Assembly: GCA_026702615.1 (NCBI GenBank)
Contig: JAPPBY010000017.1
Coordinates: 124,001 to 188,000 of the forward strand
From: Chloroflexota bacterium
GTDB lineage: Bacteria > Chloroflexota > Dehalococcoidia > Tepidiformales > Tepidiformaceae
Reading direction: 5' to 3'
Length of the DNA: 64,000 bases
The position numbers were made by a program, and so were the translations under genes. Below are positions 1 to 64,000 of this stretch, piece after piece; the first letter of the stretch is position 1; the number at the start of each line of letters is the position of its first letter. The notes beneath the pieces were generated by a model. That model ran no database searches and was not told the origin of the DNA. It saw only the letters and a list, made by a program, of their open reading frames with translations.

Positions 1-34
1 CTTGGTTGCCAAGTATTAGGGCGCTCGCTACAGT
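1..34 (+). promoter_or_regulatory. Promoter with overlapping palindrome upstream of padR-modABC
   Basis: TTGCCA (6-11) and TACAGT (29-34) are separated by 17 bases, a good sigma-70-type match, and the -10 ends 9 bases before the ATG at 44. The -35 lies inside a perfect inverted repeat CTTGG-TTG-CCAAG (1-13). A palindrome covering the -35 of a PadR gene is what autorepression would need; the operator role is inferred. The window edge prevents seeing what lies upstream. Confidence 0.55.
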
Positions 35-43
35 CCCGAATCC

Positions 44-586
44 ATGACACGCGAGCTGCTGGCCGGTGAACACGCCGTCCTCGCCCTGCTGCGAACACGC
101 CCGATGTACGGGTACGAGATGGCGCGCTACTTCGAGGGGGAGGACCTGCGGGAGGTCTGCCCAATCGAGCAGGGCTCGCTCTACACCTACCTGAGGAACC
201 TGGCGGGGCGGGCGCTGGTCACGTGGCGGGAGGAACGGGAGGGGCTGCGTCCACCGCGCAAGCGATTCGCGCTGACTCCCGAGGGAGAGGCAGTGGTAGA
301 GGCGTGGCTGCGCGAGCCGGTCGAGCGGCTGCGGGAGGTGCGCTTCGAGCTGCTGGTGAAGCTGTACGTGCTCCACGCCGTCGATCCCGAAGCGGAGGCG
401 GCGCTGGTACGGGACCAGCTGCGCGTGTGCGAGGGGTATCGAGAACGTGCGCGGGAGCGAGTGGTGCAGGCCGGCGACGGGTTCCTGCGGCTGGTGGCGC
501 AATCGAAGCTCTCGGCGGCGGACGCGACCGTGGAGTGGCTGCGCGATCACCTGGCGACGCTCTCCGCTCCCGCCGCGACACCGTGA
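44..586 (+). CDS. PadR family transcriptional regulator
   Basis: A 180-residue PadR-type repressor. The N-terminal winged helix runs from about residue 5 to 85: LLAGEHAVLALL, PMYGYEM, then the recognition-helix region QGSLYTYLRNL and the wing ending RKRFALTPEGE. The C-terminal half is helical and rich in Arg and Glu, as in the PadR dimerisation helices. Its TGA overlaps the GTG of modA (GTGA), so it is probably the first gene of the molybdate-uptake operon and may regulate it. PadR proteins respond to diverse ligands and nothing here shows which. A palindrome over its own -35 suggests autoregulation. Confidence 0.9.
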   Translation: MTRELLAGEHAVLALLRTRPMYGYEMARYFEGEDLREVCPIEQGSLYTYLRNLAGRALVTWREEREGLRPPRKRFALTPEGEAVVEAWLREPVERLREVRFELLVKLYVLHAVDPEAEAALVRDQLRVCEGYRERARERVVQAGDGFLRLVAQSKLSAADATVEWLRDHLATLSAPAATP

Positions 587-1347
587 GTCTGCGACTTGCC
601 GTCACGGGGGCGCTCGCGGTGGCCGCACTGGGTCTGGGCGCGTGCGGCGACGGCGAGGAGCCGACCGAGACCATCACGGTATTCGCGGCGGCCTCGCTGA
701 CGGAGGCGTTCGGCGAGCTGGCGGCGGCATTCGAGGCAGAGCACCCGGGCGTGACGGTGCGGCTGTCGTTCGCGGGGTCAGCGACGCTGCGAACGCAAAT
801 CCTAGAGGGCGCCCCCGCGGACGTGTTCGCGAGCGCGAGTCCCGACGAGGTCGCTGCACTAGACGTGGCGGGGCTGGTTGTCGAGGAGCGCGGGCTGGCT
901 ACGAACACGCTCGTGGTGGCGACAGGAGAAGACGGCATCGGCAGCTTCGAGGAGCTCGCACTGCCGGGCCTGCGGCTGGTGCTGGCGGCCGAAGCGGTTC
1001 CCGCCGGGCGCTACGCGCGGGAATCGCTGGCGCTCGCAGGGAGCGACTTCGCGGGGCGCGTGCTGGCGAACGTGCGCAGCAATGAGGCGAGCGTGCGCGC
1101 CACGCTCGCGAAGGTGGAGCTGGGGGAGGCGGACGCAGCCATCGTCTACGCGAGCGACCTGCGGGCGGCGGACGAGGGCGTCCGTGCGATCGCGATTCCG
1201 GAACGGTTCCGGGTAGCGGCGGAGTACCGCATCGCGCTGCTCTCGGAGAGCGACGGGGCACGCGCGTTCGTGGCGTTCGTGACATCGGCGCGGGGCATGG
1301 CGACGCTCGCGCGTCACGGGTTCACAGCCGTGGGGGTAACCCCGTGA
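583..1347 (+). CDS. modA: Molybdate ABC transporter substrate-binding lipoprotein ModA
   Basis: Extracytoplasmic binding protein delivering molybdate (or tungstate) to ModBC. The product of 254 residues starts at GTG 583 inside the padR stop. It has a hydrophobic signal with lipobox GLGAC (Cys about residue 21), then the ModA hallmarks TVFAAASLTEAF, LSFAGSATLRTQI, PADVFASAS and, near the C-terminus, DAAIVYASDL. Candidate oxyanion ligands are the Ser residues of AASL and GSA. The reading frame stays open further upstream, but the lipobox and the overlap fix the start. It overlaps modB by 4 bases. Confidence 0.95.
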   Translation: MSLRLAVTGALAVAALGLGACGDGEEPTETITVFAAASLTEAFGELAAAFEAEHPGVTVRLSFAGSATLRTQILEGAPADVFASASPDEVAALDVAGLVVEERGLATNTLVVATGEDGIGSFEELALPGLRLVLAAEAVPAGRYARESLALAGSDFAGRVLANVRSNEASVRATLAKVELGEADAAIVYASDLRAADEGVRAIAIPERFRVAAEYRIALLSESDGARAFVAFVTSARGMATLARHGFTAVGVTP

Positions 1348-2156
1348 CCGCCCTGCGCGCGCGGGCGCCCCATGCAGGACTGGCGCTGCTCATCGCCGTC
1401 TTTGCGCTGTTCTTCGTGCTGCCGTTCGCGGGGCTGCTGGAGCGCGGCATCGGTGGCAGCGGCACCTGGGACGCGATCACCAGCGACACGGCCCTCGACG
1501 CGCTCACGCTGTCGCTCTGGACATCGGCGGTGGCGCTGGTGATCGCGGTGGTGGCGGGGACGCCCGTCGCGTACTGGCTGACGCACGCGCGCTTCCCGGG
1601 AAAGGGAGCGGTGGAGGCGCTCATCGATCTGCCGATCGTGCTCCCGCCGACGATCGCGGGTGTGGCGCTGTTGACTGCGTTCGGGCGGAAGGGGCTGCTG
1701 GGCGCACCGCTGGACGACTGGTTCGGGCTGACGCTGGGCTTCAGCACGGTGGCCGTGATCATGGCGCAGCTGTTCGTGGGGGCGCCGTTCTACGTGCGCG
1801 CGGCGCGGGCCGGCTTCGCGAGCGTCGACGCGCAGTACGAACGGGTCGCGCACACGCTGGGCGCCTCGCGTTTGCGGGCCTTCGCACGGATCGTGCTGCC
1901 GCTGAGCTGGCCGTCGCTGGCGGCGGGGGCGGCGCTGTGCTGGGCGCGGGCGCTGGGGGAGCTGGGCGCGACGCTGATCTTCGCCGGGAACCTGCAGGGG
2001 GAAACCCAAACGATGCCGCTCGCCATTCTGAGCGCGTTCGAGCGGGCCGACGGGCTGACGGCGGCGGTGGCGCTGGCGATCCTGCTGCTGGCGGTGGCGT
2101 TGGTGGCCCTGGCGGCCTTCTGGCTGCTCTCGACGCGGGGGCGGGGGACGGCATGA
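1344..2156 (+). CDS. modB: Molybdate ABC transporter permease ModB
   Basis: Integral membrane permease of the molybdate importer, 270 residues. Hydrophobic segments are visible near residues 10-32, 55-80, 92-110, 135-155, 195-215 and 240-262. The EAA loop that docks to the ATPase is HTLGASRLRAFARIVLP, followed by WPSLAAG. The start is GTG 1344, overlapping the modA stop (GTGA). Length and topology match CysT/ModB-type permeases. It overlaps modC by 4 bases, so the three genes are almost certainly co-translated. Confidence 0.95.
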   Translation: MTALRARAPHAGLALLIAVFALFFVLPFAGLLERGIGGSGTWDAITSDTALDALTLSLWTSAVALVIAVVAGTPVAYWLTHARFPGKGAVEALIDLPIVLPPTIAGVALLTAFGRKGLLGAPLDDWFGLTLGFSTVAVIMAQLFVGAPFYVRAARAGFASVDAQYERVAHTLGASRLRAFARIVLPLSWPSLAAGAALCWARALGELGATLIFAGNLQGETQTMPLAILSAFERADGLTAAVALAILLLAVALVALAAFWLLSTRGRGTA

Positions 2157-3274
2157 CGCTCGAATTCGCGGCCCGCACGGAGCTCGGGGACTTCTCCTAC
2201 GACGCGCGCTTCGAAGCGGGAAACGAGATCGTCGTGCTATTCGGGCACTCGGGGGCGGGGAAGAGCCTGACGCTGCAGCTCATCGCGGGGCTGCTGCAAC
2301 CGGACGAGGGGCGCATCGTGATCGGCGGGGAGCCTGTGTTCGACGCAGACTCAGGGGTCAACCTGCCGCCGCAGGAGCGACGCATCGGGTACGTCGTGCA
2401 GGACCTTGCGCTGTTCCCGCACATGACCGTGGCCGAGAACGTCGGGTTCGGGATGACGGGGGAGGGCAGGGAGCGGCGGCTCGGCGAGGTGCTCGACCTG
2501 ATGCACCTGGGCGAGTTCCGCGACCGCAAACCACGGTCGCTGAGCGGGGGACAGCAGCAGCGCGCGGCGCTCGCGCGGGCGCTGGCGCGCGAGGCGAGCC
2601 TCCTGCTGCTGGACGAGCCGTTCAGTGCGCTCGACGAATCGCTGCGAGTGGAGCTGCGGCGCGAGCTGATCCGGCTGAGGAGCGAGCTCGATCTGAGTGT
2701 CATCTTCGTGACCCACGACCTGCGGGAAGCGCACCTGGTGGCCGACCGGCTGGCGGTGTTCGACGCGGGCCGGCTGCTGCAGTTCGATGGTCGCGAGCGT
2801 GTCTTCCGGGCGCCGGCGAACCGGCGGGTGGCGGAGCTGACGGGGGTCGCGAACATCCTGCGGGGGCGGGTGGAGGCGGCGGGGGACGGCATCCTGACCG
2901 TCGAGGCGGGCGGGGCGAGCCTGCGGGCGCCCGTACCGAACGGCTGGCGGCCCGCGGAGGGGGAGGCGGTCGACATCGCCATCCGGGCGGAGCGGGTCAA
3001 CCTGCGGCGGCTGGACGCGGACGATCCGGGCCAGCCCAACCTCCTGCGGGGCACGATTCGCGAGGAGCTGGCGTACGGCGCGACGCACACGCTGCGGTTC
3101 GAGTCAGCACTGGGGGAGACGGTCGAGGTCGAGATTGCGGCACGGCCATACGAGGTGCTGGGGGTGGCGGGGCAGAAGTCGTGGACGCTGGAGCTACCGC
3201 CCGAGGACCTTCACGTGATGGCGGTCTCGTCGGACGCGGCGGCGGGGTCGAGCGCCTCGGCGACGACGGCGTAG
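2153..3274 (+). CDS. modC: Molybdate ABC transporter ATP-binding protein ModC
   Basis: ATPase of the molybdate importer, 373 residues. Walker A is GHSGAGKS, the signature is LSGGQQQRAALARAL, Walker B is LLLLDEPFSALD, and the switch His is in FVTHDL. The C-terminal 130 residues form a TOBE/MOP-like region of the kind that binds molybdate in ModC. The start is ATG 2153 inside the modB stop. The 3' end overlaps a convergent methyltransferase gene by 64 bases, so the two C-termini are encoded on opposite strands of the same DNA. Confidence 0.95.
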   Translation: MTLEFAARTELGDFSYDARFEAGNEIVVLFGHSGAGKSLTLQLIAGLLQPDEGRIVIGGEPVFDADSGVNLPPQERRIGYVVQDLALFPHMTVAENVGFGMTGEGRERRLGEVLDLMHLGEFRDRKPRSLSGGQQQRAALARALAREASLLLLDEPFSALDESLRVELRRELIRLRSELDLSVIFVTHDLREAHLVADRLAVFDAGRLLQFDGRERVFRAPANRRVAELTGVANILRGRVEAAGDGILTVEAGGASLRAPVPNGWRPAEGEAVDIAIRAERVNLRRLDADDPGQPNLLRGTIREELAYGATHTLRFESALGETVEVEIAARPYEVLGVAGQKSWTLELPPEDLHVMAVSSDAAAGSSASATTA

Positions 3275-3888
3275 ACCGGGTCGGAGAGGCCGGGAGCGGG
3301 GCTGAGGTCGAAGGCGCGGGCCTTGGCGAATGCCTCCGAGAGCTCGAAGTAGAGGGCCACGAGGTTGGCGCGCTGCTCGTCGCCAAACAGCTGCCAGATG
3401 CGGACGGCCTTCGTCGGGAACATGCGGTTCGAGAAGGTGATGGCGAAGGGCGCGCCCGGCTTGAGCACGCGCCCGACCTCCGCGAAGACCTCGATGGGGC
3501 GCGTGAGGTACTGCACCGAGACGCTGACAACCGCGCCGTCGAACTCGTCGGGGTCGTAGGGCAGCGCGGGGTCCTGGTTGAGGTCGTGGATGGTGCGGCG
3601 GGTTAGGACGGGATTCGCATCGAGCTCGACCTTGTTCAGGCCGAGGCCGGTAACGCCCGAATAGGTCACGTCGGTGGGGAGGTGGGAGACCCAGCTCGAC
3701 ATGAGGTCGAGGAGGTGGCCGCCCTCGGGGAAAGTCTGACGGTAGAAGTCGCCGAGGGCGGCGATGGCCGCGTCGTCGATGTGGTTGACGAGGCGGGGCT
3801 GGACGTAGAAATGCGCGTCGTCGGACTCGTCGACGCGGCGGAAGTGCTCGGGGAGGAGCGGGTTGTCTTCCCGCGATTCAGGAGACAG
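3211..3888 (-). CDS. SAM-dependent methyltransferase, class I (start uncertain)
   Basis: Methyltransferase with type-11-like features: LLDLMSSWVSHLP (motif I region), FDGAVVSVSVQYLTRP (motif II/III region), and EVGRVLKPGAPFAITFSNRMFP (motif IV). The nearest ATG (3702) falls inside motif I and would leave a truncated 163-residue protein. The open frame continues upstream to a TGA near 3915 with no ATG or GTG. A CTG at 3888, preceded by GGAGCGGG and overlapping the 3' end of the ABM gene, gives a sensible 225-residue product and is my preferred start. Its 3' end overlaps modC by 64 bases. Substrate unknown. Confidence 0.75.
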   Translation of the reverse strand: MSPESREDNPLLPEHFRRVDESDDAHFYVQPRLVNHIDDAAIAALGDFYRQTFPEGGHLLDLMSSWVSHLPTDVTYSGVTGLGLNKVELDANPVLTRRTIHDLNQDPALPYDPDEFDGAVVSVSVQYLTRPIEVFAEVGRVLKPGAPFAITFSNRMFPTKAVRIWQLFGDEQRANLVALYFELSEAFAKARAFDLSPAPGLSDPVYAVVAEALDPAAASDETAIT

Positions 3889-4201
3889 CGGCGCCCGCTC
3901 CCTGCTCGACGATCACGGCCTCGTAGAACTTCGCGTGGGGATGGCCCTCGACGACGCCCTCGGGGGGACCGGCCTGCTGATGGGCACGGCGGAAGTGGTC
4001 GGACTGGGCCCAGTTGAGGAAGTCCTGGCGCGACTCCCAGATGGTGTGGGAGATGTAGTCGCCGGGGTCGTCGCCCTTGAGCAGGGAGAACTGCACGAAT
4101 CCGTCGAGGTCCTTGAGATAGCTCTCGCGTCCCTCCCAGATTTCCTCGAACTCGTGTCCGCGGTCGGGATTGACGGTGAAGTGGTTCATGGCGATGAACA
4201 T
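3878..4201 (-). CDS. Antibiotic biosynthesis monooxygenase (ABM) family protein
   Basis: A 107-residue single-domain ferredoxin-fold protein of the ABM/IsdG type: MFIAMNHFTVNPDRGHEFEEIW at the N-terminus, then FVQFSLLKGDDPGDYISHTIWES and FYEAVIV near the end. Some relatives degrade haem or oxidise quinols, many have no known role, and no haem-ligand residue can be assigned here. ATG 4201 is preceded by GGAG at a good distance. Its stop overlaps the downstream methyltransferase start, so the two genes form a small minus-strand operon diverging from the hydroxypyruvate isomerase gene. Confidence 0.8.
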   Translation of the reverse strand: MFIAMNHFTVNPDRGHEFEEIWEGRESYLKDLDGFVQFSLLKGDDPGDYISHTIWESRQDFLNWAQSDHFRRAHQQAGPPEGVVEGHPHAKFYEAVIVEQGAGAAVS

Positions 4202-4284
4202 CGGCGTGCTCCGTTCGTGATGGTTCCATTCTAGCGGGCGCGGACGCTTCCGCCGGGAAAGGGGCCGGTCGGACCGCGGCACCG

Positions 4285-4290
4285 TATCAT
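4285..4290 (+). promoter_or_regulatory. -10 box of a predicted leaderless promoter for hyi
   Basis: TATCAT ends 7 bases before the ATG at 4298, so transcription would begin at or next to the start codon. No convincing -35 or Shine-Dalgarno sequence is visible. One of several such sites in the window. Confidence 0.5.
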
Positions 4291-4297
4291 TCCCGGG

Positions 4298-5092
4298 ATG
4301 GTGCGATTCGCAGCAAACCTGAACTTTCTTTTCACCGAGACTCCCTTCCTCGACCGTTTCGAACTGGCGAAGCGGCACGGCTTCGAGGCGGTGGAGTACC
4401 CCTTCCCGTACGAGAACCCCGAGGACGAGCTGGCGCGGCGCCTGCGCGAGCACGGCCTGACGCAGGCGCTCATCAACCTTCCCGCGGGGGATTGGGGGAA
4501 GGGGGAGCGGGGCATTGCCTGCCACCCCGGCCGGACGGAGGAGTTCCGGGAAGGGGTCGCGACGGCGATCCGCTACGCGCAGGCCCTGGACTGTCCGCGG
4601 GCGAACTGCCTCGCAGGCGTTAAGCCAGAGGGGGTCTCCGATGAAGCGGCGCAGGCGGCGCTGGTCGAGAACCTGCGGTACGCGGGACAGGCGTTCCGGG
4701 AGGCAGGGCTCCAGCTGCTGACCGAGCCGATCAACACGCGCGACATCCCGGGCTTCTTCCTGAACACGAGCGCGCAGGGGCTGGCGGTGATGGAGGCAGT
4801 CGGGGACGGGCTGGTGGGGCTGCAGTACGACGCGTACCACATGCAGATCATGGAGGGCGACCTGGCGCGCACGGTCGAGGAGAACCTGGACGTCATCGGG
4901 CACATCCAGATTGCAGACAATCCCGGCCGCCACGAGCCGGGCACGGGCGAGGTGAACTACCCCTTCTTCCTGGACCACCTCGACGCCATCGGCTACGAGG
5001 GCTGGGTGGGATGCGAGTACGCGCCGGCGACGACGACCGAGGCGGGCCTGGGGTGGCTCGCGGAATACCGAGCGAGTGAGGGGGCGTCATGA
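4298..5092 (+). CDS. hyi: Hydroxypyruvate isomerase family protein
   Basis: TIM-barrel isomerase of 264 residues. The family interconverts hydroxypyruvate and tartronate semialdehyde, or the related 2-oxo-tetronates (OtnI). Recognisable elements are MVRFAANLNFLFTE at the start, the metal-site strands LLTEPINTRDIPGF (Glu) and VGLQYDAYHMQIMEGD (Asp, His), HIQIADNPGRHEPGTGE, and GWVGCEY (Glu). It overlaps the following reductase gene by ATGA. That pairing is classic for glyoxylate/glycerate metabolism, where the isomerase supplies or drains the tartronate semialdehyde used by the reductase. Confidence 0.9.
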   Translation: MVRFAANLNFLFTETPFLDRFELAKRHGFEAVEYPFPYENPEDELARRLREHGLTQALINLPAGDWGKGERGIACHPGRTEEFREGVATAIRYAQALDCPRANCLAGVKPEGVSDEAAQAALVENLRYAGQAFREAGLQLLTEPINTRDIPGFFLNTSAQGLAVMEAVGDGLVGLQYDAYHMQIMEGDLARTVEENLDVIGHIQIADNPGRHEPGTGEVNYPFFLDHLDAIGYEGWVGCEYAPATTTEAGLGWLAEYRASEGAS

Positions 5093-5973
5093 CACGAATC
5101 GCGTTTATCGGGCTGGGGATCATGGGGCGGCCGATGGCCGGCCACCTGCAGGCGGCGGGCCACGAGCTGTTCGTCGTGCGACACGTCTCGCCGCTACCGG
5201 AGGAGCTGCTGAAGGGGGGCGCGGTCGAGTGCGCGACGGCGGCGGAGGCGGCCTCGCGGAGCGAGGTCGTGATCACGATGGTTCCGGACACGCCCGACGT
5301 TGCGGACGTGCTGTTCGGCCCCGGCGGGGTGGCGGAGGGGCTGCAGGCGGGCACGACTGTCATCGACATGAGCTCGATCTCGCCGATCGAGACGAAGGAG
5401 TTCGCCCAGCGCATCGCCGAGAAGGGCTGCGACTACCTCGACGCGCCCGTCTCCGGGGGCGAGGTAGGGGCGAAAGGTGCCAGCCTCACGATCATGGCGG
5501 GGGGCAGCGGCGAGACGTTCGAGCGGGCGCGCCCGCTGCTTGAGCTGATGGGCGCGAACATCACGCTTGTCGGGGACGTGGGGGCCGGGCAGACGTGCAA
5601 GGTGGCGAACCAGATCATCGTGGCGCTCACGATCGAGGCGGTGGGGGAGGCGCTGCTGTTCGCCTCGAAGGCTGGGGTGGACCCGGCGCGGGTGCGGGAG
5701 GCGCTGATGGGCGGCTTCGCGGGTTCCCGCATTCTCGAGGTGCACGGACAGCGGATGGTGGAGCGCACGTTCGACCCCGGCTTCCGCATCGCGCTGCACC
5801 AGAAGGACCTTGGTCTGGCGCTCCAGGGGGCGCGGGCGCTGGGTATCAGCCTGCCGAACGCGGCTACGGCGCAGGAGCTGATGAACGCCTGCGCGGCGCA
5901 AGGCTGGAGCGACCTCGACCACTCGGGCCTGGTAAAGGCGCTGGAAGTCCTGGCCGGGCACGAGATCGCCTGA
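5089..5973 (+). CDS. garR: 2-hydroxy-3-oxopropionate (tartronate semialdehyde) reductase family
   Basis: NAD(P)-dependent beta-hydroxyacid dehydrogenase of 294 residues. It has the N-terminal dinucleotide fold IAFIGLGIMGRPMAGHL, the substrate loop DAPVSGGEVGAKGASLTIMAGG, the catalytic Lys region GAGQTCKVANQIIVAL, and the C-terminal HQKDLGLAL motif. It would reduce tartronate semialdehyde to glycerate; 3-hydroxyisobutyrate dehydrogenase is the main alternative in this family, and the adjacent hydroxypyruvate isomerase favours the former. Its ATG overlaps the isomerase stop, indicating coupled translation. Confidence 0.88.
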   Translation: MTRIAFIGLGIMGRPMAGHLQAAGHELFVVRHVSPLPEELLKGGAVECATAAEAASRSEVVITMVPDTPDVADVLFGPGGVAEGLQAGTTVIDMSSISPIETKEFAQRIAEKGCDYLDAPVSGGEVGAKGASLTIMAGGSGETFERARPLLELMGANITLVGDVGAGQTCKVANQIIVALTIEAVGEALLFASKAGVDPARVREALMGGFAGSRILEVHGQRMVERTFDPGFRIALHQKDLGLALQGARALGISLPNAATAQELMNACAAQGWSDLDHSGLVKALEVLAGHEIA

Positions 5974-6057
5974 GCGCCGGAGCATTCACACCTCGTGTGC
6001 GACAATGCACGGCGGTCCGCCGGTTAGGCGGACCCTGGGGGCCAGGAAGGGAAGACG

Positions 6058-6909
6058 ATGACCATCCGGGAAGTGGGCGTGGTCGGTTGCGGGATCATGG
6101 GTGCGGGAATCGCCCAGATCTGCGCCGCGCACGGGTACCGCGTCCGCGTGACTGAATCAGAACCCGAGCGCCTCGAAGAGGGTCTCGCGACGATCAAGCG
6201 CCGCCTCGGCCGCGAGGTCGAGCGCGGACGGCTGAGCCGCGAGCGGCACGACCGCACGCTGGCCCGCCTGAAGGGCGTCGACACGCTCAAGGGGTTCGCG
6301 GACAGCGACCTCGTGATCGAAGCGGTGATCGAGGAGTTGCCCCTCAAGAAGGAACTGTTCGAAGAGCTCGGAGAGGTTTGCAAGGAAAACGCGATTCTCG
6401 CGAGTAACACGTCGTCGCTGTCACTGAGCGAGATGGCGGCTTCGTCCGGCCGGCCCGAGCAGGTGATCGGCATCCACTTCTTCAACCCGCCGACGGTGCT
6501 GCCACTGGTCGAGGTGATCTCCTCGGAAAGCACCTCGCAGGAGACGATCGATGCGGCCATGGCCTTCTGTGACTCGATCGACCGGCTGACCGTACGGGTG
6601 AAGGACTCGCCGGGATTCATCGTGAACCGGCTGCTGGTGCCGTTCATCTTCGACGCCATCCACATGCTGGAGGGCGGCATCGCCTCAGCCGAGGACGTCG
6701 ACCAGGCCTGCAAAGTGGGCCTGAACCACGCGCTGGGGCCGCTTGCGACGGCGGACCTGATCGGACTGGACACGATGATCCACATCAGCGACGCAATGTT
6801 CGAGGAGTACGGCGAGGCCCGATTCAAGGCTCCAACAACCCTGCGACGGCTCGTCTCGCTCGGCCACCTTGGCCGCAAGAGCGGCCGCGGATTCTTCGAG
6901 TACAACTAA
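6058..6909 (+). CDS. 3-hydroxyacyl-CoA (3-hydroxybutyryl-CoA) dehydrogenase
   Basis: NAD-dependent L-3-hydroxyacyl-CoA dehydrogenase, single-function type, 283 residues. It has VGVVGCGIMGAGIAQ (NAD site), ILASNTSSLSLSEMA, the catalytic IGIHFFNPP (His) with its partner Glu downstream in LVEVI, and VKDSPGFIVNRLLVPF. The C-terminal domain ends GRKSGRGFFEYN. AGGAAGGGAAG precedes the ATG. It is followed 23 bases later by an enoyl-CoA hydratase gene, giving two consecutive beta-oxidation-type steps. It is similar to the Hbd/PaaH group; the chain or ring substrate cannot be read from the sequence. Confidence 0.9.
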   Translation: MTIREVGVVGCGIMGAGIAQICAAHGYRVRVTESEPERLEEGLATIKRRLGREVERGRLSRERHDRTLARLKGVDTLKGFADSDLVIEAVIEELPLKKELFEELGEVCKENAILASNTSSLSLSEMAASSGRPEQVIGIHFFNPPTVLPLVEVISSESTSQETIDAAMAFCDSIDRLTVRVKDSPGFIVNRLLVPFIFDAIHMLEGGIASAEDVDQACKVGLNHALGPLATADLIGLDTMIHISDAMFEEYGEARFKAPTTLRRLVSLGHLGRKSGRGFFEYN

Positions 6910-6932
6910 ACACCACCAAACTGGAGGCAGGC

Positions 6933-7706
6933 GTGGCACTGCTGTACGAGGTCAGCGATCACATCGCGACCATCACCATCAACCGACCGGATGCTCTCAA
7001 CTCGATCGACCTCGAGACGTGGGGCGAGCTCTCCGAAGCGTGCGCGAAGCTCGAGGCTGACGACGACGTCTGGGTGGGCATCATCACGGGAGCCGGTGGA
7101 CGAGCCTTCAGCGCGGGCGCCGACCTGAAGGAAACGATCCCGACGCTGATCGATGATCCACGCGGCAATCGCTACGACGAGCCCGACACCATCATGCGCG
7201 GCCAGACGGTCACGAAGCCGCTGATCGCGGCGGTGAACGGCCTCGCGCTGGGCGGCGGTCTCGAGATCGTGCTGGCCTGCGACCTGCGCATCGCCGCCGA
7301 GGGCGCGCGCCTGGGCGCACCCGAGATCACGCTCGGCTTCATCCCGGGCTGGGGCGCGACGCAGCGGCTCGCGCGCGAGCTGCCCTGGGCAATCGCGGCC
7401 GGGATCGTTTTCTCGGGTGACCAGATCGGCGCGGAGACGGCGCACCAGTACGGGCTCGTGAACGAAGTTGTTCCGGCCGACCGGCTGCAGGCGGCGGCCC
7501 GCCAGCTGGCGGAGACGCTCTGCTCGCGCGGTCCACTGGCGCTGCGGGCAGCGAAGCGGGCGATGCGCGAGGGGCTCGACATGTCGCTCGACGACGGCCT
7601 CCAGCTCGAGCACGACCTGTTCGACGACCTCGCTTACACGGAGGACGCGAAGGAAGGCGTGGCCGCCTTCCAGGAGCGGCGCGCAGCCACGTTCAAGGGC
7701 CGCTAG
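6933..7706 (+). CDS. Enoyl-CoA hydratase/isomerase family protein
   Basis: Crotonase-fold enzyme of 257 residues starting at GTG 6933 behind GGAGG. Oxyanion-hole segments are GGRAFSAGADLKE and NGLALGGGLEIVLACDLRIA. Both catalytic glutamates of true hydratases appear conserved (GGGLE and GAPEITLGFIPGWGATQRL), so hydratase activity is likely rather than a diverged function. With the preceding dehydrogenase it would interconvert enoyl-, 3-hydroxyacyl- and 3-oxoacyl-CoA. No thiolase or acyl-CoA dehydrogenase lies next to it, so the rest of the pathway is elsewhere. Confidence 0.92.
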   Translation: MALLYEVSDHIATITINRPDALNSIDLETWGELSEACAKLEADDDVWVGIITGAGGRAFSAGADLKETIPTLIDDPRGNRYDEPDTIMRGQTVTKPLIAAVNGLALGGGLEIVLACDLRIAAEGARLGAPEITLGFIPGWGATQRLARELPWAIAAGIVFSGDQIGAETAHQYGLVNEVVPADRLQAAARQLAETLCSRGPLALRAAKRAMREGLDMSLDDGLQLEHDLFDDLAYTEDAKEGVAAFQERRAATFKGR

Positions 7707-7840
7707 GGCCCCTTCACGGCACCGGGCACCAGCCTCGCAAGCGGTGGGCGCATTGAAAGGCGCCCGCCGCTCGTCTAGATTCGCGGGGCTCTCGCGGTCG
7801 GGCGCGGTCGCGCCCGCACAATCGCGACGAAGGGGTGACC

Positions 7841-8947
7841 GTGGCAACCGAACTAGACGATTACGCCATCCACCAGATCATCGAGAACATGGAGCACGTC
7901 GAAGGGCGCAATCCGCGCTGGGTCGACGAGCTCTGGTTCCACATTGGGACGACCGACGGCTCGCTGAGCGTAGCGGGCCACATGGGGGTCTATCCCGCGA
8001 CCGCCAGCATGGACGCCGCCGCAAGCGTGGCTTACGGCGGCAAGCAGTACGACGTGCGCTTCGGGCGGCGTGTCGAGGGCGACCGCGACCGCCGCGAGGT
8101 CGGCGGCATCAGCGCCGAGATCGTCGATCCGTTCCGGTCCTGGCGCTTCACGCTGGAGCCTGCGGAGGGGCAGGCGGTCAGCTTCGACCTGGAGTTCTCG
8201 TCGGAGCTGCAGCCGATGGAGGTTGCGGGACCGGTCCAGCACCGGCGCGACGGGCGCCAGGTGATCTGGGACCTGTACCAGTACTCCCAGGCGGGCAGCG
8301 CCAGCGGGAGCGTGACCGTCGAGGGCGAGACGATCGCCGTCGACGGGGCGGTTGGCTTCCGCGAGCGTTCGTGGGGGGTGCGGCCCGTATTCGGGCAAGT
8401 GCCTCACCTGGGGCGGCCGCCGAGCTCGATCGGCAGCCGCTCGTTCTGGATGGCGGCGACAGCCGGACCCCTCTCCGGGTGGGTCTGGCAGATCGAGCCG
8501 GAAGGTGGTTCGAACGCGACCGGCGGGCTGGGGGACGACACGGGCGCGACGCGGCTCGACGGCTGCCTCGCGGGTCCGCACGACGAGGGAGAGCCGCTCC
8601 GCATCAGCAGCGCCGACCTGAACCTCCAGTTCGAGATGGACGGCAAGCGGCTCAAGGGCGGCAGCGCCTCCCTCCTGGACCGGGACGGTGGGACGCACGA
8701 GCTCAGCCTGAAGCCTCTGACGACGATCTACGCGAAGGGGCTCGGGTACGGACACCCGGACTTCCGCCACATCGAATACAAGGACGGCGTCGCCCAGAGC
8801 GAGACGCATGACACCAGCGATACGGCGACGGTCGCGGGGTTGCTCGACAACGACTCCGGCCACATCAACCCGTTCGCGATCGAGCACTTCTGCGAGATCG
8901 CGGCGGGGGAGCAGACCGCGTACGGCGTGGTCCGCCTGAGCATCTAG
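7841..8947 (+). CDS. CrtC/AttH lipocalin-like (DUF7064-type) protein, copy 1
   Basis: Soluble protein of 368 residues, probably two beta-barrel domains of the CrtC/AttH type. The diagnostic segment is AVGFRERSWGVRP at mid-protein, with RWVDELWFHIG at the N-terminus. No signal peptide. GTG 7841 has AAGGGG at the right distance; GTG 7835 would overlap that site. It is a clear paralogue of the next gene (shared N-terminal ELD, PRWVD/PRYVD, and a matching position for the SWG/TWG motif). The family includes carotenoid hydratase CrtC and many unstudied proteins in lipid or terpenoid gene clusters. Enzymatic role unproven. Confidence 0.65.
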   Translation: MATELDDYAIHQIIENMEHVEGRNPRWVDELWFHIGTTDGSLSVAGHMGVYPATASMDAAASVAYGGKQYDVRFGRRVEGDRDRREVGGISAEIVDPFRSWRFTLEPAEGQAVSFDLEFSSELQPMEVAGPVQHRRDGRQVIWDLYQYSQAGSASGSVTVEGETIAVDGAVGFRERSWGVRPVFGQVPHLGRPPSSIGSRSFWMAATAGPLSGWVWQIEPEGGSNATGGLGDDTGATRLDGCLAGPHDEGEPLRISSADLNLQFEMDGKRLKGGSASLLDRDGGTHELSLKPLTTIYAKGLGYGHPDFRHIEYKDGVAQSETHDTSDTATVAGLLDNDSGHINPFAIEHFCEIAAGEQTAYGVVRLSI

Positions 8948-8964
8948 GGATTGGGGGAAGAACG

Positions 8965-10140
8965 ATGACGATGCTGACCGAGCTGGACGAACATTTCTAT
9001 CACCAGACACCGAGCCCCGTGGACTCGCTCCGGGACACGGACCCGCGCTACGTGGACCAGCACTGGTTCCAGTGCATGGACGTCGAAGGACGCTGGATCG
9101 TGGGCGCCAACTGGCCGGTCTGGCCCAATACCGGGCTGATCGAGAACGGCCAGATCATTGTTCACGGCGATACGCAGTACAACCTGCGCTATTCGAGCAC
9201 GATCGAGCGCGACGGCTACAAGTCGGCGCGCACCAACCAGAAGGTCGGGCCGGCCTCGATGGAGGTCATCGAGCCGCTGCGGAAGGCGCGCTTCACGCTC
9301 TCGCCCGAGAACCACTGGGGCATCAGTTACGACCTGACGATGGACACGTTCCTGCGTCCTGTGCAGACGCGCACGCCGATCGCGTTCGCGGGCTCACCGA
9401 CGCTACCCGGCGTGCTGCCCTACTTCGAGATCATGGGGCGTTGGACGGGCGAGCTAAACGTCGACGGGACAACGTACGAGGTGAACCACGAGAACACCTG
9501 GGGCCAGCGCGACCGTTGCTGGGCCAGCCTCGGCGGCGAGCGGTGGCAGGGCTGGACGGGTCCGTCGCCGGGCGGCGCGCACGTCTCGCCCCGGGGGCCG
9601 GGACGCATTCACTGGCACAGCCACATCCAGTTCGACGACATCGGCTTCTGGTGGTGGATGGACGAGTTCATGGGGAAGCCGCGCCTCGGCGGCACCCTCT
9701 CGGACAACCGCGGCAGCCACTTCGACGGAGCTGTCACCTGGCGCATCGACGACCCGCGCCAGGAGATTCGCATCGTCGACTTCACGAACATCGACATCGT
9801 GGCGCAAGCAGGGACGAAGAAGTTCCAGGAAGCGCAGATCACGCTTATCGACGAGTTCGGCACGGAGTACGACCTCGAGTTCGAGATCATCAAGCCGAAC
9901 TCCACCCGCCATATCCGGGGCGAGGGCTACGGCCAGCCGCGATTCCTCGGCGGCTGGCAGGGCGACTGGCACGAGGAGTACGACAAGTACGACCTGAGCG
10001 ACTACTCGACGTACGACAGCTTCGCGCACCAGCTCTGGGACGGGGAGCACGCCGTTCGCTGTCGCTTCAACGGCCGCGAGGGCATCGGCCACATGGAGAT
10101 GAGCGGGACGCCGCCGCTTCCCCAGTGGGGGTTTGCCTAA
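8965..10140 (+). CDS. CrtC/AttH lipocalin-like (DUF7064-type) protein, copy 2
   Basis: A 391-residue paralogue of the preceding protein. It begins MTMLTELDEHFYHQT, then DPRYVDQHWFQCMDVEGRW, and has HENTWGQRDRCWA where copy 1 has FRERSWGVRP. It is strikingly rich in aromatic residues and His (IHWHSHIQFDDIGFWWWMDEF), which could line a hydrophobic ligand pocket. GGGGGAAGA precedes the ATG 17 bases after the first gene's stop, so the two are co-transcribed and may act as a pair. It is the last high-GC gene before the low-GC island. Function unknown; association with CoA-thioester metabolism is suggested only by the neighbours. Confidence 0.62.
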   Translation: MTMLTELDEHFYHQTPSPVDSLRDTDPRYVDQHWFQCMDVEGRWIVGANWPVWPNTGLIENGQIIVHGDTQYNLRYSSTIERDGYKSARTNQKVGPASMEVIEPLRKARFTLSPENHWGISYDLTMDTFLRPVQTRTPIAFAGSPTLPGVLPYFEIMGRWTGELNVDGTTYEVNHENTWGQRDRCWASLGGERWQGWTGPSPGGAHVSPRGPGRIHWHSHIQFDDIGFWWWMDEFMGKPRLGGTLSDNRGSHFDGAVTWRIDDPRQEIRIVDFTNIDIVAQAGTKKFQEAQITLIDEFGTEYDLEFEIIKPNSTRHIRGEGYGQPRFLGGWQGDWHEEYDKYDLSDYSTYDSFAHQLWDGEHAVRCRFNGREGIGHMEMSGTPPLPQWGFA

Positions 10141-10187
10141 TACCCAGGAGTGCCCAAGGCACTTTGTTAAGATTTCTTGCCAAGCAC

Positions 10188-10216
10188 TTGACAAGCACCC
10201 CTTGTTGTGCTAGGAT
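10188..10216 (+). promoter_or_regulatory. Consensus-like promoter of the HARE-HTH/GHKL ATPase island
   Basis: TTGACA (10188-10193), 17 bases, TAGGAT (10211-10216). This is one of the best sigma-70-type matches in the window. A start about 7 bases downstream leaves a short leader of some 20 bases containing AAAGGGG ahead of the ATG at 10246. The island therefore appears to be transcribed independently of the upstream metabolic genes. Confidence 0.75.
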
Positions 10217-10245
10217 ACCCCGTGTCCATCGAAAGGGGTCAGCGA

Positions 10246-10695
10246 ATGACACGCATTGACGGCGAACAGGACCTTCCGGGTTTGGGGTTTCGATTCCAAG
10301 AGCAGGCGCGCTCTGAACTTGAACGTCTCCAAGAACAAATGGGGTCGCTTGACAGCGAGCTAGCCAGGCTACAGGAGGAGCGAGAACGCGTAGCGACCGC
10401 TGTCGACCACCTGCGCGGCCTACTGAACCTCGGCACCCAGAACGCACGCGTTGCAGGCGGACCTCCAGCGGCTGCTCGACCAAGCCGTTCGCGCCGAGCA
10501 GAGGACGCCGAGCTTGTCGTCGAGTACCTGCAGGAGACCGGCCAGCCTGCTCACTACCGAGAGATTTACAGAGCACTCGCTGAGCAGGGCCTGGTCGTTG
10601 GCGGAAAGGACCCAGCCAACACACTTCTCGCCCGGTACTTCAACGACTCCCGGCTCGAGCGGGTGGCCCGGGGAACCTATGCACTAAAGAGTTAA
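10246..10695 (+). CDS. Coiled-coil protein with C-terminal HARE-HTH winged helix
   Basis: A 149-residue protein. Residues about 17-62 are a strongly predicted coiled coil (heptads rich in Leu, Glu, Arg). A Gly/Ala/Pro-rich linker follows, then residues about 85-147 resemble the HARE-HTH fold: ELVVEYLQETGQPAHYREIYRALAEQG, an NTLLARYFN helix, and the wing LERVARGTYAL. HARE-HTH domains occur in ASXL, RNA polymerase delta and restriction-linked proteins, and are proposed to read DNA state. Codon and base composition are lower in GC (about 58% in line 10261-10320) than neighbouring genes. It probably forms a unit with the ATPase 107 bases downstream. Confidence 0.72.
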   Translation: MTRIDGEQDLPGLGFRFQEQARSELERLQEQMGSLDSELARLQEERERVATAVDHLRGLLNLGTQNARVAGGPPAAARPSRSRRAEDAELVVEYLQETGQPAHYREIYRALAEQGLVVGGKDPANTLLARYFNDSRLERVARGTYALKS

Positions 10696-10752
10696 GCCAG
10701 ACGCAACGCCGAGAGCGTTTCACCAACCCTATCTACACAGCTACTTGGTCAG

Positions 10753-10769
10753 GCCGAGCCTCGCTCGGC
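10753..10769 (+). other. Perfect intercistronic hairpin between HARE-HTH and ATPase genes
   Basis: GCCGAGC-CTC-GCTCGGC forms a 7 bp perfect stem with a 3-base loop. It is followed by TAAGAAAC rather than a T run, so it does not look like a classical terminator. It could be an operator for the upstream DNA-binding protein, or an RNA processing or attenuation element that sets unequal expression of the two genes. Confidence 0.5.
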
Positions 10770-10802
10770 TAAGAAACTCATGCACCAAGAAAGGAGAGAG
10801 AT

Positions 10803-12344
10803 ATGACCAACATTACAGAAACCATCGGGCGTAGCGCGCTGCTGGCCGCAGCTAGCAACTATCAGTCCGTCGCTGAGGCCCTCATGGAACTCATCGACAA
10901 TCCATTCGACAAGCGCCGGGGACGACACTTGACGATCGACATCAGGATCGACAAGAAGCGAGACCGCGTCACCATCACAGACATTGGCGGGGAGGGGATG
11001 AACGACGAGGGTCTCCAAGGGTGGATCCGCTGGGGAGAGGGCGAACAGCACGAGCAAGGTGACATCGGCCAGTACCGGGTCGGCGGCAAGCTCGCGGCGA
11101 TTTATCTCGCTGAAGGCTTGGAGATCGTCTGTCGCAAGGCCAACAACACTGCGATCTGGCGGTTCGAAGACCCCCACTGGGGCAGCCGCACCAAGGCCTT
11201 GAGTGAGTCCCCGCTAGGCGAAGTTCCACCGGCTACCATTCGTTGGCCTGACGGTGCCCCTTCCAAGGACGTGGGCTTCACTCGCGTCACCCTGACTGGG
11301 TTGCGAGGCCACCGCTACGAGATCGGCGTGTTGCGAGAGCGCCTCGCTGACACGTATCGCTCCCTCATTGAGGAGGGCCAGTGCACGATCCTTGTACAAG
11401 GCACGGCAGTGGAAGAGCGTCAGACTCCGTGGTCTTCGTCGATTGGGGTCAATGAGATTCCGAAGACTCAGGTCTTCAAGGGGGTCTACATCCTCGGGAG
11501 TGTCGGTGCCATCGATCGCGACCAAGTTCCGGAAGCACGGGGTGTCCGCATTCCCGCGGGTATACGAACTGAATTCAACGGGCGAAAGATCTCCGACGGG
11601 GAGGAGTTCGGCTTCAAGCTCTCGGGCAAGGGGAACCTTCAGCGAGTGTACGGCGAAATTCAGATTCGTGGCCGTGGCATCAAGCCGAACCAGCTCAAGA
11701 CGGGCTGGCCCCAAGACAGTGAGGCATGGGCCTCTTTGGAAGCGTTTATGCACGAACAGATGCAACCCATCGTGTCGCAACTCAATCGCCTTTCCGAAGT
11801 CCGTCCCGTATCTCGCGAGCAGAAGGACCGCGCGAAGAAGGCCCGTGACCGCGCTCAAGAGGCATTCAAGAAGCTTGAACGGTTACGGAATCACCCGGGG
11901 GGGCAAGGCCTTCCCGAAGGCCACGGCCCTGAAGGGGTCGATGCCCCTGGCGGTCGCAGGATTGCTACACCAAAGGGTGGATGTCGCCCTCAACCGCAGG
12001 GAAGAACGAGGGGAAGGACGAAGAACCGGACGCCTGCCCCGGAGGGTTCAGTTGGGCGCCTTCTTCGACTCGTCACCAAGACTGGGAGGATGCCTTCCGT
12101 CGACTACGCCGCCCTTGGGGCACAGATTCCAAGAACACAATGGCGCGACAACGACGACAAGACGCGTGCCGTGGTCATCAACACCGACCACCCCCTTTTC
12201 GCAACTCTTGGGAGCCAAGAGGACTACGTCTTTGACTCGCTGGTCATGCACCTTGTGCATGACGAAGTGTCGTCCGTCAGGGACGCCCGCGACCTGATTG
12301 AGCAGATCATCTGGCTTGACCGGGAAACGGAGGAGGCCGCATGA
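10803..12344 (+). CDS. MORC/Hsp90-type GHKL ATPase
   Basis: A 513-residue GHKL ATPase. The N-box is EALMELIDNPFDKR (Glu29, Asn33, Asp36). The G1 region is ITDIGGEGMN (Asp60 to Asn67) and the G2 glycine loop is GQYRVGGKLA (about 89-98). An S5-fold transducer region follows, with a conserved-looking Lys in FNGRKISDGEEFGF. Residues 330-370 are charged and helical, then comes a Gly/Pro/Arg-rich linker and a C-terminal domain (HPLFATLGSQEDYVFD). There is no histidine-kinase, gyrase or MutL C-terminal domain. GC is about 57% in line 11401-11460 against 80% in line 12421-12480. A strong AAGGAGAG site precedes the ATG; the stop overlaps the SDR start. Confidence 0.75.
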   Translation: MTNITETIGRSALLAAASNYQSVAEALMELIDNPFDKRRGRHLTIDIRIDKKRDRVTITDIGGEGMNDEGLQGWIRWGEGEQHEQGDIGQYRVGGKLAAIYLAEGLEIVCRKANNTAIWRFEDPHWGSRTKALSESPLGEVPPATIRWPDGAPSKDVGFTRVTLTGLRGHRYEIGVLRERLADTYRSLIEEGQCTILVQGTAVEERQTPWSSSIGVNEIPKTQVFKGVYILGSVGAIDRDQVPEARGVRIPAGIRTEFNGRKISDGEEFGFKLSGKGNLQRVYGEIQIRGRGIKPNQLKTGWPQDSEAWASLEAFMHEQMQPIVSQLNRLSEVRPVSREQKDRAKKARDRAQEAFKKLERLRNHPGGQGLPEGHGPEGVDAPGGRRIATPKGGCRPQPQGRTRGRTKNRTPAPEGSVGRLLRLVTKTGRMPSVDYAALGAQIPRTQWRDNDDKTRAVVINTDHPLFATLGSQEDYVFDSLVMHLVHDEVSSVRDARDLIEQIIWLDRETEEAA

Positions 12345-13102
12345 GCACGTCGTTCGAGGGGAAGGCGATCATCGTCACGGGGGCGGCCTCGGGGATGGGA
12401 CGGGGCGTGGCCGAGCTGCTCGCCGAGCGGGGCGCCCGCGTGGCGATCGTCGACCCGGCCGCAGAGGGGCTAGCGGAGACAGAGCGCGCGCTGCGGGACG
12501 CCGGGAGCGAGGTCATCGCGGAGCCCATCAGCGTGGCCGACCCCGAGGCCGTCGAGCGGCTGGTCGCGCAGGTGCGCTCCGCCTGGGGCGGCATCGACGG
12601 GCTGGTCCACTGCGGGGCGATCCTGCGCTACGCGGGGTCGCTCGAGACCGACCTGGAAACGTGGCGCGAGGTCATCGACGTGAACCTGACGGGCACGTTC
12701 GTCATCGGACACGCCGTGGCGACCTCGATGGTCGAGGACGGCCGCAAGGGCGGCATCGTGAACATCGCCTCGGTGGCAGCCGTGCTGGGGCTCCCGAACC
12801 TCGCCGCCTACTCCGCCTCGAAGGGCGGGGTGGCGGCGCTCTCACGCTCGATGGCAATCGAGCTGCTCCCGCACGGCATACGGGTGAACTACATCTGCCC
12901 GGGGTTCGTCGAGAGCGGCATGACCGAGGACATCCTCGAAGAAGAGGGAGCGCGCGAGCGCATGGCCGAGCAGACGGCGACCGGCGCCATCTGCAGCCCG
13001 CGCGATATCGCCGAGGCGTGCGCGTTCCTGCTGGGCGAGGAGAGCGCGGGATACGTCATCGGCAACGGACTGATGGTCGATTCGGGAGTCACCATCCGCT
13101 AG
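12341..13102 (+). CDS. Short-chain dehydrogenase/reductase (SDR)
   Basis: Classical NAD(P)-dependent SDR of 253 residues. It has the cofactor motif VTGAASGMGRG, the structural motif near VHCGAI (NNAG equivalent), the catalytic Ser in NIASVAAV, and YSASKGG (Tyr and Lys), with INPG replaced by ICPG. Asp following the second strand (IVDP) suggests NAD(H) preference. Its ATG overlaps the TGA of the island ATPase, and its GGAGGAGG ribosome site lies inside the ATPase coding end. The base composition jumps to high GC here, so it belongs with the resident metabolic genes. Substrate unknown. Confidence 0.9.
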   Translation: MSTSFEGKAIIVTGAASGMGRGVAELLAERGARVAIVDPAAEGLAETERALRDAGSEVIAEPISVADPEAVERLVAQVRSAWGGIDGLVHCGAILRYAGSLETDLETWREVIDVNLTGTFVIGHAVATSMVEDGRKGGIVNIASVAAVLGLPNLAAYSASKGGVAALSRSMAIELLPHGIRVNYICPGFVESGMTEDILEEEGARERMAEQTATGAICSPRDIAEACAFLLGEESAGYVIGNGLMVDSGVTIR

Positions 13103-13137
13103 CATCCCTTGCCTCAGTACGAGCCAGGAGGACAGCG

Positions 13138-13587
13138 ATGGGCATCCGCGGAGTGGGCCACACGTCGATCACGGTGCGCGATCTCGATCGCGCGGTCGCC
13201 TTCTACGAGCTGCTCGGGTTCGAGGACACGGGCTCGCGCCTGCACCTCGATAACGAGTTCATTGAGACGCTGCAGGCCATTCCCGGGGCGGACATCACGG
13301 CGGCCGTGCTGCGCCTGAACGACTATTCGCTCGAGGTCATCAAGTACGACGCGCCCACGGGCTACGACCACAACCCCCTGCGCACGTCGGACGTGGGCGG
13401 CTTCCACATCTGTTTGATGGTGGACTCGGCGGACGACGAGTACGCGCGCCTGAGGGCGGCCGGCATGGAGTTCAAGTCCGAGGTGCTGGACTACGACGGG
13501 GGCATCCGCGTGGTGTACGGCTGGGATCCGGACGGGAACACGATCGAGCTGCTGTCGCAGGCGCCGGTGCCGGCAAGCGCGGGCTAG
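13138..13587 (+). CDS. VOC (glyoxalase/bleomycin resistance) family protein
   Basis: A 149-residue vicinal-oxygen-chelate protein with two paired beta-alpha-beta modules. Potential metal ligands are His in GVGHTSITV, Glu in YSLEVIKY, His in GGFHICLMV and Glu in NTIELLSQ, matching the HEHE pattern of epimerases and lyases. AGGAGG precedes the ATG; longer upstream readings in this frame are shadows of the SDR gene. Methylmalonyl-CoA epimerase, lactoylglutathione lyase and extradiol-type activities are all possible, and neighbours favour a metabolic rather than a resistance role. Confidence 0.85.
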   Translation: MGIRGVGHTSITVRDLDRAVAFYELLGFEDTGSRLHLDNEFIETLQAIPGADITAAVLRLNDYSLEVIKYDAPTGYDHNPLRTSDVGGFHICLMVDSADDEYARLRAAGMEFKSEVLDYDGGIRVVYGWDPDGNTIELLSQAPVPASAG

Positions 13588-13934
13588 GGCAGGTCGACCT
13601 CGATCGCGGAGACCTTGGCGGGACCGTCGCCGGTGTTCGTCCAGGAGTGGAGGGTGTTGTCGCCCTCGATGACGAGGTCGCCCTCGTAGACCGTGATCGA
13701 CTCGCCGCCGTCGAGGGCGAACTCGAGCTGGCCCTTCGCGATGTAGACGTAGACGTCGCAGTGGACGGCGTGCCAGCCGGTCGTCTGGCCCGGCTCGAAC
13801 TCGACGATGAGCCAGCGCCCGTCGATGCCGGCCGGCACATCGAAGTCGTAAGCGCGGGCGTCGGGAAGCTCGCGGTTCTCGGCGATGACCGCCTTGCCGG
13901 CGGCGTTGTTGCGGGTACGGACGAACTTGCTCAT
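13584..13934 (-). CDS. Cupin domain protein
   Basis: Small single-domain cupin of 116 residues. The first cupin motif reads PGQTTGWHAVHCDVYVYIAKGQLEF, with one His spaced further from the acidic residue than usual; the second is GDLVIEGDNTLHSWTNTGDGPAKV. At least two His could bind metal. No other domain is present. Its stop overlaps the stop of the convergent VOC gene (a shared CTAG), and its start overlaps the end of the next minus-strand gene (ATGA). Function unknown. Confidence 0.78.
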   Translation of the reverse strand: MSKFVRTRNNAAGKAVIAENRELPDARAYDFDVPAGIDGRWLIVEFEPGQTTGWHAVHCDVYVYIAKGQLEFALDGGESITVYEGDLVIEGDNTLHSWTNTGDGPAKVSAIEVDLP

Positions 13935-14134
13935 GCGCGCCGCACCCTTCGCTCGCCCCTGTAGATGATGAGCAGGTACAGGCGGTCGCCCCCCGGGGCG
14001 AGCTGCATGGAGACGACCTCGTTCGCGATGTGGTCGTTGAGCCAGGCGTCCGTGGCCTCGTCGAGGGAGGCAGCGTCATCGGCGGAGAGGACGGCGGTGT
14101 AGAGGTAGCTCGCGCTCGTGTTGATGCTGCTCAT
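13931..14134 (-). CDS. Small hypothetical protein (67 aa)
   Basis: Not recognised. It is a mixed alpha/beta polypeptide ending in a basic tail (YRGERRVRRA), with strand-like LYTAVLS and LYLLIIYRG segments and a central acidic helix (DEATDAWLNDHI). It has no signal peptide or cysteines. It overlaps the cupin start by ATGA, so it is probably co-translated with it, and that coupling is the main support that it is real. Confidence 0.5.
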   Translation of the reverse strand: MSSINTSASYLYTAVLSADDAASLDEATDAWLNDHIANEVVSMQLAPGGDRLYLLIIYRGERRVRRA

Positions 14135-14180
14135 GGCGCGGGACGGTACGCGCCGGAAGTCCCGTGGGGCAAGGGGGCGG

Positions 14181-14270
14181 CTACCAGACCAGGTCGCCGA
14201 TGATCCAGCCGAGGGCGGCGGCAGCGACGATGACGGGGATGGTGTTGATGAGGAAGTACTGCATCGGCAT
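14181..14270 (-). CDS. Small single-pass membrane protein (29 aa)
   Basis: A 29-residue reading frame, MPMQYFLINTIPVIVAAAA followed by LGWIIGDLVW, that is almost entirely one transmembrane helix. Three in-frame ATGs are clustered (14276, 14270, 14264); GGAAGGGGG sits directly before the first and is best placed for the second. A TATAGT -10-like box lies about 30 bases upstream on the minus strand. Single-helix microproteins often tune membrane complexes, but nothing links this one to a partner. Existence is inferred from the ribosome site and hydrophobicity only. Confidence 0.4.
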   Translation of the reverse strand: MPMQYFLINTIPVIVAAAALGWIIGDLVW

Positions 14271-14342
14271 GGGCATCCCCCTTCCGCTCAATTGTTCACT
14301 ATACATCGTGATTTGGGGGCGGGTCCGGTCCGAGCGCCGCGC

Positions 14343-14348
14343 TAGAAT
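14343..14348 (+). promoter_or_regulatory. -10 box of a predicted leaderless promoter
   Basis: TAGAAT ends 6 bases before the ATG at 14355, which would place the transcript start on the start codon. There is no Shine-Dalgarno sequence upstream of this gene, consistent with a leaderless mRNA. Confidence 0.5.
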
Positions 14349-14354
14349 CGCGGG

Positions 14355-15524
14355 ATGGGCACGTTCGACGCGATCGTGGTGGGGGCGGGGCCGGCGGGAA
14401 GCACTACGGCCCGCGAGCTGGCCGCGGCAGGCGCGCGCGTGCTCGTCGTCGACCGGGCTGAGTGGCCGCGCTACAAGGCCTGTGGCGGCGGCGTTCCCCT
14501 GCGAGCCGAGCGGATGCTGCCCTTTCCCATCGACAGCGTGGTCGAGGACTCGGTGTCGCGCATCGAGATGTCGGCGCGGGGAAAGATGGCGTTCACGAAA
14601 CGCTCGCGGGGGCCTTTCGCGCGCATGGTCATGCGCGACCGGTTCGACATGCTGCTGCTGGAGCACGCGCAGCGCGCGGGCGCGGAGCTGCGGACGGGCA
14701 CGGTGGTGCGCGAGCTCGACCTGAACGGGCGGGCGCACATCCGGGCCGACGGCTTCGAGGCGGAGGCGGAGACGCTGATCTGCGCGGACGGAGCGCACTC
14801 GCCGGTGGGGCGGATGGCGGGGTTGGGCGGCGATCTGGCGGAGTGCGCGGCGTGGGAGGTGGAGGTGCGGGCCCGCCCGCGGGACGCCTCCGTGGGGGAG
14901 GCGACGACACTCATCGACCTGGGGTACGACCCCTGGGGCTACGCCTGGCTCTTCCCGAAGGCGGAGCTGCTCTCGATCGGGATCGTGCTGCCGCGCGAGG
15001 AGGCGGGGCAGATGAAGGCGCTGGTCGAAAACTACCTGGAGCGGCTGGGGCTGCGGGGTGCGGAGGTGGAGATCGCGCGGGGGCACAAGATTCGCTTCCG
15101 GCGGGGCGGGGAGACGGTGGCGGGGGAGCGCGTGGCGCTCGCGGGGGACGCGGCGGGGCTGGCGGACGAGTTCACGGCGGAGGGCATCTCCTACGCGATC
15201 CATTCGGGGCGGCTGGCGGCGCGGGGGGCGCTGCGGACGCTCGCGGGCGAGGGCGACCTGCGGAGCTACCAGGAAGAGCTGGAGGACGAGATCCAGCCGG
15301 AGCTGGATGCGGCGAGAACGATCGCCTACATGTTCTACGGGATGCTCAAGCGCGCGCGCCGGCCCTGGATGTTGGCGAGCGAGTACACGCCGTTCCTGTG
15401 GTCGTCCCTCTTCGCGGTGCAGCGTGGGGAGTCGAGCTACGCGCGCGAGGCTCAGCGGGCGGGGCCGCTCACGGCCATCGCCAACGCCATGCTGCGGCGT
15501 CGCGACCGGCAGCAGGCGCGTTGA
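14355..15524 (+). CDS. Geranylgeranyl reductase-family FAD-dependent oxidoreductase
   Basis: Flavoprotein of 389 residues. It has an FAD-binding N-terminus AIVVGAGPAGSTTARELA, the family's KACGGGVP cysteine loop near residue 40, and the second FAD motif ERVALAGDAAGLADEFTAEGISYAIHSG. This architecture is typical of the GGR/ChlP group, which saturate prenyl chains of lipids, quinones or chlorophyll. There are no photosynthesis genes nearby, so an isoprenoid quinone or lipid substrate is more plausible. The C-terminal region contains aromatic-rich helices (MFYGML, YTPFLWSSLF) that may form the prenyl site. Confidence 0.85.
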   Translation: MGTFDAIVVGAGPAGSTTARELAAAGARVLVVDRAEWPRYKACGGGVPLRAERMLPFPIDSVVEDSVSRIEMSARGKMAFTKRSRGPFARMVMRDRFDMLLLEHAQRAGAELRTGTVVRELDLNGRAHIRADGFEAEAETLICADGAHSPVGRMAGLGGDLAECAAWEVEVRARPRDASVGEATTLIDLGYDPWGYAWLFPKAELLSIGIVLPREEAGQMKALVENYLERLGLRGAEVEIARGHKIRFRRGGETVAGERVALAGDAAGLADEFTAEGISYAIHSGRLAARGALRTLAGEGDLRSYQEELEDEIQPELDAARTIAYMFYGMLKRARRPWMLASEYTPFLWSSLFAVQRGESSYAREAQRAGPLTAIANAMLRRRDRQQAR

Positions 15525-15549
15525 TCGAGGCCCAGCGCAGCCGTACGCT
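15521..15549 (+). promoter_or_regulatory. Predicted promoter for leader peptide and Erm-like gene
   Basis: TTGATC (15521-15526), 17 bases, TACGCT (15544-15549), starting on the stop codon of the flavoprotein gene. The -10 ends 9 bases before the leader ATG at 15559, in keeping with the short leaders seen elsewhere in this window. Match quality is moderate. Confidence 0.4.
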
Positions 15550-15558
15550 CAGGGCGGA

Positions 15559-15591
15559 ATGATAGCCGGCACGCTTACCCGCCAGCGCTAG
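15559..15591 (+). CDS. Putative 10-aa leader peptide with Arg-X-Arg arrest motif
   Basis: Short frame MIAGTLTRQR followed by TAG, with AGGGCGGA just before the ATG. The Arg-Gln-Arg at its end fits the Arg/Lys-X-Arg/Lys pattern at which macrolide-bound ribosomes stall, as in the ErmDL leader (Arg-Leu-Arg). It lies 128 bases upstream of an Erm/KsgA-type methyltransferase, in an otherwise unusually long non-coding gap, and is followed by competing hairpins. Role in inducible resistance is inferred and untested; a chance frame of this size is possible. Confidence 0.4.
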   Translation: MIAGTLTRQR

Positions 15592-15596
15592 AGCCG

Positions 15597-15635
15597 CCGC
15601 TCCCCCGAGCGGGCTCCGAACGCGCTTCCCGCCCG
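15597..15635 (+). promoter_or_regulatory. Mutually exclusive hairpins between leader peptide and Erm-like gene
   Basis: CCGCTC (15597-15602) pairs with GAGCGG (15607-15612) across a 4-base loop. CGGGC (15610-15614), which overlaps that stem, can instead pair with GCCCG (15631-15635). Only one can form at a time, as expected of a translational or transcriptional attenuator. The self-complementary CGGGTACCCG at about 15708-15717 sits directly before the start codon. GC richness makes chance hairpins likely, so this is a weak call alone. Confidence 0.35.
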
Positions 15636-15719
15636 ACGGCTTGGATCGGGCCCAGCTGCCGCCGCATTCCCAAGCTCCCTTTCGAATCACTCGACACGTT
15701 TGCGCGGCGGGTACCCGTC

Positions 15720-16508
15720 ATGTCCCGACGTTCACCCCTTGCGACAACGCTCTCCCAGCACCGGCTCCGCAACGCGAAGGTCGCCGAACGCATCGTCACC
15801 TCGACTGGCCTGTCGCCACCGGCGCTCGTCTACGAATTCGGAGCGGGCGACGGAATCCTGACGGCGGCCGTCCTGGAACGCGCCGGGAAAGTCGTGGCGA
15901 TCGAGCGAGGCCGCCGGCTCTGGCAGAAGTTGCGAGAGCGCTTCGAGGCCGAGCCACACGTGCGGGCCGTGCTCGGAGACTTCCGGGACGTCCAGCTTCC
16001 CCGGCGGGGCGCGTACGAGGTCGTCGCGAACCTGCCCTTCGCGCATACCTCGGAGGCCATGCGGCTCCTGCTCGGGGCGCGGAACCGGCCACGATCCATG
16101 CACCTGATCCTGGCGCGGGACGCTGCAATGCGGTGGGGCGGGTTCGGGGAGGAGACGCTGGTCTCGGTTCTCGCCAAGCCGTGGTTCGAGTTCCGTGTGA
16201 CGCTGGCGCTGCGGCGGCGGGACTTCGTGCCGCCGCCCCGCACCGACTGCGTGCTGCTCACCGCCCGGCAGCGCGCGCATCCACTCGTCGCGGCCTCCGA
16301 GGCAAGCGGTTGGGAGGAGTTCGTACGCCAGGGCTTCTCCCGGGGCCGGGCGAGCGTGCGCCGAAACCTGTCGGGGATGCTCGGTTACGAGCAGTTCAAG
16401 CGAACCGCCCGAGAGCTCGGGATCGAGCGCGACGCGCGACCGGGGGTCGTGTCGTTCGAACAGTGGCTCGGGCTGTGGCGCGCGGCCAACCGGAACGGAC
16501 GGCGATGA
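15720..16508 (+). CDS. Erm/KsgA-family rRNA adenine N6-dimethyltransferase, Erm-like
   Basis: A 262-residue SAM-dependent rRNA methyltransferase. The SAM site is VYEFGAGDGILT (about residues 38-48), the acidic loop VVAIERGRRLW, the GDFRDV motif, and the catalytic NLPFAHTSEAMRLLL (Asn104 to Phe107). Phe in place of Tyr, and the loss of the YNISS-type continuation seen in housekeeping KsgA, place it nearer actinobacterial-type Erm enzymes, which modify A2058 of 23S rRNA and block macrolide, lincosamide and streptogramin B binding. The N-terminus is Arg-rich as in those enzymes. A diverged KsgA cannot be excluded. No strong ribosome site; a possible regulatory leader lies upstream. Confidence 0.72.
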   Translation: MSRRSPLATTLSQHRLRNAKVAERIVTSTGLSPPALVYEFGAGDGILTAAVLERAGKVVAIERGRRLWQKLRERFEAEPHVRAVLGDFRDVQLPRRGAYEVVANLPFAHTSEAMRLLLGARNRPRSMHLILARDAAMRWGGFGEETLVSVLAKPWFEFRVTLALRRRDFVPPPRTDCVLLTARQRAHPLVAASEASGWEEFVRQGFSRGRASVRRNLSGMLGYEQFKRTARELGIERDARPGVVSFEQWLGLWRAANRNGRR

Positions 16509-16593
16509 TGGCGGGCGCCTTTACACGCGCGGCCTTGCCGCAGTCGCGGGAGCGCCCGTAGGCTGGGGTGACACCCTTTCTGGAGTTCAGCGG

Positions 16594-17187
<594 letters not shown>

Positions 17188-17191
17188 CGCC

Positions 17192-18874
17192 TCACTCGCC
17201 CGCGGACTGGAGCAGGTCGGCGGCGGCCGCTCGGTTGGCGGGCGTGTCGCCCCCCAGCATGAGCGCGATCTCGCGCAGGCGCGCCTCCCCCTCGACCTCC
17301 TCGATGTCGCTCCAGGTGCGGTCGTCCTCGCTGGCCTTGGACACGACGAAGTGGCGGGCGCCGTAGGCGGCGACCTGCGGCAGGTGCGTCACGCAGAGCA
17401 CCTGGTGGCGCTCGGCGAGACGCCGTAGCGCCTCGCCGACGACGGAGCCAGCGCGACCACCGACGCCCTCGTCGACCTCATCGAGGACGACGAGGCGAGG
17501 TTCGGCGGCGGCGCCGAGCACGGTCGTGAGGGCAAGCAGGAAGCGGGAAGTTTCGCCGCCGCTGGCGACACTGCGGAGGGGGCGGGGCGGGGATCCGGGG
17601 TTGAACGCCGCCAGCAGCTCCATCTGGTCGACGCCGGACTCGGTGAACGCGCGCCTGCCGGGCTCGCCGCCGCCGGAGGAGGCGGCATCGGGAGCAACGA
17701 CCTCGTAGTCGGGGAGGGTGACGCCGAGTCCGTCGGGGGCGTCCTCGCAGGCGAAGCCGGCGGCAAGGGACGCGCCCGGCATCTCCAGGTGGGCCAGCTC
17801 CGCGGCGACCTCGGTGATGAGGCGGCCAGCGGCCTGGCGGCGGGCGAGCGAGAGTGCGGCGGCGGCCTCGGCGGCCGACGCCGCGAGGGCGGCTGCGCGT
17901 TCGCGCAACTCCTCGAGCGATGAGCCCGCAGTCTCCATCGCCTGCAACCGCTCCCGCGCGGACGACTCGTACTGGAGGATGGCCTCGACGCTCTCGCCGT
18001 ACTTGCGGCGGAGACGGGCGATGAGGTCGAGGCGGGCATCGATGGCCTCACGGCGCTCCGGGTCGTCTTCGAGCGTCTCCCGGTAGGCGCGGAGGGAGCG
18101 GCCAAGGTCGGCAGCGACCTGTTCGAGCGTGACGCCCTCGGCCCGGATGCCCGTGGCGTCGGGGTCAGCCTCGGCAATCTCCTCGAGGGCAGCGACGGCC
18201 TCAGCGATGGCCGGGGCGTCGAGCGCCTCCAGGGCCGTGGCGGAAGCCGCCAGCAGCCGCTCGATACTGGCGAGGCGGCGCTGCTCGCGTCGGAGGGCGT
18301 CATCCTCGCCGGGAACGAGGCCGGCCTGCGCGATCTCGTCGACCTCGAAGCGGAGCTGGTCGAGGAGGCGTTCGCGTTCGCGCGAATCGGCGCCGATGGC
18401 TTCGATCTCGCGGCGCAGGGCGCGCAGCTCGCGGACCTGCGCCGCAAGTGCGTCGCGCTGGTCCCGCAGGCCGCCGAACGCGTCGAGGACGGCGAGCTGG
18501 ACGGCGGGGCGGAGCAGCGTGAGCTGCTCGGACTGTCCGTGGATATCGATGACGCGCGCGCCGAGCTCGCGGAGGCGCTCAGCAGGGGCGCTGTCGTCGC
18601 CGATGCGACCGGCGGTGCGTCCCGAGAGGCGCACCGTGCGCTCGACCGTGAGCCGGTCGTCGCCGGTACGCACGCTCGCGCGGACGCGAGCGCTCTCGGC
18701 GCCGTCGGCGACGACGCCGCGGCCATGCCGGCCTCCAAAGAGGAAGTCGAGGGCGTCGACGATGATCGACTTGCCGGCGCCGGTCTCGCCGGTGATGACG
18801 TTCAGGCCGGGACCGGGGGCGAGGGTGACGTCGCGCGCGACGGCGAATCCGGTGACGGTGAGCTGTTCAATCAC
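17192..18874 (-). CDS. recN: DNA repair protein RecN
   Basis: SMC-like ATPase of 560 residues acting in double-strand-break repair. It starts MIEQLTVTGFAVARDVTLAPG and has Walker A ITGETGAGKSII, a long central coiled coil with Arg/Glu/Ala heptads, the signature SVASGGETSRFLLAL, and Walker B PRLVVLDEVDEGVGGRAG. Length and order are normal for RecN. Its start overlaps the end of nadK by 8 bases. The tlyA-nadK-recN arrangement is common in Gram-positive bacteria. Confidence 0.97.
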   Translation of the reverse strand: MIEQLTVTGFAVARDVTLAPGPGLNVITGETGAGKSIIVDALDFLFGGRHGRGVVADGAESARVRASVRTGDDRLTVERTVRLSGRTAGRIGDDSAPAERLRELGARVIDIHGQSEQLTLLRPAVQLAVLDAFGGLRDQRDALAAQVRELRALRREIEAIGADSRERERLLDQLRFEVDEIAQAGLVPGEDDALRREQRRLASIERLLAASATALEALDAPAIAEAVAALEEIAEADPDATGIRAEGVTLEQVAADLGRSLRAYRETLEDDPERREAIDARLDLIARLRRKYGESVEAILQYESSARERLQAMETAGSSLEELRERAAALAASAAEAAAALSLARRQAAGRLITEVAAELAHLEMPGASLAAGFACEDAPDGLGVTLPDYEVVAPDAASSGGGEPGRRAFTESGVDQMELLAAFNPGSPPRPLRSVASGGETSRFLLALTTVLGAAAEPRLVVLDEVDEGVGGRAGSVVGEALRRLAERHQVLCVTHLPQVAAYGARHFVVSKASEDDRTWSDIEEVEGEARLREIALMLGGDTPANRAAAADLLQSAGE

Positions 18875-19721
18875 CGTTGTTCATGGCGCTGCTGAGCTGC
18901 ACCTCAAGGCGCTCGGCGAGGTGTCCGAAGAAGGACGAGGGCGGGTCGAGGAGGGCGAAGCAGGCGGCGTGCTCGCTGGCGGTGAGGGAGACGCGTGAGC
19001 CGCCGGCGAGGCGCAGGTCCTCCTGGCCGTCGACGGTGAGGATGGCGCCCTCGTCGGAGCGGACGCTCAGCGTGACGGTCGAGGAAGGCTCCAGCACGAG
19101 CGAACGTCCGATGGCGAGGTGCGCGGAGACGGGGGTCACAACGAGGTGGCGTTCGACCGGCGCGAGGATGGGGCCGCCGGCGCTGAGGGAGTAGCCCGTG
19201 CTGCCGGTAGGGGTCGCCACGATCATGCCGTCGCAGCGATAGAGGGCGACGCGCTCATCGTCGACCGCGAGCTCGACGTAGACGGGACGGCCGGGGGAGC
19301 GGCGGCTGAGGACGATGTCGTTAAGGCCGTTGAAGGAACGTCCGGCAGCCTCGCCCTCGGTGACGGTGGCAGCGACCATGAGGCGCTCCTCCACCTCCCA
19401 ATCGCCCGCGATGATGCGGTCGAACTGGTCGAAGAAAGCGTCGCGGTTAAGGCTGGTCAGGAACCCGAGGCGGCCCATGTTCACGCCGAGGATGGGGAGC
19501 GGGCGGGGTACGGCGAGGCGGGCGGCACGCAGCACCGTGCCGTCGCCGCCGGCGCAGATGATGAGCTCGGCGCCGGCAAGCGCCTCGGCAGGCACGTGTC
19601 CCCAGGCGCCCGCAACACGAACCTCGACGCCGGCCTGGTCGCAGGCGTCGGCGATGCGCCCCGCCAGGACGAGGGCGGGCTCGACACCCTCGGGTCGCAG
19701 GACAAGGACGCGTTTCAGCAC
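18867..19721 (-). CDS. nadK: NAD kinase
   Basis: ATP-dependent NAD kinase, making NADP, 284 residues. The hallmark IICAGGDGTVLRAARLA and the glycine-rich substrate segment VATPTGSTGYSLSAGGPIL are present, with the C-terminal beta-sandwich ending in the diverged tail SFFGHLAERLEVQL. ILGVNMGRLGFLTSL follows GGDGT in the expected position. It overlaps tlyA upstream by 7 bases and recN downstream by 8, so the three form a tightly coupled minus-strand operon. Confidence 0.97.
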   Translation of the reverse strand: MLKRVLVLRPEGVEPALVLAGRIADACDQAGVEVRVAGAWGHVPAEALAGAELIICAGGDGTVLRAARLAVPRPLPILGVNMGRLGFLTSLNRDAFFDQFDRIIAGDWEVEERLMVAATVTEGEAAGRSFNGLNDIVLSRRSPGRPVYVELAVDDERVALYRCDGMIVATPTGSTGYSLSAGGPILAPVERHLVVTPVSAHLAIGRSLVLEPSSTVTLSVRSDEGAILTVDGQEDLRLAGGSRVSLTASEHAACFALLDPPSSFFGHLAERLEVQLSSAMNNGD

Positions 19722-20458
19722 GTTGGCTCCGCCCGGGCGGGGGTACGCATGTGCACGACTATCTCACGATTGCCGCGATCGCCCGTGATCGCGCAGTCGG
19801 CGGAGTCGAGAACTTCCCAGCCTTCATCGAGCGCCCACTGCCGGAACTCGTCGAGCACGCGCTGGCGGACGGCCTCGTCGCGGACGACGCCGCCGCGGGG
19901 CACATCGGCGGGACCGGCCTCGAACTGGGGCTTCAGCAGTACCACGCCCGGCGTGCGGGCGGGAAGGCGGGAGGCGACGGAGGGCAGCACCTTGCGAAGC
20001 GAGATGAATGAGACATCGGCGACGAACAGATCGAGGGGCGGGAGCTGGGGGAGGTCACGGGCGTTGGTGCGTTCCATCGAGGTGACGCGGGGGTCTTCCC
20101 GCAGGCGCTGGTGGAGCTGTCCACGCCCTACGTCGACGGCGACCACGGAGCTAGCGCCGCGCTGCAGGAGGCAATCGGTGAAGCCTCCCGTGGAGGCGCC
20201 AACGTCGAGGCAACGCAGGCCACCCGGGTCGACGCCGAAAGCGTCGAGGGCGGCTTCGAGCTTGCGCCCGCCCCGGCTGACGTAGGGCTCAAGCTCGGAA
20301 AGGTCGAGCGGCGCGCCCTCGTCGAGCATGGTGGCGGGCTTGACGAGGGTGAGCGTGCCACTGCGGGCGCGCCCGGCCATGATGAGCCGCCGAGCGGTCT
20401 CGCGAGACTCTGCGAGGCCCCGGTGGACAAGCAACTGGTCGGCGCGAACGCGAGCCAT
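19715..20458 (-). CDS. tlyA: TlyA-type rRNA 2'-O-methyltransferase
   Basis: A 247-residue protein with an N-terminal S4 RNA-binding domain (VRADQLLVHRGLAESRETARRLI) and an FtsJ-like methyltransferase domain. The SAM site is CLDVGASTGGFTDCLL; FVADVSFISLRKVLP and VVLLKPQFEAGP supply the catalytic Asp and Lys. Homologues methylate riboses in 16S and/or 23S rRNA and affect capreomycin sensitivity. ATG 20458 is chosen because the S4 domain begins there and a TAGCCT box lies 7 bases before it; the open frame further upstream lacks homology. First gene of the nadK-recN operon. Confidence 0.93.
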   Translation of the reverse strand: MARVRADQLLVHRGLAESRETARRLIMAGRARSGTLTLVKPATMLDEGAPLDLSELEPYVSRGGRKLEAALDAFGVDPGGLRCLDVGASTGGFTDCLLQRGASSVVAVDVGRGQLHQRLREDPRVTSMERTNARDLPQLPPLDLFVADVSFISLRKVLPSVASRLPARTPGVVLLKPQFEAGPADVPRGGVVRDEAVRQRVLDEFRQWALDEGWEVLDSADCAITGDRGNREIVVHMRTPARAEPTC

Positions 20459-20465
20459 CCGCGTA

Positions 20466-20517
20466 AGGCTAGCGCATGAACGCCTCTTTGGGCTGTGTGC
20501 GGGCGGCGGGGTACGAT
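20466..20517. promoter_or_regulatory. Divergent leaderless-type promoters between tlyA and a methyltransferase gene
   Basis: On the minus strand TAGCCT (20466-20471) ends 7 bases before the tlyA ATG. On the plus strand TACGAT (20512-20517) ends 10 bases before the ATG at 20528. The 69-base divergent gap therefore holds two -10 boxes pointing outward, each giving a leader of about 0 to 4 bases. No good -35 boxes are visible. Confidence 0.5.
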
Positions 20518-20527
20518 CGCTGCCCGC

Positions 20528-21259
20528 ATGCGTCTCTACTCCGATCTCGCCGACTGGTTCCACCTGCTGACCGCGCCCGAGGAGTACGTGGCGGAGGCCA
20601 CGCACTACCGCCAGGGACTGGTCGAGGCGTGCGACGGTCCCGCCGTCACCCTGCTGGAACTGGGTTCGGGCGGCGGGAACAACGCCTCACACCTGAAGCA
20701 GTGGTTCACCTGCACGCTCACGGACCTGTCGGCGGAGATGCTGGCGCAGAGCCGCACGATCAACCCCGAGTGCGAGCACTTCCAGGGGGACATGCGCACG
20801 GTCCGGCTGGACCGCACCTTCGACGTGGTGTTCGTACACGACGCGGTTGTGTACCTGACCGAGCTTGACGACATACGGGCAGCGGCGGTGACCGCGTTCA
20901 CGCACCTGCGCCCGGGTGGGGCGGCGCTCTTCGCCCCGGACTACGTGCGCGAGAGCTTCCAGCCAGGCACCGACCACGGCGGGCACGACGGGGCCGACGG
21001 GCGGGCTCTGCGCTACCTGGAGTGGGTACGGGATGAAGACCCGGACGACTCGCTCTACGAGGCCGACCTGATCTACGCGTTGCGCGAGGCAGACGGGTCG
21101 GTACGGGTCGAGCACGACCACTGCATTGAGGGGCTGTTCGCCGAAGGGGAGTGGCTGGAGGCGTTGCGCGCAGCCGGGTTCGAGGCGAGTACCTATCCGC
21201 CGTTCGAGCCGGAGGAGTATCCGGGCCAGCGCATCTTCATCGGAAAGAAGCCGCGATGA
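20528..21259 (+). CDS. Class I SAM-dependent methyltransferase
   Basis: Methyltransferase of 243 residues. The SAM-binding motif I is LLELGSGGGNNASHL (Gly-rich), then TLTDLSAEMLAQSR, FQGDMRTV, FDVVFVHDAVVYL and the motif ending HLRPGGAALFAPDYV. No substrate-specific domain is recognised. ATG 20528 is preceded by a -10 box rather than a ribosome site. Its stop overlaps the next gene's ATG, pairing it with a YbaK-type deacylase. A small-molecule substrate is likely but unproven. Confidence 0.85.
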   Translation: MRLYSDLADWFHLLTAPEEYVAEATHYRQGLVEACDGPAVTLLELGSGGGNNASHLKQWFTCTLTDLSAEMLAQSRTINPECEHFQGDMRTVRLDRTFDVVFVHDAVVYLTELDDIRAAAVTAFTHLRPGGAALFAPDYVRESFQPGTDHGGHDGADGRALRYLEWVRDEDPDDSLYEADLIYALREADGSVRVEHDHCIEGLFAEGEWLEALRAAGFEASTYPPFEPEEYPGQRIFIGKKPR

Positions 21260-21738
21260 GCGAAGGGCCGGAGCGGGTTGCCGAGGCGCTGCGGGCGTGC
21301 GGGATCGAGGCGCCCGTCGAGCGGTTCGCGGACGGCACCGCGACCGCACAGGCCGCCGCAGACGCGCTCGGCTGCGAGCTGGGGCAGATCGTGAAGACGC
21401 TCATCCTGCTGGCCGACGGCCGTCCGACGGCGGTGCTCGTGGCGGGCGACCGGCAGGCCGACACGGCGGCGCTGGCGCGGCTGCTGGGCGTGTCCCGTAA
21501 GCGGCTGAAGATGGCGTCGCCGGAGAAGGTATTCGAGCTGACCGGATTCCGGGTGGGGGGCGTCCCGCCAGTAGGGCTGCCGGGAGAGTGGGACCTGATC
21601 GCGGACGACAGCCTGGCGCGCTTCTCGCGGGTGTGGGCGGCGGCGGGGGCGAGTGACGCGCTCTTCGGAACGGGCACGGACGAGCTTGTGACGGCTACGG
21701 GCGCGCAGTGGGCCGCTATCGGGAAGACGCGAGGGTAG
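21256..21738 (+). CDS. YbaK/EbsC-type aminoacyl-tRNA deacylase
   Basis: A 160-residue protein of the YbaK/ProX editing fold, which hydrolyses misacylated tRNA such as Cys-tRNA(Pro) or Ala-tRNA(Pro). Matching segments are TAQAAADALGCELGQIVKTLIL (with the conserved Lys), AVLVAGDRQADTAAL, SRKRLKMASPEKVFELTGFRVGGVPPVG and the Asp-rich LIADDSLAR. The start inside the upstream TGA (ATGA) removes a non-homologous extension. It is free-standing, as usual for trans-editing factors. tRNA specificity cannot be read from sequence. Confidence 0.88.
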   Translation: MSEGPERVAEALRACGIEAPVERFADGTATAQAAADALGCELGQIVKTLILLADGRPTAVLVAGDRQADTAALARLLGVSRKRLKMASPEKVFELTGFRVGGVPPVGLPGEWDLIADDSLARFSRVWAAAGASDALFGTGTDELVTATGAQWAAIGKTRG

Positions 21739-21747
21739 GGACGGCGG

Positions 21748-23079
<1,332 letters not shown>

Positions 23080-23080
23080 G

Positions 23081-23716
23081 TCAGCTGTCCTCGCTCTGTC
23101 CCGCTACGGCCGTCTGCTCCAGCACCTCGTCGACGAAGCCGTAGGCCTTGGCGCCCTCGGCATCGAGGTAGAAGTCGCGGTCGAAGTCTTCCTGGACCTT
23201 ATCGACAGACTGGCCGGTGCGGCTGGAGATGATGTCGCGAATGATCTCGTTGTTGCGCAGGATCTCGCGGGCCGCGATCTCGATGTCGCGGGCCTGACCA
23301 CGGGCGCCGCCGAGGGCCTGGTGCATGTGCACGGTGGCGTTGGGAAGGGCGTAGCGCTTGCCCTTCGCGCCGGCGGCGAGGAGCACCGTGGCCATCGAAG
23401 CGGTCTGTCCGACGGCAATGGTGGAGACGTCGGGCTCGATGAGCTGCATGGTGTCGTAGATGGCGAGCCCGGCGGGGATGATGCCGCCGGGTGAGTGAAT
23501 GTAGAGGCTGATGTCGCGCTCCGGATCTTCCCGCTGGAGGAAGAGGAGCTGGGCGACGATGAGGTTGGCGATCTGGTCGTCGATGGGGGTGCCGAGGAAG
23601 ATGATCCGCTCCTTGAGGAGCAGGGAGAAGATGTCCAACGCACGCTCGGAGCGGGGTCCCGTCTCGATCACCATGGGGACCACGGCTCGCGGGGCGGCGG
23701 CGTGGAATTGGGTCAC
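23081..23716 (-). CDS. clpP: ATP-dependent Clp protease proteolytic subunit ClpP
   Basis: Serine peptidase of 211 residues forming the ClpP tetradecamer. Catalytic Ser is in [13 protein letters not shown], His in [10 protein letters not shown], and Asp in [19 protein letters not shown] short N-terminal extension ([12 protein letters not shown]) would be trimmed as a propeptide. Its ATG overlaps the end of the trigger factor gene, giving the widely conserved tig-clpP-clpX order, which links nascent-chain folding and turnover. Confidence 0.97.
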
Positions 23717-25014
23717 TCGGCTTCCTCCTCCTCGGGCTCCTCGGACTCCGCAGTCGCGATTTCCTGGAGCCGGGCGAGCGTCTTGTCGGTCAGCAACGTG
23801 TTGCGAATGCTGGCCGAGCCGCGATCGCTCTCAAACATGGTACGCATACTTTCGGCCTGTTCGCCCATGGGCTCCAGCATTTTCTCGAGCTGCTCGTCGA
23901 CTTCCGCGTCGGTGACCTCGATGCCCTCGGCGCTCGTGAGCTCGCTCAGGACGAGGGAACGGAAGAGCCGCTCCTGGGCGGGTTCGCGGTACATCTCGCG
24001 GAATTCGTCGGTGGTCTTGCCAATCTGGGCGAGGTGCGCCTGGTAGGCGCGCACGTCGCTGCCGTGGCTCTCGCGGATGATCCCGTCGATCTCGCGGTCG
24101 AGGAGTACCTGCGGGTATTCGATCTCGGAAAGGCCGACGAGCTCGTCGACGACCTTGAGGCGGTAGGCCTCGTCGGCCTGGCGCTGGAGCGTTTCCCGGA
24201 GGTCGTTGCGGACGCGCTCATGGAGGTCGTCGATGGTCTCGAACTCCTCGGGATTGACCTGCTGGGCGAGGTCGTCGTCCTCGTCCGGCAGCTCTTCCTC
24301 CTTCACGGCCTTCACGGTGAGGGTGATGGAGGCGGTCTTGTTGGCGACCTGCTCGGGGAAGTCCTCCGGGATGGGAAGCTCGACGGTCTTCTCGGACTCG
24401 GCTTCCATGCCGAGGAACTGCTCGGCGAGGTCGGGGAGGAGGAGGCGCTGACCTTCGCGCAATGGGAACTCCACATCCTCGTCCTGGACGAAGGGAGCGC
24501 CGTCAACGGTGCCCTTGATGTCGGCGGTGAGGATGTCGTCCCACTCGGCGCCGCGCTCGACCGGGGCGATGGTGGCGAAGCGGCGGCGGATCATCTCCAT
24601 CTGCTCATCGAACATCTCGTCGGTGACGTCGACGGGCTCGGGAGCGATGCGGATGGACTCGTAGTCGCCGAGGGTGACGGTGGGGCGGACGGGCACCGTC
24701 GCCTTGAAGCGGACAGGCTCGGTCTCGAGGATTTCGAGCTCAGGCTGGTCGACGGCGTCGACCTCCTCGCTCTCAAGGGCTTCGGTGTAAACGGCAGGAA
24801 CGAGGGCATCAAGGGCTTCGCCAAGGAGGCGGTCGCGGCCGACCATCTGCTCGACGATGCGGCGGGGGGCCTTGCCGGGGCGAAAACCGGGGATGCGCAG
24901 GGTGGGGACGAGGCGCTTGTAAGCGGCATCGAGGGACCGCTCAAGGCGGTCCGGTTCGACTTCGATCTCTAGCTGGACACGGCTCTCTGGGAGCCGTTCG
25001 AGAGTGACCTTCAC
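23713..25014 (-). CDS. tig: Trigger factor (ribosome-associated chaperone)
   Basis: A 433-residue trigger factor. The N-terminal ribosome-docking region contains [18 protein letters not shown], which includes the family signature around GFR..K. The middle PPIase domain has [15 protein letters not shown], and the C-terminal helical chaperone arms end in an acidic EEPEEEEAE tail. The start is GTG 25014 with GGAGG 12 bases upstream; a TATACT -10-like box lies about 30 bases upstream. It overlaps clpP by 4 bases. Confidence 0.95.
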
Positions 25015-25076
25015 CGGGCCGCCGTGCCTCCGCGATTCGAGTATACGGGATTCATTCTTTACGTCTCAGCGCCGGG

Positions 25077-26051
25077 TCAACGCCGGTAGGTGCGCGGTTC
25101 GACGATGTCGACAAGGGCATCGCCGAGCAGGTTCCAGGAGAAGAAGAAGAGGATGATCGGGATGCCCGAGACGAGCAGCATGTGCGGATACTCCTGGAAG
25201 GTGCGGACGCCTCCTGCGTTGCCGAGCAAAGTCCCGAAGCTGGGAGTAGACGGATCGACCCCGAGGCCGAGGTAGCTGAGCGCAATCTCGCCGCCGGCGA
25301 TACCAGCCATCGATGCGGAGATGCCAACGAGGAAGATGGGCAGCACCCCGGGAAAGACATGGCGAATAAGAAGGCGCGTGGTCGATGCGCCAATCGTCTC
25401 GGCAGCGAGGATGTACTCCTGTTCGCGGATGGCCAGCACCTGGCTGCGCACGATGCGGGCGGATCCGATCCAGGCGAAGGGAAGGGCCGCCCCAACGATG
25501 ATGAGGAAGGGGACGACGGCGCGGGCGTCGTCGCCAAGGAAGGTGTTGTCCTTGAGCCAGAACGCGACGTCGTTGAGGCGCGTCCGGAAAGCAGCGGAGA
25601 TCGCCAGCATGAGGAGAAGCGTTGGTACACCGCTTAGCACTTCTCCGACGCGCATGATGGCGGTATCGATGTAGCCGCCGCGATAGCCCGCAAGCAACCC
25701 CAGACTGAGCCCCAGCACCAGGGAACCCGTCAGGATCACGACGAGCGTAAAGATGAGCGTGGTTCGGGCGGAGTACACGACGCGGGAGTACAGATCGCGA
25801 CCAGCTGCATCCGTCCCGAACCAGTGCTCGCTCGAGGGTGTGTCCAGCCGTTCCTCAATGGTGAGCCGCTGGTAGTTGGGGTCACTGGTAGAGACCCAGG
25901 GAGCAAGAATGCCGGCGAGATAGAAGATGGTGATCAGGACGATCGCGACCATGGCGATCTTCTTGCGGACAAGCTCGCGGAGGAAGCGATAGCGGGGCGC
26001 GGGGCGCGTCCCGAGGTCTCCAGTCTCCAGGGGAGCTACGACGGTGCTCAT
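25077..26051 (-). CDS. Oligopeptide-type ABC transporter permease (DppC/OppC)
   Basis: Inner-membrane permease of 324 residues with about six hydrophobic segments. The N-terminal OppC_N region has KKIAMVAIVLITIFYLAGILAPW. The periplasmic HWFGTDAAGRDLYSRV motif is typical of DppC, and the EAA loop is AAETIGASTTRLLIRHVFPGVLPI. It follows the DppB-type gene by 2 bases. No ATPase genes (DppD/F) are adjacent, so the transporter must borrow ATPases encoded elsewhere. Substrate could be peptides, nickel or other small solutes. Confidence 0.92.
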   Translation of the reverse strand: MSTVVAPLETGDLGTRPAPRYRFLRELVRKKIAMVAIVLITIFYLAGILAPWVSTSDPNYQRLTIEERLDTPSSEHWFGTDAAGRDLYSRVVYSARTTLIFTLVVILTGSLVLGLSLGLLAGYRGGYIDTAIMRVGEVLSGVPTLLLMLAISAAFRTRLNDVAFWLKDNTFLGDDARAVVPFLIIVGAALPFAWIGSARIVRSQVLAIREQEYILAAETIGASTTRLLIRHVFPGVLPIFLVGISASMAGIAGGEIALSYLGLGVDPSTPSFGTLLGNAGGVRTFQEYPHMLLVSGIPIILFFFSWNLLGDALVDIVEPRTYRR

Positions 26052-26053
26052 CG

Positions 26054-27007
26054 CTAGCCGCCCCTCGCCGCGGTGATGCGGATCCGCGGATCGATGAAGC
26101 CGTAGGCAATGTCGATGAGGATGTTGGCGAGGACGAAGAGGACCGAGCCGAAGAGCACCAGCCCGAGAACGACATCGAAGTCGAACCCGAGGACGGCCTG
26201 GAGTGATTCACGGGCGATGCCAGGGATGCCAAAGAGGAGCTCGACGAAGAGAGAGCCCGCGAACAGCCCGGGCAGGGAAAGCCCGATGGCCGTGATCATG
26301 GGAAGGAGGGCGTTCCGCACAACGTGCGACACCACGACGGTGCGCTCGCGCAATCCCTTGGCACGGGCCGTGCGGACATACTCCTCGTTGCTGACCTGGA
26401 TGACCGAGGCACGCATGAGCCGCGCAACTCCCGCTACGCCCGGCAGTGACATGACGAAGACGGGAAGGATGATGTTGGGGTGGAGGACGCCCTCGTAGGT
26501 GAGGTCGACCCAGCCCAACTGGAGCGCGAAGAGCCAGGGCGCAACGACCGCGGAGACAAAAACGGGGATCGAGTCGATCAAGAGCCAGAACCCGATGATG
26601 AGGGGATCGAGAAAGGACCCGCGTACCAGGGCGGCGTACACGCCGACGGGAATGCCCAGCCCAAAGACGAGGACAATCGCCATGATCCCCATCCCGGCAG
26701 AGACGCGAATTTTCGGAATGATGACTTCGGCCACGGAGAAGTCGCCGTGCTTCGTGGAGACGCCTAGGTCGCCCTGGAAGAGGTTCTGGACGTACTTTAA
26801 GTACTGGATGTGCAGGGGTCGGTCGTAGCCGTACTTCTGCCGCAGCCGTTCGGCGATCTCCTCGTCGTAGCGCTGGCCGAGGAGTGAATCGATGGGGTCC
26901 TGGGGTGCGAGCCGGAGCAGCAGGAAGACCAGGATCGAGATGGCAATGATCACCGGGACGGTCCAGAGAAGCCGCCTGATGACGTAGCCCGCGAGCCCCT
27001 GGCTCAC
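26054..27007 (-). CDS. Oligopeptide-type ABC transporter permease (DppB/OppB)
   Basis: Permease of 317 residues. The N-terminal transmembrane segment GYVIRRLLWTVPVIIAISILVFLLLRLAPQDP and the family's downstream LG(Q)RYDEEIAERLRQKYGYDRPLHIQY are clear, and the EAA-type loop is RTARAKGLRERTVVVSHVVRNALLP. GTG 27007 has AGGACGGA before it. The gene order binding protein, DppB, DppC on one strand supports a single import operon. Confidence 0.93.
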   Translation of the reverse strand: MSQGLAGYVIRRLLWTVPVIIAISILVFLLLRLAPQDPIDSLLGQRYDEEIAERLRQKYGYDRPLHIQYLKYVQNLFQGDLGVSTKHGDFSVAEVIIPKIRVSAGMGIMAIVLVFGLGIPVGVYAALVRGSFLDPLIIGFWLLIDSIPVFVSAVVAPWLFALQLGWVDLTYEGVLHPNIILPVFVMSLPGVAGVARLMRASVIQVSNEEYVRTARAKGLRERTVVVSHVVRNALLPMITAIGLSLPGLFAGSLFVELLFGIPGIARESLQAVLGFDFDVVLGLVLFGSVLFVLANILIDIAYGFIDPRIRITAARGG

Positions 27008-27013
27008 TCCGTC

Positions 27014-28741
27014 CTACTCTCCCGAAGTGTCGATCTCGATGTAGCGGTACTTGGGCACGATGGTACCGGGATCGACCCAGTTCTGGACGCACTCACGCAC
27101 AAGATAGTGACTGATCGTCCAGAAGGTGGGAATGATGGGGGCATCGTCGATGATGAGCTGCTCGGCCTCGTGGTAGAGCCGGAAGCGGGCCTCCTGGTCG
27201 CCCAGGGTGGCGGCCTCGTTGAGGAGGGCATCGACGCGCTCGTTTTCGTAGCCGGTGTGGTTGAGGCGGCTCTCGCTGGAGAAGAGCTTGCCGAGGAAGT
27301 TCTCGGGATCGGGGTAGTCGGCGATCCAGCCGGCCGAGTACATCTGGAAGGTGCCGCGGCGCAGCTCGCGCAGGTAGGCGGACCACTCGATGGCCTCGAT
27401 CTCGACCTCGACGCCGAGGGCTTCGCGCCACTGCTGCTGGTACGCCTGAAGGTTGTCGGGCGGGTCGCCGCCGCCACCGCTGAAGGTGAGGATAATGCGG
27501 GGCATGTCGTCGGCGTAGCGGGACTGCGCGAGCAGTTCCGCCGCGCGCTCCGGATCGTACGGGTAGGTCGTGACGGCCTCGGCGTAGCCGGGCAGGGTCG
27601 GCGGGAGGATGCCGTCGGCTACGACGGCGGCATCGAAGAAGAGAACCTCGTTGATGGCCTCGCGGTTGATGGCATGAGCGAACGCCTGCCGGACGAGCGG
27701 GTCGTCGAACGGGGGCTCGTTCACGTTGAAGCCGAGATAGAAAATGGAGAGCTGGGGCACGGGCCGGTAGAACTCGCTCAGCTCACTCTCGCCGCTGAGG
27801 ACCCCGGCAAGCTCGACCGCAGGCACGAGGGCGACGTGGATCTCGTCGTTCTGGAAGCGGGTCGAAAGTGAGCCGCCACTGAGGCTGAACACGACCTCGT
27901 CGACCTTGGGCGGACCAAGGTGGTAACGGTCGTTGGGGATGAGGACGATCTCCTCAAGGGGGCGGAACGTCTTGACGCGGAAGGGCCCGGTGCCGTTGGG
28001 CCTGCGTGTCCAGTTGTTCGGGTCGTCCTCGATCTGCTCGCGGTCGACCACATAGGCGACGGTGTAGGTGAGCTGCTGGAGGAAGTAGCTGATGGGCTCG
28101 GTGAGCTCGATGCGGAGGGTGTACTCGTCGACAACCTGGACGCCGCTGATGTCGTCGGCGCGGCCGTTGAACTTGTCCCGCACACCGACGATGTCGCCGA
28201 GGTAGTCGAGAACGGTGGGGGAGAAGTTGGCGGGGTCGGCGGCCCGCTCGAGGCTGTACTTGACGTCCTCGGCGGTAACGCGGCGGCCGTTGTGGAAGAC
28301 GACATCGTCGCGCAGGAAGAAGGTGTAGACGTGACCGCCGTCCGTGATCTCCCAGCGCTCGGCGATGTCGGGCACCACCTCCAGGTCGAGGTTCAGGGTA
28401 ACGAGGCCACCGAAGATCTCGGCGGTGTACTCGGCCGTGCTGGCATCGCCAATCTGGATGGGGTCGAAGACGGTGGCGGGGTCATCGCCGAAGGTGACGA
28501 GGCGGTTCTCGCCACAGATACCGCCAGTTGTTCGGTCGCCGTCGTCGCGATCATCGGCTTCCTGAGTGCTGCGGTCGTCGGTGGCATCGTCGCGGTCTGC
28601 CGAATCGCTGGCGGGACGGGCGGGCGTGTCGTCGCCGTCACCCCCATCGCCGCCGGAAAGCACAAGCACGAACACAACGGCAACCGCCACGATCAAGAGG
28701 GCGACGGCCCCCATCATCAGTCCGAGGGTGCGATTCGACAT
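27014..28741 (-). CDS. Peptide/nickel-type ABC transporter substrate-binding protein (SBP_bac_5)
   Basis: Extracytoplasmic solute-binding protein of 575 residues. Instead of a lipobox it has an uncleaved-looking hydrophobic anchor (about residues 8-29), followed by a 45-residue stalk very rich in Asp, Gly and Thr. The SBP_bac_5 domain then runs from about residue 85: TAEDVKYSLERAAD, FNVNEPPFDDPLVRQAFAHAINREAI, and YSAGWIADYPDPENFL. Only two Cys are present beyond the anchor. GGGAGAAACC precedes the ATG. It is the first gene of the importer operon. Confidence 0.93.
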   Translation of the reverse strand: MSNRTLGLMMGAVALLIVAVAVVFVLVLSGGDGGDGDDTPARPASDSADRDDATDDRSTQEADDRDDGDRTTGGICGENRLVTFGDDPATVFDPIQIGDASTAEYTAEIFGGLVTLNLDLEVVPDIAERWEITDGGHVYTFFLRDDVVFHNGRRVTAEDVKYSLERAADPANFSPTVLDYLGDIVGVRDKFNGRADDISGVQVVDEYTLRIELTEPISYFLQQLTYTVAYVVDREQIEDDPNNWTRRPNGTGPFRVKTFRPLEEIVLIPNDRYHLGPPKVDEVVFSLSGGSLSTRFQNDEIHVALVPAVELAGVLSGESELSEFYRPVPQLSIFYLGFNVNEPPFDDPLVRQAFAHAINREAINEVLFFDAAVVADGILPPTLPGYAEAVTTYPYDPERAAELLAQSRYADDMPRIILTFSGGGGDPPDNLQAYQQQWREALGVEVEIEAIEWSAYLRELRRGTFQMYSAGWIADYPDPENFLGKLFSSESRLNHTGYENERVDALLNEAATLGDQEARFRLYHEAEQLIIDDAPIIPTFWTISHYLVRECVQNWVDPGTIVPKYRYIEIDTSGE

Positions 28742-28851
28742 ACGGTTTCTCCCGACTAGTCGTTGTGAAGCTGATTAACTCGCGGAGCGGGCTGCCGTCC
28801 GCGCTGCAATGAGGATAGCGTACCGAATCGCCCGCTCCACAGTGACGCCGC

Positions 28852-30630
28852 TCACTCGTCTTTACCTTCGTCAACGATGCTCAACCCGAGCTCGTCGAGC
28901 TGGTCCTGGCCGACCGGCTGGGGCGAGCCCATGAGGGGGTCGCTGCCCGAGGAGGCCTTGGGGAAGGCGATGACGTCTCGAATGTTGGGGGTCCCGACGA
29001 GCTCCATGAGCACGCGGTCGATGCCGGCGGCAATGCCGCCCATGGGCGGGGCGCCGTACTCGAGGGCATCGAGGAGAACGCCGAAGCGGTCCTGCATCTC
29101 CTCGTCGGTGTAGTTCATGAGGCGCAGGACCTGTTCTTGCTCGTCGCGACGGTGGATACGGACGGAGCCACCAGCGATCTCAGTGCCGTTCAGGATGAGG
29201 TCGTACTGCTTCGCGCGGACGGCGCCGGGGTCGGACTCGAGCAGGGGCGCATCCTCTTCCTCAAAGACGCTGAAGGGGTTGTGGAGGGCGTCCCAGCGCT
29301 CTTCCTCGGCGCTCCACTCGAGGAGGGGGAAGCCGGTGACCCAGGCGAAGGAGAGCACATCGGGGTCGATCAGCTCGAGGCGCTGGGCGAGCTCGTCGCG
29401 CACGAGCGCCATAGAGGCAGCGACGACCGCGGGCTGGTCGGCAACGAGGAAGAGCATGTCGCCGTCTTCGGCCCCGGTGAGGGTGCGGAGCTGCCCGATC
29501 TCCTCCTCCGAGAGGAAGCGGGCGATGGGCGAGCGCAGCTCACCGCCGGCAAGGTAGCCGATGTTGGCCAGCCCCCTGGCGCCTCCGCCGCGGGCGACCT
29601 CGACGAGGGAATCGATGCCGCGGCGCGCCATCTCAGCCTGGCCTGGGACGCGCATGGCGCGCACCTCGCCGCCACTGGCGAGCGCTCCCGCGAACACCTG
29701 GAACCCCGACTCGCGCACAGCGTCGCTGACGTCGACGAATTCGAGGCCGAAGCGAAGGTCGGGGCGGTCGATGCCGTAGCGGGCCATGGCGTCTGCGTAA
29801 TCGATGCGGGGGAAGGGGGTCTGGGCGAGGCGCCTGCCTCCGCCGAAGCGGAGGGCGACCTCGGTGAACAGCTCCTCCACAAGAGAGATGACGTCCTCCT
29901 CGTCGACGAAGGCCATCTCGAGGTCGAGCTGGGTGAGCTCGACGATGCGGTTGGCTCGGGTGTCTTCGTCGCGATAGCAGCGGGCCATCTGGAAATAGCG
30001 TTCGAAGCCGCCGACCATCAGCAGCTCCTTCATGATCTGGGGCGACTGGGGCAGGGCGAAGAAGTGGCCGTGCTGGAGCCGGGAGGGGACGAGGAAGTCA
30101 CGGGCGCCCTCAGGCGTGGACTTGATGAGCGTGGGGGTCTCAATCTCGTAGAAACCGCGCTCGGAGAGGAACTCGCGCATGAAGAGCACGACTTCATGGC
30201 GCAGCCGGATGACCTCGGCGACACCCGGGCGGCGCAGGTCGACGTAGCGGTGGCGGAGGCGGACGAGCTCGTCGACCTCGCTCTCGTCGTTGACGGCGAA
30301 GGGCGGCGTGAGGGCTTCGTTCAGCACCTCGACGCGGGTGGGGAAGACTTCAATCTCGCCGGTCGGCATGTCGGCGTTGACGGTCTCGGGGGAACGGCGC
30401 CGGACCGTTCCCTCGACCCCGAGCACCCACTCGGAGCGGGCGCGGTGGCCGGCCTCGTGGGCCTCGGCGTTCTCCGGGTCGATGACGACCTGGACGATGC
30501 CGTGCGAGTCGCGGAGGTCGATGAAGATGAGGCCGCCGTGGTCGCGGCGGCGGTGGACCCAGCCGGCGAGGCGCACGGTGCGGCCCTCATCACCGGCTGT
30601 GAGGTCACCTGCGAAGGCGTCTTTGAGCAT
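28852..30630 (-). CDS. aspS: Aspartyl-tRNA synthetase, bacterial type, probably non-discriminating
   Basis: Class II synthetase of 592 residues with an N-terminal OB fold, catalytic core, inserted GAD domain and C-terminal motif 3 (APPMGGIAAGIDRVLMELVG). The anticodon-binding fold reads GWVHRRRDHGGLIFIDLRD. His and Gly in RRRDHGG match enzymes that charge both tRNA-Asp and tRNA-Asn, whereas discriminating ones carry Leu there, so this bacterium may make Asn-tRNA by transamidation. Motif 2 reads CYRDEDTRANRIVELTQLD, departing from the usual RADRQPEFTQ. It is preceded by a strong leaderless-type promoter. Confidence 0.93.
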   Translation of the reverse strand: MLKDAFAGDLTAGDEGRTVRLAGWVHRRRDHGGLIFIDLRDSHGIVQVVIDPENAEAHEAGHRARSEWVLGVEGTVRRRSPETVNADMPTGEIEVFPTRVEVLNEALTPPFAVNDESEVDELVRLRHRYVDLRRPGVAEVIRLRHEVVLFMREFLSERGFYEIETPTLIKSTPEGARDFLVPSRLQHGHFFALPQSPQIMKELLMVGGFERYFQMARCYRDEDTRANRIVELTQLDLEMAFVDEEDVISLVEELFTEVALRFGGGRRLAQTPFPRIDYADAMARYGIDRPDLRFGLEFVDVSDAVRESGFQVFAGALASGGEVRAMRVPGQAEMARRGIDSLVEVARGGGARGLANIGYLAGGELRSPIARFLSEEEIGQLRTLTGAEDGDMLFLVADQPAVVAASMALVRDELAQRLELIDPDVLSFAWVTGFPLLEWSAEEERWDALHNPFSVFEEEDAPLLESDPGAVRAKQYDLILNGTEIAGGSVRIHRRDEQEQVLRLMNYTDEEMQDRFGVLLDALEYGAPPMGGIAAGIDRVLMELVGTPNIRDVIAFPKASSGSDPLMGSPQPVGQDQLDELGLSIVDEGKDE

Positions 30631-30635
30631 AGGTC

Positions 30636-30664
30636 AGCCTACCGCGAGCCCCTTCAAGGACCAA
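30636..30664 (-). promoter_or_regulatory. Promoter of aspS, leaderless type
   Basis: On the minus strand TTGGTC (30659-30664), 17 bases, TAGGCT (30636-30641). The -10 ends 5 bases before the aspS ATG, so the predicted transcript begins at the A of the start codon. There is no Shine-Dalgarno sequence. Confidence 0.6.
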
Positions 30665-30682
30665 CGCGACGGGAGTCGGGCG

Positions 30683-31039
30683 TCAGGGGGAGGCGAGGAG
30701 GTCGCGAAGCTCTTCCTGGTAAGCGCCTTCGACATCCTGCTCGACACGCTCCTGGAAGCGGCGGTAGGCGGCCACAAGCTCCTCGGCTGCGGGAGTGAGG
30801 GCGGTACGCCCGCCGCCGGCGCCACCCACCTCGGAGTGAACCAGGGGGCGGCCGAGGTTTGTCTCGATCTCCTTCACCTTGCCCCAGGCCCGCCGGTAGC
30901 TGAGACCGAGGGCGGAGGCAGCCTCAGCGAGCGAACCCGTCTCGGCGACGAGCTCCAGCAGGCGGACGCGGTAGTCGGACATGACAAGCTGGCCATCGGT
31001 CTCGATCCACAGCTTCTGACGGGGTTCCGAGGAGGCCAT
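30683..31039 (-). CDS. ModE-like (LysR-type winged helix) DNA-binding regulator
   Basis: A 118-residue protein matching only the DNA-binding half of ModE: MSDYRVRLLELVAETGSLAEAASALGLSYRRAWGKVKEIETNLGRPL, then GGAGGGRTALTPAAEELVAAYRRF. The C-terminal TOBE domains that bind molybdate in E. coli ModE are absent. Such single-domain forms are widespread and either pair with a separate sensor or respond indirectly. It is a candidate regulator of the mod, moeA, mogA and molybdoenzyme genes in this window. A TAGGCT box ends 9 bases before its ATG. Confidence 0.85.
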   Translation of the reverse strand: MASSEPRQKLWIETDGQLVMSDYRVRLLELVAETGSLAEAASALGLSYRRAWGKVKEIETNLGRPLVHSEVGGAGGGRTALTPAAEELVAAYRRFQERVEQDVEGAYQEELRDLLASP

Positions 31040-31073
31040 CGCGAGGCGAGCCTAGCATGCGCGTGAGCGCGAC

Positions 31074-31793
31074 TCAGCCGTTCAGGTCGTTGCGAGAGGT
31101 TTGCACGGCGTGTACGTGCGCGAAGTCGTTCACGGAGAGCACGACGCGGCGGTCGCCATCGACGCGCGCGGTCGTGATCGAGGTGTGGTGCAGGGGGAAT
31201 ACCTGGTCGACGGACGACGAGAGGGTCTCGGAGAGGAAATGGTTGATGACGCCGGCGTGGCAGGCCACGACCACGCGCTTTCCCCGGTTGGCTTCCGCGA
31301 TCTCGGCGATGGCGCCCGTGACGCGGCGGCGGAAGGCGGGCACGTCCTCGGCATCGGGCCAGATGGAGTCGAGCCCTGTGCGATTCTGCTCTCGCATCAG
31401 CTCGACGAAGCGCTCCGTGCCGTAGTGGTCGATGACGCCGAGGTGCTGGGGCGCCTTCTGGAACTGCTCGATCTCGCGCAGACCTTCGTGGACGACCGGC
31501 TCGAGGCCGTGGTGGCGGGCGATCTCCCCGGCGGTCACGCGAGCGCGGCTGAGGGGGCTGCAGTGGACCGCATCGATTGCGGCGGTCGCGAGGCGTTCAC
31601 CGACGACACGGGCCTGCTCCCGTCCAAGCTCGGACAGGGGCGCATCGACGACTTCTCCCATGGGCATGTTCGCCCAGATGTGCTGCTCGCCGTGGCGGAC
31701 GAGCAGCAACTCGGTCATGCCTTCGAGCGATTCGATGAAGGGATTCTCAAGGTCGACGAGGCGTACGCGGCGCGGTTTCGCGGTGTCAGTCAT
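31074..31793 (-). CDS. Histidine phosphatase (phosphoglycerate mutase) family protein
   Basis: A 239-residue protein with TELLLVRHGEQHIWANMP (catalytic His in RHG), AVHCSPLSRARVTAGEIA, a Glu-containing LREIEQFQ and VVACHAGVINHFL (second His). Members dephosphorylate sugar phosphates, nucleotides or phosphoproteins; specificity is not evident. The 25 residues before the RHG strand are an extension. I keep ATG 31793 because a TACGCT box lies 8 bases before it; initiation at the internal MTELLL is the alternative. It diverges from the midA-like gene across a near-perfect palindrome. Confidence 0.88.
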   Translation of the reverse strand: MTDTAKPRRVRLVDLENPFIESLEGMTELLLVRHGEQHIWANMPMGEVVDAPLSELGREQARVVGERLATAAIDAVHCSPLSRARVTAGEIARHHGLEPVVHEGLREIEQFQKAPQHLGVIDHYGTERFVELMREQNRTGLDSIWPDAEDVPAFRRRVTGAIAEIAEANRGKRVVVACHAGVINHFLSETLSSSVDQVFPLHHTSITTARVDGDRRVVLSVNDFAHVHAVQTSRNDLNG

Positions 31794-31798
31794 CGCGT

Positions 31799-31815
31799 GG
31801 GAGCGTAGCGCTCCC
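31799..31815. promoter_or_regulatory. Perfect palindrome in divergent promoter region
   Basis: GGGAGCG-TAG-CGCTCCC: 7 bp arms around a 3-base spacer. It contains the TACGCT -10 box of the minus-strand phosphatase gene and lies 45 bases before the plus-strand MidA gene. Position and symmetry suit an operator bound by a dimeric regulator; no regulator is identified. Confidence 0.45.
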
Positions 31816-31859
31816 ATCGCGAACGGGACAGTGCCGCGCCGGCGGGGGAGAATCCCCGC

Positions 31860-32936
31860 ATGGCGCTCGACCTGGACCCGGGACTGGGGGCGGTAGGCAA
31901 CCCCGCGCTCGTGAAGGCGATCATCGAGGAGATGGACGGCGGGGCGATCCCGTTCGAACGCTTCATGGAGCTGGCGCTGTACCACCCGGAGCACGGCTAC
32001 TACCGGAAGCCGGGGCGGATCGGGACGGGCGGGGACTTCCTCACGAGCCCGGTGATCCACCCGATGTTCGGATGGGCGGCCGGAGGCTGGTGCGAATGGG
32101 TCTGGGAGGGGCTGGGGCGGCCGTCGCCGTTCACGATCATCGAGCCCGGGGCCGGGGAGGGTGCGCTCGCGACATCGCTGCTGGACTGGGCCGAGGGGCG
32201 GGGCGGCGAATTCGCCGAGGCGCTGCGCTACGTCGCGATCGAGCCGAACGCGCGTGGTTCGGACACGCGCATCGAGTGGCTCGATGAGGCGCCGCCAGTG
32301 GCGGAGGCGGGCGTCGTGCTCTCGAACGAGCTGTTCGATGCGCTGCCAGTGCGCCTGTTCGAGGTGGAAGGACGGGGGCCGGTCGAGGTCTGGGTGCGCT
32401 GGGACGGCGAGGCCTTCGTCGAGGCGCGGGGCAGCATCGCGACCATCGACGGGGCGCCGGCCGCGGGGCGGTTCGAGGTGAGCGGGCGCGCCCACGCCAC
32501 GATGCTGGCGATGTGCGACCTGATCGAGCGCGGCGCGGTGCTGACCTTCGACTACGGGTATCCGGAAGACGAACTGTGGGCCGACTGGCGGACGCAGGGG
32601 ACGCTGCTCTGCTTCCACCGACACACGGCGCACGAGGATCCGTACCGGTACGTGGGAGAGCAAGACCTGACCGCCCACGTCAACCTCTCCGAGCTGGAGC
32701 TGGCGATGGAGCTGGCAGGGTTCACCGCGTTCGTGCCGGTCACGCAGGCGGCGTTCCTGACCGAGGCGGGTCTGGGCAGTCTGGTCGAGAGCGTGCGGGA
32801 CCACCTGCCGGAGTATTTCGCACGACGGCGGGCGTTCCAGCAGCTCACCGACGCGGCGGGGCTGGGCCGCATCCGGGTGCTTGCGGGGACGCGCGGCCTC
32901 GACGGCGTCCCGCCCGGATTCGGGGGCACGGAGTGA
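31860..32936 (+). CDS. MidA/NDUFAF7-family SAM-dependent methyltransferase
   Basis: A 358-residue class I methyltransferase of the Methyltransf_28 family. It has the distinctive N-terminus IPFERFMELALYHPEHGYYRKPGRIGTGGDFLTSP, motif I FTIIEPGAGEGALA, VVLSNELFDALPVRLFEV, and the carboxyl-half FDYGYP and Gln/Asp motif EQDLTAHVNLSEL. The mitochondrial member methylates an arginine in a complex I subunit; bacterial roles are little studied. It overlaps the peroxiredoxin gene (GTGA). GAGAAT six bases before the ATG is a weak -10. Confidence 0.9.
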   Translation: MALDLDPGLGAVGNPALVKAIIEEMDGGAIPFERFMELALYHPEHGYYRKPGRIGTGGDFLTSPVIHPMFGWAAGGWCEWVWEGLGRPSPFTIIEPGAGEGALATSLLDWAEGRGGEFAEALRYVAIEPNARGSDTRIEWLDEAPPVAEAGVVLSNELFDALPVRLFEVEGRGPVEVWVRWDGEAFVEARGSIATIDGAPAAGRFEVSGRAHATMLAMCDLIERGAVLTFDYGYPEDELWADWRTQGTLLCFHRHTAHEDPYRYVGEQDLTAHVNLSELELAMELAGFTAFVPVTQAAFLTEAGLGSLVESVRDHLPEYFARRRAFQQLTDAAGLGRIRVLAGTRGLDGVPPGFGGTE

Positions 32937-33448
32937 CGGCCGAGGAGCGCGAGCCCGCGACGACCGCACCCCCTCGCGAGGAGCCAATCGGCCCGGGCGA
33001 GCGGGCGCCCCTGTTCCGCCTGCCCGCCGTGACGACGGAAGCGGAGCAGATAGAGGTGTCGTTCGAGGACGTGCTCGCGGAAGGCGACGTGCTGCTGGTC
33101 TTCTACCAGGACGACGGCATGCCTATCTGCACGAGCGAGTTGAAGGCGTTCGCGCAGGAGCACGAGACCCTGCGCTCAGCGGGTGTGCAGGTGTTCGGCA
33201 TGAACACGAACGGGCTCGGGTCGCACGCGCGCTTCCAGGAGCGGGATCGCTTTCCGTTTCCCCTCTTCAGCGACTTCTTCGGCGAGGTGGTGCGGGCCTA
33301 TGGACTGTGGGACGAGGACGAGCGGAAGTCGCGACGGGCACTAGTGCTGGTCGGAGGCGACGGGGTGGTGCGGTACGTGGAGCCGCACTTCAATCCGGGG
33401 AACCTGGCCGCGTTCGAGGCCGTGTTCACGGAACTGGGCCTGGCCTAG
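32933..33448 (+). CDS. Peroxiredoxin (AhpC/TSA, BCP-like)
   Basis: Thioredoxin-fold peroxidase of 171 residues starting at GTG 32933 inside the MidA stop. The domain begins IGPGERAPLFRLPAV. The likely peroxidatic Cys is in VFYQDDGMPICTSELKAF, aligning with the PGCT motif of BCP/PrxQ although Pro-Gly is replaced by Pro-Ile; this is the only obvious Cys, so a 1-Cys mechanism is expected. GMNTNGLGSHARFQE and FPLFSDFFGEVVRAYGLW complete the fold. No signal peptide, so cytosolic. Confidence 0.85.
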   Translation: MTAEEREPATTAPPREEPIGPGERAPLFRLPAVTTEAEQIEVSFEDVLAEGDVLLVFYQDDGMPICTSELKAFAQEHETLRSAGVQVFGMNTNGLGSHARFQERDRFPFPLFSDFFGEVVRAYGLWDEDERKSRRALVLVGGDGVVRYVEPHFNPGNLAAFEAVFTELGLA

Positions 33449-33531
33449 CGACTCGACCCAGGGGCAGGGCTGGCCTACGGTGTCGGGAAGCCGCGACGGG
33501 GGCGAGCGCGGCGACCTGACGGGAGACGTGC

Positions 33532-34341
33532 ATGACGCGCAAGCGAATACTCATCGGAGCAGGCGTGGCCGCGGTGGCGGTCATCGCGGTCGCGATCTTC
33601 CTGATCTACTGGTTCGTGATCCGGGACGACTCGCCACCCGCCGTGGACCTCCAGGAAGCGGTCTCCACGGTGGAGGAGGAAGCGACGCCAGACTCGACCC
33701 CCGCACCCAGCCCAAGCCCTGCGGCTACGGCGACCGAAGCAGCTACAGCCACAGCCGCGACCGCAACGACCGCCCCGGCTAGCCAGCCGGAGGCGGAGGC
33801 GGGAGGAGTCGACGGCACCTGGACGCTCTCGGGGCAGGGCGAGAGCTTTGTTGGCTACCGGGTCGAGGAGGAGCTTGCGACGATCGGCTACAAGGAGGCG
33901 GTGGGCCGGAGCCCGACGATCGATGCGACCATCACGATCGCCGGGGGCCAGCTCACGGGCGTGACGGTGACGGCCGATCTCCGCGACCTGAAGAGCGACG
34001 ACTCCCGCAGGGATGGGGCGATCCGCAACCAGGCGCTGGAATCGAACCAGTTCCCCATGGCCACGTTCGAGCTGACCGAACCGCTCGCGGTCCCGGACGG
34101 CCTCGCGGCCGGGGAGCCGATCAGCGTCGAGGCGAACGGAACGCTGACGCTCCACGGCGTCACGCGTGAGGTGACGATCCCGATCGAGGCGGAACTGGCG
34201 AACGGCGTGCTGGTCCTGGTCGGCTCGCTGCCGATCGTGTTCGCGGACTACGACATCGCGCAGCCACGATCGCCGATCCTGGTCTCGATCGAGGACAACG
34301 GCGTCATGGAGCTCCAGCTGTTCCTGGAGCGCGCGCCCTAG
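33532..34341 (+). CDS. Membrane-anchored YceI family protein
   Basis: A 269-residue exported protein. A transmembrane anchor at residues about 5-28 (ILIGAGVAAVAVIAVAIFLIYW) is followed by a Pro/Ala/Thr-rich stalk of about 55 residues and a YceI-like lipocalin barrel from about residue 95: TWTLSGQGESFVGYRV, VTVTADLRDLKSDDSRRD, FPMATFELTEPL, and LTLHGVTREVTIPIEAEL. YceI proteins bind isoprenoid lipids or quinones and are often linked to stress or cytochromes; no haem motif is here. The anchor-stalk-domain layout recurs in this window. Confidence 0.9.
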   Translation: MTRKRILIGAGVAAVAVIAVAIFLIYWFVIRDDSPPAVDLQEAVSTVEEEATPDSTPAPSPSPAATATEAATATAATATTAPASQPEAEAGGVDGTWTLSGQGESFVGYRVEEELATIGYKEAVGRSPTIDATITIAGGQLTGVTVTADLRDLKSDDSRRDGAIRNQALESNQFPMATFELTEPLAVPDGLAAGEPISVEANGTLTLHGVTREVTIPIEAELANGVLVLVGSLPIVFADYDIAQPRSPILVSIEDNGVMELQLFLERAP

Positions 34342-34354
34342 CGATGGACGTGCG

Positions 34355-34384
34355 TTGACGGCGCGATCCTCCCGTTCCTAGCAT
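34355..34384 (+). promoter_or_regulatory. Promoter of the IscU/SufU gene
   Basis: TTGACG (34355-34360), 18 bases, TAGCAT (34379-34384). The -10 ends 10 bases before the ATG at 34395, giving a leader of only about 3 or 4 bases. Confidence 0.6.
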
Positions 34385-34394
34385 GGACTGACGC

Positions 34395-34769
34395 ATGGCC
34401 GCCTATTCCGAAACCGTAGTGGATCACTTCGAGAATCCGCGAAACGCAGGCGAGATGGACTCGCCCGACGGCGAGGCGACGGTGCGCAATCCCGTCTGCG
34501 GCGACCGCATGCAGGTGATGCTTCGCATCAACGACGGGCGCATCGCAAAGCTGCAGTGGCTGACGCGCGGCTGTCCCGCCGCAATCGCCACCAGCTCCTG
34601 GACAAGCGAGCACGTCGAGGGGTGGACGCTGGCGGAGGCGGAAGCGCTCACGCGGGAGGCGATCGCCGAGGGGATCGGTGGGCTGCCGAGAGACAAACTG
34701 CACTGCAGCGTGCTCGCGGCGGATGCGCTGCAGGGGGCGATCGCGGACTACCGCACACGGACGGGCTGA
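34395..34769 (+). CDS. IscU/SufU/NifU-N type iron-sulfur scaffold protein
   Basis: A 124-residue scaffold with the three ligand cysteines in order: RNPVCGDRM, TRGCPAAIATSSW and KLHCSVLAADAL, with the Asp after the first Cys (CGD) that supports cluster transfer. It begins MAAYSETVVDHFENPRNAG, the usual NifU_N start. It lacks the small SufU insertion before the second Cys, so IscU-like is the better label. No cysteine desulfurase is adjacent. Expressed from its own promoter. Confidence 0.92.
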   Translation: MAAYSETVVDHFENPRNAGEMDSPDGEATVRNPVCGDRMQVMLRINDGRIAKLQWLTRGCPAAIATSSWTSEHVEGWTLAEAEALTREAIAEGIGGLPRDKLHCSVLAADALQGAIADYRTRTG

Positions 34770-34842
34770 CGGCGGCTGCGTCTGTGCATTTGGTCACAAG
34801 CGGTCGTATGATGCGGCCACTGGCACCGGAGGCGCCGCCGCA

Positions 34843-35061
34843 ATGATCGATTCCCTGCCCGCCCTCTACAGCCCGACCGCGCTCGGAGTGATCTTCGTGC
34901 TGATCTGGGCGACGACGTCGGTGATCGTGACGATCCCGGCTTTCGCGACGCGGGGCACGCCACAACTCGTGTGGTTCGGAGCAGCGGGGTTCATCCTGAC
35001 GGTCGAGGCAGCCGTGCTCATCACCCTGGCCGTGCTCAACAGCCAGGGCAAGGTTTTCTAG
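34843..35061 (+). CDS. Small membrane protein (72 aa), two transmembrane helices
   Basis: Unrecognised. Two hydrophobic segments are visible, LGVIFVLIWATTSVIVTIPAFA (about residues 13-34) and AAGFILTVEAAVLITLAVL (about 47-66), separated by a short polar loop, with both ends short. GGAGGCG lies about 12 bases before the ATG and a TATGAT box about 30 bases upstream. Codon usage matches the neighbours. No functional inference is possible beyond membrane location. Confidence 0.6.
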   Translation: MIDSLPALYSPTALGVIFVLIWATTSVIVTIPAFATRGTPQLVWFGAAGFILTVEAAVLITLAVLNSQGKVF

Positions 35062-35080
35062 GCCCCCGTTTCAGGAAGCG

Positions 35081-35293
35081 TTACAAGAGACGCCGGATTG
35101 GCTTGCGACCCGGTCGCGGGTCGTAGTTGCTCTTGAACATTTCGAGCTTGTCCCGCTCGATGAGGTACTTGCCCGCGAAGAGCGTCGCGGGAATCTTCTT
35201 CTGCTTGATCAACCGGCGCAGGCTCTGGGGGTGGATCGAGAGCTCGCGGGCCGATTCGACGAGGTCAAGGTAGTCGTCAAATGGAGTCGTCAT
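35081..35293 (-). CDS. Excisionase-type (HTH_17) small DNA-binding protein
   Basis: A 70-residue protein with a MerR/excisionase-like helix-turn-helix: YLDLVESARELSIHPQSLRRLIKQKKIPATLFAGKYLIERDKLEMF, followed by a basic tail ending PGRKPIRRLL. ATG 35293 has GGAG at a useful distance; the ATG at 35302 is too close to it. Such proteins include phage Xis factors and chromosomal BldC-like regulators. No integrase or attachment repeats are nearby, so a host regulator is more likely. AT content around it is higher than its neighbours. Confidence 0.8.
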   Translation of the reverse strand: MTTPFDDYLDLVESARELSIHPQSLRRLIKQKKIPATLFAGKYLIERDKLEMFKSNYDPRPGRKPIRRLL

Positions 35294-35355
35294 AGCCGTC
35301 ATCTCCGCTTACCCGGATCGCGGGGTGTGAAACGATAATCCGAGTAGGCAATAAA

Positions 35356-35384
35356 AATCTAGCAGGCTCCCGGCTTTATGTCGA
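35356..35384 (-). promoter_or_regulatory. Promoter of the excisionase-type gene
   Basis: On the minus strand TCGACA (35379-35384), 17 bases, TAGATT (35356-35361), with an A/T-rich stretch immediately downstream. It predicts a leader of roughly 55 bases, the longest seen among the promoters listed here. Confidence 0.5.
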
Positions 35385-35435
35385 AACCTTAAGGCGCGAG
35401 TGGTTCCTGAGCGGGGTTGGGCTATCCTGCCGCGG

Positions 35436-36083
35436 ATGGCGTCAGTGCTGTGGCTGGATTTCGAGGGGGTCGTGGTGGAGGCGGGCCTGACCGACGCGAT
35501 CATCGCGGAGTTCGGCACGCATCCGCCCGCCGAGGGCGGCGATGGCTCGGAGCGGTCGCTGGCGGCGGCGATCGCGACGTTCGAAGCGCCCCGCGAGGAG
35601 GTCGAGGCGCGCGTGCGGGAGCTGGCGCGGCCGCGCCCCGGCTTCGAGGAGCTGGTGGGGTGGGCGCAGTGGCACGGCTGGCTGCCGATCGTGATCAGCA
35701 CGGCTCCCGACGTGTGCGTCGAGACGGTGCTTGAGGACCCCGGCTTCGACCGTGTGACTCGCCACTGCGGACGGACACGACAGGTCTACCGCTGGCGGTT
35801 GACGTACGCGAGCCCGCGGGGGGTGGAGCTGGAGGAGGGATTTCTGCTCTCGTATGCCGCAGCACTGCGGGATGCAGGGGATCTGGTGGTGTACGTGGGC
35901 GAGCATGCCGGCGGGGAGCAGCCGGCGGGGATGGCGTTCGCAAGCTGCACGGGCGGGGCGCTGCGGGAAGCGCTGGGCGAGGGCGAGAGAGCGCACGGGT
36001 TCGCCGCGCTGGACGACGTGCGAGCGGTACTGGAACAGGAGGGGGAGGCGTGGAAGGCGGCCTTCGCCTCCGGGAGGGGCTAA
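35436..36083 (+). CDS. HAD-superfamily hydrolase-like protein with variant motif I
   Basis: A 215-residue protein with HAD-like layout: MASVLWLDFEGVVVEAGLT (motif I), WLPIVISTAPDVCVE (motif II, Ser/Thr), a single Lys-free middle, and DLVVYVGEHAGGEQPA where the motif IV acidic pair would be. Motif I is DFEG rather than DxD, so the second Asp, the usual general acid/base, is Glu. It may be a phosphatase with altered chemistry or a non-catalytic member. A TATCCT box ends 7 bases before the ATG with no ribosome site, so a leaderless transcript is predicted. Confidence 0.65.
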   Translation: MASVLWLDFEGVVVEAGLTDAIIAEFGTHPPAEGGDGSERSLAAAIATFEAPREEVEARVRELARPRPGFEELVGWAQWHGWLPIVISTAPDVCVETVLEDPGFDRVTRHCGRTRQVYRWRLTYASPRGVELEEGFLLSYAAALRDAGDLVVYVGEHAGGEQPAGMAFASCTGGALREALGEGERAHGFAALDDVRAVLEQEGEAWKAAFASGRG

Positions 36084-36099
36084 GGCCCGTTCTGCGCCG

Positions 36100-36675
36100 C
36101 TAGAGGTCGCAGGACATGATCACGAGGTCGCGCGCGGCGCCGTCGCGATCGATCACCCAGCCTTCCAGGGTGGCCTGGTAGCGGAAGCCAAGGCGCTCGA
36201 ACACCACCCGGGCGCCTTCCTGGTCGACGGTCATCTGCGCGCTCAGCTTGGTGACTCCGAGGGCGGGGGCAACCTGGCGAATCTCGGTGGCGAGCAGCCC
36301 GCCCATGCCGGTCCCGCGGTAGTGCGCATCCACATTGATGCGGATCTCGCCGATGTGCCGGGTCCAGCGAGCGGGACGGGTCCACCGGGCCGGCTCCGTG
36401 TGCAGGCTGCAGTAACCCACGATCTGCTCCTGAACGCGGGCGATGATGGTGAACGTGTCGCCAGTCGTCACCTCGGCCAACCAGGCGTCGACGGTCGCGG
36501 GAGAGGTGATGTCTTCCCTCAGGAAGAGGAGGACCTCCTCATCGAGCCCCCGGGTGAACTCGAGCATGTCCTCGCGGTCGTCGTCTTCAAACGTGTGGAA
36601 GGTCGCGGGCGTCCCATCACGCAGCTCGACTTCCTTGGGGTAGCGGGCGGCGATGTTGCGCATGGAAGAGGTCAT
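36100..36675 (-). CDS. GNAT N-acetyltransferase, copy 1
   Basis: A 191-residue acetyltransferase. The acetyl-CoA loop is INVDAHYRGTGMGGLLATEI (motif A, with RGTGMGG) and motif B is ARVVFERLGFRYQATLEGW. It is a close paralogue of the next gene, sharing LLFLREDITSPA, GYxSLHTEPARWTR and the C-terminal layout. Unlike copy 2 it repeats a six-residue segment (PARWTR twice) just before the strand leading into motif A. A TATACT box ends 9 bases before ATG 36675. Substrate unknown. Confidence 0.85.
   Translation of the reverse strand: MTSSMRNIAARYPKEVELRDGTPATFHTFEDDDREDMLEFTRGLDEEVLLFLREDITSPATVDAWLAEVTTGDTFTIIARVQEQIVGYCSLHTEPARWTRPARWTRHIGEIRINVDAHYRGTGMGGLLATEIRQVAPALGVTKLSAQMTVDQEGARVVFERLGFRYQATLEGWVIDRDGAARDLVIMSCDL
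36358..36393 (-). repeat. 18-bp tandem duplication inside GNAT copy 1
   Basis: Two adjacent 18-base units each encode Pro-Ala-Arg-Trp-Thr-Arg. They differ at four positions, all third codon bases, so the peptide repeat is exact while the DNA has drifted. The paralogous gene at 36735-37292 has a single unit. Confidence 0.8.
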
Positions 36676-36734
36676 GACTCGCACAGTATAGGTTCCCCGA
36701 CCACTAGCCGAGTCTCGGTGACAGGGGGCGGAGC

Positions 36735-37292
36735 CTAGATTTCGCGGGCCATGATGAGCAGGTCGAGGTCGCGGCCTTCGCGATCCATGACCCAGCCGGG
36801 CAGGATGGCCTGGTAGCGGAACCCGAGACGCTCGAAGACGGTTCTCGCGGTGAGCTGGTCGACGGGCATCTGCGCGCTCAGGGTGCGGACGCCGAAGGCG
36901 GGAGCAACGGCGCGAATCTCGCCGGCGAGGAGGCCGCCGAGGCCCGTGCCGCGATAGTCGGGGTGCACGTTGATGCGAATCTCGCCGACGTGCCGGGTCC
37001 AGCGGGCAGGCTCGGTGTGCAGGCTTCCGTAGCCCACGATGCGATCCCCAACCTCTGCGATAACAGTGAAGGTCTCGCCCTTCTCCACGTCTTCCAGCCA
37101 CTCATCGACAACAGCGGGGGAGGTGATGTCCTCCCGCAGGAAGAGCAGATCGTCCTCTTCGAGCGCCCGTGCGAAGCCGATGAGGTGCTCGCGGTCGGCG
37201 GGAACGACCGGCCGGAACACCACCGCCGTGCTGTCTCGCAACAGATCGTTCGTGGGGTAGCGAAACGCGAGATCCTCGCGGCTGAGCGTCAT
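36735..37292 (-). CDS. GNAT N-acetyltransferase, copy 2
   Basis: A 185-residue paralogue of the adjacent GNAT gene. Motif A is INVHPDYRGTGLGGLLAGEIR, motif B is TARTVFERLGFRYQAILPGWVMD. The shared LLFLREDITSPAVVDEWLEDV block shows recent tandem duplication. A TAGAAT box and a TTGTGA -35 lie upstream, so each copy has its own promoter. The acetyl acceptor could be an amino acid, antibiotic or protein; nothing nearby decides it. Confidence 0.87.
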   Translation of the reverse strand: MTLSREDLAFRYPTNDLLRDSTAVVFRPVVPADREHLIGFARALEEDDLLFLREDITSPAVVDEWLEDVEKGETFTVIAEVGDRIVGYGSLHTEPARWTRHVGEIRINVHPDYRGTGLGGLLAGEIRAVAPAFGVRTLSAQMPVDQLTARTVFERLGFRYQAILPGWVMDREGRDLDLLIMAREI

Positions 37293-37301
37293 GGCTGGGG
37301 C

Positions 37302-37329
37302 ATTCTAGCCAGTCCCCATCCCTTCACAA
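37302..37329 (-). promoter_or_regulatory. Promoter of GNAT copy 2
   Basis: On the minus strand TTGTGA (37324-37329), 16 bases, TAGAAT (37302-37307). The -10 ends 9 bases before the ATG at 37292. The site overlaps the 3' end of the small cysteine protein gene. Confidence 0.5.
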
Positions 37330-37523
37330 GGGGGCTCGCTTACGCCGCGAGCAAACGCGTGGCAAGTGGTGCGGGGAAGGGCGGGGTACTTCCGCAGGGA
37401 GGGGTCTTCGGCGGCTTGCGCGCACAGCCAGAATGTCGAACCACGGCCGCTGCGCACGAGCCGTGCGTGCTCGCACAGGCTGCAGAGGCCGACGGCGGGA
37501 TCGAAAGATGGGGGCTCGGTCAC
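37305..37523 (-). CDS. Small four-cysteine (zinc-ribbon-like) protein
   Basis: A 72-residue protein with GLCSLCEHARLV, then TFWLCAQAAED and PALPRTTCHAF: a CxxC plus two further Cys, and His nearby, suggesting one bound zinc. The Arg-rich stretch between (VRSGRGSTF) could touch nucleic acid. It starts at GTG 37523, overlapping the pheT stop (GTGA), so it is translated as the last gene of the pheS-pheT operon. I have seen similar short CxxC proteins of unknown role; function not assigned. Confidence 0.7.
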   Translation of the reverse strand: MTEPPSFDPAVGLCSLCEHARLVRSGRGSTFWLCAQAAEDPSLRKYPALPRTTCHAFARGVSEPPCEGMGTG

Positions 37524-39934
37524 GCGCGGAGGGTAGCGCCAATATCCTGCTCCAGGCGGCGGAGCAAGCCCTGCTCGATACGCACGACGTCCTTTTCGCT
37601 GAGGGTGCGGTCGTCCGCGCGGAAGCGGACCGCGAGGGCGAGCGACTTCTGGCCGGCGGCCACGCCCTCGCCGCGGTATTCGTCAAACACGTCGGCGGCG
37701 ATGCGTACGCCGCGGGCGCGGTGGGTGCGGATAACGTCGAGGAGAGCGGAAGCAGGCGTCTCGGCGGGGACGAGCAGGGCAAGGTCGCGGCGGGCCTCGG
37801 GGTAGCGGCTGGGCGGGGAATAGTCGGGCCTCTCAGGGATGACGCGGGTCAGCGGCTCAAACCAGAGCTCTATCAGGAACACCGGCTCCTCGATATCAAA
37901 GGCGCCGGCCACATCCGGGTGCACCTGGGCGACGACACCAACGGAGTCGTCGCCGATGGAGACGGTGGCGCTGTGGCCGGGAAGCATCGCGAAGTGCTCC
38001 TCCGCAGTGAAGGCGCCTTCCACACCGAGAACGCCGAGGAGGGTCTCAACGGCGCCCTTGGCGTCGAAGAAGTCGAGGCGCTCGGGGCCGGGGCGCTCCC
38101 ACCGCTCCAGCCGCTGGCCACCAAGCACGGCGCAGAGCACGGGCCGCTCGTGGGGCAGGTCGGCCTCTGTAGGAAGGTACTCGACGCCGACCTCGAAGAA
38201 GCGCATGGCGGCATCTTCGTGGTGGCGGTTGGCGGCGTAGGCGCTGAGCAGCGAGCCGCGGAGGGAGGTGCGAAGGTAGGTGTGCTGCGAGGCCACGGGG
38301 TTCATCGCGGCCAGCGGCCCGGTGCGGTCCTCGTCGGTGGAGGGAACGACGCGCGACAGGATCTCTTCGGAGGTGAGCGTGTAGCTCACGACCTCCTGGA
38401 AGCCGAGGCCAGCGGCGAGTTCGCGGGCCTGCTCGCGGACACGCTCCAGCGGTCGCGGCTGCGCCTCGGGAAGGGCGCCGCGAAGGACCGTGGTCGGGAG
38501 GTTCTCGTAGCCGTATATCCGGATCAGCTCTTCGACGACATCGTCGGGAAGGGCGACATCCGGACGCCAAAAGGGTGGCATGACCTCAAAAGCGTCACCG
38601 CTTTCGGCCACGTCGAAGCCGAGGGCTACGAGGATGCGGCGCACCTCGCCCGCCTCAATGGGAATCCCGAGGACCTGCTCGATGCGGGCAGCAGGGAGGG
38701 TGATACGGGGGCTCGGGAGGGGTGTGGGGAAGGCATCGACGAGGCCGGAGGCGGGGCGGCCGCCGGCAACCTGCTCCAGCAGGTGCAGGGCGCGGTCCTG
38801 GGCATAGGAGGCAAGGTCGGGGCCGATGCCCTTCTCGAACCGCAGGGAGGCCTCGCTCCGCAGCTTCAGCTGCGTGGAGGTGCGGCGGATGGAGCCGGGG
38901 TGGAAGTTGGCGACCTCGAGGAGGACCGTCTTCGTGGACTCGGAGACCTCGCTGTTGCCACCACCCATGATGCCCGCGACCGCCACGGGGCCTTCGCCGT
39001 CGCAAATCATGAGCATGTCGGGGTCGAGGTCGCGCTCGATGTCGTCGAGCGTAGTCAGGGTCTCGCCGGGGCGGGCGCGACGGGGACGGATCTCGGCGCC
39101 GCGGACGAGGTCGTAGTCGAAGGCATGGAGGGGCTGGCCGGTCTCGAGCATGACGTAGTTGGTGACGTCGACGACGTTGTTGATGGGCCGCATGCCCGCG
39201 CGGATGAGGCGCTGCTGCATCCAGGCCGGGGAGGGGCCCATCTCGATGCCCTCGATGATGCTGGCGGTGAAACGGCGGCAGAGGTCGGGCGCCTCGATCG
39301 TGACGGAGACGAAGTCGCTGGCCGAGCGTTCCGATTGGGAATAGGAACGGTCGGGTTCGCGCAGGGGCTGGCCGGTGACGGCGGCGACTTCGCGGGCGAA
39401 TCCGAAGATGCCGAGGAGGTCGGCGCGATTCGCCCAGGTCGAGACATCGAAAACGACATCACCGATGGCCTCGACGAGTGGCGCGCCGATGGCGCAGTCG
39501 CCGGGCAGCTCGAGGATGCCCTCGTGATCGTCGCTGAGGCCGAGCTCCTTCTCGCTGAGCACCATGCCCGCCGAGTCGACGCCGCGGATGGCGCGCAGCT
39601 TCAGCTTGGAGAGCTTGCCGCTGTGACCGTCGATCAGCATCGCGCCCTCGGTAGCGAAGGCGACCTTCTGCCCGGAGGCGACGTTGGGCGCCCCGCAGAC
39701 AACCGTCTTCGGCCCGTCGCCGACGTTGACGGTCGCAAGTACGAGACGGTCCGCGTTGGGGTGGGGGTCGACGGCGAGCACTTCGGCGACGCGCACGAGC
39801 TCGGGATCCCACTGCTCCCCGATGACCTCCCAACCCTCGACCTCCGCAATGGCATCGGTCACACGCGTCGCGAATTCCGCGGGTGGGAGGTCGACATCGA
39901 CGTAGTCGCCCAGCCAGGAAAGCGGAAGTTTCAT
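37520..39934 (-). CDS. pheT: Phenylalanyl-tRNA synthetase beta subunit
   Basis: Beta subunit of 804 residues, full length. It has an N-terminal MKLPLSWLGDYVDVDLPPAEFA, a tRNA-binding OB domain (AEVLAVDPHPNADRLVLATVNVG), the B3/B4 editing domain, the B5 domain, a pseudo-catalytic core and a C-terminal anticodon-binding FDX-ACB domain (PPSRYPEARRDLALLV ... LAVRFRADDRTLSEKDV). It forms an alpha2-beta2 enzyme with PheS. Its ATG overlaps the stop of the intervening four-helix-bundle gene, so its translation may depend on that inserted gene. Confidence 0.97.
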   Translation of the reverse strand: MKLPLSWLGDYVDVDLPPAEFATRVTDAIAEVEGWEVIGEQWDPELVRVAEVLAVDPHPNADRLVLATVNVGDGPKTVVCGAPNVASGQKVAFATEGAMLIDGHSGKLSKLKLRAIRGVDSAGMVLSEKELGLSDDHEGILELPGDCAIGAPLVEAIGDVVFDVSTWANRADLLGIFGFAREVAAVTGQPLREPDRSYSQSERSASDFVSVTIEAPDLCRRFTASIIEGIEMGPSPAWMQQRLIRAGMRPINNVVDVTNYVMLETGQPLHAFDYDLVRGAEIRPRRARPGETLTTLDDIERDLDPDMLMICDGEGPVAVAGIMGGGNSEVSESTKTVLLEVANFHPGSIRRTSTQLKLRSEASLRFEKGIGPDLASYAQDRALHLLEQVAGGRPASGLVDAFPTPLPSPRITLPAARIEQVLGIPIEAGEVRRILVALGFDVAESGDAFEVMPPFWRPDVALPDDVVEELIRIYGYENLPTTVLRGALPEAQPRPLERVREQARELAAGLGFQEVVSYTLTSEEILSRVVPSTDEDRTGPLAAMNPVASQHTYLRTSLRGSLLSAYAANRHHEDAAMRFFEVGVEYLPTEADLPHERPVLCAVLGGQRLERWERPGPERLDFFDAKGAVETLLGVLGVEGAFTAEEHFAMLPGHSATVSIGDDSVGVVAQVHPDVAGAFDIEEPVFLIELWFEPLTRVIPERPDYSPPSRYPEARRDLALLVPAETPASALLDVIRTHRARGVRIAADVFDEYRGEGVAAGQKSLALAVRFRADDRTLSEKDVVRIEQGLLRRLEQDIGATLRA

Positions 39935-40332
39935 GATTGGCTCCTGGCTTTTGGCTGTTGGCTCTTGGGGGACCGCATTCGGTCGTCGCCGAAGTGCTGG
40001 ATGAAGCGCTGGAGCATGCGCTTCACAGAGGTGAGCCTCGCTATGAGCTCCGTCTGGACATCGGTCGCGAGATACCCAAGCTCGCGCGCGAGGATGAGGT
40101 GGTACTCGAGTTCGGTGGCGGATCCCAGGGCGATGCGGAGGTGATGCCGGAAGTGGTCGTCAGTGAGGGCGGATCCCTCGGCAATGTTGGCGGGCACCGA
40201 GGACGCAGCCCGCCTCAGCTGCGATTGCAGTCCGTACCGCTCATCGGCGGGGAACCCCTGACTGGCGCGATAGACGGCCAGCGTCAGTTCATGGGAGATG
40301 CGCCACACCTCGAGCTCTTGAAAGGGCCTCAT
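39931..40332 (-). CDS. Four-helix-bundle (S23 / 23S rRNA intervening-sequence type) protein inside the phe operon
   Basis: A 133-residue protein of the S23/four-helix-bundle family: FQELEVWRISHELTLAVYRASQGFPADERYGLQSQLRRAASSVPANIAEGSAL, then FRHHLRIALGSATELEYHLILARELGYL. Homologues occur in 23S rRNA intervening sequences and resemble Avd, the accessory protein of diversity-generating retroelements. Its last residues (KSQQPKARSQS) are encoded by a heptamer array, and its TGA overlaps the pheT ATG. AGGAA lies about 12 bases before its start. It separates pheS from pheT, normally adjacent, and is bracketed by inverted repeats, so it looks inserted. Molecular function is not established. Confidence 0.88.
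   Translation of the reverse strand: MRPFQELEVWRISHELTLAVYRASQGFPADERYGLQSQLRRAASSVPANIAEGSALTDDHFRHHLRIALGSATELEYHLILARELGYLATDVQTELIARLTSVKRMLQRFIQHFGDDRMRSPKSQQPKARSQS
39937..39971 (+). repeat. Left heptamer array (TTGGCTN) of the S23 unit
   Basis: Five consecutive 7-base units read TTGGCTC, CTGGCTT, TTGGCTG, TTGGCTC, TTGGGGG. They begin 3 bases after the pheT start codon on the map and encode the S23 protein's C-terminus on the opposite strand. The orientation is inverted relative to the right array, both reading TTGGCTG inward. Confidence 0.85.
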
Positions 40333-40355
40333 CGCAGCGTTCCTGCATCGTCACT

Positions 40356-40388
40356 CAGCCAACAGCCAACAGCCAACAGCCAATAGCC
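40356..40388 (-). repeat. Right heptamer array (TTGGCTG) of the S23 unit
   Basis: On the minus strand GGCTA is followed by four exact TTGGCTG units. It begins 3 bases after the pheS stop codon and ends 23 bases before the S23 start. Together with the left array it brackets the S23 gene as inverted terminal arrays about 450 bases apart. Confidence 0.9.
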
Positions 40389-40391
40389 TCT

Positions 40392-41447
40392 CTAGAACTG
40401 CCTCAGGAAGCGGAGGTCGTTCTGATAGAAGTGGCGGATGTCCTCGATGCCCCAGCGGAGCATGGCGACGCGCTCGATGCCGACGCCGAAGGCGAAGCCG
40501 GTGTAGCGCGACGAGTCGTAGCCGGCGTTCTCGAGGATCTCGGGGTGGACCATGCCGGCGCCGAGGACCTCGATCCAGCCGGTGTCGTGGCACGTGCGGC
40601 AGTCGCTGCCGGGTTCGGCACAGAGGAAGCAGTCGATAGCCATTTCGACGCCGGGTTCGACGAAGGGGAAGTAGCTGTGGTGGAAGATGATCCGGCGGTC
40701 CTCGCCAAAGAGGCGGCGGGCGAAGGCGTAGAGCGTGCCTTTCAGGTCGCTCATGCGGACGCCCTCATCGACGGCGAGCCCTTCGATCTGAGTCAGCATC
40801 CACTCGTGGCTGGCGTCGGTGGCCTCCTGGCGATAGCACTTGCCGGGAACGATGACTCGCACGGGCGGTTCGGTCTGCTCCATCACGCGGATCTGGTTCG
40901 GGGACGTGTGCGTGCGAAGCAGCATCTGCCGCTCGCCCTCGATGAGCGTGTCGATCCAGATCGTGTCCCACATGTCACGGGCGGGGTGGTCGTCGGGAAT
41001 GCGGACGGCGTCGAAATTGTACCGGGACCACTCGACCTCTGGCCCCTCGAAAACCCGGAAGCCCATCTCGGCGAAGGCGTCGATGCAGTCGTTCATCGTC
41101 TGGGTGACGGGGTGGAGACGACCGAGCGACTGCGGACGCCCGGGGAGGGTGACATCGAGGGCGGCATCGGCGGAGAGGGCGGCGAGCGCATCAGCGCGGG
41201 CCGAGTCGCGGCGCGCCTCAAGCTCGCCTTCGAGTGTCGCCTTCAGCTCGTTGAGGGACTTGCCGAGAGCGGCCCGACTCTCGGGCGGAGCGTCCTTGAG
41301 GGCGCGCAGGCGGAGGGTCAGGCGGCCGTCCTTGCGGCCCAGCCACTCGGCGCGCCAGGCCTCGCGCCCGGCCTCGCCATCGGCCTCCGTAAGCGCTTCC
41401 AGCGCCTCCGTGCGGAGCGCGTCAATCTCTGCCTCGATCGTGGACAT
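40392..41447 (-). CDS. pheS: Phenylalanyl-tRNA synthetase alpha subunit
   Basis: Catalytic alpha subunit of 351 residues. It has an N-terminal coiled-coil arm (STIEAEIDALRTEALEALTEADGE), then class II motifs: HPVTQTMNDCIDAFAEMGF, motif 2 VIVPGKCYRQEATDASHEWMLTQIEGL, FPFVEPGVEMAIDCF and motif 3 FAFGVGIERVAMLRWGIEDIRHFYQNDLRFLRQF. The frame is open further upstream, but homology begins at MSTIEAE and a TATAAT box precedes that ATG. An insertion CAEPGSDCRTCHDTGWIEV carries Cys pairs typical of some bacterial PheS. Confidence 0.96.
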   Translation of the reverse strand: MSTIEAEIDALRTEALEALTEADGEAGREAWRAEWLGRKDGRLTLRLRALKDAPPESRAALGKSLNELKATLEGELEARRDSARADALAALSADAALDVTLPGRPQSLGRLHPVTQTMNDCIDAFAEMGFRVFEGPEVEWSRYNFDAVRIPDDHPARDMWDTIWIDTLIEGERQMLLRTHTSPNQIRVMEQTEPPVRVIVPGKCYRQEATDASHEWMLTQIEGLAVDEGVRMSDLKGTLYAFARRLFGEDRRIIFHHSYFPFVEPGVEMAIDCFLCAEPGSDCRTCHDTGWIEVLGAGMVHPEILENAGYDSSRYTGFAFGVGIERVAMLRWGIEDIRHFYQNDLRFLRQF

Positions 41448-41459
41448 GGGCTGAGTGAA

Positions 41460-41465
41460 ATTATA
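41460..41465 (-). promoter_or_regulatory. -10 box (TATAAT) of the pheS operon
   Basis: A perfect TATAAT on the minus strand ends 12 bases before the pheS ATG, so the leader would be about 5 bases. No T-box leader or phenylalanine-rich attenuator peptide fits in that space. The -35 region is not consensus. Confidence 0.55.
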
Positions 41466-41652
41466 GGTAGGGCTCCGTGACAGGCGAGCCGAGAGGAGCC
41501 AGTCCCCGAAGGCAAAGGCGCGGTGAAGGGCCAGCGGCGTCTTTACCTTGCGCGTCTGGCGCCCACACGGGGCCGCCCTAGACTGCGGCGCAAGGGGATT
41601 CGACGGCGCGGCCGGCTTCCGGTCGCCATTTGCCAGCCAGGGGACGAAAATA

Positions 41653-43530
41653 GTGACGAGCATGCTGCGACGACTGGTACATCAATCACGGGCCTTCTGG
41701 CCGGGAGCCCTGGCGGGGCTCGTCGCAATCGCGCTGGGGCTGGCGGTTGCCGAGCTGGCCGCTCGCCTCGTCGATGGCGCGTCCTTGATCGTCGCCATCG
41801 GCAATATCGTCATCGACAACTCGCCCGAGCAGGTCACCAAATGGGCGATCGACACCTTCGGCACGAAGGACAAGCCGCTGCTCATCGCCGGCATCACGGT
41901 CGTCACGCTGCTGGTGGGGACGGGCGCAGGCGTACTCTCGATGCGTCTGCGCGCAGCCGGTGCTGCCGTGTTCGCGATCCTCTCCGTCGTGGGGGGACTG
42001 GCAGCGGCGGACGATCCGCTGACCTCGGCCGCGGACGCGGCGATCACGGCCGCCGCCGCCGGAATCGTGGCGGCGGGCACGCTGCTGGCGCTGCTGCTGA
42101 CGGCGCCGGGCGCCCGGCAACCAGCAGACGGCGACTCCGACGACGTGGTCACGTCGCCGGAACGAAGGCGGTTCCTGTACCTGGCAGGCGGTGGACTGGC
42201 AGTGGCGGCAATCGCGGTGCCACTGGTGCGGCGATTCATCGACACGGGAGTCGACGTGGACGCGCAGCGGGCATCGATCGCCGACAGGCTGCGCAGCTCC
42301 TCGCGGGCGACGCGGGCCGCGGCTACTGCAACGTCCACGCCGGAGGCGACCGCGACACCATCAGCTACGCCAGAACCGACCGCGGCGGCCACCGCAACGC
42401 CCACCGCGGAGGCGACTGCGGAGGCAACGGCTTCCGCGACCGAGGCCCAAGCGGCCACCGAGACACCGGCTGCCGACTCGACACCAACGGACGCAACGCC
42501 GGAGGCGACGCCCGAAGCGACACCGGAGCCAACACCCGAACCGACGCCAGAGCCCACGCCCGAACCGACCCCGGAGCCCACGGCGGTCGTGAGGGCGGGT
42601 CCAGAGACGGTCCCGGGCATCTCCCCCCTGGTCACGCCGAACAACCGCTTCTACAAAATCGACACGGAACTCGCAGTTCCGCGGATCGACAGCACCAAGT
42701 GGAGCTTGAAGGTCACTGGAATGGTCGACCGCGAGCTGGATTTGTCGTTCGACGACCTCCTCGACCGAAGTCTCCAGGAGGAGTCGGTGACGCTTGCCTG
42801 CGTTTCCAACCATGTGGGAGGCAACCTCGTCGGGAACGCGTACTGGCTGGGCGTGCCGCTCCCCGACCTCCTGCGCGAGGCGGGTATCAAGGAGGGCGCT
42901 ACACAGATAGTCGGCCGTGCGCTCGGGGGCTTTACGGTCGGCATCCCCACGGATGTCGCGATGGACGGACGCAAGTCGATGGTTGTCATCGGAATGAACG
43001 GCGAGCCCCTTCCCGCGAAGCACGGGTTCCCGGCACGCCTGATCATCCCGGGGCTGTACGGCTACGTTTCGGCGACGAAGTGGCTGGAGGAGATCGAGCT
43101 GGCGGAGTGGGACAGCTACGACGCGTACTGGGTCGGGCGGCGAGGGTGGTCGAAGCAGGGGCCGATCAAGCTTCAGTCGCGGATCGACGTGCCCTTCAAC
43201 GAGCAGGAAGTGCCGCCCGGCAACGTCCGGGTGGCGGGCGTCGCCTGGGGCGGCTTGAAGGGTGTGAGCAACGTCCAGGTTCGGGCGATCAGGCGGAACG
43301 GGGACGCACAGCCGGGTGAAGGCGAGTGGATGGACGGCATCCTTGGGGAGGAGCTCTCGGATAGCAGCTGGCGCCAGTGGGTAGTCGACTGGCCGGCCAC
43401 CGAGGGCAACTTCGATGTCCAGGTGCGCGCGTTCGATCGCAGCGGCAACGTGCAGACGGACGAGCAGCGTCCACCGAAGCCCGACGGGGCCACGGGACAC
43501 CACACCATCCGCATAAACGTCGAGGTCTAG
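41653..43530 (+). CDS. Membrane-tethered sulfite-oxidase-like molybdopterin oxidoreductase
   Basis: A 625-residue protein. Four to five hydrophobic segments fill the first 205 residues (including FWPGALAGLVAIALGLAVAEL and FLYLAGGGLAVAAIAVPLV), followed by a stalk of about 110 residues rich in Thr, Ala, Glu and Pro. The Moco domain then starts near VTPNNRFYKID, with the Mo-ligand Cys in VTLACVSNHVGG and substrate-site GFPARLIIPGLYGYVSATKWLEEIEL, and a C-terminal Mo-co dimerisation domain. The catalytic part should face outside. GTG 41653 is my start choice, with GGGGA upstream; ATG 41662 is possible. Electron acceptor unknown. Confidence 0.88.
   Translation: MTSMLRRLVHQSRAFWPGALAGLVAIALGLAVAELAARLVDGASLIVAIGNIVIDNSPEQVTKWAIDTFGTKDKPLLIAGITVVTLLVGTGAGVLSMRLRAAGAAVFAILSVVGGLAAADDPLTSAADAAITAAAAGIVAAGTLLALLLTAPGARQPADGDSDDVVTSPERRRFLYLAGGGLAVAAIAVPLVRRFIDTGVDVDAQRASIADRLRSSSRATRAAATATSTPEATATPSATPEPTAAATATPTAEATAEATASATEAQAATETPAADSTPTDATPEATPEATPEPTPEPTPEPTPEPTPEPTAVVRAGPETVPGISPLVTPNNRFYKIDTELAVPRIDSTKWSLKVTGMVDRELDLSFDDLLDRSLQEESVTLACVSNHVGGNLVGNAYWLGVPLPDLLREAGIKEGATQIVGRALGGFTVGIPTDVAMDGRKSMVVIGMNGEPLPAKHGFPARLIIPGLYGYVSATKWLEEIELAEWDSYDAYWVGRRGWSKQGPIKLQSRIDVPFNEQEVPPGNVRVAGVAWGGLKGVSNVQVRAIRRNGDAQPGEGEWMDGILGEELSDSSWRQWVVDWPATEGNFDVQVRAFDRSGNVQTDEQRPPKPDGATGHHTIRINVEV
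42499..42582 (+). repeat. In-frame Pro-Glu/Thr tandem repeat in the molybdoenzyme stalk
   Basis: Repeated codons give Thr-Pro-Glu-Ala-Thr-Pro-Glu-Pro units with a 12-base DNA periodicity (variants of ACNCCNGANCCN). This extended polyproline-like stalk would hold the Moco domain away from the membrane. Slippage length variation between strains is likely. Confidence 0.8.
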
Positions 43531-43580
43531 ACGAACCCTGAAGCCGTTAGGAACCGTTCGCCGTGGGCAGGGGGCGTGAG

Positions 43581-45680
43581 GTGAACTTTCGGGCACTGTG
43601 GCGGATGGCCCTGCCGATCGTCGTCGGGGGAGCGCTGCTGGCGGCCGCGTGCGGGGATGGAGCCGAGGACGTGCGGGAGACACCGGACCCGGAGCGCCCC
43701 GAAGCGACGGCCGCACAGACTCAGGCGAGCCCTGTCGCGACGCCCGCGGAGACGGCCACGGAGCCTCCGCCGGTCGAGAATCCGGCGCCCGAGTTCCCGC
43801 CCGGGCTGACGTGGTTCAACGTGAGCGAGCCGCTCAGCTTCGCGAGGCTGCGGGGCAAGATGGTGCTGCTCGACTTCTGGACGCAGGGCTGCATCAACTG
43901 CCAGCACATCATCCCGGACCTGGAGCGGCTGGAGCGCGAGTTCCCCGACAGCCTTGTCGTGATCGGCGTGCACACGGGCAAGTACTCCGAGGAGCAGGAG
44001 GACGCGGCCGTAGCCGAGGCCATCGCGCGCTACGACCGCAGACACCCGGTCGTGAACGACCCGGACTACGTGGTCTGGCGGCAGTGGGGCGTGCGCGCCT
44101 GGCCCACGGTCGTCCTCATCGACCCGCGCGGGAGCGTCGTTGGCGGGGCATCGGGAGAGCTGGTGTACGAGCGGTTCCAGCCGGTCATTCAGCAGGTCCA
44201 CGACGAGTTCAGTGCGCGCGGACTGATCGACACGACCCCGATCCCGCTCGCCCTTGAGGCGACGGTCGCCTCAACCTTCCTCTCGTTCCCGAGCGAGGTG
44301 CTCGTGGACGAGGCGGGCGGACGAATCTTCATCGCCGACGCCGGGCATCACCGCATCGTGTTGACGGACCTCGACGGTCGCGTGATGACGGCGTTCGGGG
44401 CGGGGGAACCGGGCTTCGCGGACGGGAGCGCGAGCGAGGCGCGCTTCCGCGACCCGCAGGGGCTCGAACTGTCGCCAGACGGCAGGACGCTGTGGGTCGC
44501 GGACACGCGCAACCACGCCGTTCGCGCAATCGACCTCGAGACCGGCGAAACGGCAACGATCGCGGGGACGGGGAGGCGGGCCTACGAGTTGCCCGGGGGA
44601 GACCCGCTGAGCTCCGACCTCGCCTCGCCCTGGGACATCCACCACCACGAAGGGCTGCTGTACATCGCGAACGCGGGAACGCACCAGATCTGGGTGCTGG
44701 ACCTGGTCAACGACCACCTGAGCGTCTTCGCCGGGACGGGCCGGGAGAACGTCGATGACGGCCACCGGCTGAAGGTGGCGACGCTGGCCCAGCCGAGCGG
44801 CCTGGCGGGAGATGCGACGCACCTCTACTGGGTCGACGCCGAGTCGAGCTCGGTGCGGCGCGTTCCCTTCGCCGGGGAAGGCGAGGTGGAGACGCTCATC
44901 GGCACGCACTTGTTCGAGTGGGGCGACGCCGACGGTCCGGCAGGCACGGCCCAGATCCAGCACCCGCAGGGTCTCGCGACAGGCGACGGGGTAGTGTTCC
45001 TGGCTGACACGTACAACCACAAGGTGCGGGCGCTCTCGCTGGCCGACTTCTCCGTGACGACGGTGGCGGGGAGCGGGGAACGTGACTGGAGCGACGCGAC
45101 GGGCGCCGATGCGGCGTTCGAGGAGCCGAACGCGCTCAGCCTCGCGGGCGGGAAGCTCTACCTGGCCGATACCGGCAACCACGCCCTCCGCATCATCGAC
45201 CCGGCTTCGGGAGCGGTACGGACCCTGGCTCTTACGAACCTGGCGGCGGCAAACCCGCGGCTCCCGGAGGACGGGATCGTGCGCGTCCAACTCCCGACGC
45301 AAGTCGTGGCGCCGGGCGTCACCACGCTGCGGATCACGATCTCGTCGCCGGAGAACTTCCACCTGAACGCCGCAGCTCCGTCCCGGCTCGAGCTCGCGTC
45401 GAGCAGCGACCGGGTGGTGCAGCTGAGCGAGACGGAGCTGACGTGGAGCACCGACGACGAGTCGTTCACGATCCCCATCCCCATTGAGCTACACGAGGGG
45501 GAGGCGGAGATCACGGGGACGGGGGTCGTCTACTTCTGCCGGACGGGCAAGGAAGCGATCTGCCTCATCCAGCAGGTTCAGCTGGTGGTGCCCGTGCGGG
45601 TGAGCGCCACGGCGACGGCGGGCGAGGTGGTGGTGGAGTACTTGCTGCCCGACGTGAGGACAACCTACGGCGGTTCTTGA
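43581..45680 (+). CDS. Thioredoxin-fold plus NHL-repeat lipoprotein (NHLRC2-like)
   Basis: A 699-residue lipoprotein with lipobox LAAAC (Cys24), a Pro/Glu/Thr linker, a thioredoxin/TlpA domain with active site TQGCINCQHIIPDLERL (CxxC), then a six-bladed NHL propeller with repeats such as RIFIADAGHHRIVLTDLDG, LWVADTRNHAVRAIDLETG and VFLADTYNHKVRALSL. A C-terminal beta domain has two Cys (FCRTGKEAICLI). The order matches NHLRC2. GTG 43581 has AGGGGG upstream; GTG 43563 is less likely. It lies 50 bases after the molybdoenzyme gene, suggesting a shared extracytoplasmic role. Confidence 0.88.
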   Translation: MNFRALWRMALPIVVGGALLAAACGDGAEDVRETPDPERPEATAAQTQASPVATPAETATEPPPVENPAPEFPPGLTWFNVSEPLSFARLRGKMVLLDFWTQGCINCQHIIPDLERLEREFPDSLVVIGVHTGKYSEEQEDAAVAEAIARYDRRHPVVNDPDYVVWRQWGVRAWPTVVLIDPRGSVVGGASGELVYERFQPVIQQVHDEFSARGLIDTTPIPLALEATVASTFLSFPSEVLVDEAGGRIFIADAGHHRIVLTDLDGRVMTAFGAGEPGFADGSASEARFRDPQGLELSPDGRTLWVADTRNHAVRAIDLETGETATIAGTGRRAYELPGGDPLSSDLASPWDIHHHEGLLYIANAGTHQIWVLDLVNDHLSVFAGTGRENVDDGHRLKVATLAQPSGLAGDATHLYWVDAESSSVRRVPFAGEGEVETLIGTHLFEWGDADGPAGTAQIQHPQGLATGDGVVFLADTYNHKVRALSLADFSVTTVAGSGERDWSDATGADAAFEEPNALSLAGGKLYLADTGNHALRIIDPASGAVRTLALTNLAAANPRLPEDGIVRVQLPTQVVAPGVTTLRITISSPENFHLNAAAPSRLELASSSDRVVQLSETELTWSTDDESFTIPIPIELHEGEAEITGTGVVYFCRTGKEAICLIQQVQLVVPVRVSATATAGEVVVEYLLPDVRTTYGGS

Positions 45681-45706
45681 CAGTTCCCCGACCCGCCCCG
45701 AATCAT
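45677..45706 (+). promoter_or_regulatory. Promoter upstream of the RAM-domain gene
   Basis: TTGACA (45677-45682), 18 bases, AATCAT (45701-45706). The -35 overlaps the stop codon of the preceding gene. It predicts a leader of about 25 bases with GAGGAG before the GTG at 45737. Confidence 0.5.
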
Positions 45707-45736
45707 GGCGGCACCTTTCCAACCGAGGAGAAGCGC

Positions 45737-45985
45737 GTGGTTCGAGGCTACGTCCTAATCGAGACTGACGTCGGAAGCGCCAAGGCAGTTGGCGCGGCCG
45801 CCGCCGCACTGACCTACCCGGGCGCGACCGTGCTCGCCGTCGACACGGTAACCGGGCCCTATGACGTCATCGTGCAGCTTGAGGCCAACGACCTCGACGC
45901 TCTGGGGACCGCCATCACCGATGCGATCCAGACCGTGACAGGCGTGCAGCGCACGACCACCTGCCTGGCGGTGCGCCTCGGCTAG
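45737..45985 (+). CDS. Stand-alone Lrp/AsnC ligand-binding (RAM) domain protein
   Basis: An 82-residue protein made only of the alpha-beta sandwich that binds amino acids in Lrp/AsnC regulators: RGYVLIETDVGSAKAVGAA, PGATVLAVDTVTGPYDVIVQLEA, and VTGVQRTTTCLAVRL. The DNA-binding helix-turn-helix is absent. GTG 45737 has GAGGAG in place. Stand-alone RAM proteins (SraM-type) may bind amino acids and modulate full-length Lrp partners or enzymes. No partner is adjacent; the downstream moeA follows 21 bases later and may be co-transcribed. Confidence 0.88.
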   Translation: MVRGYVLIETDVGSAKAVGAAAAALTYPGATVLAVDTVTGPYDVIVQLEANDLDALGTAITDAIQTVTGVQRTTTCLAVRLG

Positions 45986-46006
45986 ACCCGCGAGAACCCT
46001 GCGACC

Positions 46007-47293
46007 GTGACGATTCCAACCTCGGCGATGATCAGCGTGGAGGATGCGCGCGAGCGCATCCTCTCCTTCGTCGAGCGGCTCGAACCGGAGCAAACGCCGG
46101 TGATCGAGGCGCTGGGGCAGGTACTGGCCGAAAACGTGGTCGCCGGGTTCGACATTCCCCCGCTCGACAACACCGCCATGGACGGCTACGCCGTTCGCGC
46201 CGCCGACACGGACGGCGCGAGCGAAGGCGACCCGCGCACCCTGACCGTGATCGCCGACCTGGCGGCGGGGTACGTGCTCGACACGGCCGTGGGCGAAGGC
46301 GAGGCGGTGCGCATCATGACGGGCGCGCCGATCCCGCCGGGCGCGGACGCAATCGTGCCCTTCGAGGAAACGGACGAGCCGCTGCGCGAGCCGGGACAGG
46401 CCCCGACGCGGGGCGACTCCGTGGGCGTGTTCAAGGCGGCGCGGCTGGGGGCGAACATCCGCCGCCGGGGCGAGGACATCGAGACGGGGCAGGCGGTGCT
46501 GGAGGCGGGCCGCGTGATGCGCGCCTCCGAGATCGGCGTGCTTTCGAGCATTGGGCGCACGGAGGTCTCCGTGTACCGGAGGCCGGAAGTCGCCATCCTC
46601 TCAACCGGCGACGAGATCGTGACCCCCGGCGAGGAGCGCCGCGCGGGCCAGATTTACGACGCGAACGCGCACAGCGTGGCCGCGCTCGTGCGCGCCTTCG
46701 GCGGGCGTCCGCGCCTGCTCGGCATCGCCCGCGATACGGTGGAGGACCTGACCGCGAAGATCCGCTCGGGGCTCGACGCGGACATGATCGTGACGAGCGC
46801 GGGCGTCTCGCGGGGCGACTTCGACGTCGTGAAGGACGTGCTGGCGCGCGAGGGGGCGATCGACTTCTGGACGGTGCGGATGAAGCCGGGGAAGCCTCTC
46901 GCCTTCGGCGCCTTCGAGGCGCCCGACGGGCGTCGCGTCCCGCACCTGGGGCTGCCGGGGAACCCGGTCAGCTCGATGGTCGCGTTCGAGCTGTTCGGGC
47001 GTCCGGCAATCTTCAAGATGCTGGGGCGAACGAGCTGGGAGCGGCCGATCGTGCGGGCGGTCACGCGCGACCGCGTGGTGAACACGGACGGGCGGCGCTT
47101 CTACGCGCGCTGCATCGTGACGAGGGACGAGAACGGTCGCTACTACGCCGACCTGACGGGTCCGCAGGGGAGCGGCATCCTGACGAGCATGAGCGCCGCG
47201 AACGGGCTCACCGTCATCCCCGAGGATCTTCCGCTGGCTGAACCGGGGGACGAGATCGACGTGATGATGATCGACTGGGAGCACCCCGGGTAG
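46007..47293 (+). CDS. moeA: Molybdopterin molybdenumtransferase MoeA
   Basis: Enzyme of 428 residues that inserts molybdate into adenylylated molybdopterin, completing Moco. MoeA domains are in order: N-terminal IPPLDNTAMDGYAVRAAD, PIPPGADAIVPFEETDE, GANIRRRGEDIETGQAVLEAG, then the MogA-like fold with ILSTGDEIVTPG, DMIVTSAGVSRGDFDVVKDVL and MKPGKPLAFG, GLPGNPVSSMVAFELFG, and the C-terminal beta domain. It is the natural partner of the MogA/MoaB protein encoded at 48775-49260. Confidence 0.96.
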   Translation: MTIPTSAMISVEDARERILSFVERLEPEQTPVIEALGQVLAENVVAGFDIPPLDNTAMDGYAVRAADTDGASEGDPRTLTVIADLAAGYVLDTAVGEGEAVRIMTGAPIPPGADAIVPFEETDEPLREPGQAPTRGDSVGVFKAARLGANIRRRGEDIETGQAVLEAGRVMRASEIGVLSSIGRTEVSVYRRPEVAILSTGDEIVTPGEERRAGQIYDANAHSVAALVRAFGGRPRLLGIARDTVEDLTAKIRSGLDADMIVTSAGVSRGDFDVVKDVLAREGAIDFWTVRMKPGKPLAFGAFEAPDGRRVPHLGLPGNPVSSMVAFELFGRPAIFKMLGRTSWERPIVRAVTRDRVVNTDGRRFYARCIVTRDENGRYYADLTGPQGSGILTSMSAANGLTVIPEDLPLAEPGDEIDVMMIDWEHPG

Positions 47294-47309
47294 CACACTC
47301 GAAGGCGGG

Positions 47310-48095
47310 ATGAACGACGACGCCCGCCCCTGGTACGAGACGCTGTTCGAGCGGGATTGGTACGACTATTTCGCGAAGGGCGGGCCCGGCTCGCCGGACG
47401 AGGACGGCTCGTACGCCCGCCGGACCGATTCCGAAGTCGCGTTCATCGAACAGGCACTTGGGCTGAGCGAGCCCTGTGACCTGCTGGACCTGTGCTGCGG
47501 CCCGGGCCGTCACAGCGTGCGGCTGGCGAAGCGGGGGCACCGGGTCACGGGGGTCGACATCTCCACCTACAACCTTGAGAAGGCTGCAGAGCTAGCCAGA
47601 GGGTTCGAGGTTGATGTCACCTGGCGCGAAGCCGACATGCGCGAGACCGGACTGCCGGATTCCAGCCAGGACGCGGCCATCAACATGTTCACGGCGTTCG
47701 GCTTCTTCGACGACGAGGGGAATCAGCGCGTACTCGAAGAGGTGGCGCGGGTGTTGCGGCCCGGCGGCCTCTTCCTCATCGACCTGGTGCACCGTGACTC
47801 ACTACTGCGCCGTTACCAGCCCCGCATGTGGAGCGAGCGACACAACGGCGCCTTCCTGTTCCAGGAGCACTCCTTCGACAGCGCGGCGGGTACTCAGACC
47901 ACCAACTGGACGGTCGTAAAGGCGAACGGGGAGCGCATCGAGCAGAGCTTCACCCTTCGCGTGTACACGCTGCAGGAACTGGAGCTGCGCATGGGGCTGG
48001 CAGGGCTGGCGGTGGAGGGCGTGTGGGGCGGCCTGGACGGCTCGGAGTTGACGATGGACAGCCACCGCCTGACGGTGCTGGCGCGCGCGAGGTAG
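47310..48095 (+). CDS. Class I SAM-dependent methyltransferase
   Basis: A 261-residue methyltransferase. The N-terminus WYETLFERDWYDYFAKGG is typical of a small bacterial subfamily. Motif I is LLDLCCGPGRHSVRLAKRG, then VTGVDISTYNLEKAAELA, DAAINMFTAFGFFDDEGNQ, and RVLRPGGLFLIDLVHRDSLL. It follows moeA by 16 bases and converges on trmD, with 2 bases between stops. The substrate is unknown and co-expression with moeA does not by itself imply a cofactor role. Confidence 0.85.
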   Translation: MNDDARPWYETLFERDWYDYFAKGGPGSPDEDGSYARRTDSEVAFIEQALGLSEPCDLLDLCCGPGRHSVRLAKRGHRVTGVDISTYNLEKAAELARGFEVDVTWREADMRETGLPDSSQDAAINMFTAFGFFDDEGNQRVLEEVARVLRPGGLFLIDLVHRDSLLRRYQPRMWSERHNGAFLFQEHSFDSAAGTQTTNWTVVKANGERIEQSFTLRVYTLQELELRMGLAGLAVEGVWGGLDGSELTMDSHRLTVLARAR

Positions 48096-48097
48096 CC

Positions 48098-48778
48098 CTA
48101 CTCCTCCAGCAGGTCAGGACGTCGCCGGCTGGTGCGTTCGAGGCGCTGCTCCTGCTTCCACTTCTCGATTTCGGCGTGGTGGCCGCTGAGGAGGACGTCG
48201 GGGACGGTCCAGCCGCGGTACTCGGCGGGACGGGTGTACTGGGGGTGCTCGAGGAGGCCTTCCACGAAGGACTCCTCGCGGGGGGAGGCGTCGTCGCCGA
48301 GGGCGCCAGGGAGGTGGCGGGCGACGGCGTCAATGAGCACCATCGCGGGCAGCTCGCCACCGGTGAGGATGTAGTCGCCGATGGAGACCTCGCGGTCGAC
48401 GCAGTGCTCGACGAAGCGCTCGTCGACGCCTTCATAGCGGCCGGAGACGAGCACGAGGCGGGGGTGGGCGGCGAGCTCGCGCACGAGCGCATCGTCGAGG
48501 CGCTCCCCCTGCGGCGACAGGTAGATGACGTAGCCGGGGGCCTCGGCCTGTGCTTGCGCAGCCTGGAGGGCGGCGTCGAGCACGTCGACCTTCATGACCA
48601 TGCCGTGTCCGCCGCCGAAGGGCTGGTCGTCGACGGTGCGGTGGCGGTCGGTCGCGTGCTCGCGGATATCGTGGAGGTGAAGGTCGAGGAGGCCGGCGTC
48701 GCGGGCGCGCTTGATGATGGAAACGTCAAGCGGTCCGGCAAACGCCTCGGGGAAGAGCGTGAGGACGTCGACCCTCAT
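48098..48778 (-). CDS. trmD: tRNA (guanine37-N1)-methyltransferase TrmD
   Basis: SPOUT-class enzyme of 226 residues that methylates G37 of tRNAs to prevent frameshifting. It begins [65 protein letters not shown] and the knot [27 protein letters not shown] are present. The start at 48778 overlaps the end of mogA. It lies apart from rimM and rplS, its usual partners, which are not in this window. Confidence 0.96.
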
Positions 48779-49260
48779 CCGTCGTGCTCGACGGGGCCCG
48801 CGACCAGCTCGGCGATGTGGGGCACGAGGGGGAGGAGGACGGTGAGGCCATCGGCGACGCCTTTGGGACTGCCCGGCAGGTTCACGATGAGCGTCTTGCC
48901 GCGTGTGACGGCAGCGCCACGGGAGAGGATGGCGAAGGAGGTGTGCTTGAGGCCCTCCTGGGCGATGGCGACGGGGATGCCGGGAACGTCGCGCTCGGCG
49001 ATGTCGCGGGTGGCTTCGGGAATGAGGTCGCGGGGGGTGAGGCCGGTGCCGCCGGTGGTCAGGACTAGGTCGGCGATGCCGGCGTCGCACCAGGCGGCGA
49101 GCTGGTCCGCGATGCCCTGCCGGTCGTCGGGGAGGGCGACGGTCTCGACGACCTCGTGGCCCTCTTCGCGGCAGCGGCGCTCGATGAGGGCGCCGCCCTC
49201 GTCGACGCGGGTTCCGGCGGCGACGCCGTCGGACGCGGTGAGGATCGCGATTCGCGCCAT
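48775..49260 (-). CDS. Molybdopterin adenylyltransferase MogA/MoaB family
   Basis: A 161-residue MPT-binding protein that adenylates molybdopterin before metal insertion by MoeA. It begins [22 protein letters not shown] and has [20 protein letters not shown] (the TGGTG motif), [15 protein letters not shown] and [16 protein letters not shown]. Sequence alone does not separate MogA from MoaB. It overlaps trmD by 4 bases in an unusual pairing and sits just upstream, divergently, of the dcw cluster. Confidence 0.9.
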
Positions 49261-49336
49261 CGGGACAGTCTAGCGCGGCGCCTCGCGGGAGGCGGAAGGC
49301 ACCCGGTAGAGGCCCGCTATTGCAGGCCGATTTCTA

Positions 49337-49365
49337 TTGACACCCTCTGGGGGGGCTCCTATAGT
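49337..49365 (+). promoter_or_regulatory. Promoter of the dcw cluster (Pmra)
   Basis: TTGACA (49337-49342), 17 bases, TATAGT (49360-49365). This is a near-perfect sigma-70-type promoter, the strongest in the window. The predicted start near 49372 leaves a leader of about 80 bases that contains the MraZ repeats. Confidence 0.85.
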
Positions 49366-49370
49366 CCGTG

Positions 49371-49395
49371 TGGGGAGAAGTGGGGAAAGATGGGA
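49371..49395 (+). promoter_or_regulatory. MraZ-binding direct repeats (MraZ boxes)
   Basis: Three TGGG repeats with exact 10-base spacing: TGGGG at 49371, TGGGG at 49381 and TGGGA at 49391, each separated by 5 bases. This is the arrangement bound by the MraZ ring upstream of its own gene. They start at the predicted transcription start, so binding should repress the whole cluster. Confidence 0.85.
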
Positions 49396-49451
49396 GTCTT
49401 CCCCAGTTTTCTTCCGATTTTGGTGGGGACATCCCTGCCCGAGGGGCCATC

Positions 49452-49901
49452 ATGGCGTTCCGTGGGAACTTTGAGTACCAGTTGGACGACCGCAATCGGG
49501 TCGCGCTGCCTCCGAAGTTCCGCGAGGAGTTCGCCAACGGCGCCGTCCTCGTGCCCGGTCTCGACGGCTGCATCGAGGTGTACACGCCGGAGGGGTTCGA
49601 GGCCGAAGCCCGCGTTGTTGAGCGGGTGCCCGCCTACTCCGAGCAGGGCCGCCAGCTGAGGCGGGCGTTTTTCGCTTCGTCCTTCGACGTTCAGCGCGAC
49701 GGCCAGGGCCGGCTCCTGATTCCCGCCAAGCTGCTGACCTACGCAAGCATCGAGCGAGACGTAGTGGTGCTGGGAAACGACCAACGGCTCGAGATCTGGG
49801 ACCGGACCACATGGGAGGCGCAGGAGTCGATGCTCCCGGGCGCCCGCGCCGATGCCCTCCAGCGGCTTGCCGACGGGTCCGCCGCCGGCGGGGGAGGCTA
49901 G
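49452..49901 (+). CDS. mraZ: Transcriptional regulator MraZ
   Basis: A 149-residue AbrB-fold protein with two MraZ repeats: FRGNFEYQLDDRNRVALPPKFRE and AFFASSFDVQRDGQGRLLIPAKLLTYA, each carrying the DxxGR/DxxNR-type turn. It forms an octameric or dodecameric ring that represses the dcw promoter through the TGGG repeats just upstream. GAGGGGCC precedes the ATG. First gene of the division and cell-wall cluster; rsmH follows after 1 base. Confidence 0.96.
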   Translation: MAFRGNFEYQLDDRNRVALPPKFREEFANGAVLVPGLDGCIEVYTPEGFEAEARVVERVPAYSEQGRQLRRAFFASSFDVQRDGQGRLLIPAKLLTYASIERDVVVLGNDQRLEIWDRTTWEAQESMLPGARADALQRLADGSAAGGGG

Positions 49902-49902
49902 C

Positions 49903-50877
49903 GTGACGACCATGACCACGCCGAGCGCTCCACACACGCCGGTGCTCCTCGATGAGGCGATGCGCTTCCTCGCCGTGCGCGAGGGGGGCGTCTACGTCGA
50001 CTGCACGGCGGGGGCGGGTGGGCACAGCGCCGCCATTGCCGAGGCGATGGGAACCGAGGGGCGGCTGCTCTGCATCGACCAGGACGGCGAGGCGCTGGAG
50101 TTCGCGCGAACGAGGTTGGCTCCGTTTGGGAGGCGGGTCACATTCGTTCGCGGGAACTTCCGCGATCTCGATGTCATTGCCGAGGACGAAGGGTTCGAGG
50201 CGGTGGACGGGATCCTGATGGACCTGGGCGTTTCTTCAATCCAGCTGGACACCGCGGAGCGAGGGTTCGCCTTCGCGCACGAGGGGCCGCTGGACATGCG
50301 TATGGACCAGTCGTCGGACGGCTTGACGGCTGCGGACATCGTGAATACGTGGGACGAGCGAGCGCTCGCCACCCTCTTCCGGGAAGAGGGAGAGGTGCGC
50401 GGGGCGCGCCGCATCGCGAGAGCGGTGCTGAGGGCGCGTCCGCTTCGCTCGACCTGGGATTTAGCCAAAGCCGTCGAGCAGGCTGCGGGGGGCGCGAGAG
50501 ACCGAACCCAACAACACCCCGCCACCAAGGTCTTTCTCGCGCTTCGGATTCGTGTAAATGGCGAACTCGACTCGCTTGGCACGGCATTGCCGCTTGCCCG
50601 CAGCCTGCTCGGCTTTGGATCTTCCCGCGAAGGCGGGAGGCTCGTCACCATCGCCTTCCACTCGCTGGAAGACCGGATCGTGAAACAGTTTCTCGGGCGC
50701 GAGTCGCGTGACTGTGTCTGCCCGCCGGTGCTGCCGGTATGCCGCTGCAACCACCAGGCCACACTCAGGCCGCTGACGCGCCGCGCGGTTCGCCCCGGCG
50801 ACGACGAAGTCGCCCGCAACCCGCGCGCGCGGAGCGCCGTTCTGCGCGCCGCCCAGCGCAGGGTCGAGGAGCAGTGA
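49903..50877 (+). CDS. rsmH: 16S rRNA (cytosine1402-N4)-methyltransferase RsmH
   Basis: A 324-residue enzyme also called MraW. It begins at GTG 49903 behind GGGGGAGG (an ATG 9 bases later is alternative). Features are HTPVLLDEAMRFLAV, YVDCTAGAGGHSAAI (SAM site), DGILMDLGVSSIQLDTAERGFAF, LDMRMDQ, LVTIAFHSLEDRIVKQFL and a C-terminal Cys cluster (CVCPPVLPVCRC). It modifies C1402 in the ribosomal P site. Its stop overlaps the FtsL-like gene's ATG (TGATG). Confidence 0.96.
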   Translation: MTTMTTPSAPHTPVLLDEAMRFLAVREGGVYVDCTAGAGGHSAAIAEAMGTEGRLLCIDQDGEALEFARTRLAPFGRRVTFVRGNFRDLDVIAEDEGFEAVDGILMDLGVSSIQLDTAERGFAFAHEGPLDMRMDQSSDGLTAADIVNTWDERALATLFREEGEVRGARRIARAVLRARPLRSTWDLAKAVEQAAGGARDRTQQHPATKVFLALRIRVNGELDSLGTALPLARSLLGFGSSREGGRLVTIAFHSLEDRIVKQFLGRESRDCVCPPVLPVCRCNHQATLRPLTRRAVRPGDDEVARNPRARSAVLRAAQRRVEEQ

Positions 50878-51272
50878 TGACGGCCCTCGACCAACCAGCG
50901 CCACGAACCCACCGGGGTCTCTCGCTTCCAAAGCTGGGAGTGAGCGGCTGGGTGGTCGCGGGCGCGCTCATCGTCTCGGCCAGCGCGATGGCGCCGGTCG
51001 TGCAGAACAGCCTCATGACCACCCAGGGGCGCAACCTCGAAGCGCTGGAGGGCGAACAGACCGCCCTCCAGGTCGAGATGCGCCAGCTGGAGGCGGAAAT
51101 CGCCCGCTTGATCTCGGTGGACCGCATTGCGCGGCGGGCCCTCGAGATCGGCCTCGTGCCGGGGGCGAACGCCATCTTCGTGAGTATCGGGGAAGCCGGA
51201 CCGGAGCCCCCGAAGATTCCTGCGGAGCATCTCCCCGAGGCCTCGGAGCCTGGCTCCGGGCCCGCTCCGTAG
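50877..51272 (+). CDS. FtsL/DivIC-like septum protein
   Basis: A 131-residue single-pass protein. A cytoplasmic N-terminus of about 30 residues precedes the transmembrane segment WVVAGALIVSASAMAPVV, then a coiled coil LEALEGEQTALQVEMRQLEAEIARLI and the short VDRIARRALEIGLVPGA typical of FtsL/DivIC ends. A Pro/Glu-rich tail follows. Its slot between rsmH and the FtsI-type PBP is that of ftsL. It would bridge FtsQ/DivIB and FtsB/DivIC-type partners in the divisome. Confidence 0.85.
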   Translation: MTALDQPAPRTHRGLSLPKLGVSGWVVAGALIVSASAMAPVVQNSLMTTQGRNLEALEGEQTALQVEMRQLEAEIARLISVDRIARRALEIGLVPGANAIFVSIGEAGPEPPKIPAEHLPEASEPGSGPAP

Positions 51273-51354
51273 CCGCGGACCACCCATGGAGGCGATGCCG
51301 CTGCTGAACTGAGATCGCACCGGTCACGGGAGGAGGCCGGCGGGAGGGCGCCCC

Positions 51355-53082
51355 ATGGCGCAGCAGCAAGCGAGGCGCACGGGCCGGGTATGGCTTCCGG
51401 CGATCGCGTTCGCGGTTTTCGCCGCAGTGGTGCTGGCTCGCCTGGTCCAGGTCCAGATCCTCGAGCACGACCGATACGCCGAAGAGGCGCGCAGCGAGCT
51501 CTACGCCAGCGACACGGTCTTCGCTCGGCGGGGCGCGATCCTCGACCGCAACGGGTTCCTGCTCGCGATGAGTACCGACACGTGGGACCTGTACGTGGCC
51601 TCCCGCGTCTGGAACGACGACGCGACCGCGCGACGGGCCTCGGAAGCGATCGCCGAGGCGACGGGGCACGACAGCACCTACTTGCGCACGCTCGTCCTGG
51701 AAAGCGGGCTCGTCGACGTGCTCGTCGCCCGTGACGTTCCCTACGACGCGGGACGGGCGCTGCTCGATGCGAACGTGCCGGGGCTGATCGGTCTTCCCAA
51801 CACCGTGCGCGTCCACCCGGCCGGCGATCTCGCCTCGTCGGTCATCGGGATCATGGGGGCCGACAACACGGGCCTCACCGGGATCGAGGCGTGGTATGAC
51901 GCCGAACTGCTCGGGACGCCGGGACGCGTCATCTTCGAGCGCGACACGACGGGTTCCCCCATCCCCTACGGCGAGACGTTCACGACCGAGGCCGTGCCCG
52001 GCCCGGACATCATCCTCACCATCGACCGACGCATGCAGGTGGCCGCCGAGCGCGCCCTGAAGCAGGCGATCGAGGAGAACGAGGCGGTGCGCGGGTCGAT
52101 CGTGATCATGGACCCTCGGACCGGAGAGATCCTGGCGCTGGCAACGCAGCCCCGGCTCTCGTTCGAGGCGCTCGACCTGTCGGACCCGGTGCAGGTGAGG
52201 CTGCTGCGCAACAGCGTCGTGAGCGACCTCTACGAGCCGGGTTCGGTGATGAAGGTGATTACCGCGGCGGCAGCGATCGACGCCGGGTTCGTGACGCCGG
52301 AGACCACCTACGAGGACAGGGGCATCGCCTTCGTGTACGGGATACCGATCTTCAACTGGAACAACGGCGTCTACGGCGAGCAGACGATGACGGGGGTGCT
52401 CCAGCAGAGCATCAACACGGGCGCCGTCTTCATGATGGAGGAGCTCGGCGTCGCGCTCTTCCACGAGTACCTGGAAGCATTCGGCTTCGGGAGACCCACC
52501 TACATCGACCTGAGCGGCGAGGCCGCCGGGCTCGTGCGGCGGCCGACGGACTCCGACTGGTCGCCGGTCGACGCGGCGGCGCAGTCGTTCGGGCAGGCGA
52601 TCAGCGTCACGCCGATCCAGATGGTGACCGCGCTGGCGGCCACCATCAACGGCGGGCGCCTGCTCGAGCCGCGACTGGTGAAGGCGATGGTCGCCCACGA
52701 CGGCACGCGCTACGACCTGCCCACGAGGGTGATCGGGCAGCCGATATCGCCGGAGACGAGTGAGACGATGCGGCAGATGCTCGGGGCGGTGATCGACCCG
52801 GGCTGGTACCACCCGGGGAAGCCCCGCTATTACACCGCCGGCGGCAAGTCCGGCACGGCGAACGTGCCCATCGATGCGAGCTACGACGACACGCAGATCG
52901 TGTCGTTCGCGGGTTTCGCGCCGGTGGACGAGCCGCGAGTCCTCATCCTCGTGAAGCTCGACGAGAACGCCAACCTCGAGACCGGTACGGAGGCAGCAGG
53001 ACCCGTGTTCGCCTCGCTGGTCGATGAGGTGCTGGGCTACCTCGGCGTTCCCCCGAACGTCGAGCAGGCGGCGACGAGGTGA
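51355..53082 (+). CDS. Penicillin-binding protein, FtsI/PBP2-type transpeptidase
   Basis: Class B PBP of 575 residues: one N-terminal transmembrane helix (VWLPAIAFAVFAAVVLARLV), a dimerisation domain (RGAILDRNGFLLAMS) and a transpeptidase domain. The catalytic motif SxxK is in LYEPGSVMKVITAAAAID, SxN in LQQSINTGAVF, and the KTG box reads GGKSGTAN, with Ser for Thr. There is no PASTA domain. GGGAGGGCG precedes the ATG. By position it is the septal transpeptidase. Its stop overlaps the murF start. Confidence 0.93.
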   Translation: MAQQQARRTGRVWLPAIAFAVFAAVVLARLVQVQILEHDRYAEEARSELYASDTVFARRGAILDRNGFLLAMSTDTWDLYVASRVWNDDATARRASEAIAEATGHDSTYLRTLVLESGLVDVLVARDVPYDAGRALLDANVPGLIGLPNTVRVHPAGDLASSVIGIMGADNTGLTGIEAWYDAELLGTPGRVIFERDTTGSPIPYGETFTTEAVPGPDIILTIDRRMQVAAERALKQAIEENEAVRGSIVIMDPRTGEILALATQPRLSFEALDLSDPVQVRLLRNSVVSDLYEPGSVMKVITAAAAIDAGFVTPETTYEDRGIAFVYGIPIFNWNNGVYGEQTMTGVLQQSINTGAVFMMEELGVALFHEYLEAFGFGRPTYIDLSGEAAGLVRRPTDSDWSPVDAAAQSFGQAISVTPIQMVTALAATINGGRLLEPRLVKAMVAHDGTRYDLPTRVIGQPISPETSETMRQMLGAVIDPGWYHPGKPRYYTAGGKSGTANVPIDASYDDTQIVSFAGFAPVDEPRVLILVKLDENANLETGTEAAGPVFASLVDEVLGYLGVPPNVEQAATR

Positions 53083-54452
53083 CGGGCATGACGACAGCCT
53101 TCCTGGCAGAGTCCATGCGCGCCCGCGGCTACCGCGTGGTCGAGGGCCCGGCCACGTCGATCTCGGGCGGAGCGGCGGACTCGCGCCTGACGCAGCCCGG
53201 CGACCTGTTCGCCGCCTTCCGGGGCGAGCGGCTCGACGGCAACGACTTCGTCGACGAGGCGCTGGAGCGGGGCGCTCCGGCGGCCGTGTGCGAGCGGGCG
53301 CCGGAGGGCAACTGGCGGGACCGCACGGTCGCGGTCGTGGGCGACACACGTACGGCCATGGCCGAGCTCGCGCGCGACTGGCTGCGCACCTGCGACGTTC
53401 GCGTGGCCGGAATCACGGGCACGGTCGGGAAGACGACGGCGAAGGAGCTGACGGCGGCGGCCCTGGGCGCTCGCTTCGCCACACACCACAGCCCCGGGAA
53501 CCTGAACTCTCGCGAGGGGCTCCCCCTCGCCCTGATGAGCCTGCGCCGCGACCACGAGGTCTCGGTGCTGGAGATGGCGATGGACAGCGAAGGCGAGATC
53601 GCCGAGCTGTGCGCCATCGCCGAGCCGTCCGTCGGCGCGGTCCTCAACATCGGCGCGACGCATCTCGAGAAGCTGGGCAGCATGGAGGCGATCGAGCGCG
53701 AGAAGCTCTCGCTGGCACGCTCGCTGCCACGCAACGGCACGGCAGTCGTGAACGTCGACGACGAGCGCATCGCGCCGGTTGTCGACGAGCTGCAGTGCGA
53801 GGCCATCGGGTTTGGCGCGAGCGAAGCGGCGCGCCTTCGGCGCGGCGATGTGCGCAACCTCGGGCTGGAGGGCTCGGAGTTCCACGTTTCCTACGAGGGC
53901 GACGAGGCGGACGTGCGGCTGCACGTGCCCGGAGCGCACCTCGCGCAGGGGGCGCTGGCGGCGATCGGCATCCAACTCGCGCTCGGCGTGGAGCTTGCGG
54001 AGGCAGCGAAGGTGGTGAGCGTGGCCGAGATCGACGGGCGGCTGCAGGTGCGACGCAGCGCCGGCGGCGCACGCATCCTCGACGACACCTACAACGCCAG
54101 CCCCGCCTCGGTCGCGGGAGCGCTGGAGCTGCTGCGCGGCCTGGGCGGACGTCGCGTCGCCCTGCTGGGCGAGATGGCGGAGCTCGGGGACCGGTCCGAG
54201 CCGGAGCATCGCCGCATCGGCGCCATCGCGGCCCGGTGCTGCGACGTGCTCGTGGCAGCCGGGGAACCCTGCCGCCTCACCGTCGAGGCGGCGCGGGCGA
54301 ACGGCCTGGCCGAGAGCCACTGGTTCGAGACGAAGGACGAGGCGGCGGCTTTCGCCGCGGGCCTGCTGAACGAGGGCGACCACGTACTCGTGAAGGCATC
54401 GCGGGGGCAGGCGTTCGAAGAGTTGCTTCCCGTACTGGAGGGCCAGGCATGA
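53079..54452 (+). CDS. murF: UDP-MurNAc-tripeptide:D-Ala-D-Ala ligase MurF
   Basis: Mur ligase of 457 residues adding D-Ala-D-Ala to the UDP-linked peptide. The N-terminal domain contains DSRLTQPGDLFAAFRGERLDGNDFVDEAL (MurE/F type), then ATP-binding GITGTVGKTTAKELTAAAL, THHSPGNLNSREGLPLALMSL (MurF-specific), EMAMDSEGEIAELC and DDTYNASPASVAGAL. The NxNSxxGLP segment and DTYNA point to MurF, not MurE. GTG 53079 overlaps the PBP stop; ATG 53088 is an alternative start. murE is absent before it. Confidence 0.93.
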   Translation: MTGMTTAFLAESMRARGYRVVEGPATSISGGAADSRLTQPGDLFAAFRGERLDGNDFVDEALERGAPAAVCERAPEGNWRDRTVAVVGDTRTAMAELARDWLRTCDVRVAGITGTVGKTTAKELTAAALGARFATHHSPGNLNSREGLPLALMSLRRDHEVSVLEMAMDSEGEIAELCAIAEPSVGAVLNIGATHLEKLGSMEAIEREKLSLARSLPRNGTAVVNVDDERIAPVVDELQCEAIGFGASEAARLRRGDVRNLGLEGSEFHVSYEGDEADVRLHVPGAHLAQGALAAIGIQLALGVELAEAAKVVSVAEIDGRLQVRRSAGGARILDDTYNASPASVAGALELLRGLGGRRVALLGEMAELGDRSEPEHRRIGAIAARCCDVLVAAGEPCRLTVEAARANGLAESHWFETKDEAAAFAAGLLNEGDHVLVKASRGQAFEELLPVLEGQA

Positions 54453-55423
54453 TTCGCGCCCTGCTCTCCGGCGGCATCAGCTTCGCGCTCACGGTCGGGC
54501 TTGGCTGGCCGATCGTGCAGTACCTGCGGGCCCAGCGGGCCGGCAAGGCGATCAGCGAGGACCAGCCCGCATCCCACCAGTCGAAGGCGGGCACGCCCAC
54601 CTTCGGCGGCTTCATCATCTGGGTACCGACGCTGATCGTGACGGCGATTGCGATCGACTGGCTCGACCACCGCTCGATCTTGCTCCCCCTCGGCATGATC
54701 GCGGCGACGGGCGCCATCGGTTTCATCGACGACCTGGGGACGCTGCAGGACCGCGTCGGGTTCCGAGCCGGGCTGCCGTGGCGCCTCAAGATCACGCTGC
54801 TCACGCTGCTGGCCGTCGGCGCGGCCTGGGTGCTCTACGGGGAGCTCGACGTCGAGTCGGTGAACGTGCCGTGGGCAGGGAGCTATGCGCTCGGGCCGGC
54901 CTACATGGTCATCGCGGTCATCACGATCGTGGCGACGACGAGCTCAGTCGCGGTGACGGACGGGCTCGACACGCTGGCGGGCGGCACGACGCTCTTCGCG
55001 TTCATCGCCTACGGGGTGATCGCGTTCGTCCAGGGCCAGGATTTCGTCGCGACGTTCTCCTTCATCATCGCGGGCGCCAACCTCGGATTCCTCTGGTACA
55101 ACGCCCACCCCGCGCGGGTGTTCATGGGCGATACGGGCGCGCTCGCGCTGGGCTCCAGTCTCGCGATCGTGGCGCTGATGACGGGCCACTGGCTGCTGCT
55201 GCCCCTGATCGGGCTCGTGTTCGTGGCCAACGCCCTCAGCAACCTCATCCAGATCGGCTACTACCGCCTGAGCGGGGGCAAGCGCATCTTCCGACGCGCG
55301 CCGCTGCACCACCACTTCGAGGAACTGGGCTGGCCCGAAACGCAGATCGTGACCCGGTTCTGGGTCGTCGGCATCGTCGCGGCGATGGTCGGCGTCGCGC
55401 TCGCACTGGCGGTTCCGGAGTGA
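54449..55423 (+). CDS. mraY: Phospho-MurNAc-pentapeptide translocase MraY
   Basis: Polytopic membrane enzyme of 324 residues with about ten helices that makes lipid I on undecaprenyl phosphate. Catalytic motifs are GFIDDLGTL (the Asp pair), VAVTDGLDTLAGGT, LGFLWYNAHPARVFMGDTGALALG and RRAPLHHHFEELGW. The N-terminal HQSKAGTPTFGGFI is the family's conserved loop. It is slightly shorter than E. coli MraY (360). Its ATG lies in the murF stop (ATGA). Confidence 0.96.
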   Translation: MIRALLSGGISFALTVGLGWPIVQYLRAQRAGKAISEDQPASHQSKAGTPTFGGFIIWVPTLIVTAIAIDWLDHRSILLPLGMIAATGAIGFIDDLGTLQDRVGFRAGLPWRLKITLLTLLAVGAAWVLYGELDVESVNVPWAGSYALGPAYMVIAVITIVATTSSVAVTDGLDTLAGGTTLFAFIAYGVIAFVQGQDFVATFSFIIAGANLGFLWYNAHPARVFMGDTGALALGSSLAIVALMTGHWLLLPLIGLVFVANALSNLIQIGYYRLSGGKRIFRRAPLHHHFEELGWPETQIVTRFWVVGIVAAMVGVALALAVPE

Positions 55424-55425
55424 CG

Positions 55426-56823
55426 ATGATGGTTGAACGCCGGACCGCAGCCGAACTCCCGGAGATCGCGGGCACCCGTGCGCTCATCTACTCGCTCGGG
55501 ATCGAAGGGCGCGACCTCGCCCGCTGGCTGCTGGCGCGTGGCGCCTCCGTGACCATGGCGGACACGCGCAGCGCCGAGCAGCTCGAAGCCGCGGGGGCGG
55601 AAGCGCCCGAGGGCGTGGAGCGCACCGTTCGCGGCGAACTGCTCGACCCGAAGGGCTTCGACCTGCTCGCGGTCTCGCAGTCGGTGCTGCGCAGCGACCC
55701 GAACGTCGCGCGCGCACGGGAACTCGGTATCCCGGTCGTCTCGCAGCTGGCGTTGGCGTTGCGACTGTGCCGCGGGCGCGTTACCGGGATCACGGGGTCG
55801 AGCGGCAAGTCGACGACGACGGCGCTCGTTGGCGAGATGGCAGCAAGCGCCGGCATCGAGCACCTCGTCGGGGGGAACCTGGGCGGGTCGCTGCTCGACC
55901 GGATCGAAGACGTGCCCGAGACGACCGACGTCATCCTCGAGATGAGCCACACGCAGCTCCAGTACACCGATCGCTCGCCGGAGATCGCGGCGGTGACGAA
56001 CGTCACGCCGAACCACCTCGATCAGTTCAGCTGGCCGGAGTACGTCGACCTGAAGCGCAACATCCTGCGCTACCAGGATGCGGACGGCCTCGCGATCCTC
56101 AACGCGGACGATGAGACGAGCCGCGAGTTTCGCGCCGACGTGCGCGGCCAGCTCGCCGAGGTCTCGCTCGCCGGCCCGGTCGCAGGCGACGGGGCATGGC
56201 TGGAAGGCGAGGCGATCGTGTCGCGCTGGGGAGGCGCGGCCGAGACCGTCGCCGGCACGGCCGACCTGCGTATGCGCGGCCGCCACAACGTGGCGAACGC
56301 AGTGCTCGCGACCGCGATCGCGGGGGCGATGGGACTGCCGGGCGAGGCGGTCGCGACCGCCCTGCGGAGTTTCGCGGGTCTGCCGCACCGCCTGCAGGTT
56401 GTCGGGCGAGCCCACGGCGCGACCTGGATCAACGACAGCATCGCGACATCGCCGGAGCGCACGCTGGCAGCGCTGGAGGCCGTCCCGGAGCCGGCGATCC
56501 TGCTACTTGGCGGGCGCGAGAAGGCGCTGCCGCTCGAGAACCTGCGCACCGTCGCCGGCGAGCGCTCCCGGGCCGTCATCTGCTTCGGGGAAGCGGCCAC
56601 GCCCTTCGCGGAGGCGATGGCGGGCGCGGTCGAAACGGTCGTGCGAGTGGAGACGCTCGAAGAGGCGGTCGCGGCGGCCGCCGCCATCGCGCGGGAGGGC
56701 GACGCCGTCCTCCTCTCGCCGGCGGGCACGAGCTTCGACGCCTACCCGCGCTTCGAGGCGCGGGGCGAGGCATTCGCGGCGCTCGTGGCCGCACTCGAAG
56801 GGTTCGAGGAGGCGCCGTCATAG
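55426..56823 (+). CDS. murD: UDP-MurNAc-L-alanine:D-glutamate ligase MurD
   Basis: Mur ligase of 465 residues: N-terminal Rossmann domain, central ATPase GITGSSGKSTTTALVGEMA, NLGGSLLDRI, VTNVTPNHLDQFSWPEYVDLKRNIL, and C-terminal NDSIATSPERTLAALE. The segment usually reading LELSSFQLE is LEMSHTQLQYT, an unusual variant near the uridine/Glu site. GGAG precedes ATG 55426; ATG 55429 is equally possible. Its TAG overlaps the predicted AUA start of ftsW. Confidence 0.93.
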   Translation: MMVERRTAAELPEIAGTRALIYSLGIEGRDLARWLLARGASVTMADTRSAEQLEAAGAEAPEGVERTVRGELLDPKGFDLLAVSQSVLRSDPNVARARELGIPVVSQLALALRLCRGRVTGITGSSGKSTTTALVGEMAASAGIEHLVGGNLGGSLLDRIEDVPETTDVILEMSHTQLQYTDRSPEIAAVTNVTPNHLDQFSWPEYVDLKRNILRYQDADGLAILNADDETSREFRADVRGQLAEVSLAGPVAGDGAWLEGEAIVSRWGGAAETVAGTADLRMRGRHNVANAVLATAIAGAMGLPGEAVATALRSFAGLPHRLQVVGRAHGATWINDSIATSPERTLAALEAVPEPAILLLGGREKALPLENLRTVAGERSRAVICFGEAATPFAEAMAGAVETVVRVETLEEAVAAAAAIAREGDAVLLSPAGTSFDAYPRFEARGEAFAALVAALEGFEEAPS

Positions 56824-57995
56824 CCGTCACCTCGAACCGCCGCTGGCCCGCACGGGGTCCCGACTACACGCTGCTGGCGCTGATCACGGTGCTCACGATC
56901 ACGGGGCTGGTGGCGGTCTACAGCGCGAGCTTCGTGATCGGCCTCGCGCAGTTCTCGGACTCACACCACTTCATCATCAGGCAGGCCATGTGGGCGGTGC
57001 TGGGAGCAGTGCTGCTGCTGGCGGCGATGCGGTTCGACTACCACCTGCTGCGGCGGCTGGCGGTGCCGTTCATGGCGCTCACGCTGATGCTGCTGCTGTT
57101 CACCCTCATCGTCGGGACGGAGGCGGGCGGCGCGCAGCGGTGGCTCACGTTCGGTGGCCTCAGCCTGCAGCCGGCCGAGTTCACGAAACTCAGCATCATC
57201 GTCTACCTGGCGGCGTGGCTGAACTCGCGGGGCGACAACCTGCGCAGCTTCGAGCAGGGCCTGCTGCCCTTCATCGTCATCATCAGCGCGATCGGGCTGC
57301 TGCTCATGCTCCAGCCCGACCTGGGCACGACCGGCATCATCATCGTGATCACGATCACGATGTTCTGGGCAGCGGGGGCGACGTTCCTGCAGATGAGCGC
57401 CCTGTTCCTATCGGGGGGCATCGCCGCGGTCTCGCTGACGCTCATCGAGGGATACCGGCTCGACCGCCTCTCCGCCTTCGTCAACGCCGAGTCCGACCCG
57501 CTGGGCAGCGGTTTCCAGACGCTGCAGGCGATGATCGCACTGGGGAACGGCGGTCCCACGGGACTGGGACTGGGAGCGAGCCGGGGCAAGTTCTTCTACG
57601 TGCCCGAGAGCCACACCGACGGCATCTTCGCCATCCTCGGCGAGGAGCTGGGGCTGGTGGCGACGAGCGCGGTCGTGATCCTGTTCGTCACGCTGATGCT
57701 GAAGGGGTACCAGATCGCGCGCCGCGCCCCGGACCAGTTCGGGTTCCTGCTGGCGACTGGCATCACGACGTGGATCGCGGCGCAGGCGTTCCTGAACATC
57801 GGCGGCATCACGCGGGTGATCCCGCTGACGGGCGTGCCACTCCCCTTCCTCAGCTACGGCGGCAGCGCGCTCGCGGCAATCCTCCTGGCGGCAGGCGTGC
57901 TCGCCAGCATCTCGCGCTACACGGAACAACGCGAAGCCGCGCGCGAACGTACCGGAACCGGTCGCGAGCCCTCCGAAGGGAGGGAGGCGTCATGA
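56820..57995 (+). CDS. ftsW: SEDS peptidoglycan polymerase FtsW (probable AUA start)
   Basis: Septal glycosyltransferase of 391 residues with about ten transmembrane helices. DYTLLALITVLTITGLVAVYSAS is helix 1; GAQRWLTFGGLSLQPAEFTKL, MLQPDLGTTGIII, ESHTDGIFAILGEELGL and PLTGVPLPFLSYGGSA are SEDS signatures. No ATG, GTG, TTG or CTG exists in frame between the region inside murD and helix 1. ATA 56820 sits 7 bases after GAGGAGG and overlaps the murD stop (ATAG), mirroring the ATGA junctions of the neighbouring genes, so AUA initiation is the best reading. Confidence 0.93.
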   Translation: MAVTSNRRWPARGPDYTLLALITVLTITGLVAVYSASFVIGLAQFSDSHHFIIRQAMWAVLGAVLLLAAMRFDYHLLRRLAVPFMALTLMLLLFTLIVGTEAGGAQRWLTFGGLSLQPAEFTKLSIIVYLAAWLNSRGDNLRSFEQGLLPFIVIISAIGLLLMLQPDLGTTGIIIVITITMFWAAGATFLQMSALFLSGGIAAVSLTLIEGYRLDRLSAFVNAESDPLGSGFQTLQAMIALGNGGPTGLGLGASRGKFFYVPESHTDGIFAILGEELGLVATSAVVILFVTLMLKGYQIARRAPDQFGFLLATGITTWIAAQAFLNIGGITRVIPLTGVPLPFLSYGGSALAAILLAAGVLASISRYTEQREAARERTGTGREPSEGREAS

Positions 57996-59077
57996 GGATC
58001 GCGCTGGCGGCGGGCGGAACGGCGGGTCACATCTTCCCGGCCCTGGCGACGCTGGGCGCGCTGCGGGCGGCGGGCGACCCCATCGAGGCGCGCTTCTTCG
58101 GGCCAGACAACCGGGGCGAACGCGCACTCGTGCAGGGCCACGACGTGCCCTTCGAGACGGTTCCGGCCGCGCCCCTGCGCGGACGCTCGCCGCTTGCGCT
58201 GGCGCGCGGCCTCGCACGCACGGCGCTGGGCGTGGCCACGGCGCTGCGGTCGCTACGGCGCTTCCGACCGAACGTGATGCTGAGCACCGGCGGCTACGGC
58301 AGCTTCCCACCCAGCGTGGCCGCGCGAATGCTGCGGCTTCCGCTGGTGGTGTTCCTCCCGGACGTGGAACCGGGGCTGGCCGTGCGGGCAGAGAGCCGCC
58401 TCGCAACACTGATCGCGGCCGCCACGGAGGCGGCACTGCCGCAGCTACCAGCCGAGAAGACGGTCGTGAGCGGCTATCCCGTGCGCGATGCCTTCGCAAC
58501 CGCGCGCGAGGACGCACGCGAGGCGCTCGGATGGAGCAACGACGAGCGCGTGCTGCTCGTCGCGGGCGCGACGCAGGGGGCACAGGTGATCAATCGTGCG
58601 GTCTGGGGGGCGCTGCCTCGGCTCTGCGAGGCGGCACGCGTCGTGCACATCACCGGGCCGACGGCCTCGGGCGAGGCTACGTCGGAGCGGAAGGAGCTGC
58701 CGGAGTCGCTGCGCGAGCGCTACGAGCCGGCGCCGTTCCGGGAGGACCTGCCGACGCTCATGGTGGCGGCCGACCTGGCGGTCATGCGCGCGGGCGCGAG
58801 CACGCTCGGCGAGCTGCCGGCAGCCGGGCTGCCGGCCATCCTCGTGCCAGGCACGTTCGCGGGCGGGCACCAGCGCGCAAACGCGCGCTGGCTGGCCGAC
58901 CAGGGGGCGGCGGTGGTGCTGGAGGAGCCGGACCTCGGGAAGCTCGAAGGGCACGTGCTGGACCTGCTGAACGACGACGAGGGACGCGGTGCGATGGCGG
59001 AAGCGGCGCGGGCGGCGGGGCACGCGGACGGGGCGGAGCGGCTGGCGGCGATCCTGCGGGAGGTGGCGACGACATGA
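57992..59077 (+). CDS. murG: Undecaprenyl-PP-MurNAc-pentapeptide GlcNAc transferase MurG
   Basis: GT-B glycosyltransferase of 361 residues converting lipid I to lipid II at the inner membrane face. The N-terminal glycine loop ALAAGGTAGHIFPALATL, GGYGSFPPSVAARMLRLPLVVF, LLVAGATQGAQVINRAV (second G loop), and the UDP-GlcNAc motif ADLAVMRAGASTLGELPAAGLPAILVP are present, followed by HQRANARWL. The ATG overlaps the ftsW stop (ATGA). Confidence 0.96.
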   Translation: MRIALAAGGTAGHIFPALATLGALRAAGDPIEARFFGPDNRGERALVQGHDVPFETVPAAPLRGRSPLALARGLARTALGVATALRSLRRFRPNVMLSTGGYGSFPPSVAARMLRLPLVVFLPDVEPGLAVRAESRLATLIAAATEAALPQLPAEKTVVSGYPVRDAFATAREDAREALGWSNDERVLLVAGATQGAQVINRAVWGALPRLCEAARVVHITGPTASGEATSERKELPESLRERYEPAPFREDLPTLMVAADLAVMRAGASTLGELPAAGLPAILVPGTFAGGHQRANARWLADQGAAVVLEEPDLGKLEGHVLDLLNDDEGRGAMAEAARAAGHADGAERLAAILREVATT

Positions 59078-60441
59078 CCGAGATTCGCGGACCCGTCCAC
59101 ATCGTCGGAATCGGCGGGATGCACATGTCGGCCATCGCACTGCTACTCCGCGAGCGCGGAGAGGAAGTGCAGGGCAGCGACCTCGAGGCGTCGGACCTGA
59201 CCCGGAACCTTCAGGAGATGGGCGTGACGGTCTTTCCCGAGCACGCGGCCGAGAACCTTGGTGAGGCGCAGTGCGTCGTCGCGACGGCGGCGGTTGGCGA
59301 CGACAACCCGGAGGTGGCGGAGGCGCGGCGGCGGGGTCTGCCGGTGCTGGGACGGCCCGAAGTCGTGGCCGGACTGATGGAAGGGAAGCGCGTGGTCGCG
59401 GTGGCGGGGTCGCACGGCAAGACGACAACGAGCAGCCTGGTCGCGTTCATCCTGAGCCGGGCGGGCCGGCAGCCGATGTACCTCCTCGGCGGCGAGAGCC
59501 GCGACCTCGGGGGGAACGCTTCCTGGGGCGGCGGCGACATCTGCGTGGTGGAGGCGGACGAGTACCAGCGCGCCTTCCACGCCTACGACCCAGACGTGGC
59601 CGTCATCACGAACGTCGATGCCGACCACCTCGACGTGTACGGGACGCCGGAGGCCTACGAGGAGGCGTTCCTCACGTTCGCCCGACGGCTGCGGGAAGGC
59701 GGCCGGCTGCTGGCCGGCGGCGGAAACGCCGGATCGAGGCGCGTGGCGGAAGCGGTCGCGGAGGAGACCGCCGTCGAGACCTATGGACTGGATGCCGACT
59801 GCACCTGGCAGGCCACAGACGTCGCACTTGGCGAGACGGGCGCCAGCTTCATCGTGAAGCGCCTGGGCGAGTCCCTTGGCGAGCTGACGATCGCGCTCCC
59901 CGGGGAGTACGCGGTCGAGAACACGCTGGCGGCGGCGGCGGTCTGCCTCGGGGAGGGCACACCGTTCGCCGCCATCCGCGACGCGGCCGCGTGCTTCCAG
60001 GGCGCGAAGCGCCGTTTCGAGCGCGTGGGCGAGGCCGGGGGGGTGCTCGTCATCGACGAGTACGCCCACCACCCGAGCGAGGTGCGCGCCGTGCTCGGCG
60101 CGGCGCGCACGCGCTTCCCGAAACGGCGCCTGATCGGCATCCACCAGCCGCACACGTACAGCCGCATCGCCTACCTGTGGGAGGCGTGGCTGGAGTGCTG
60201 GGAGGGGCTGGACGAGCTCGTCATTCTCGAGACCTACGCCGCCCGCGAGACGCCCCTGGAGGGGCGGTCGGCGGCGGATCTCGCGCGGAACATCGCGCGG
60301 CCGGCGGCCTCGTACGCGCCCGATTTCGCGGCGGCGGTCGAGCAGGCAGCGGCGCTGTCGCGGCCGGGCGACGTGGTCATGACGATTGGCGCGGGGAGCG
60401 TCACCGAGGTCGGGCCGCTGCTACTGGAGGCGTTGTCATGA
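59074..60441 (+). CDS. murC: UDP-MurNAc:L-alanine ligase MurC
   Basis: Mur ligase of 455 residues starting peptide assembly. It has VHIVGIGGMHMSAIALLL (MurC-type GIGG), ATP site VVAVAGSHGKTTTSSLVAFIL, VVEADEYQRAFHAYDPDVAVITNVDADHLD, FQGAKRRFERVGEAGGVLVIDEYAHHPSEVRAVL and IGIHQPHTYSR. SDL in VQGSDLEASDLT matches the MurC N-domain. GSHGKTT rather than GTHGKTT is a minor variant. It overlaps murG and murB by 4 bases each. Confidence 0.96.
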   Translation: MTEIRGPVHIVGIGGMHMSAIALLLRERGEEVQGSDLEASDLTRNLQEMGVTVFPEHAAENLGEAQCVVATAAVGDDNPEVAEARRRGLPVLGRPEVVAGLMEGKRVVAVAGSHGKTTTSSLVAFILSRAGRQPMYLLGGESRDLGGNASWGGGDICVVEADEYQRAFHAYDPDVAVITNVDADHLDVYGTPEAYEEAFLTFARRLREGGRLLAGGGNAGSRRVAEAVAEETAVETYGLDADCTWQATDVALGETGASFIVKRLGESLGELTIALPGEYAVENTLAAAAVCLGEGTPFAAIRDAAACFQGAKRRFERVGEAGGVLVIDEYAHHPSEVRAVLGAARTRFPKRRLIGIHQPHTYSRIAYLWEAWLECWEGLDELVILETYAARETPLEGRSAADLARNIARPAASYAPDFAAAVEQAAALSRPGDVVMTIGAGSVTEVGPLLLEALS

Positions 60442-61346
60442 CGGCGCTCGACCAGCTGGCGGCGAGGCTCGAAGCGGTGGGCGAGGTGCGCCGCGACGAG
60501 GCGATGTCGCGCCACACGACCTTTGGGGTCGGCGGGCCGGCTGACATCTACGTGACCGTGCGCAGCGCCGACGCGCTCGCGCAGGCCGCGCGCATGGCGG
60601 CGGATGCGGAGGCGGGGTCGTTCGTGCTCGGCAGCGGGAGCAACATCGTGGTCGCCGACGGAGGCATCCGCGGCGTGGTGATCGACAACCGGGCGCGCGA
60701 GGAAGCGCACGACGGCCTGCGCGTGCGCATCGGCAGCGGGGCGAGCTTCGCGGGCTTTGCGCGGAAGATGTGCCGCGCGGGCGTGGCCGGCCTGGCGTGG
60801 GCCGTGGGCATCCCGGGGACGCTGGGCGGCGCGGTGGTCTACAACGCGGGCGCCTACGGCGGCTGCCTGGCCGACGTGCTCACGCGCGTGCGGCTGCTCG
60901 ACCCCTCCGGGGACGACTCGTGGTGGACGGCGGAAGAACTCAACCTGACCTACCGCGGCAGCGCCTTCACACGGGGCGCCCTTGCCGGGCGGGCCGTGCT
61001 CGAGGCCGAGCTCTCGCTGAGTGAGGGCGACGCCGACGCGCTGCTGGTGGAGGCGGGCGGCTACGACAAGCGCCGGCTGACGGCACAGCCAAGAGGCCGG
61101 AATGCCGGGTCCGTGTTCACGAATCCGCCCGAGAGCCCGGCCTGGAAGCTGATCGACTCGGTGGGGCTGCGCGGGGAGCGGCGGGGCGACGCCGCCATCA
61201 GCGACCAGCACGCCAACTTCTTCGTGAATCTCGGGCAGGCGCGGGCAAGCGACGTGCTCTGGCTCGTGGAAGAGGCGGAACGGCGCGTGCTCGAAACGCA
61301 CGGCATCCAGCTCCGGCGCGAAGTCGGCTTCGTGGGGGCGTGGTGA
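60438..61346 (+). CDS. murB: UDP-N-acetylenolpyruvoylglucosamine reductase MurB
   Basis: FAD- and NADPH-dependent reductase of 302 residues. The FAD domain carries [62 protein letters not shown] and TYRGSAF. The C-terminal domain carries the proton-donating Ser in [20 protein letters not shown] and a Glu near the end. The absence of the extra YQ-loop of E. coli MurB makes it a type II enzyme. It overlaps murC by ATGA and ddl by TGATG. Confidence 0.96.
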
Positions 61347-62398
61347 TGGCGAGGCAGCGCGTGGCAGTCATCTTCGGCGGGCGCTCGGGGGAGCACGAGG
61401 TGAGCCTGCGCAGTGCCCGCAGCGTCATCGGCGCCCTCGATGGCGACCGTTGGGAGATCGTGCCAATCGGGTTGACCCGTTCTGGCGCGTGGCTCTCGGT
61501 CGCGGAGACGGAAGCGGCGCTGGCAGGCGGCGGCGAGGCGCTGACCGGGGGGGGAACGGCGCTGACGGAGGGTGGGGCGCTGGCCGAACTTGGCGGGTGC
61601 GACGTGGCCTTCCCGCTGGTTCACGGCACCTACGGAGAGGACGGCTGCCTCCAGGGTCTGCTGGAGATGGCCGACATCCCCTACGCAGGCGCGGGGGTGG
61701 CCGCGAGCGGGGTGGGGATGGACAAGGCGCTGCAGAAAGCGCTGTTCGCGGAAGCGGGGATCCCCGTCACGCGTTATGTCGTGCTTCGTGGTTGGGAGAT
61801 TGAGGCTGATCCCGAAGAAGCGCGCCGCTTCGTCGAGGACGAGATTGGGTACCCATGCTTCACCAAGCCGGCGAACGGCGGCTCCAGCATCGGCATCACG
61901 CGCGTCGCCTCACGCGAGGACCTCGGGCAGGCGTTCGCGGAGGCCCTTCCTCACGACCAGAAGGTGGTGGTGGAACAGGCAATGGCGGGACGAGAGATCG
62001 AGTGCTCCGTGCTCGGCAACGAGGCGCCGGAAGCGGCGGCCGTGGTGGGGGAGATCGAGCCGGACCGCGAGTTTTACGACTACGACAGCAAGTACGCCTC
62101 CGACTCAAGGACGGCGCTGCATGTGCCCGCGCGGATCGACGCTGAATCAGCGGAACGGGTGCGGGAGCTCGCCCGGCGAATGTATCTGGCCATGGGCTGC
62201 GAGGGATACGCGCGCGTCGACTTTTTCGTGGGTGAGGACGGCGAGGTGACCGGCAGCGAGGTGAACACGGTTCCGGGATTCACCAGCATCAGCATGTTCC
62301 CCCGGCTGTGGGAGGCGAGCGGGCTCGCGTACCCGGACCTCCTCACGCGCATCCTCGACCTCGCCATCGCGCGCGGGGAACGGGGGTCGACGCGATGA
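61346..62398 (+). CDS. ddl: D-alanine-D-alanine ligase
   Basis: ATP-grasp ligase of 350 residues supplying D-Ala-D-Ala for MurF. It has VAVIFGGRSGEHEVSLRSARSV, FPLVHGTYGEDGCLQGLLEM, YAGAGVAASGVGMDKAL, PCFTKPANGGSSIGITRV, and C-terminal YARVDFFVGEDGEVTGSEVNTVPGFTSISMFPRLWEASG with the Mg-binding Glu/Asn. ATG 61346 overlaps the murB stop; two GTG codons just upstream are alternatives. YDYDSKY indicates the normal D-Ala rather than D-lactate type. Confidence 0.96.
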   Translation: MARQRVAVIFGGRSGEHEVSLRSARSVIGALDGDRWEIVPIGLTRSGAWLSVAETEAALAGGGEALTGGGTALTEGGALAELGGCDVAFPLVHGTYGEDGCLQGLLEMADIPYAGAGVAASGVGMDKALQKALFAEAGIPVTRYVVLRGWEIEADPEEARRFVEDEIGYPCFTKPANGGSSIGITRVASREDLGQAFAEALPHDQKVVVEQAMAGREIECSVLGNEAPEAAAVVGEIEPDREFYDYDSKYASDSRTALHVPARIDAESAERVRELARRMYLAMGCEGYARVDFFVGEDGEVTGSEVNTVPGFTSISMFPRLWEASGLAYPDLLTRILDLAIARGERGSTR

Positions 62399-63279
62399 TC
62401 AGGCGACACCACGAGCCGAAGCCCCGCCGCGAGCCGAACCGAATCGTGCGACGGAAGCGACCCGCCCCCGCGCATACGCCCAGGCACGCCGTAGAACGCC
62501 AGGAAGGGCAAGCCGTCGGCGAGCGCAAGCGGCGGGTTGGCATGCACGCCGCGGCCATGGGCCGGCGAGGGCGTTCGTGGATGCGAGCGCGCTGGCTGCC
62601 AATCTCAGCCGCAGTGCTCTTTCTTGGCGTCGTGGGGGCAGGGGCGTGGGCGTGGCACTCGCCGACCCTGCAGGTGCGAGAGGTGGAGATCGAAGGGGCG
62701 GTTGCGACACGCGAGAGCGAGATCCTGGAGCGCGTCGACTTCTGGGGAGAGCGCATGTTCACCGCCGACCTGAGCGGCGCCGCGGACGCGATTGCCGATC
62801 TGCCGCTGGTCGCCTCGGTCGAGATCACGCGGGAGTGGCCAGGAACGGTGCACATCACCGTGCGCGAACGTGAGCCGTGGGGCTCGTGGGAGCAGGCCGG
62901 CCTGCGCTACACGATCGACCGTGAGGGCTACGTGCTGGGGCACCGCGCCCCGCCCGCGGGCTCGACGACGATCGTGAGCAACGAGTCGTACTCGCTGCGC
63001 GCGGGCGACCGCGTGGACCACCACGCCGTGGACGCGACAGCGGAGATCAAGGAACAGATCGAACAGGCGCTGGGAACACGCGCCATCGAATTTACGTATT
63101 CGCCGGGCGAGGGCATCCGCGTTCGCACGGAGGACGGACAGACGGCGCTGCTCGGTGACTCGAGCGGCATCGCCTACAAACTCGCCGTGTGGGCCCGCGT
63201 GGCCGAGGAAGCGCTGGCGAGAGACATCACCTACTCAACCATCGACCTGCGGTTCGGCGACAGGCCCGTGCTGCGGTGA
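62395..63279 (+). CDS. ftsQ: Cell division protein FtsQ/DivIB
   Basis: Bitopic division protein of 294 residues. The cytoplasmic N-terminus (about 75 residues) is extremely Arg/His/Pro-rich, then a transmembrane helix (WLPISAAVLFLGVVGAGAWAW), the POTRA domain LQVREVEIEGAVATRESEILERV, and the FtsQ beta domain with REREPWGSWEQAGLRYTIDREGYVL. It connects FtsA-side and septal synthases through FtsL/DivIC partners. The ATG is inside the ddl stop. Sequence conservation in this family is low, so context supports the call. Confidence 0.9.
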   Translation: MIRRHHEPKPRREPNRIVRRKRPAPAHTPRHAVERQEGQAVGERKRRVGMHAAAMGRRGRSWMRARWLPISAAVLFLGVVGAGAWAWHSPTLQVREVEIEGAVATRESEILERVDFWGERMFTADLSGAADAIADLPLVASVEITREWPGTVHITVREREPWGSWEQAGLRYTIDREGYVLGHRAPPAGSTTIVSNESYSLRAGDRVDHHAVDATAEIKEQIEQALGTRAIEFTYSPGEGIRVRTEDGQTALLGDSSGIAYKLAVWARVAEEALARDITYSTIDLRFGDRPVLR

Positions 63280-63300
63280 AAAACGTCAACGAGGGGAACC

Positions 63301-64000
63301 ATGAAGAAAAGTAACGCCATTGCAGCCATCGACATCGGCTCGACGAAGGTGACGGCGCTCGTCGCCGACGTGAACGAGTACGGGCAAGCGCGCGTGCTCG
63401 GCGTCGGCGTGGCGCCGGCCGCCGGCCTCTCCCGCGGGGTGATCGACAACATCCAGTCGGCCCGCGACGCGGTCGCGACGGCGGTGGAGAAGGCCGAGCA
63501 GTCGTGCGGGATGCGGATCCTGAGCGGCGTGGTCGGCATCGCGGGCGGGCACCTGAGCTCGCAGAACAACCGCGGCATCGTAGCCATCGCCGACCGGACG
63601 GAGCCGATTACGGCCGACGATCGCGCGCGGGCCATTGAAGTGGCGGGGCAGATCAGCATCCCCACCAACCGCCAGATCCTGCACGTGATCCCTCGCGGGT
63701 ACTGGATCGAAGGCACGGATCCCGTCTCCGACCCGGTCGGGATGTACGGGGCGCGCCTCGACGCGGAGACGCACATCGTGACAGGGGCCGTCTCGGCGGT
63801 GCAGAACCTGACGAAGTGCGTCGAAGACGCGGGCATCCAGGTCGACGAGGTGGTGCTGGGCTCGCTCGCGGCGGCGACCGGCTCGCTGACCACGGAAGAG
63901 CGCGCGCAGGGCGTGGCGGCAGTCGACATCGGCGGCAGCACGACATCCATCTGCGTGTACGACGAAGGTTCGGTGGCGCACACGGCGACGTTGTCGCTGG
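63301..64000 (+). CDS. ftsA: Cell division protein FtsA (partial, runs off the window)
   Basis: Actin-like membrane anchor for FtsZ. The first 233 residues are present. It begins MKKSNAIAAIDIGSTKVTAL (phosphate-1 motif), then SHA domain segments SRGVIDNIQSARDAVATAVEKAE, VVGIAGGHLSSQNNRGIVAI, ILHVIPRGYWIEG and phosphate-2 motif VAAVDIGGSTTSICVYDEG. AGGGGAACC precedes the ATG. The rest, including the C-terminal amphipathic helix, and presumably ftsZ, lie beyond position 64000. Confidence 0.95.
   Translation, partial: MKKSNAIAAIDIGSTKVTALVADVNEYGQARVLGVGVAPAAGLSRGVIDNIQSARDAVATAVEKAEQSCGMRILSGVVGIAGGHLSSQNNRGIVAIADRTEPITADDRARAIEVAGQISIPTNRQILHVIPRGYWIEGTDPVSDPVGMYGARLDAETHIVTGAVSAVQNLTKCVEDAGIQVDEVVLGSLAAATGSLTTEERAQGVAAVDIGGSTTSICVYDEGSVAHTATLSL

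Follow-up and report, generated by a model that had tools for sequence, protein, structure and literature searches.

A compact pair of genes, encoding a coiled-coil HARE-HTH protein and a MORC-like GHKL ATPase, was recently acquired by insertion into the 64,000-nucleotide stretch of DNA analysed here (the window), and the association of the two genes is not a chance neighbourhood. We infer that the insert is a small mobile DNA-surveillance cassette whose HARE protein would read DNA that the ATPase then clamps, a reading of function to which we assign a probability of roughly 55%.

The gene pair occupies a site that is empty in congeners

Comparison with congeners places the inserted segment at 10141–12334 of the window, about 2.19 kb, with ends good to approximately 10 bp. 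The insert is missing from this site in all eight congeners, which directly supports the claim that it is an island. All eight keep the upstream gene, and in seven the SDR gene that follows the insert in the window comes directly next; the eighth (G005) lacks the SDR gene, and the gene after that comes next instead. Two congeners, G003 and G004, have flanks 93–98% identical to those of the window, with 20–26 bp in place of the insert, and in G004 the flanks (98% and 95% identical) lie 26 bp apart. Our search of the insert ends found no integrase, no clear terminal or inverted repeats and no target duplication; candidate terminal repeats and duplications were rejected since the repeats were at chance level.

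Composition also sets the insert apart. Its GC content is 60.0% compared to 69.0% for the remaining window, falling to 58.2% in the lowest 500-bp window, and GC3 of the two genes is 63% and 70% compared to 91% and 93% in the flanking genes. A sequence-only reading of this DNA had proposed a horizontally acquired, compact gene pair, and the empty site, the low GC content and a second case of presence and absence between sister genomes (G530 and G051, below) bear this out. The same reading had GC jumping to 80% in the next gene; the low-GC insert stands, but the resident gene downstream has a GC content of 71%. The host genome comprises 2.87 Mb in 38 contigs. Elsewhere in the window, a second GC dip (25001–27500) reaches 63% across 2 kb compared to a mean of 68.6%.

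The insert carries only two genes between its resident flanks, both on the forward strand: the HARE gene (10246–10695, 149 aa, ATG start) and, 107 bp downstream, the ATPase gene (10803–12344, 513 aa), the two open reading frames that had been called. No helicase, nuclease or methylase is present, in agreement with the earlier claim that the pair lacks the latter two. The TTGACA-17-TAGGAT promoter-like element is where it had been read, within the insert at 10188–10216 on the forward strand, with TG ahead of the −10 (1 found vs 0.3 expected). A 7-bp hairpin (GCCGAGC-CTC-GCTCGGC) is likewise present between the genes at 10753–10769 on the forward strand, but the predicted fold of the intergenic sequence is ordinary (z −1.64; 16 of 200 shuffles equally good) and the hairpin is not followed by a T run, so it carries little meaning; we rejected it as a candidate regulator since its structure does not exceed that of shuffled sequence. 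At the downstream end, the ATPase stop codon lies within resident sequence (GGCCGCATGAGC) and overlaps the start codon of the SDR gene beyond it (12341–13102) as ATGA at 12341–12344 on the forward strand, so the insert fits neatly into the resident row of genes.

A coiled-coil HARE-HTH protein precedes a MORC-like ATPase

The HARE-HTH assignment of the first gene product was upheld by a match to PF05066 over residues 95–149 (E 3.1e-6; 27.9 bits against a cut-off of 25.9). Its AlphaFold2 model consists of one 60-residue helix, predicted to form a coiled coil (residues 10–69, 10273–10452, forward strand; block pLDDT mostly 91–98), and a confident winged-helix HARE-HTH domain (residues 83–149, 10492–10692, forward strand). 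The nearest folds, all with weak E-values, were Z-alpha of ZBP1, the DNA-binding domain of Rok (5zuz, E 0.014) and a chain of an S. aureus RNA polymerase complex. A PADLOC search with this protein returned no convincing match, just a coiled-coil match at 0.046. The HARE protein probably reads DNA.

The second gene product matches PF13589 (HATPase_c_3) above the cut-off (E 1.7e-8). The GHKL domain spans residues 22–118 (10866–11156, forward strand) and bears an N box (E29/D32/N33), a G1 motif (D60-G65-M66) and a G2 motif (G89/G94/G95/K96). Model secondary structure and Foldseek place an S5/transducer region at residues ~158–300 (11274–11702, forward strand); helical arms follow in the model at residues 307–363 (11721–11891, forward strand), and a disordered linker (367–411) then leads to a C-terminal alpha/beta domain with a (V/I)N-(Y/H)PL(F/Y) motif (residues 416–512, 12048–12338, forward strand). 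The catalytic residues are intact: nine positions of the ATP site (E29, D32, N33, G65, M66, G89, G94, G95 and K96) are invariant in 19 of 19 aligned sequences, as is the basic S5 residue K299; Glu29 and Asn33, singled out earlier as residues to mutate, are thus invariant N-box positions. When the family profile was compared to the PDB, matches were limited to MORC3 and MORC4 (best 4e-11), which substantiates the proposed MORC-like identity, and in Foldseek searches with the AlphaFold2 model the GHKL and S5 unit matched MORC3, MORC4, SMCHD1 and Hsp90.

Finer motifs vary across the family. The MORC S5 motif GhXhhpXXRhl is present at 8/8 positions in 13 distant relatives, 6/8 in L022, L110 and L111, and 4/8 in the window ATPase, L112 and L113. 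The paraMORC2 ExxxH motif, which belongs to the C-terminal part of S5 and was scored by the motif alone, occurs as E313 and H317 in the window ATPase, L022 and the distant relatives except L114, and in none of L110–L113. Neither Pfam, NCBIfam nor PADLOC identified a nuclease in the ATPase, its C-terminal domain included and DUF4263 among the families considered, and no PADLOC model matched it. The ATPase probably clamps DNA.

These features also bear on a rather unlikely alternative, in which a HARE protein akin to Rok or H-NS coats foreign DNA and the ATPase compacts it, as is reported for C. elegans MORC-1, such that foreign DNA is silenced rather than destroyed. Neither protein has a nuclease, a coiled coil is joined to a winged helix with Rok among its nearest folds, and the PDB profile matches are to MORC proteins only, all of which would suit silencing. 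However, the similarity to Rok is weak and the winged helix is a generic fold, HARE-HTH domains have been tied to modified rather than AT-rich DNA, and presence of the cassette in one of nine genomes of the genus fits defence better than housekeeping silencing.

The pair recurs, and the ATPase also occurs alone

Outside the window, a HARE gene is directly followed by a gene of the same ATPase subfamily in two other families of the host's class, Dehalococcoidia (Chloroflexota). In G530 (locus L110) the pair is intact, with 3 nt separating the HARE gene from the ATPase gene that follows; in G455 (contig 47, L109) the two reading frames overlap, and that of the ATPase contains one in-frame TAG. 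The ATPases of these two loci are just 31% identical. At the corresponding site, G051, the sister of G530, has 450 bp of unrelated DNA in which neither gene has left a trace. Genomes of family f21 share a site downstream of an amidohydrolase gene (or of the SDR gene that follows it). This site holds a HARE gene in G055 and an ATPase gene in G533, the latter genome also having a HARE gene about 14 kb away, while in G592 the two genes lie on two contigs whose common flank is 95% identical. Gene trees group each window protein with its f21 counterpart, at 97/95 for the ATPase and 92/93 for the HARE protein. GC content is 6–14 points below that of the flanks in nine of nine other module copies measured.

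In G592, the interval that separates the HARE or ATPase gene from the amidohydrolase gene contains short G+C-rich near-palindromic repeats (CCCATCCCCCGCTTCACGCGGGGGTC; L161:3200-3500 and L113:280-460), marking a possible insertion hotspot.

The two genes also co-occur beyond the adjacent pairs. A strong HARE relative is found in 5 of the 7 genomes with the ATPase subfamily as compared to 21 of 393 overall in the class (p = 5e-6; p = 7e-5 without the window's own genome). That the genes are accidental neighbours, transferred together once, is therefore highly improbable: the subfamily yields just three pairs among 393 genomes and ATPase-only copies exist, which favours accident, but the two pairs in other families, the shared f21 locus, the congruent trees and the co-occurrence all speak against it.

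The pairing is nonetheless not obligate, because the ATPase occurs without a HARE neighbour in close and distant relatives alike. The ATPase was found in none of the eight congeners and in 1 of the 27 other family members tested. Close relatives (28–45% identity) are present in G022, G455 (two copies), G530, G674, G533 and G592, and distant ones (~22–31% identity) in other classes; the copies in G022 and G674, one of the two in G455 and all distant relatives examined are solitary. No HARE relative was detected anywhere in the G022 and G674 genomes, and no PF05066 match genome-wide in the distant relatives. Conserved neighbours of the distant relatives, considered as alternative partners, reduced to a shared chromosomal context in family f63. 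The proposal of a two-gene system, which rarity of adjacent homologues would have undone, is thus half sustained: pairs recur, relatives of both genes share a locus in f21 and the gene trees agree, yet G022, G674 and one of the G455 loci have the ATPase by itself.

Solitary ATPases are one of several points against a surveillance cassette. The phage, plasmid and viral-contig collections searched contained no relatives of either protein, PADLOC recognised neither protein convincingly, and the inserts inspected adjoin metabolic genes rather than defence islands. Both ATPase copies in G455 (L108 and L109) carry one in-frame TAG.

Coiled-coil HARE genes precede dissimilar GHKL ATPases

We examined 27 HARE loci, counting that of the window. 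In ten of them a GHKL ATPase gene lies downstream in the same orientation, either next to the HARE gene or one gene further on: the window, L109 and L110 (this subfamily), L066 and L155, L068 and L148, L064 and L070, and L063. A PF13589 gene lies within 5 kb of a random point in about 0.9% of cases, giving an expectation of about 0.2 loci; the formal p of ~1e-12 is readable just as far above background, because the searches used different thresholds and the loci are related to one another. At least four dissimilar GHKL types follow coiled-coil HARE genes in this arrangement, and in this phylum HARE genes of this kind are often found immediately ahead of unrelated GHKL ATPase genes. Profile comparison supported assignment of the L064 type to GHKL (96%) and, weakly, that of the L066/L148 type (40%), whose Pfam matches range from 0.0009 to 0.011.

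Some candidates were set aside. The type-3 ATPases (L067, L153 and L154) resemble GHKL proteins by motif only, without support from profile comparison, and were excluded from the counts. L038, L039 and L041 gave weak matches and belong to a different, DNMT-GHKL-Z1-type system: a DNA cytosine methylase, a GHKL ATPase and a 904–922-aa Z1-domain-like protein occur in conserved order with more conserved genes, an arrangement resembling Z1/AIPR restriction-modification-like systems (Iyer 2008).

This recurring order bears on the possibility, which we consider unlikely though the strongest of the alternatives, that the ATPase is the functional unit and works by itself, and that the HARE protein only regulates its transcription or is a dispensable accessory. 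Close relatives that have the ATPase alone, and many distant ones, are in keeping with this, as is the position of the HTH gene first under the promoter, a common layout for regulators. But a gene-specific repressor would poorly explain one order ahead of so many dissimilar GHKL types, and the literature ties HARE-HTH domains to DNA reading in effector proteins (PMC10853773).

Two of the ten loci have a third gene. In L066:4529-8920 and L155:3584-7878, a coiled-coil HARE gene is followed by an N6/N4 DNA methylase gene and a gene for a GHKL protein of ~925 aa, likely a restriction-modification-like relative of the window pair. The methylase between HARE and ATPase genes in these loci, along with the prevalence of such ATPases in restriction-modification operons (Iyer 2008, PMC2292703), would fit the window pair being what decay has left of a larger restriction-modification or defence locus, its nuclease and methylase having been lost. 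We regard this as improbable, as neither window gene is disrupted, the likewise intact L110 pair of another family shows the same direct succession, and nothing else lies in the insert between the resident flanks.

Type-2 relatives also occur on plasmids of other phyla, where no HARE neighbour is annotated, and the HARE gene from L148, itself a type-2 pair, had no match in a tblastn search of plasmids. One plasmid-borne relative of the L148-type GHKL protein (L175, NZ_CP110137.1) lies by integrase, SIR2, DUF262 and PAPS-reductase genes, in what looks like a defence island. The genome that harbours the window has two further GHKL loci. The first, a second low-GC island (61%; L167:3988-6734, G000:C13:237987-240733) flanked by a recQ-like helicase gene and a glutamine amidotransferase-like gene, encodes a 197-aa protein and a 726-aa GHKL ATPase related to those of L064 and L070, without a HARE gene. 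The second (L168, G000:C15:58000-66000; ~60% GC) has a recombinase-like gene, a gene for an 883-aa GHKL protein and a methylase-like gene on the opposite strand.

A proposed mode of action and its relation to known systems

As a surveillance cassette, the pair might work as follows, judging from the families to which its products belong. The HARE protein would oligomerise through its coiled coil and bind DNA, probably of a kind marked as foreign, for instance by modified bases, and would then load or trigger the ATPase. ATP-driven dimerisation would close the ATPase on DNA as a clamp, and the closed clamp could loop, compact or block the DNA, or mark it for host nucleases. Its most likely role, as a guess, is to guard the cell against DNA from phages or plasmids. 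A nuclease-free mode is plausible because C. elegans MORC-1 is reported to entrap and condense DNA (PMC8277788).

More tentatively, a coiled-coil HARE reader coupled to a GHKL/MORC ATPase could be a general nuclease-free bacterial design to recognise and close on foreign DNA, built repeatedly with dissimilar GHKL families and a counterpart of eukaryotic MORC silencing. The two-gene unit of the window is minimal and intact, and its MORC-type ATPase, if it works, would do so without nuclease, helicase or methylase. If so, the ancestral activity of MORC ATPases would be testable in bacteria, and a class of defence or silencing cassette missed by the 2023 PADLOC models would be added.

The components are known, and we found no published account of a HARE protein paired with a MORC-like ATPase, though an earlier description may exist: our literature search, outside of which the defining 2012 HARE-HTH paper fell, returned neither the two-gene nuclease-free combination nor the repeated use of dissimilar GHKL families as partners. 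Support from the literature for the proposed mode of action is indirect. MORC and paraMORC ATPases of prokaryotes occur mostly in restriction-modification operons (Iyer, Abhiman and Aravind 2008, PMC2292703). The window ATPase shares with them the GHKL and S5 unit and a sporadic, mobile distribution, and its wider family keeps the S5 motif at 8/8 positions, but it has no adjoining SFII helicase, nuclease or methylase, and it retains the motif at 4/8 positions. VcSduA, a Shedu-type protein (paraMORC3) that joins an N-terminal GHKL domain to a nuclease, blocks phage, and its E27A substitution abolishes the block (PMC12137116). Like the window ATPase, it is a GHKL ATPase, in its case a small phage-defence unit, with a conserved catalytic Glu (E27 in VcSduA, E29 in the window); in contrast, it is a single gene with a C-terminal PD-(D/E)xK nuclease, where the window has no nuclease and a separate HARE-HTH protein.

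HARE-HTH domains have been proposed as readers that discriminate modified DNA (PMC10853773), and in Dnd-linked and BREX-linked loci they are fused to REase domains (PMC10853773, PMC12839542). The window protein shares the domain proposed to make this discrimination, whereas its fusion is to a coiled coil, not a nuclease, and its gene adjoins that of a GHKL ATPase. Eukaryotic MORC3 and MORC4 differ from the window ATPase in their CW and other histone-reading domains, which it lacks, and in their C-terminal domain, but they are its sole profile matches in the PDB and resemble it in fold across the GHKL and S5 regions.
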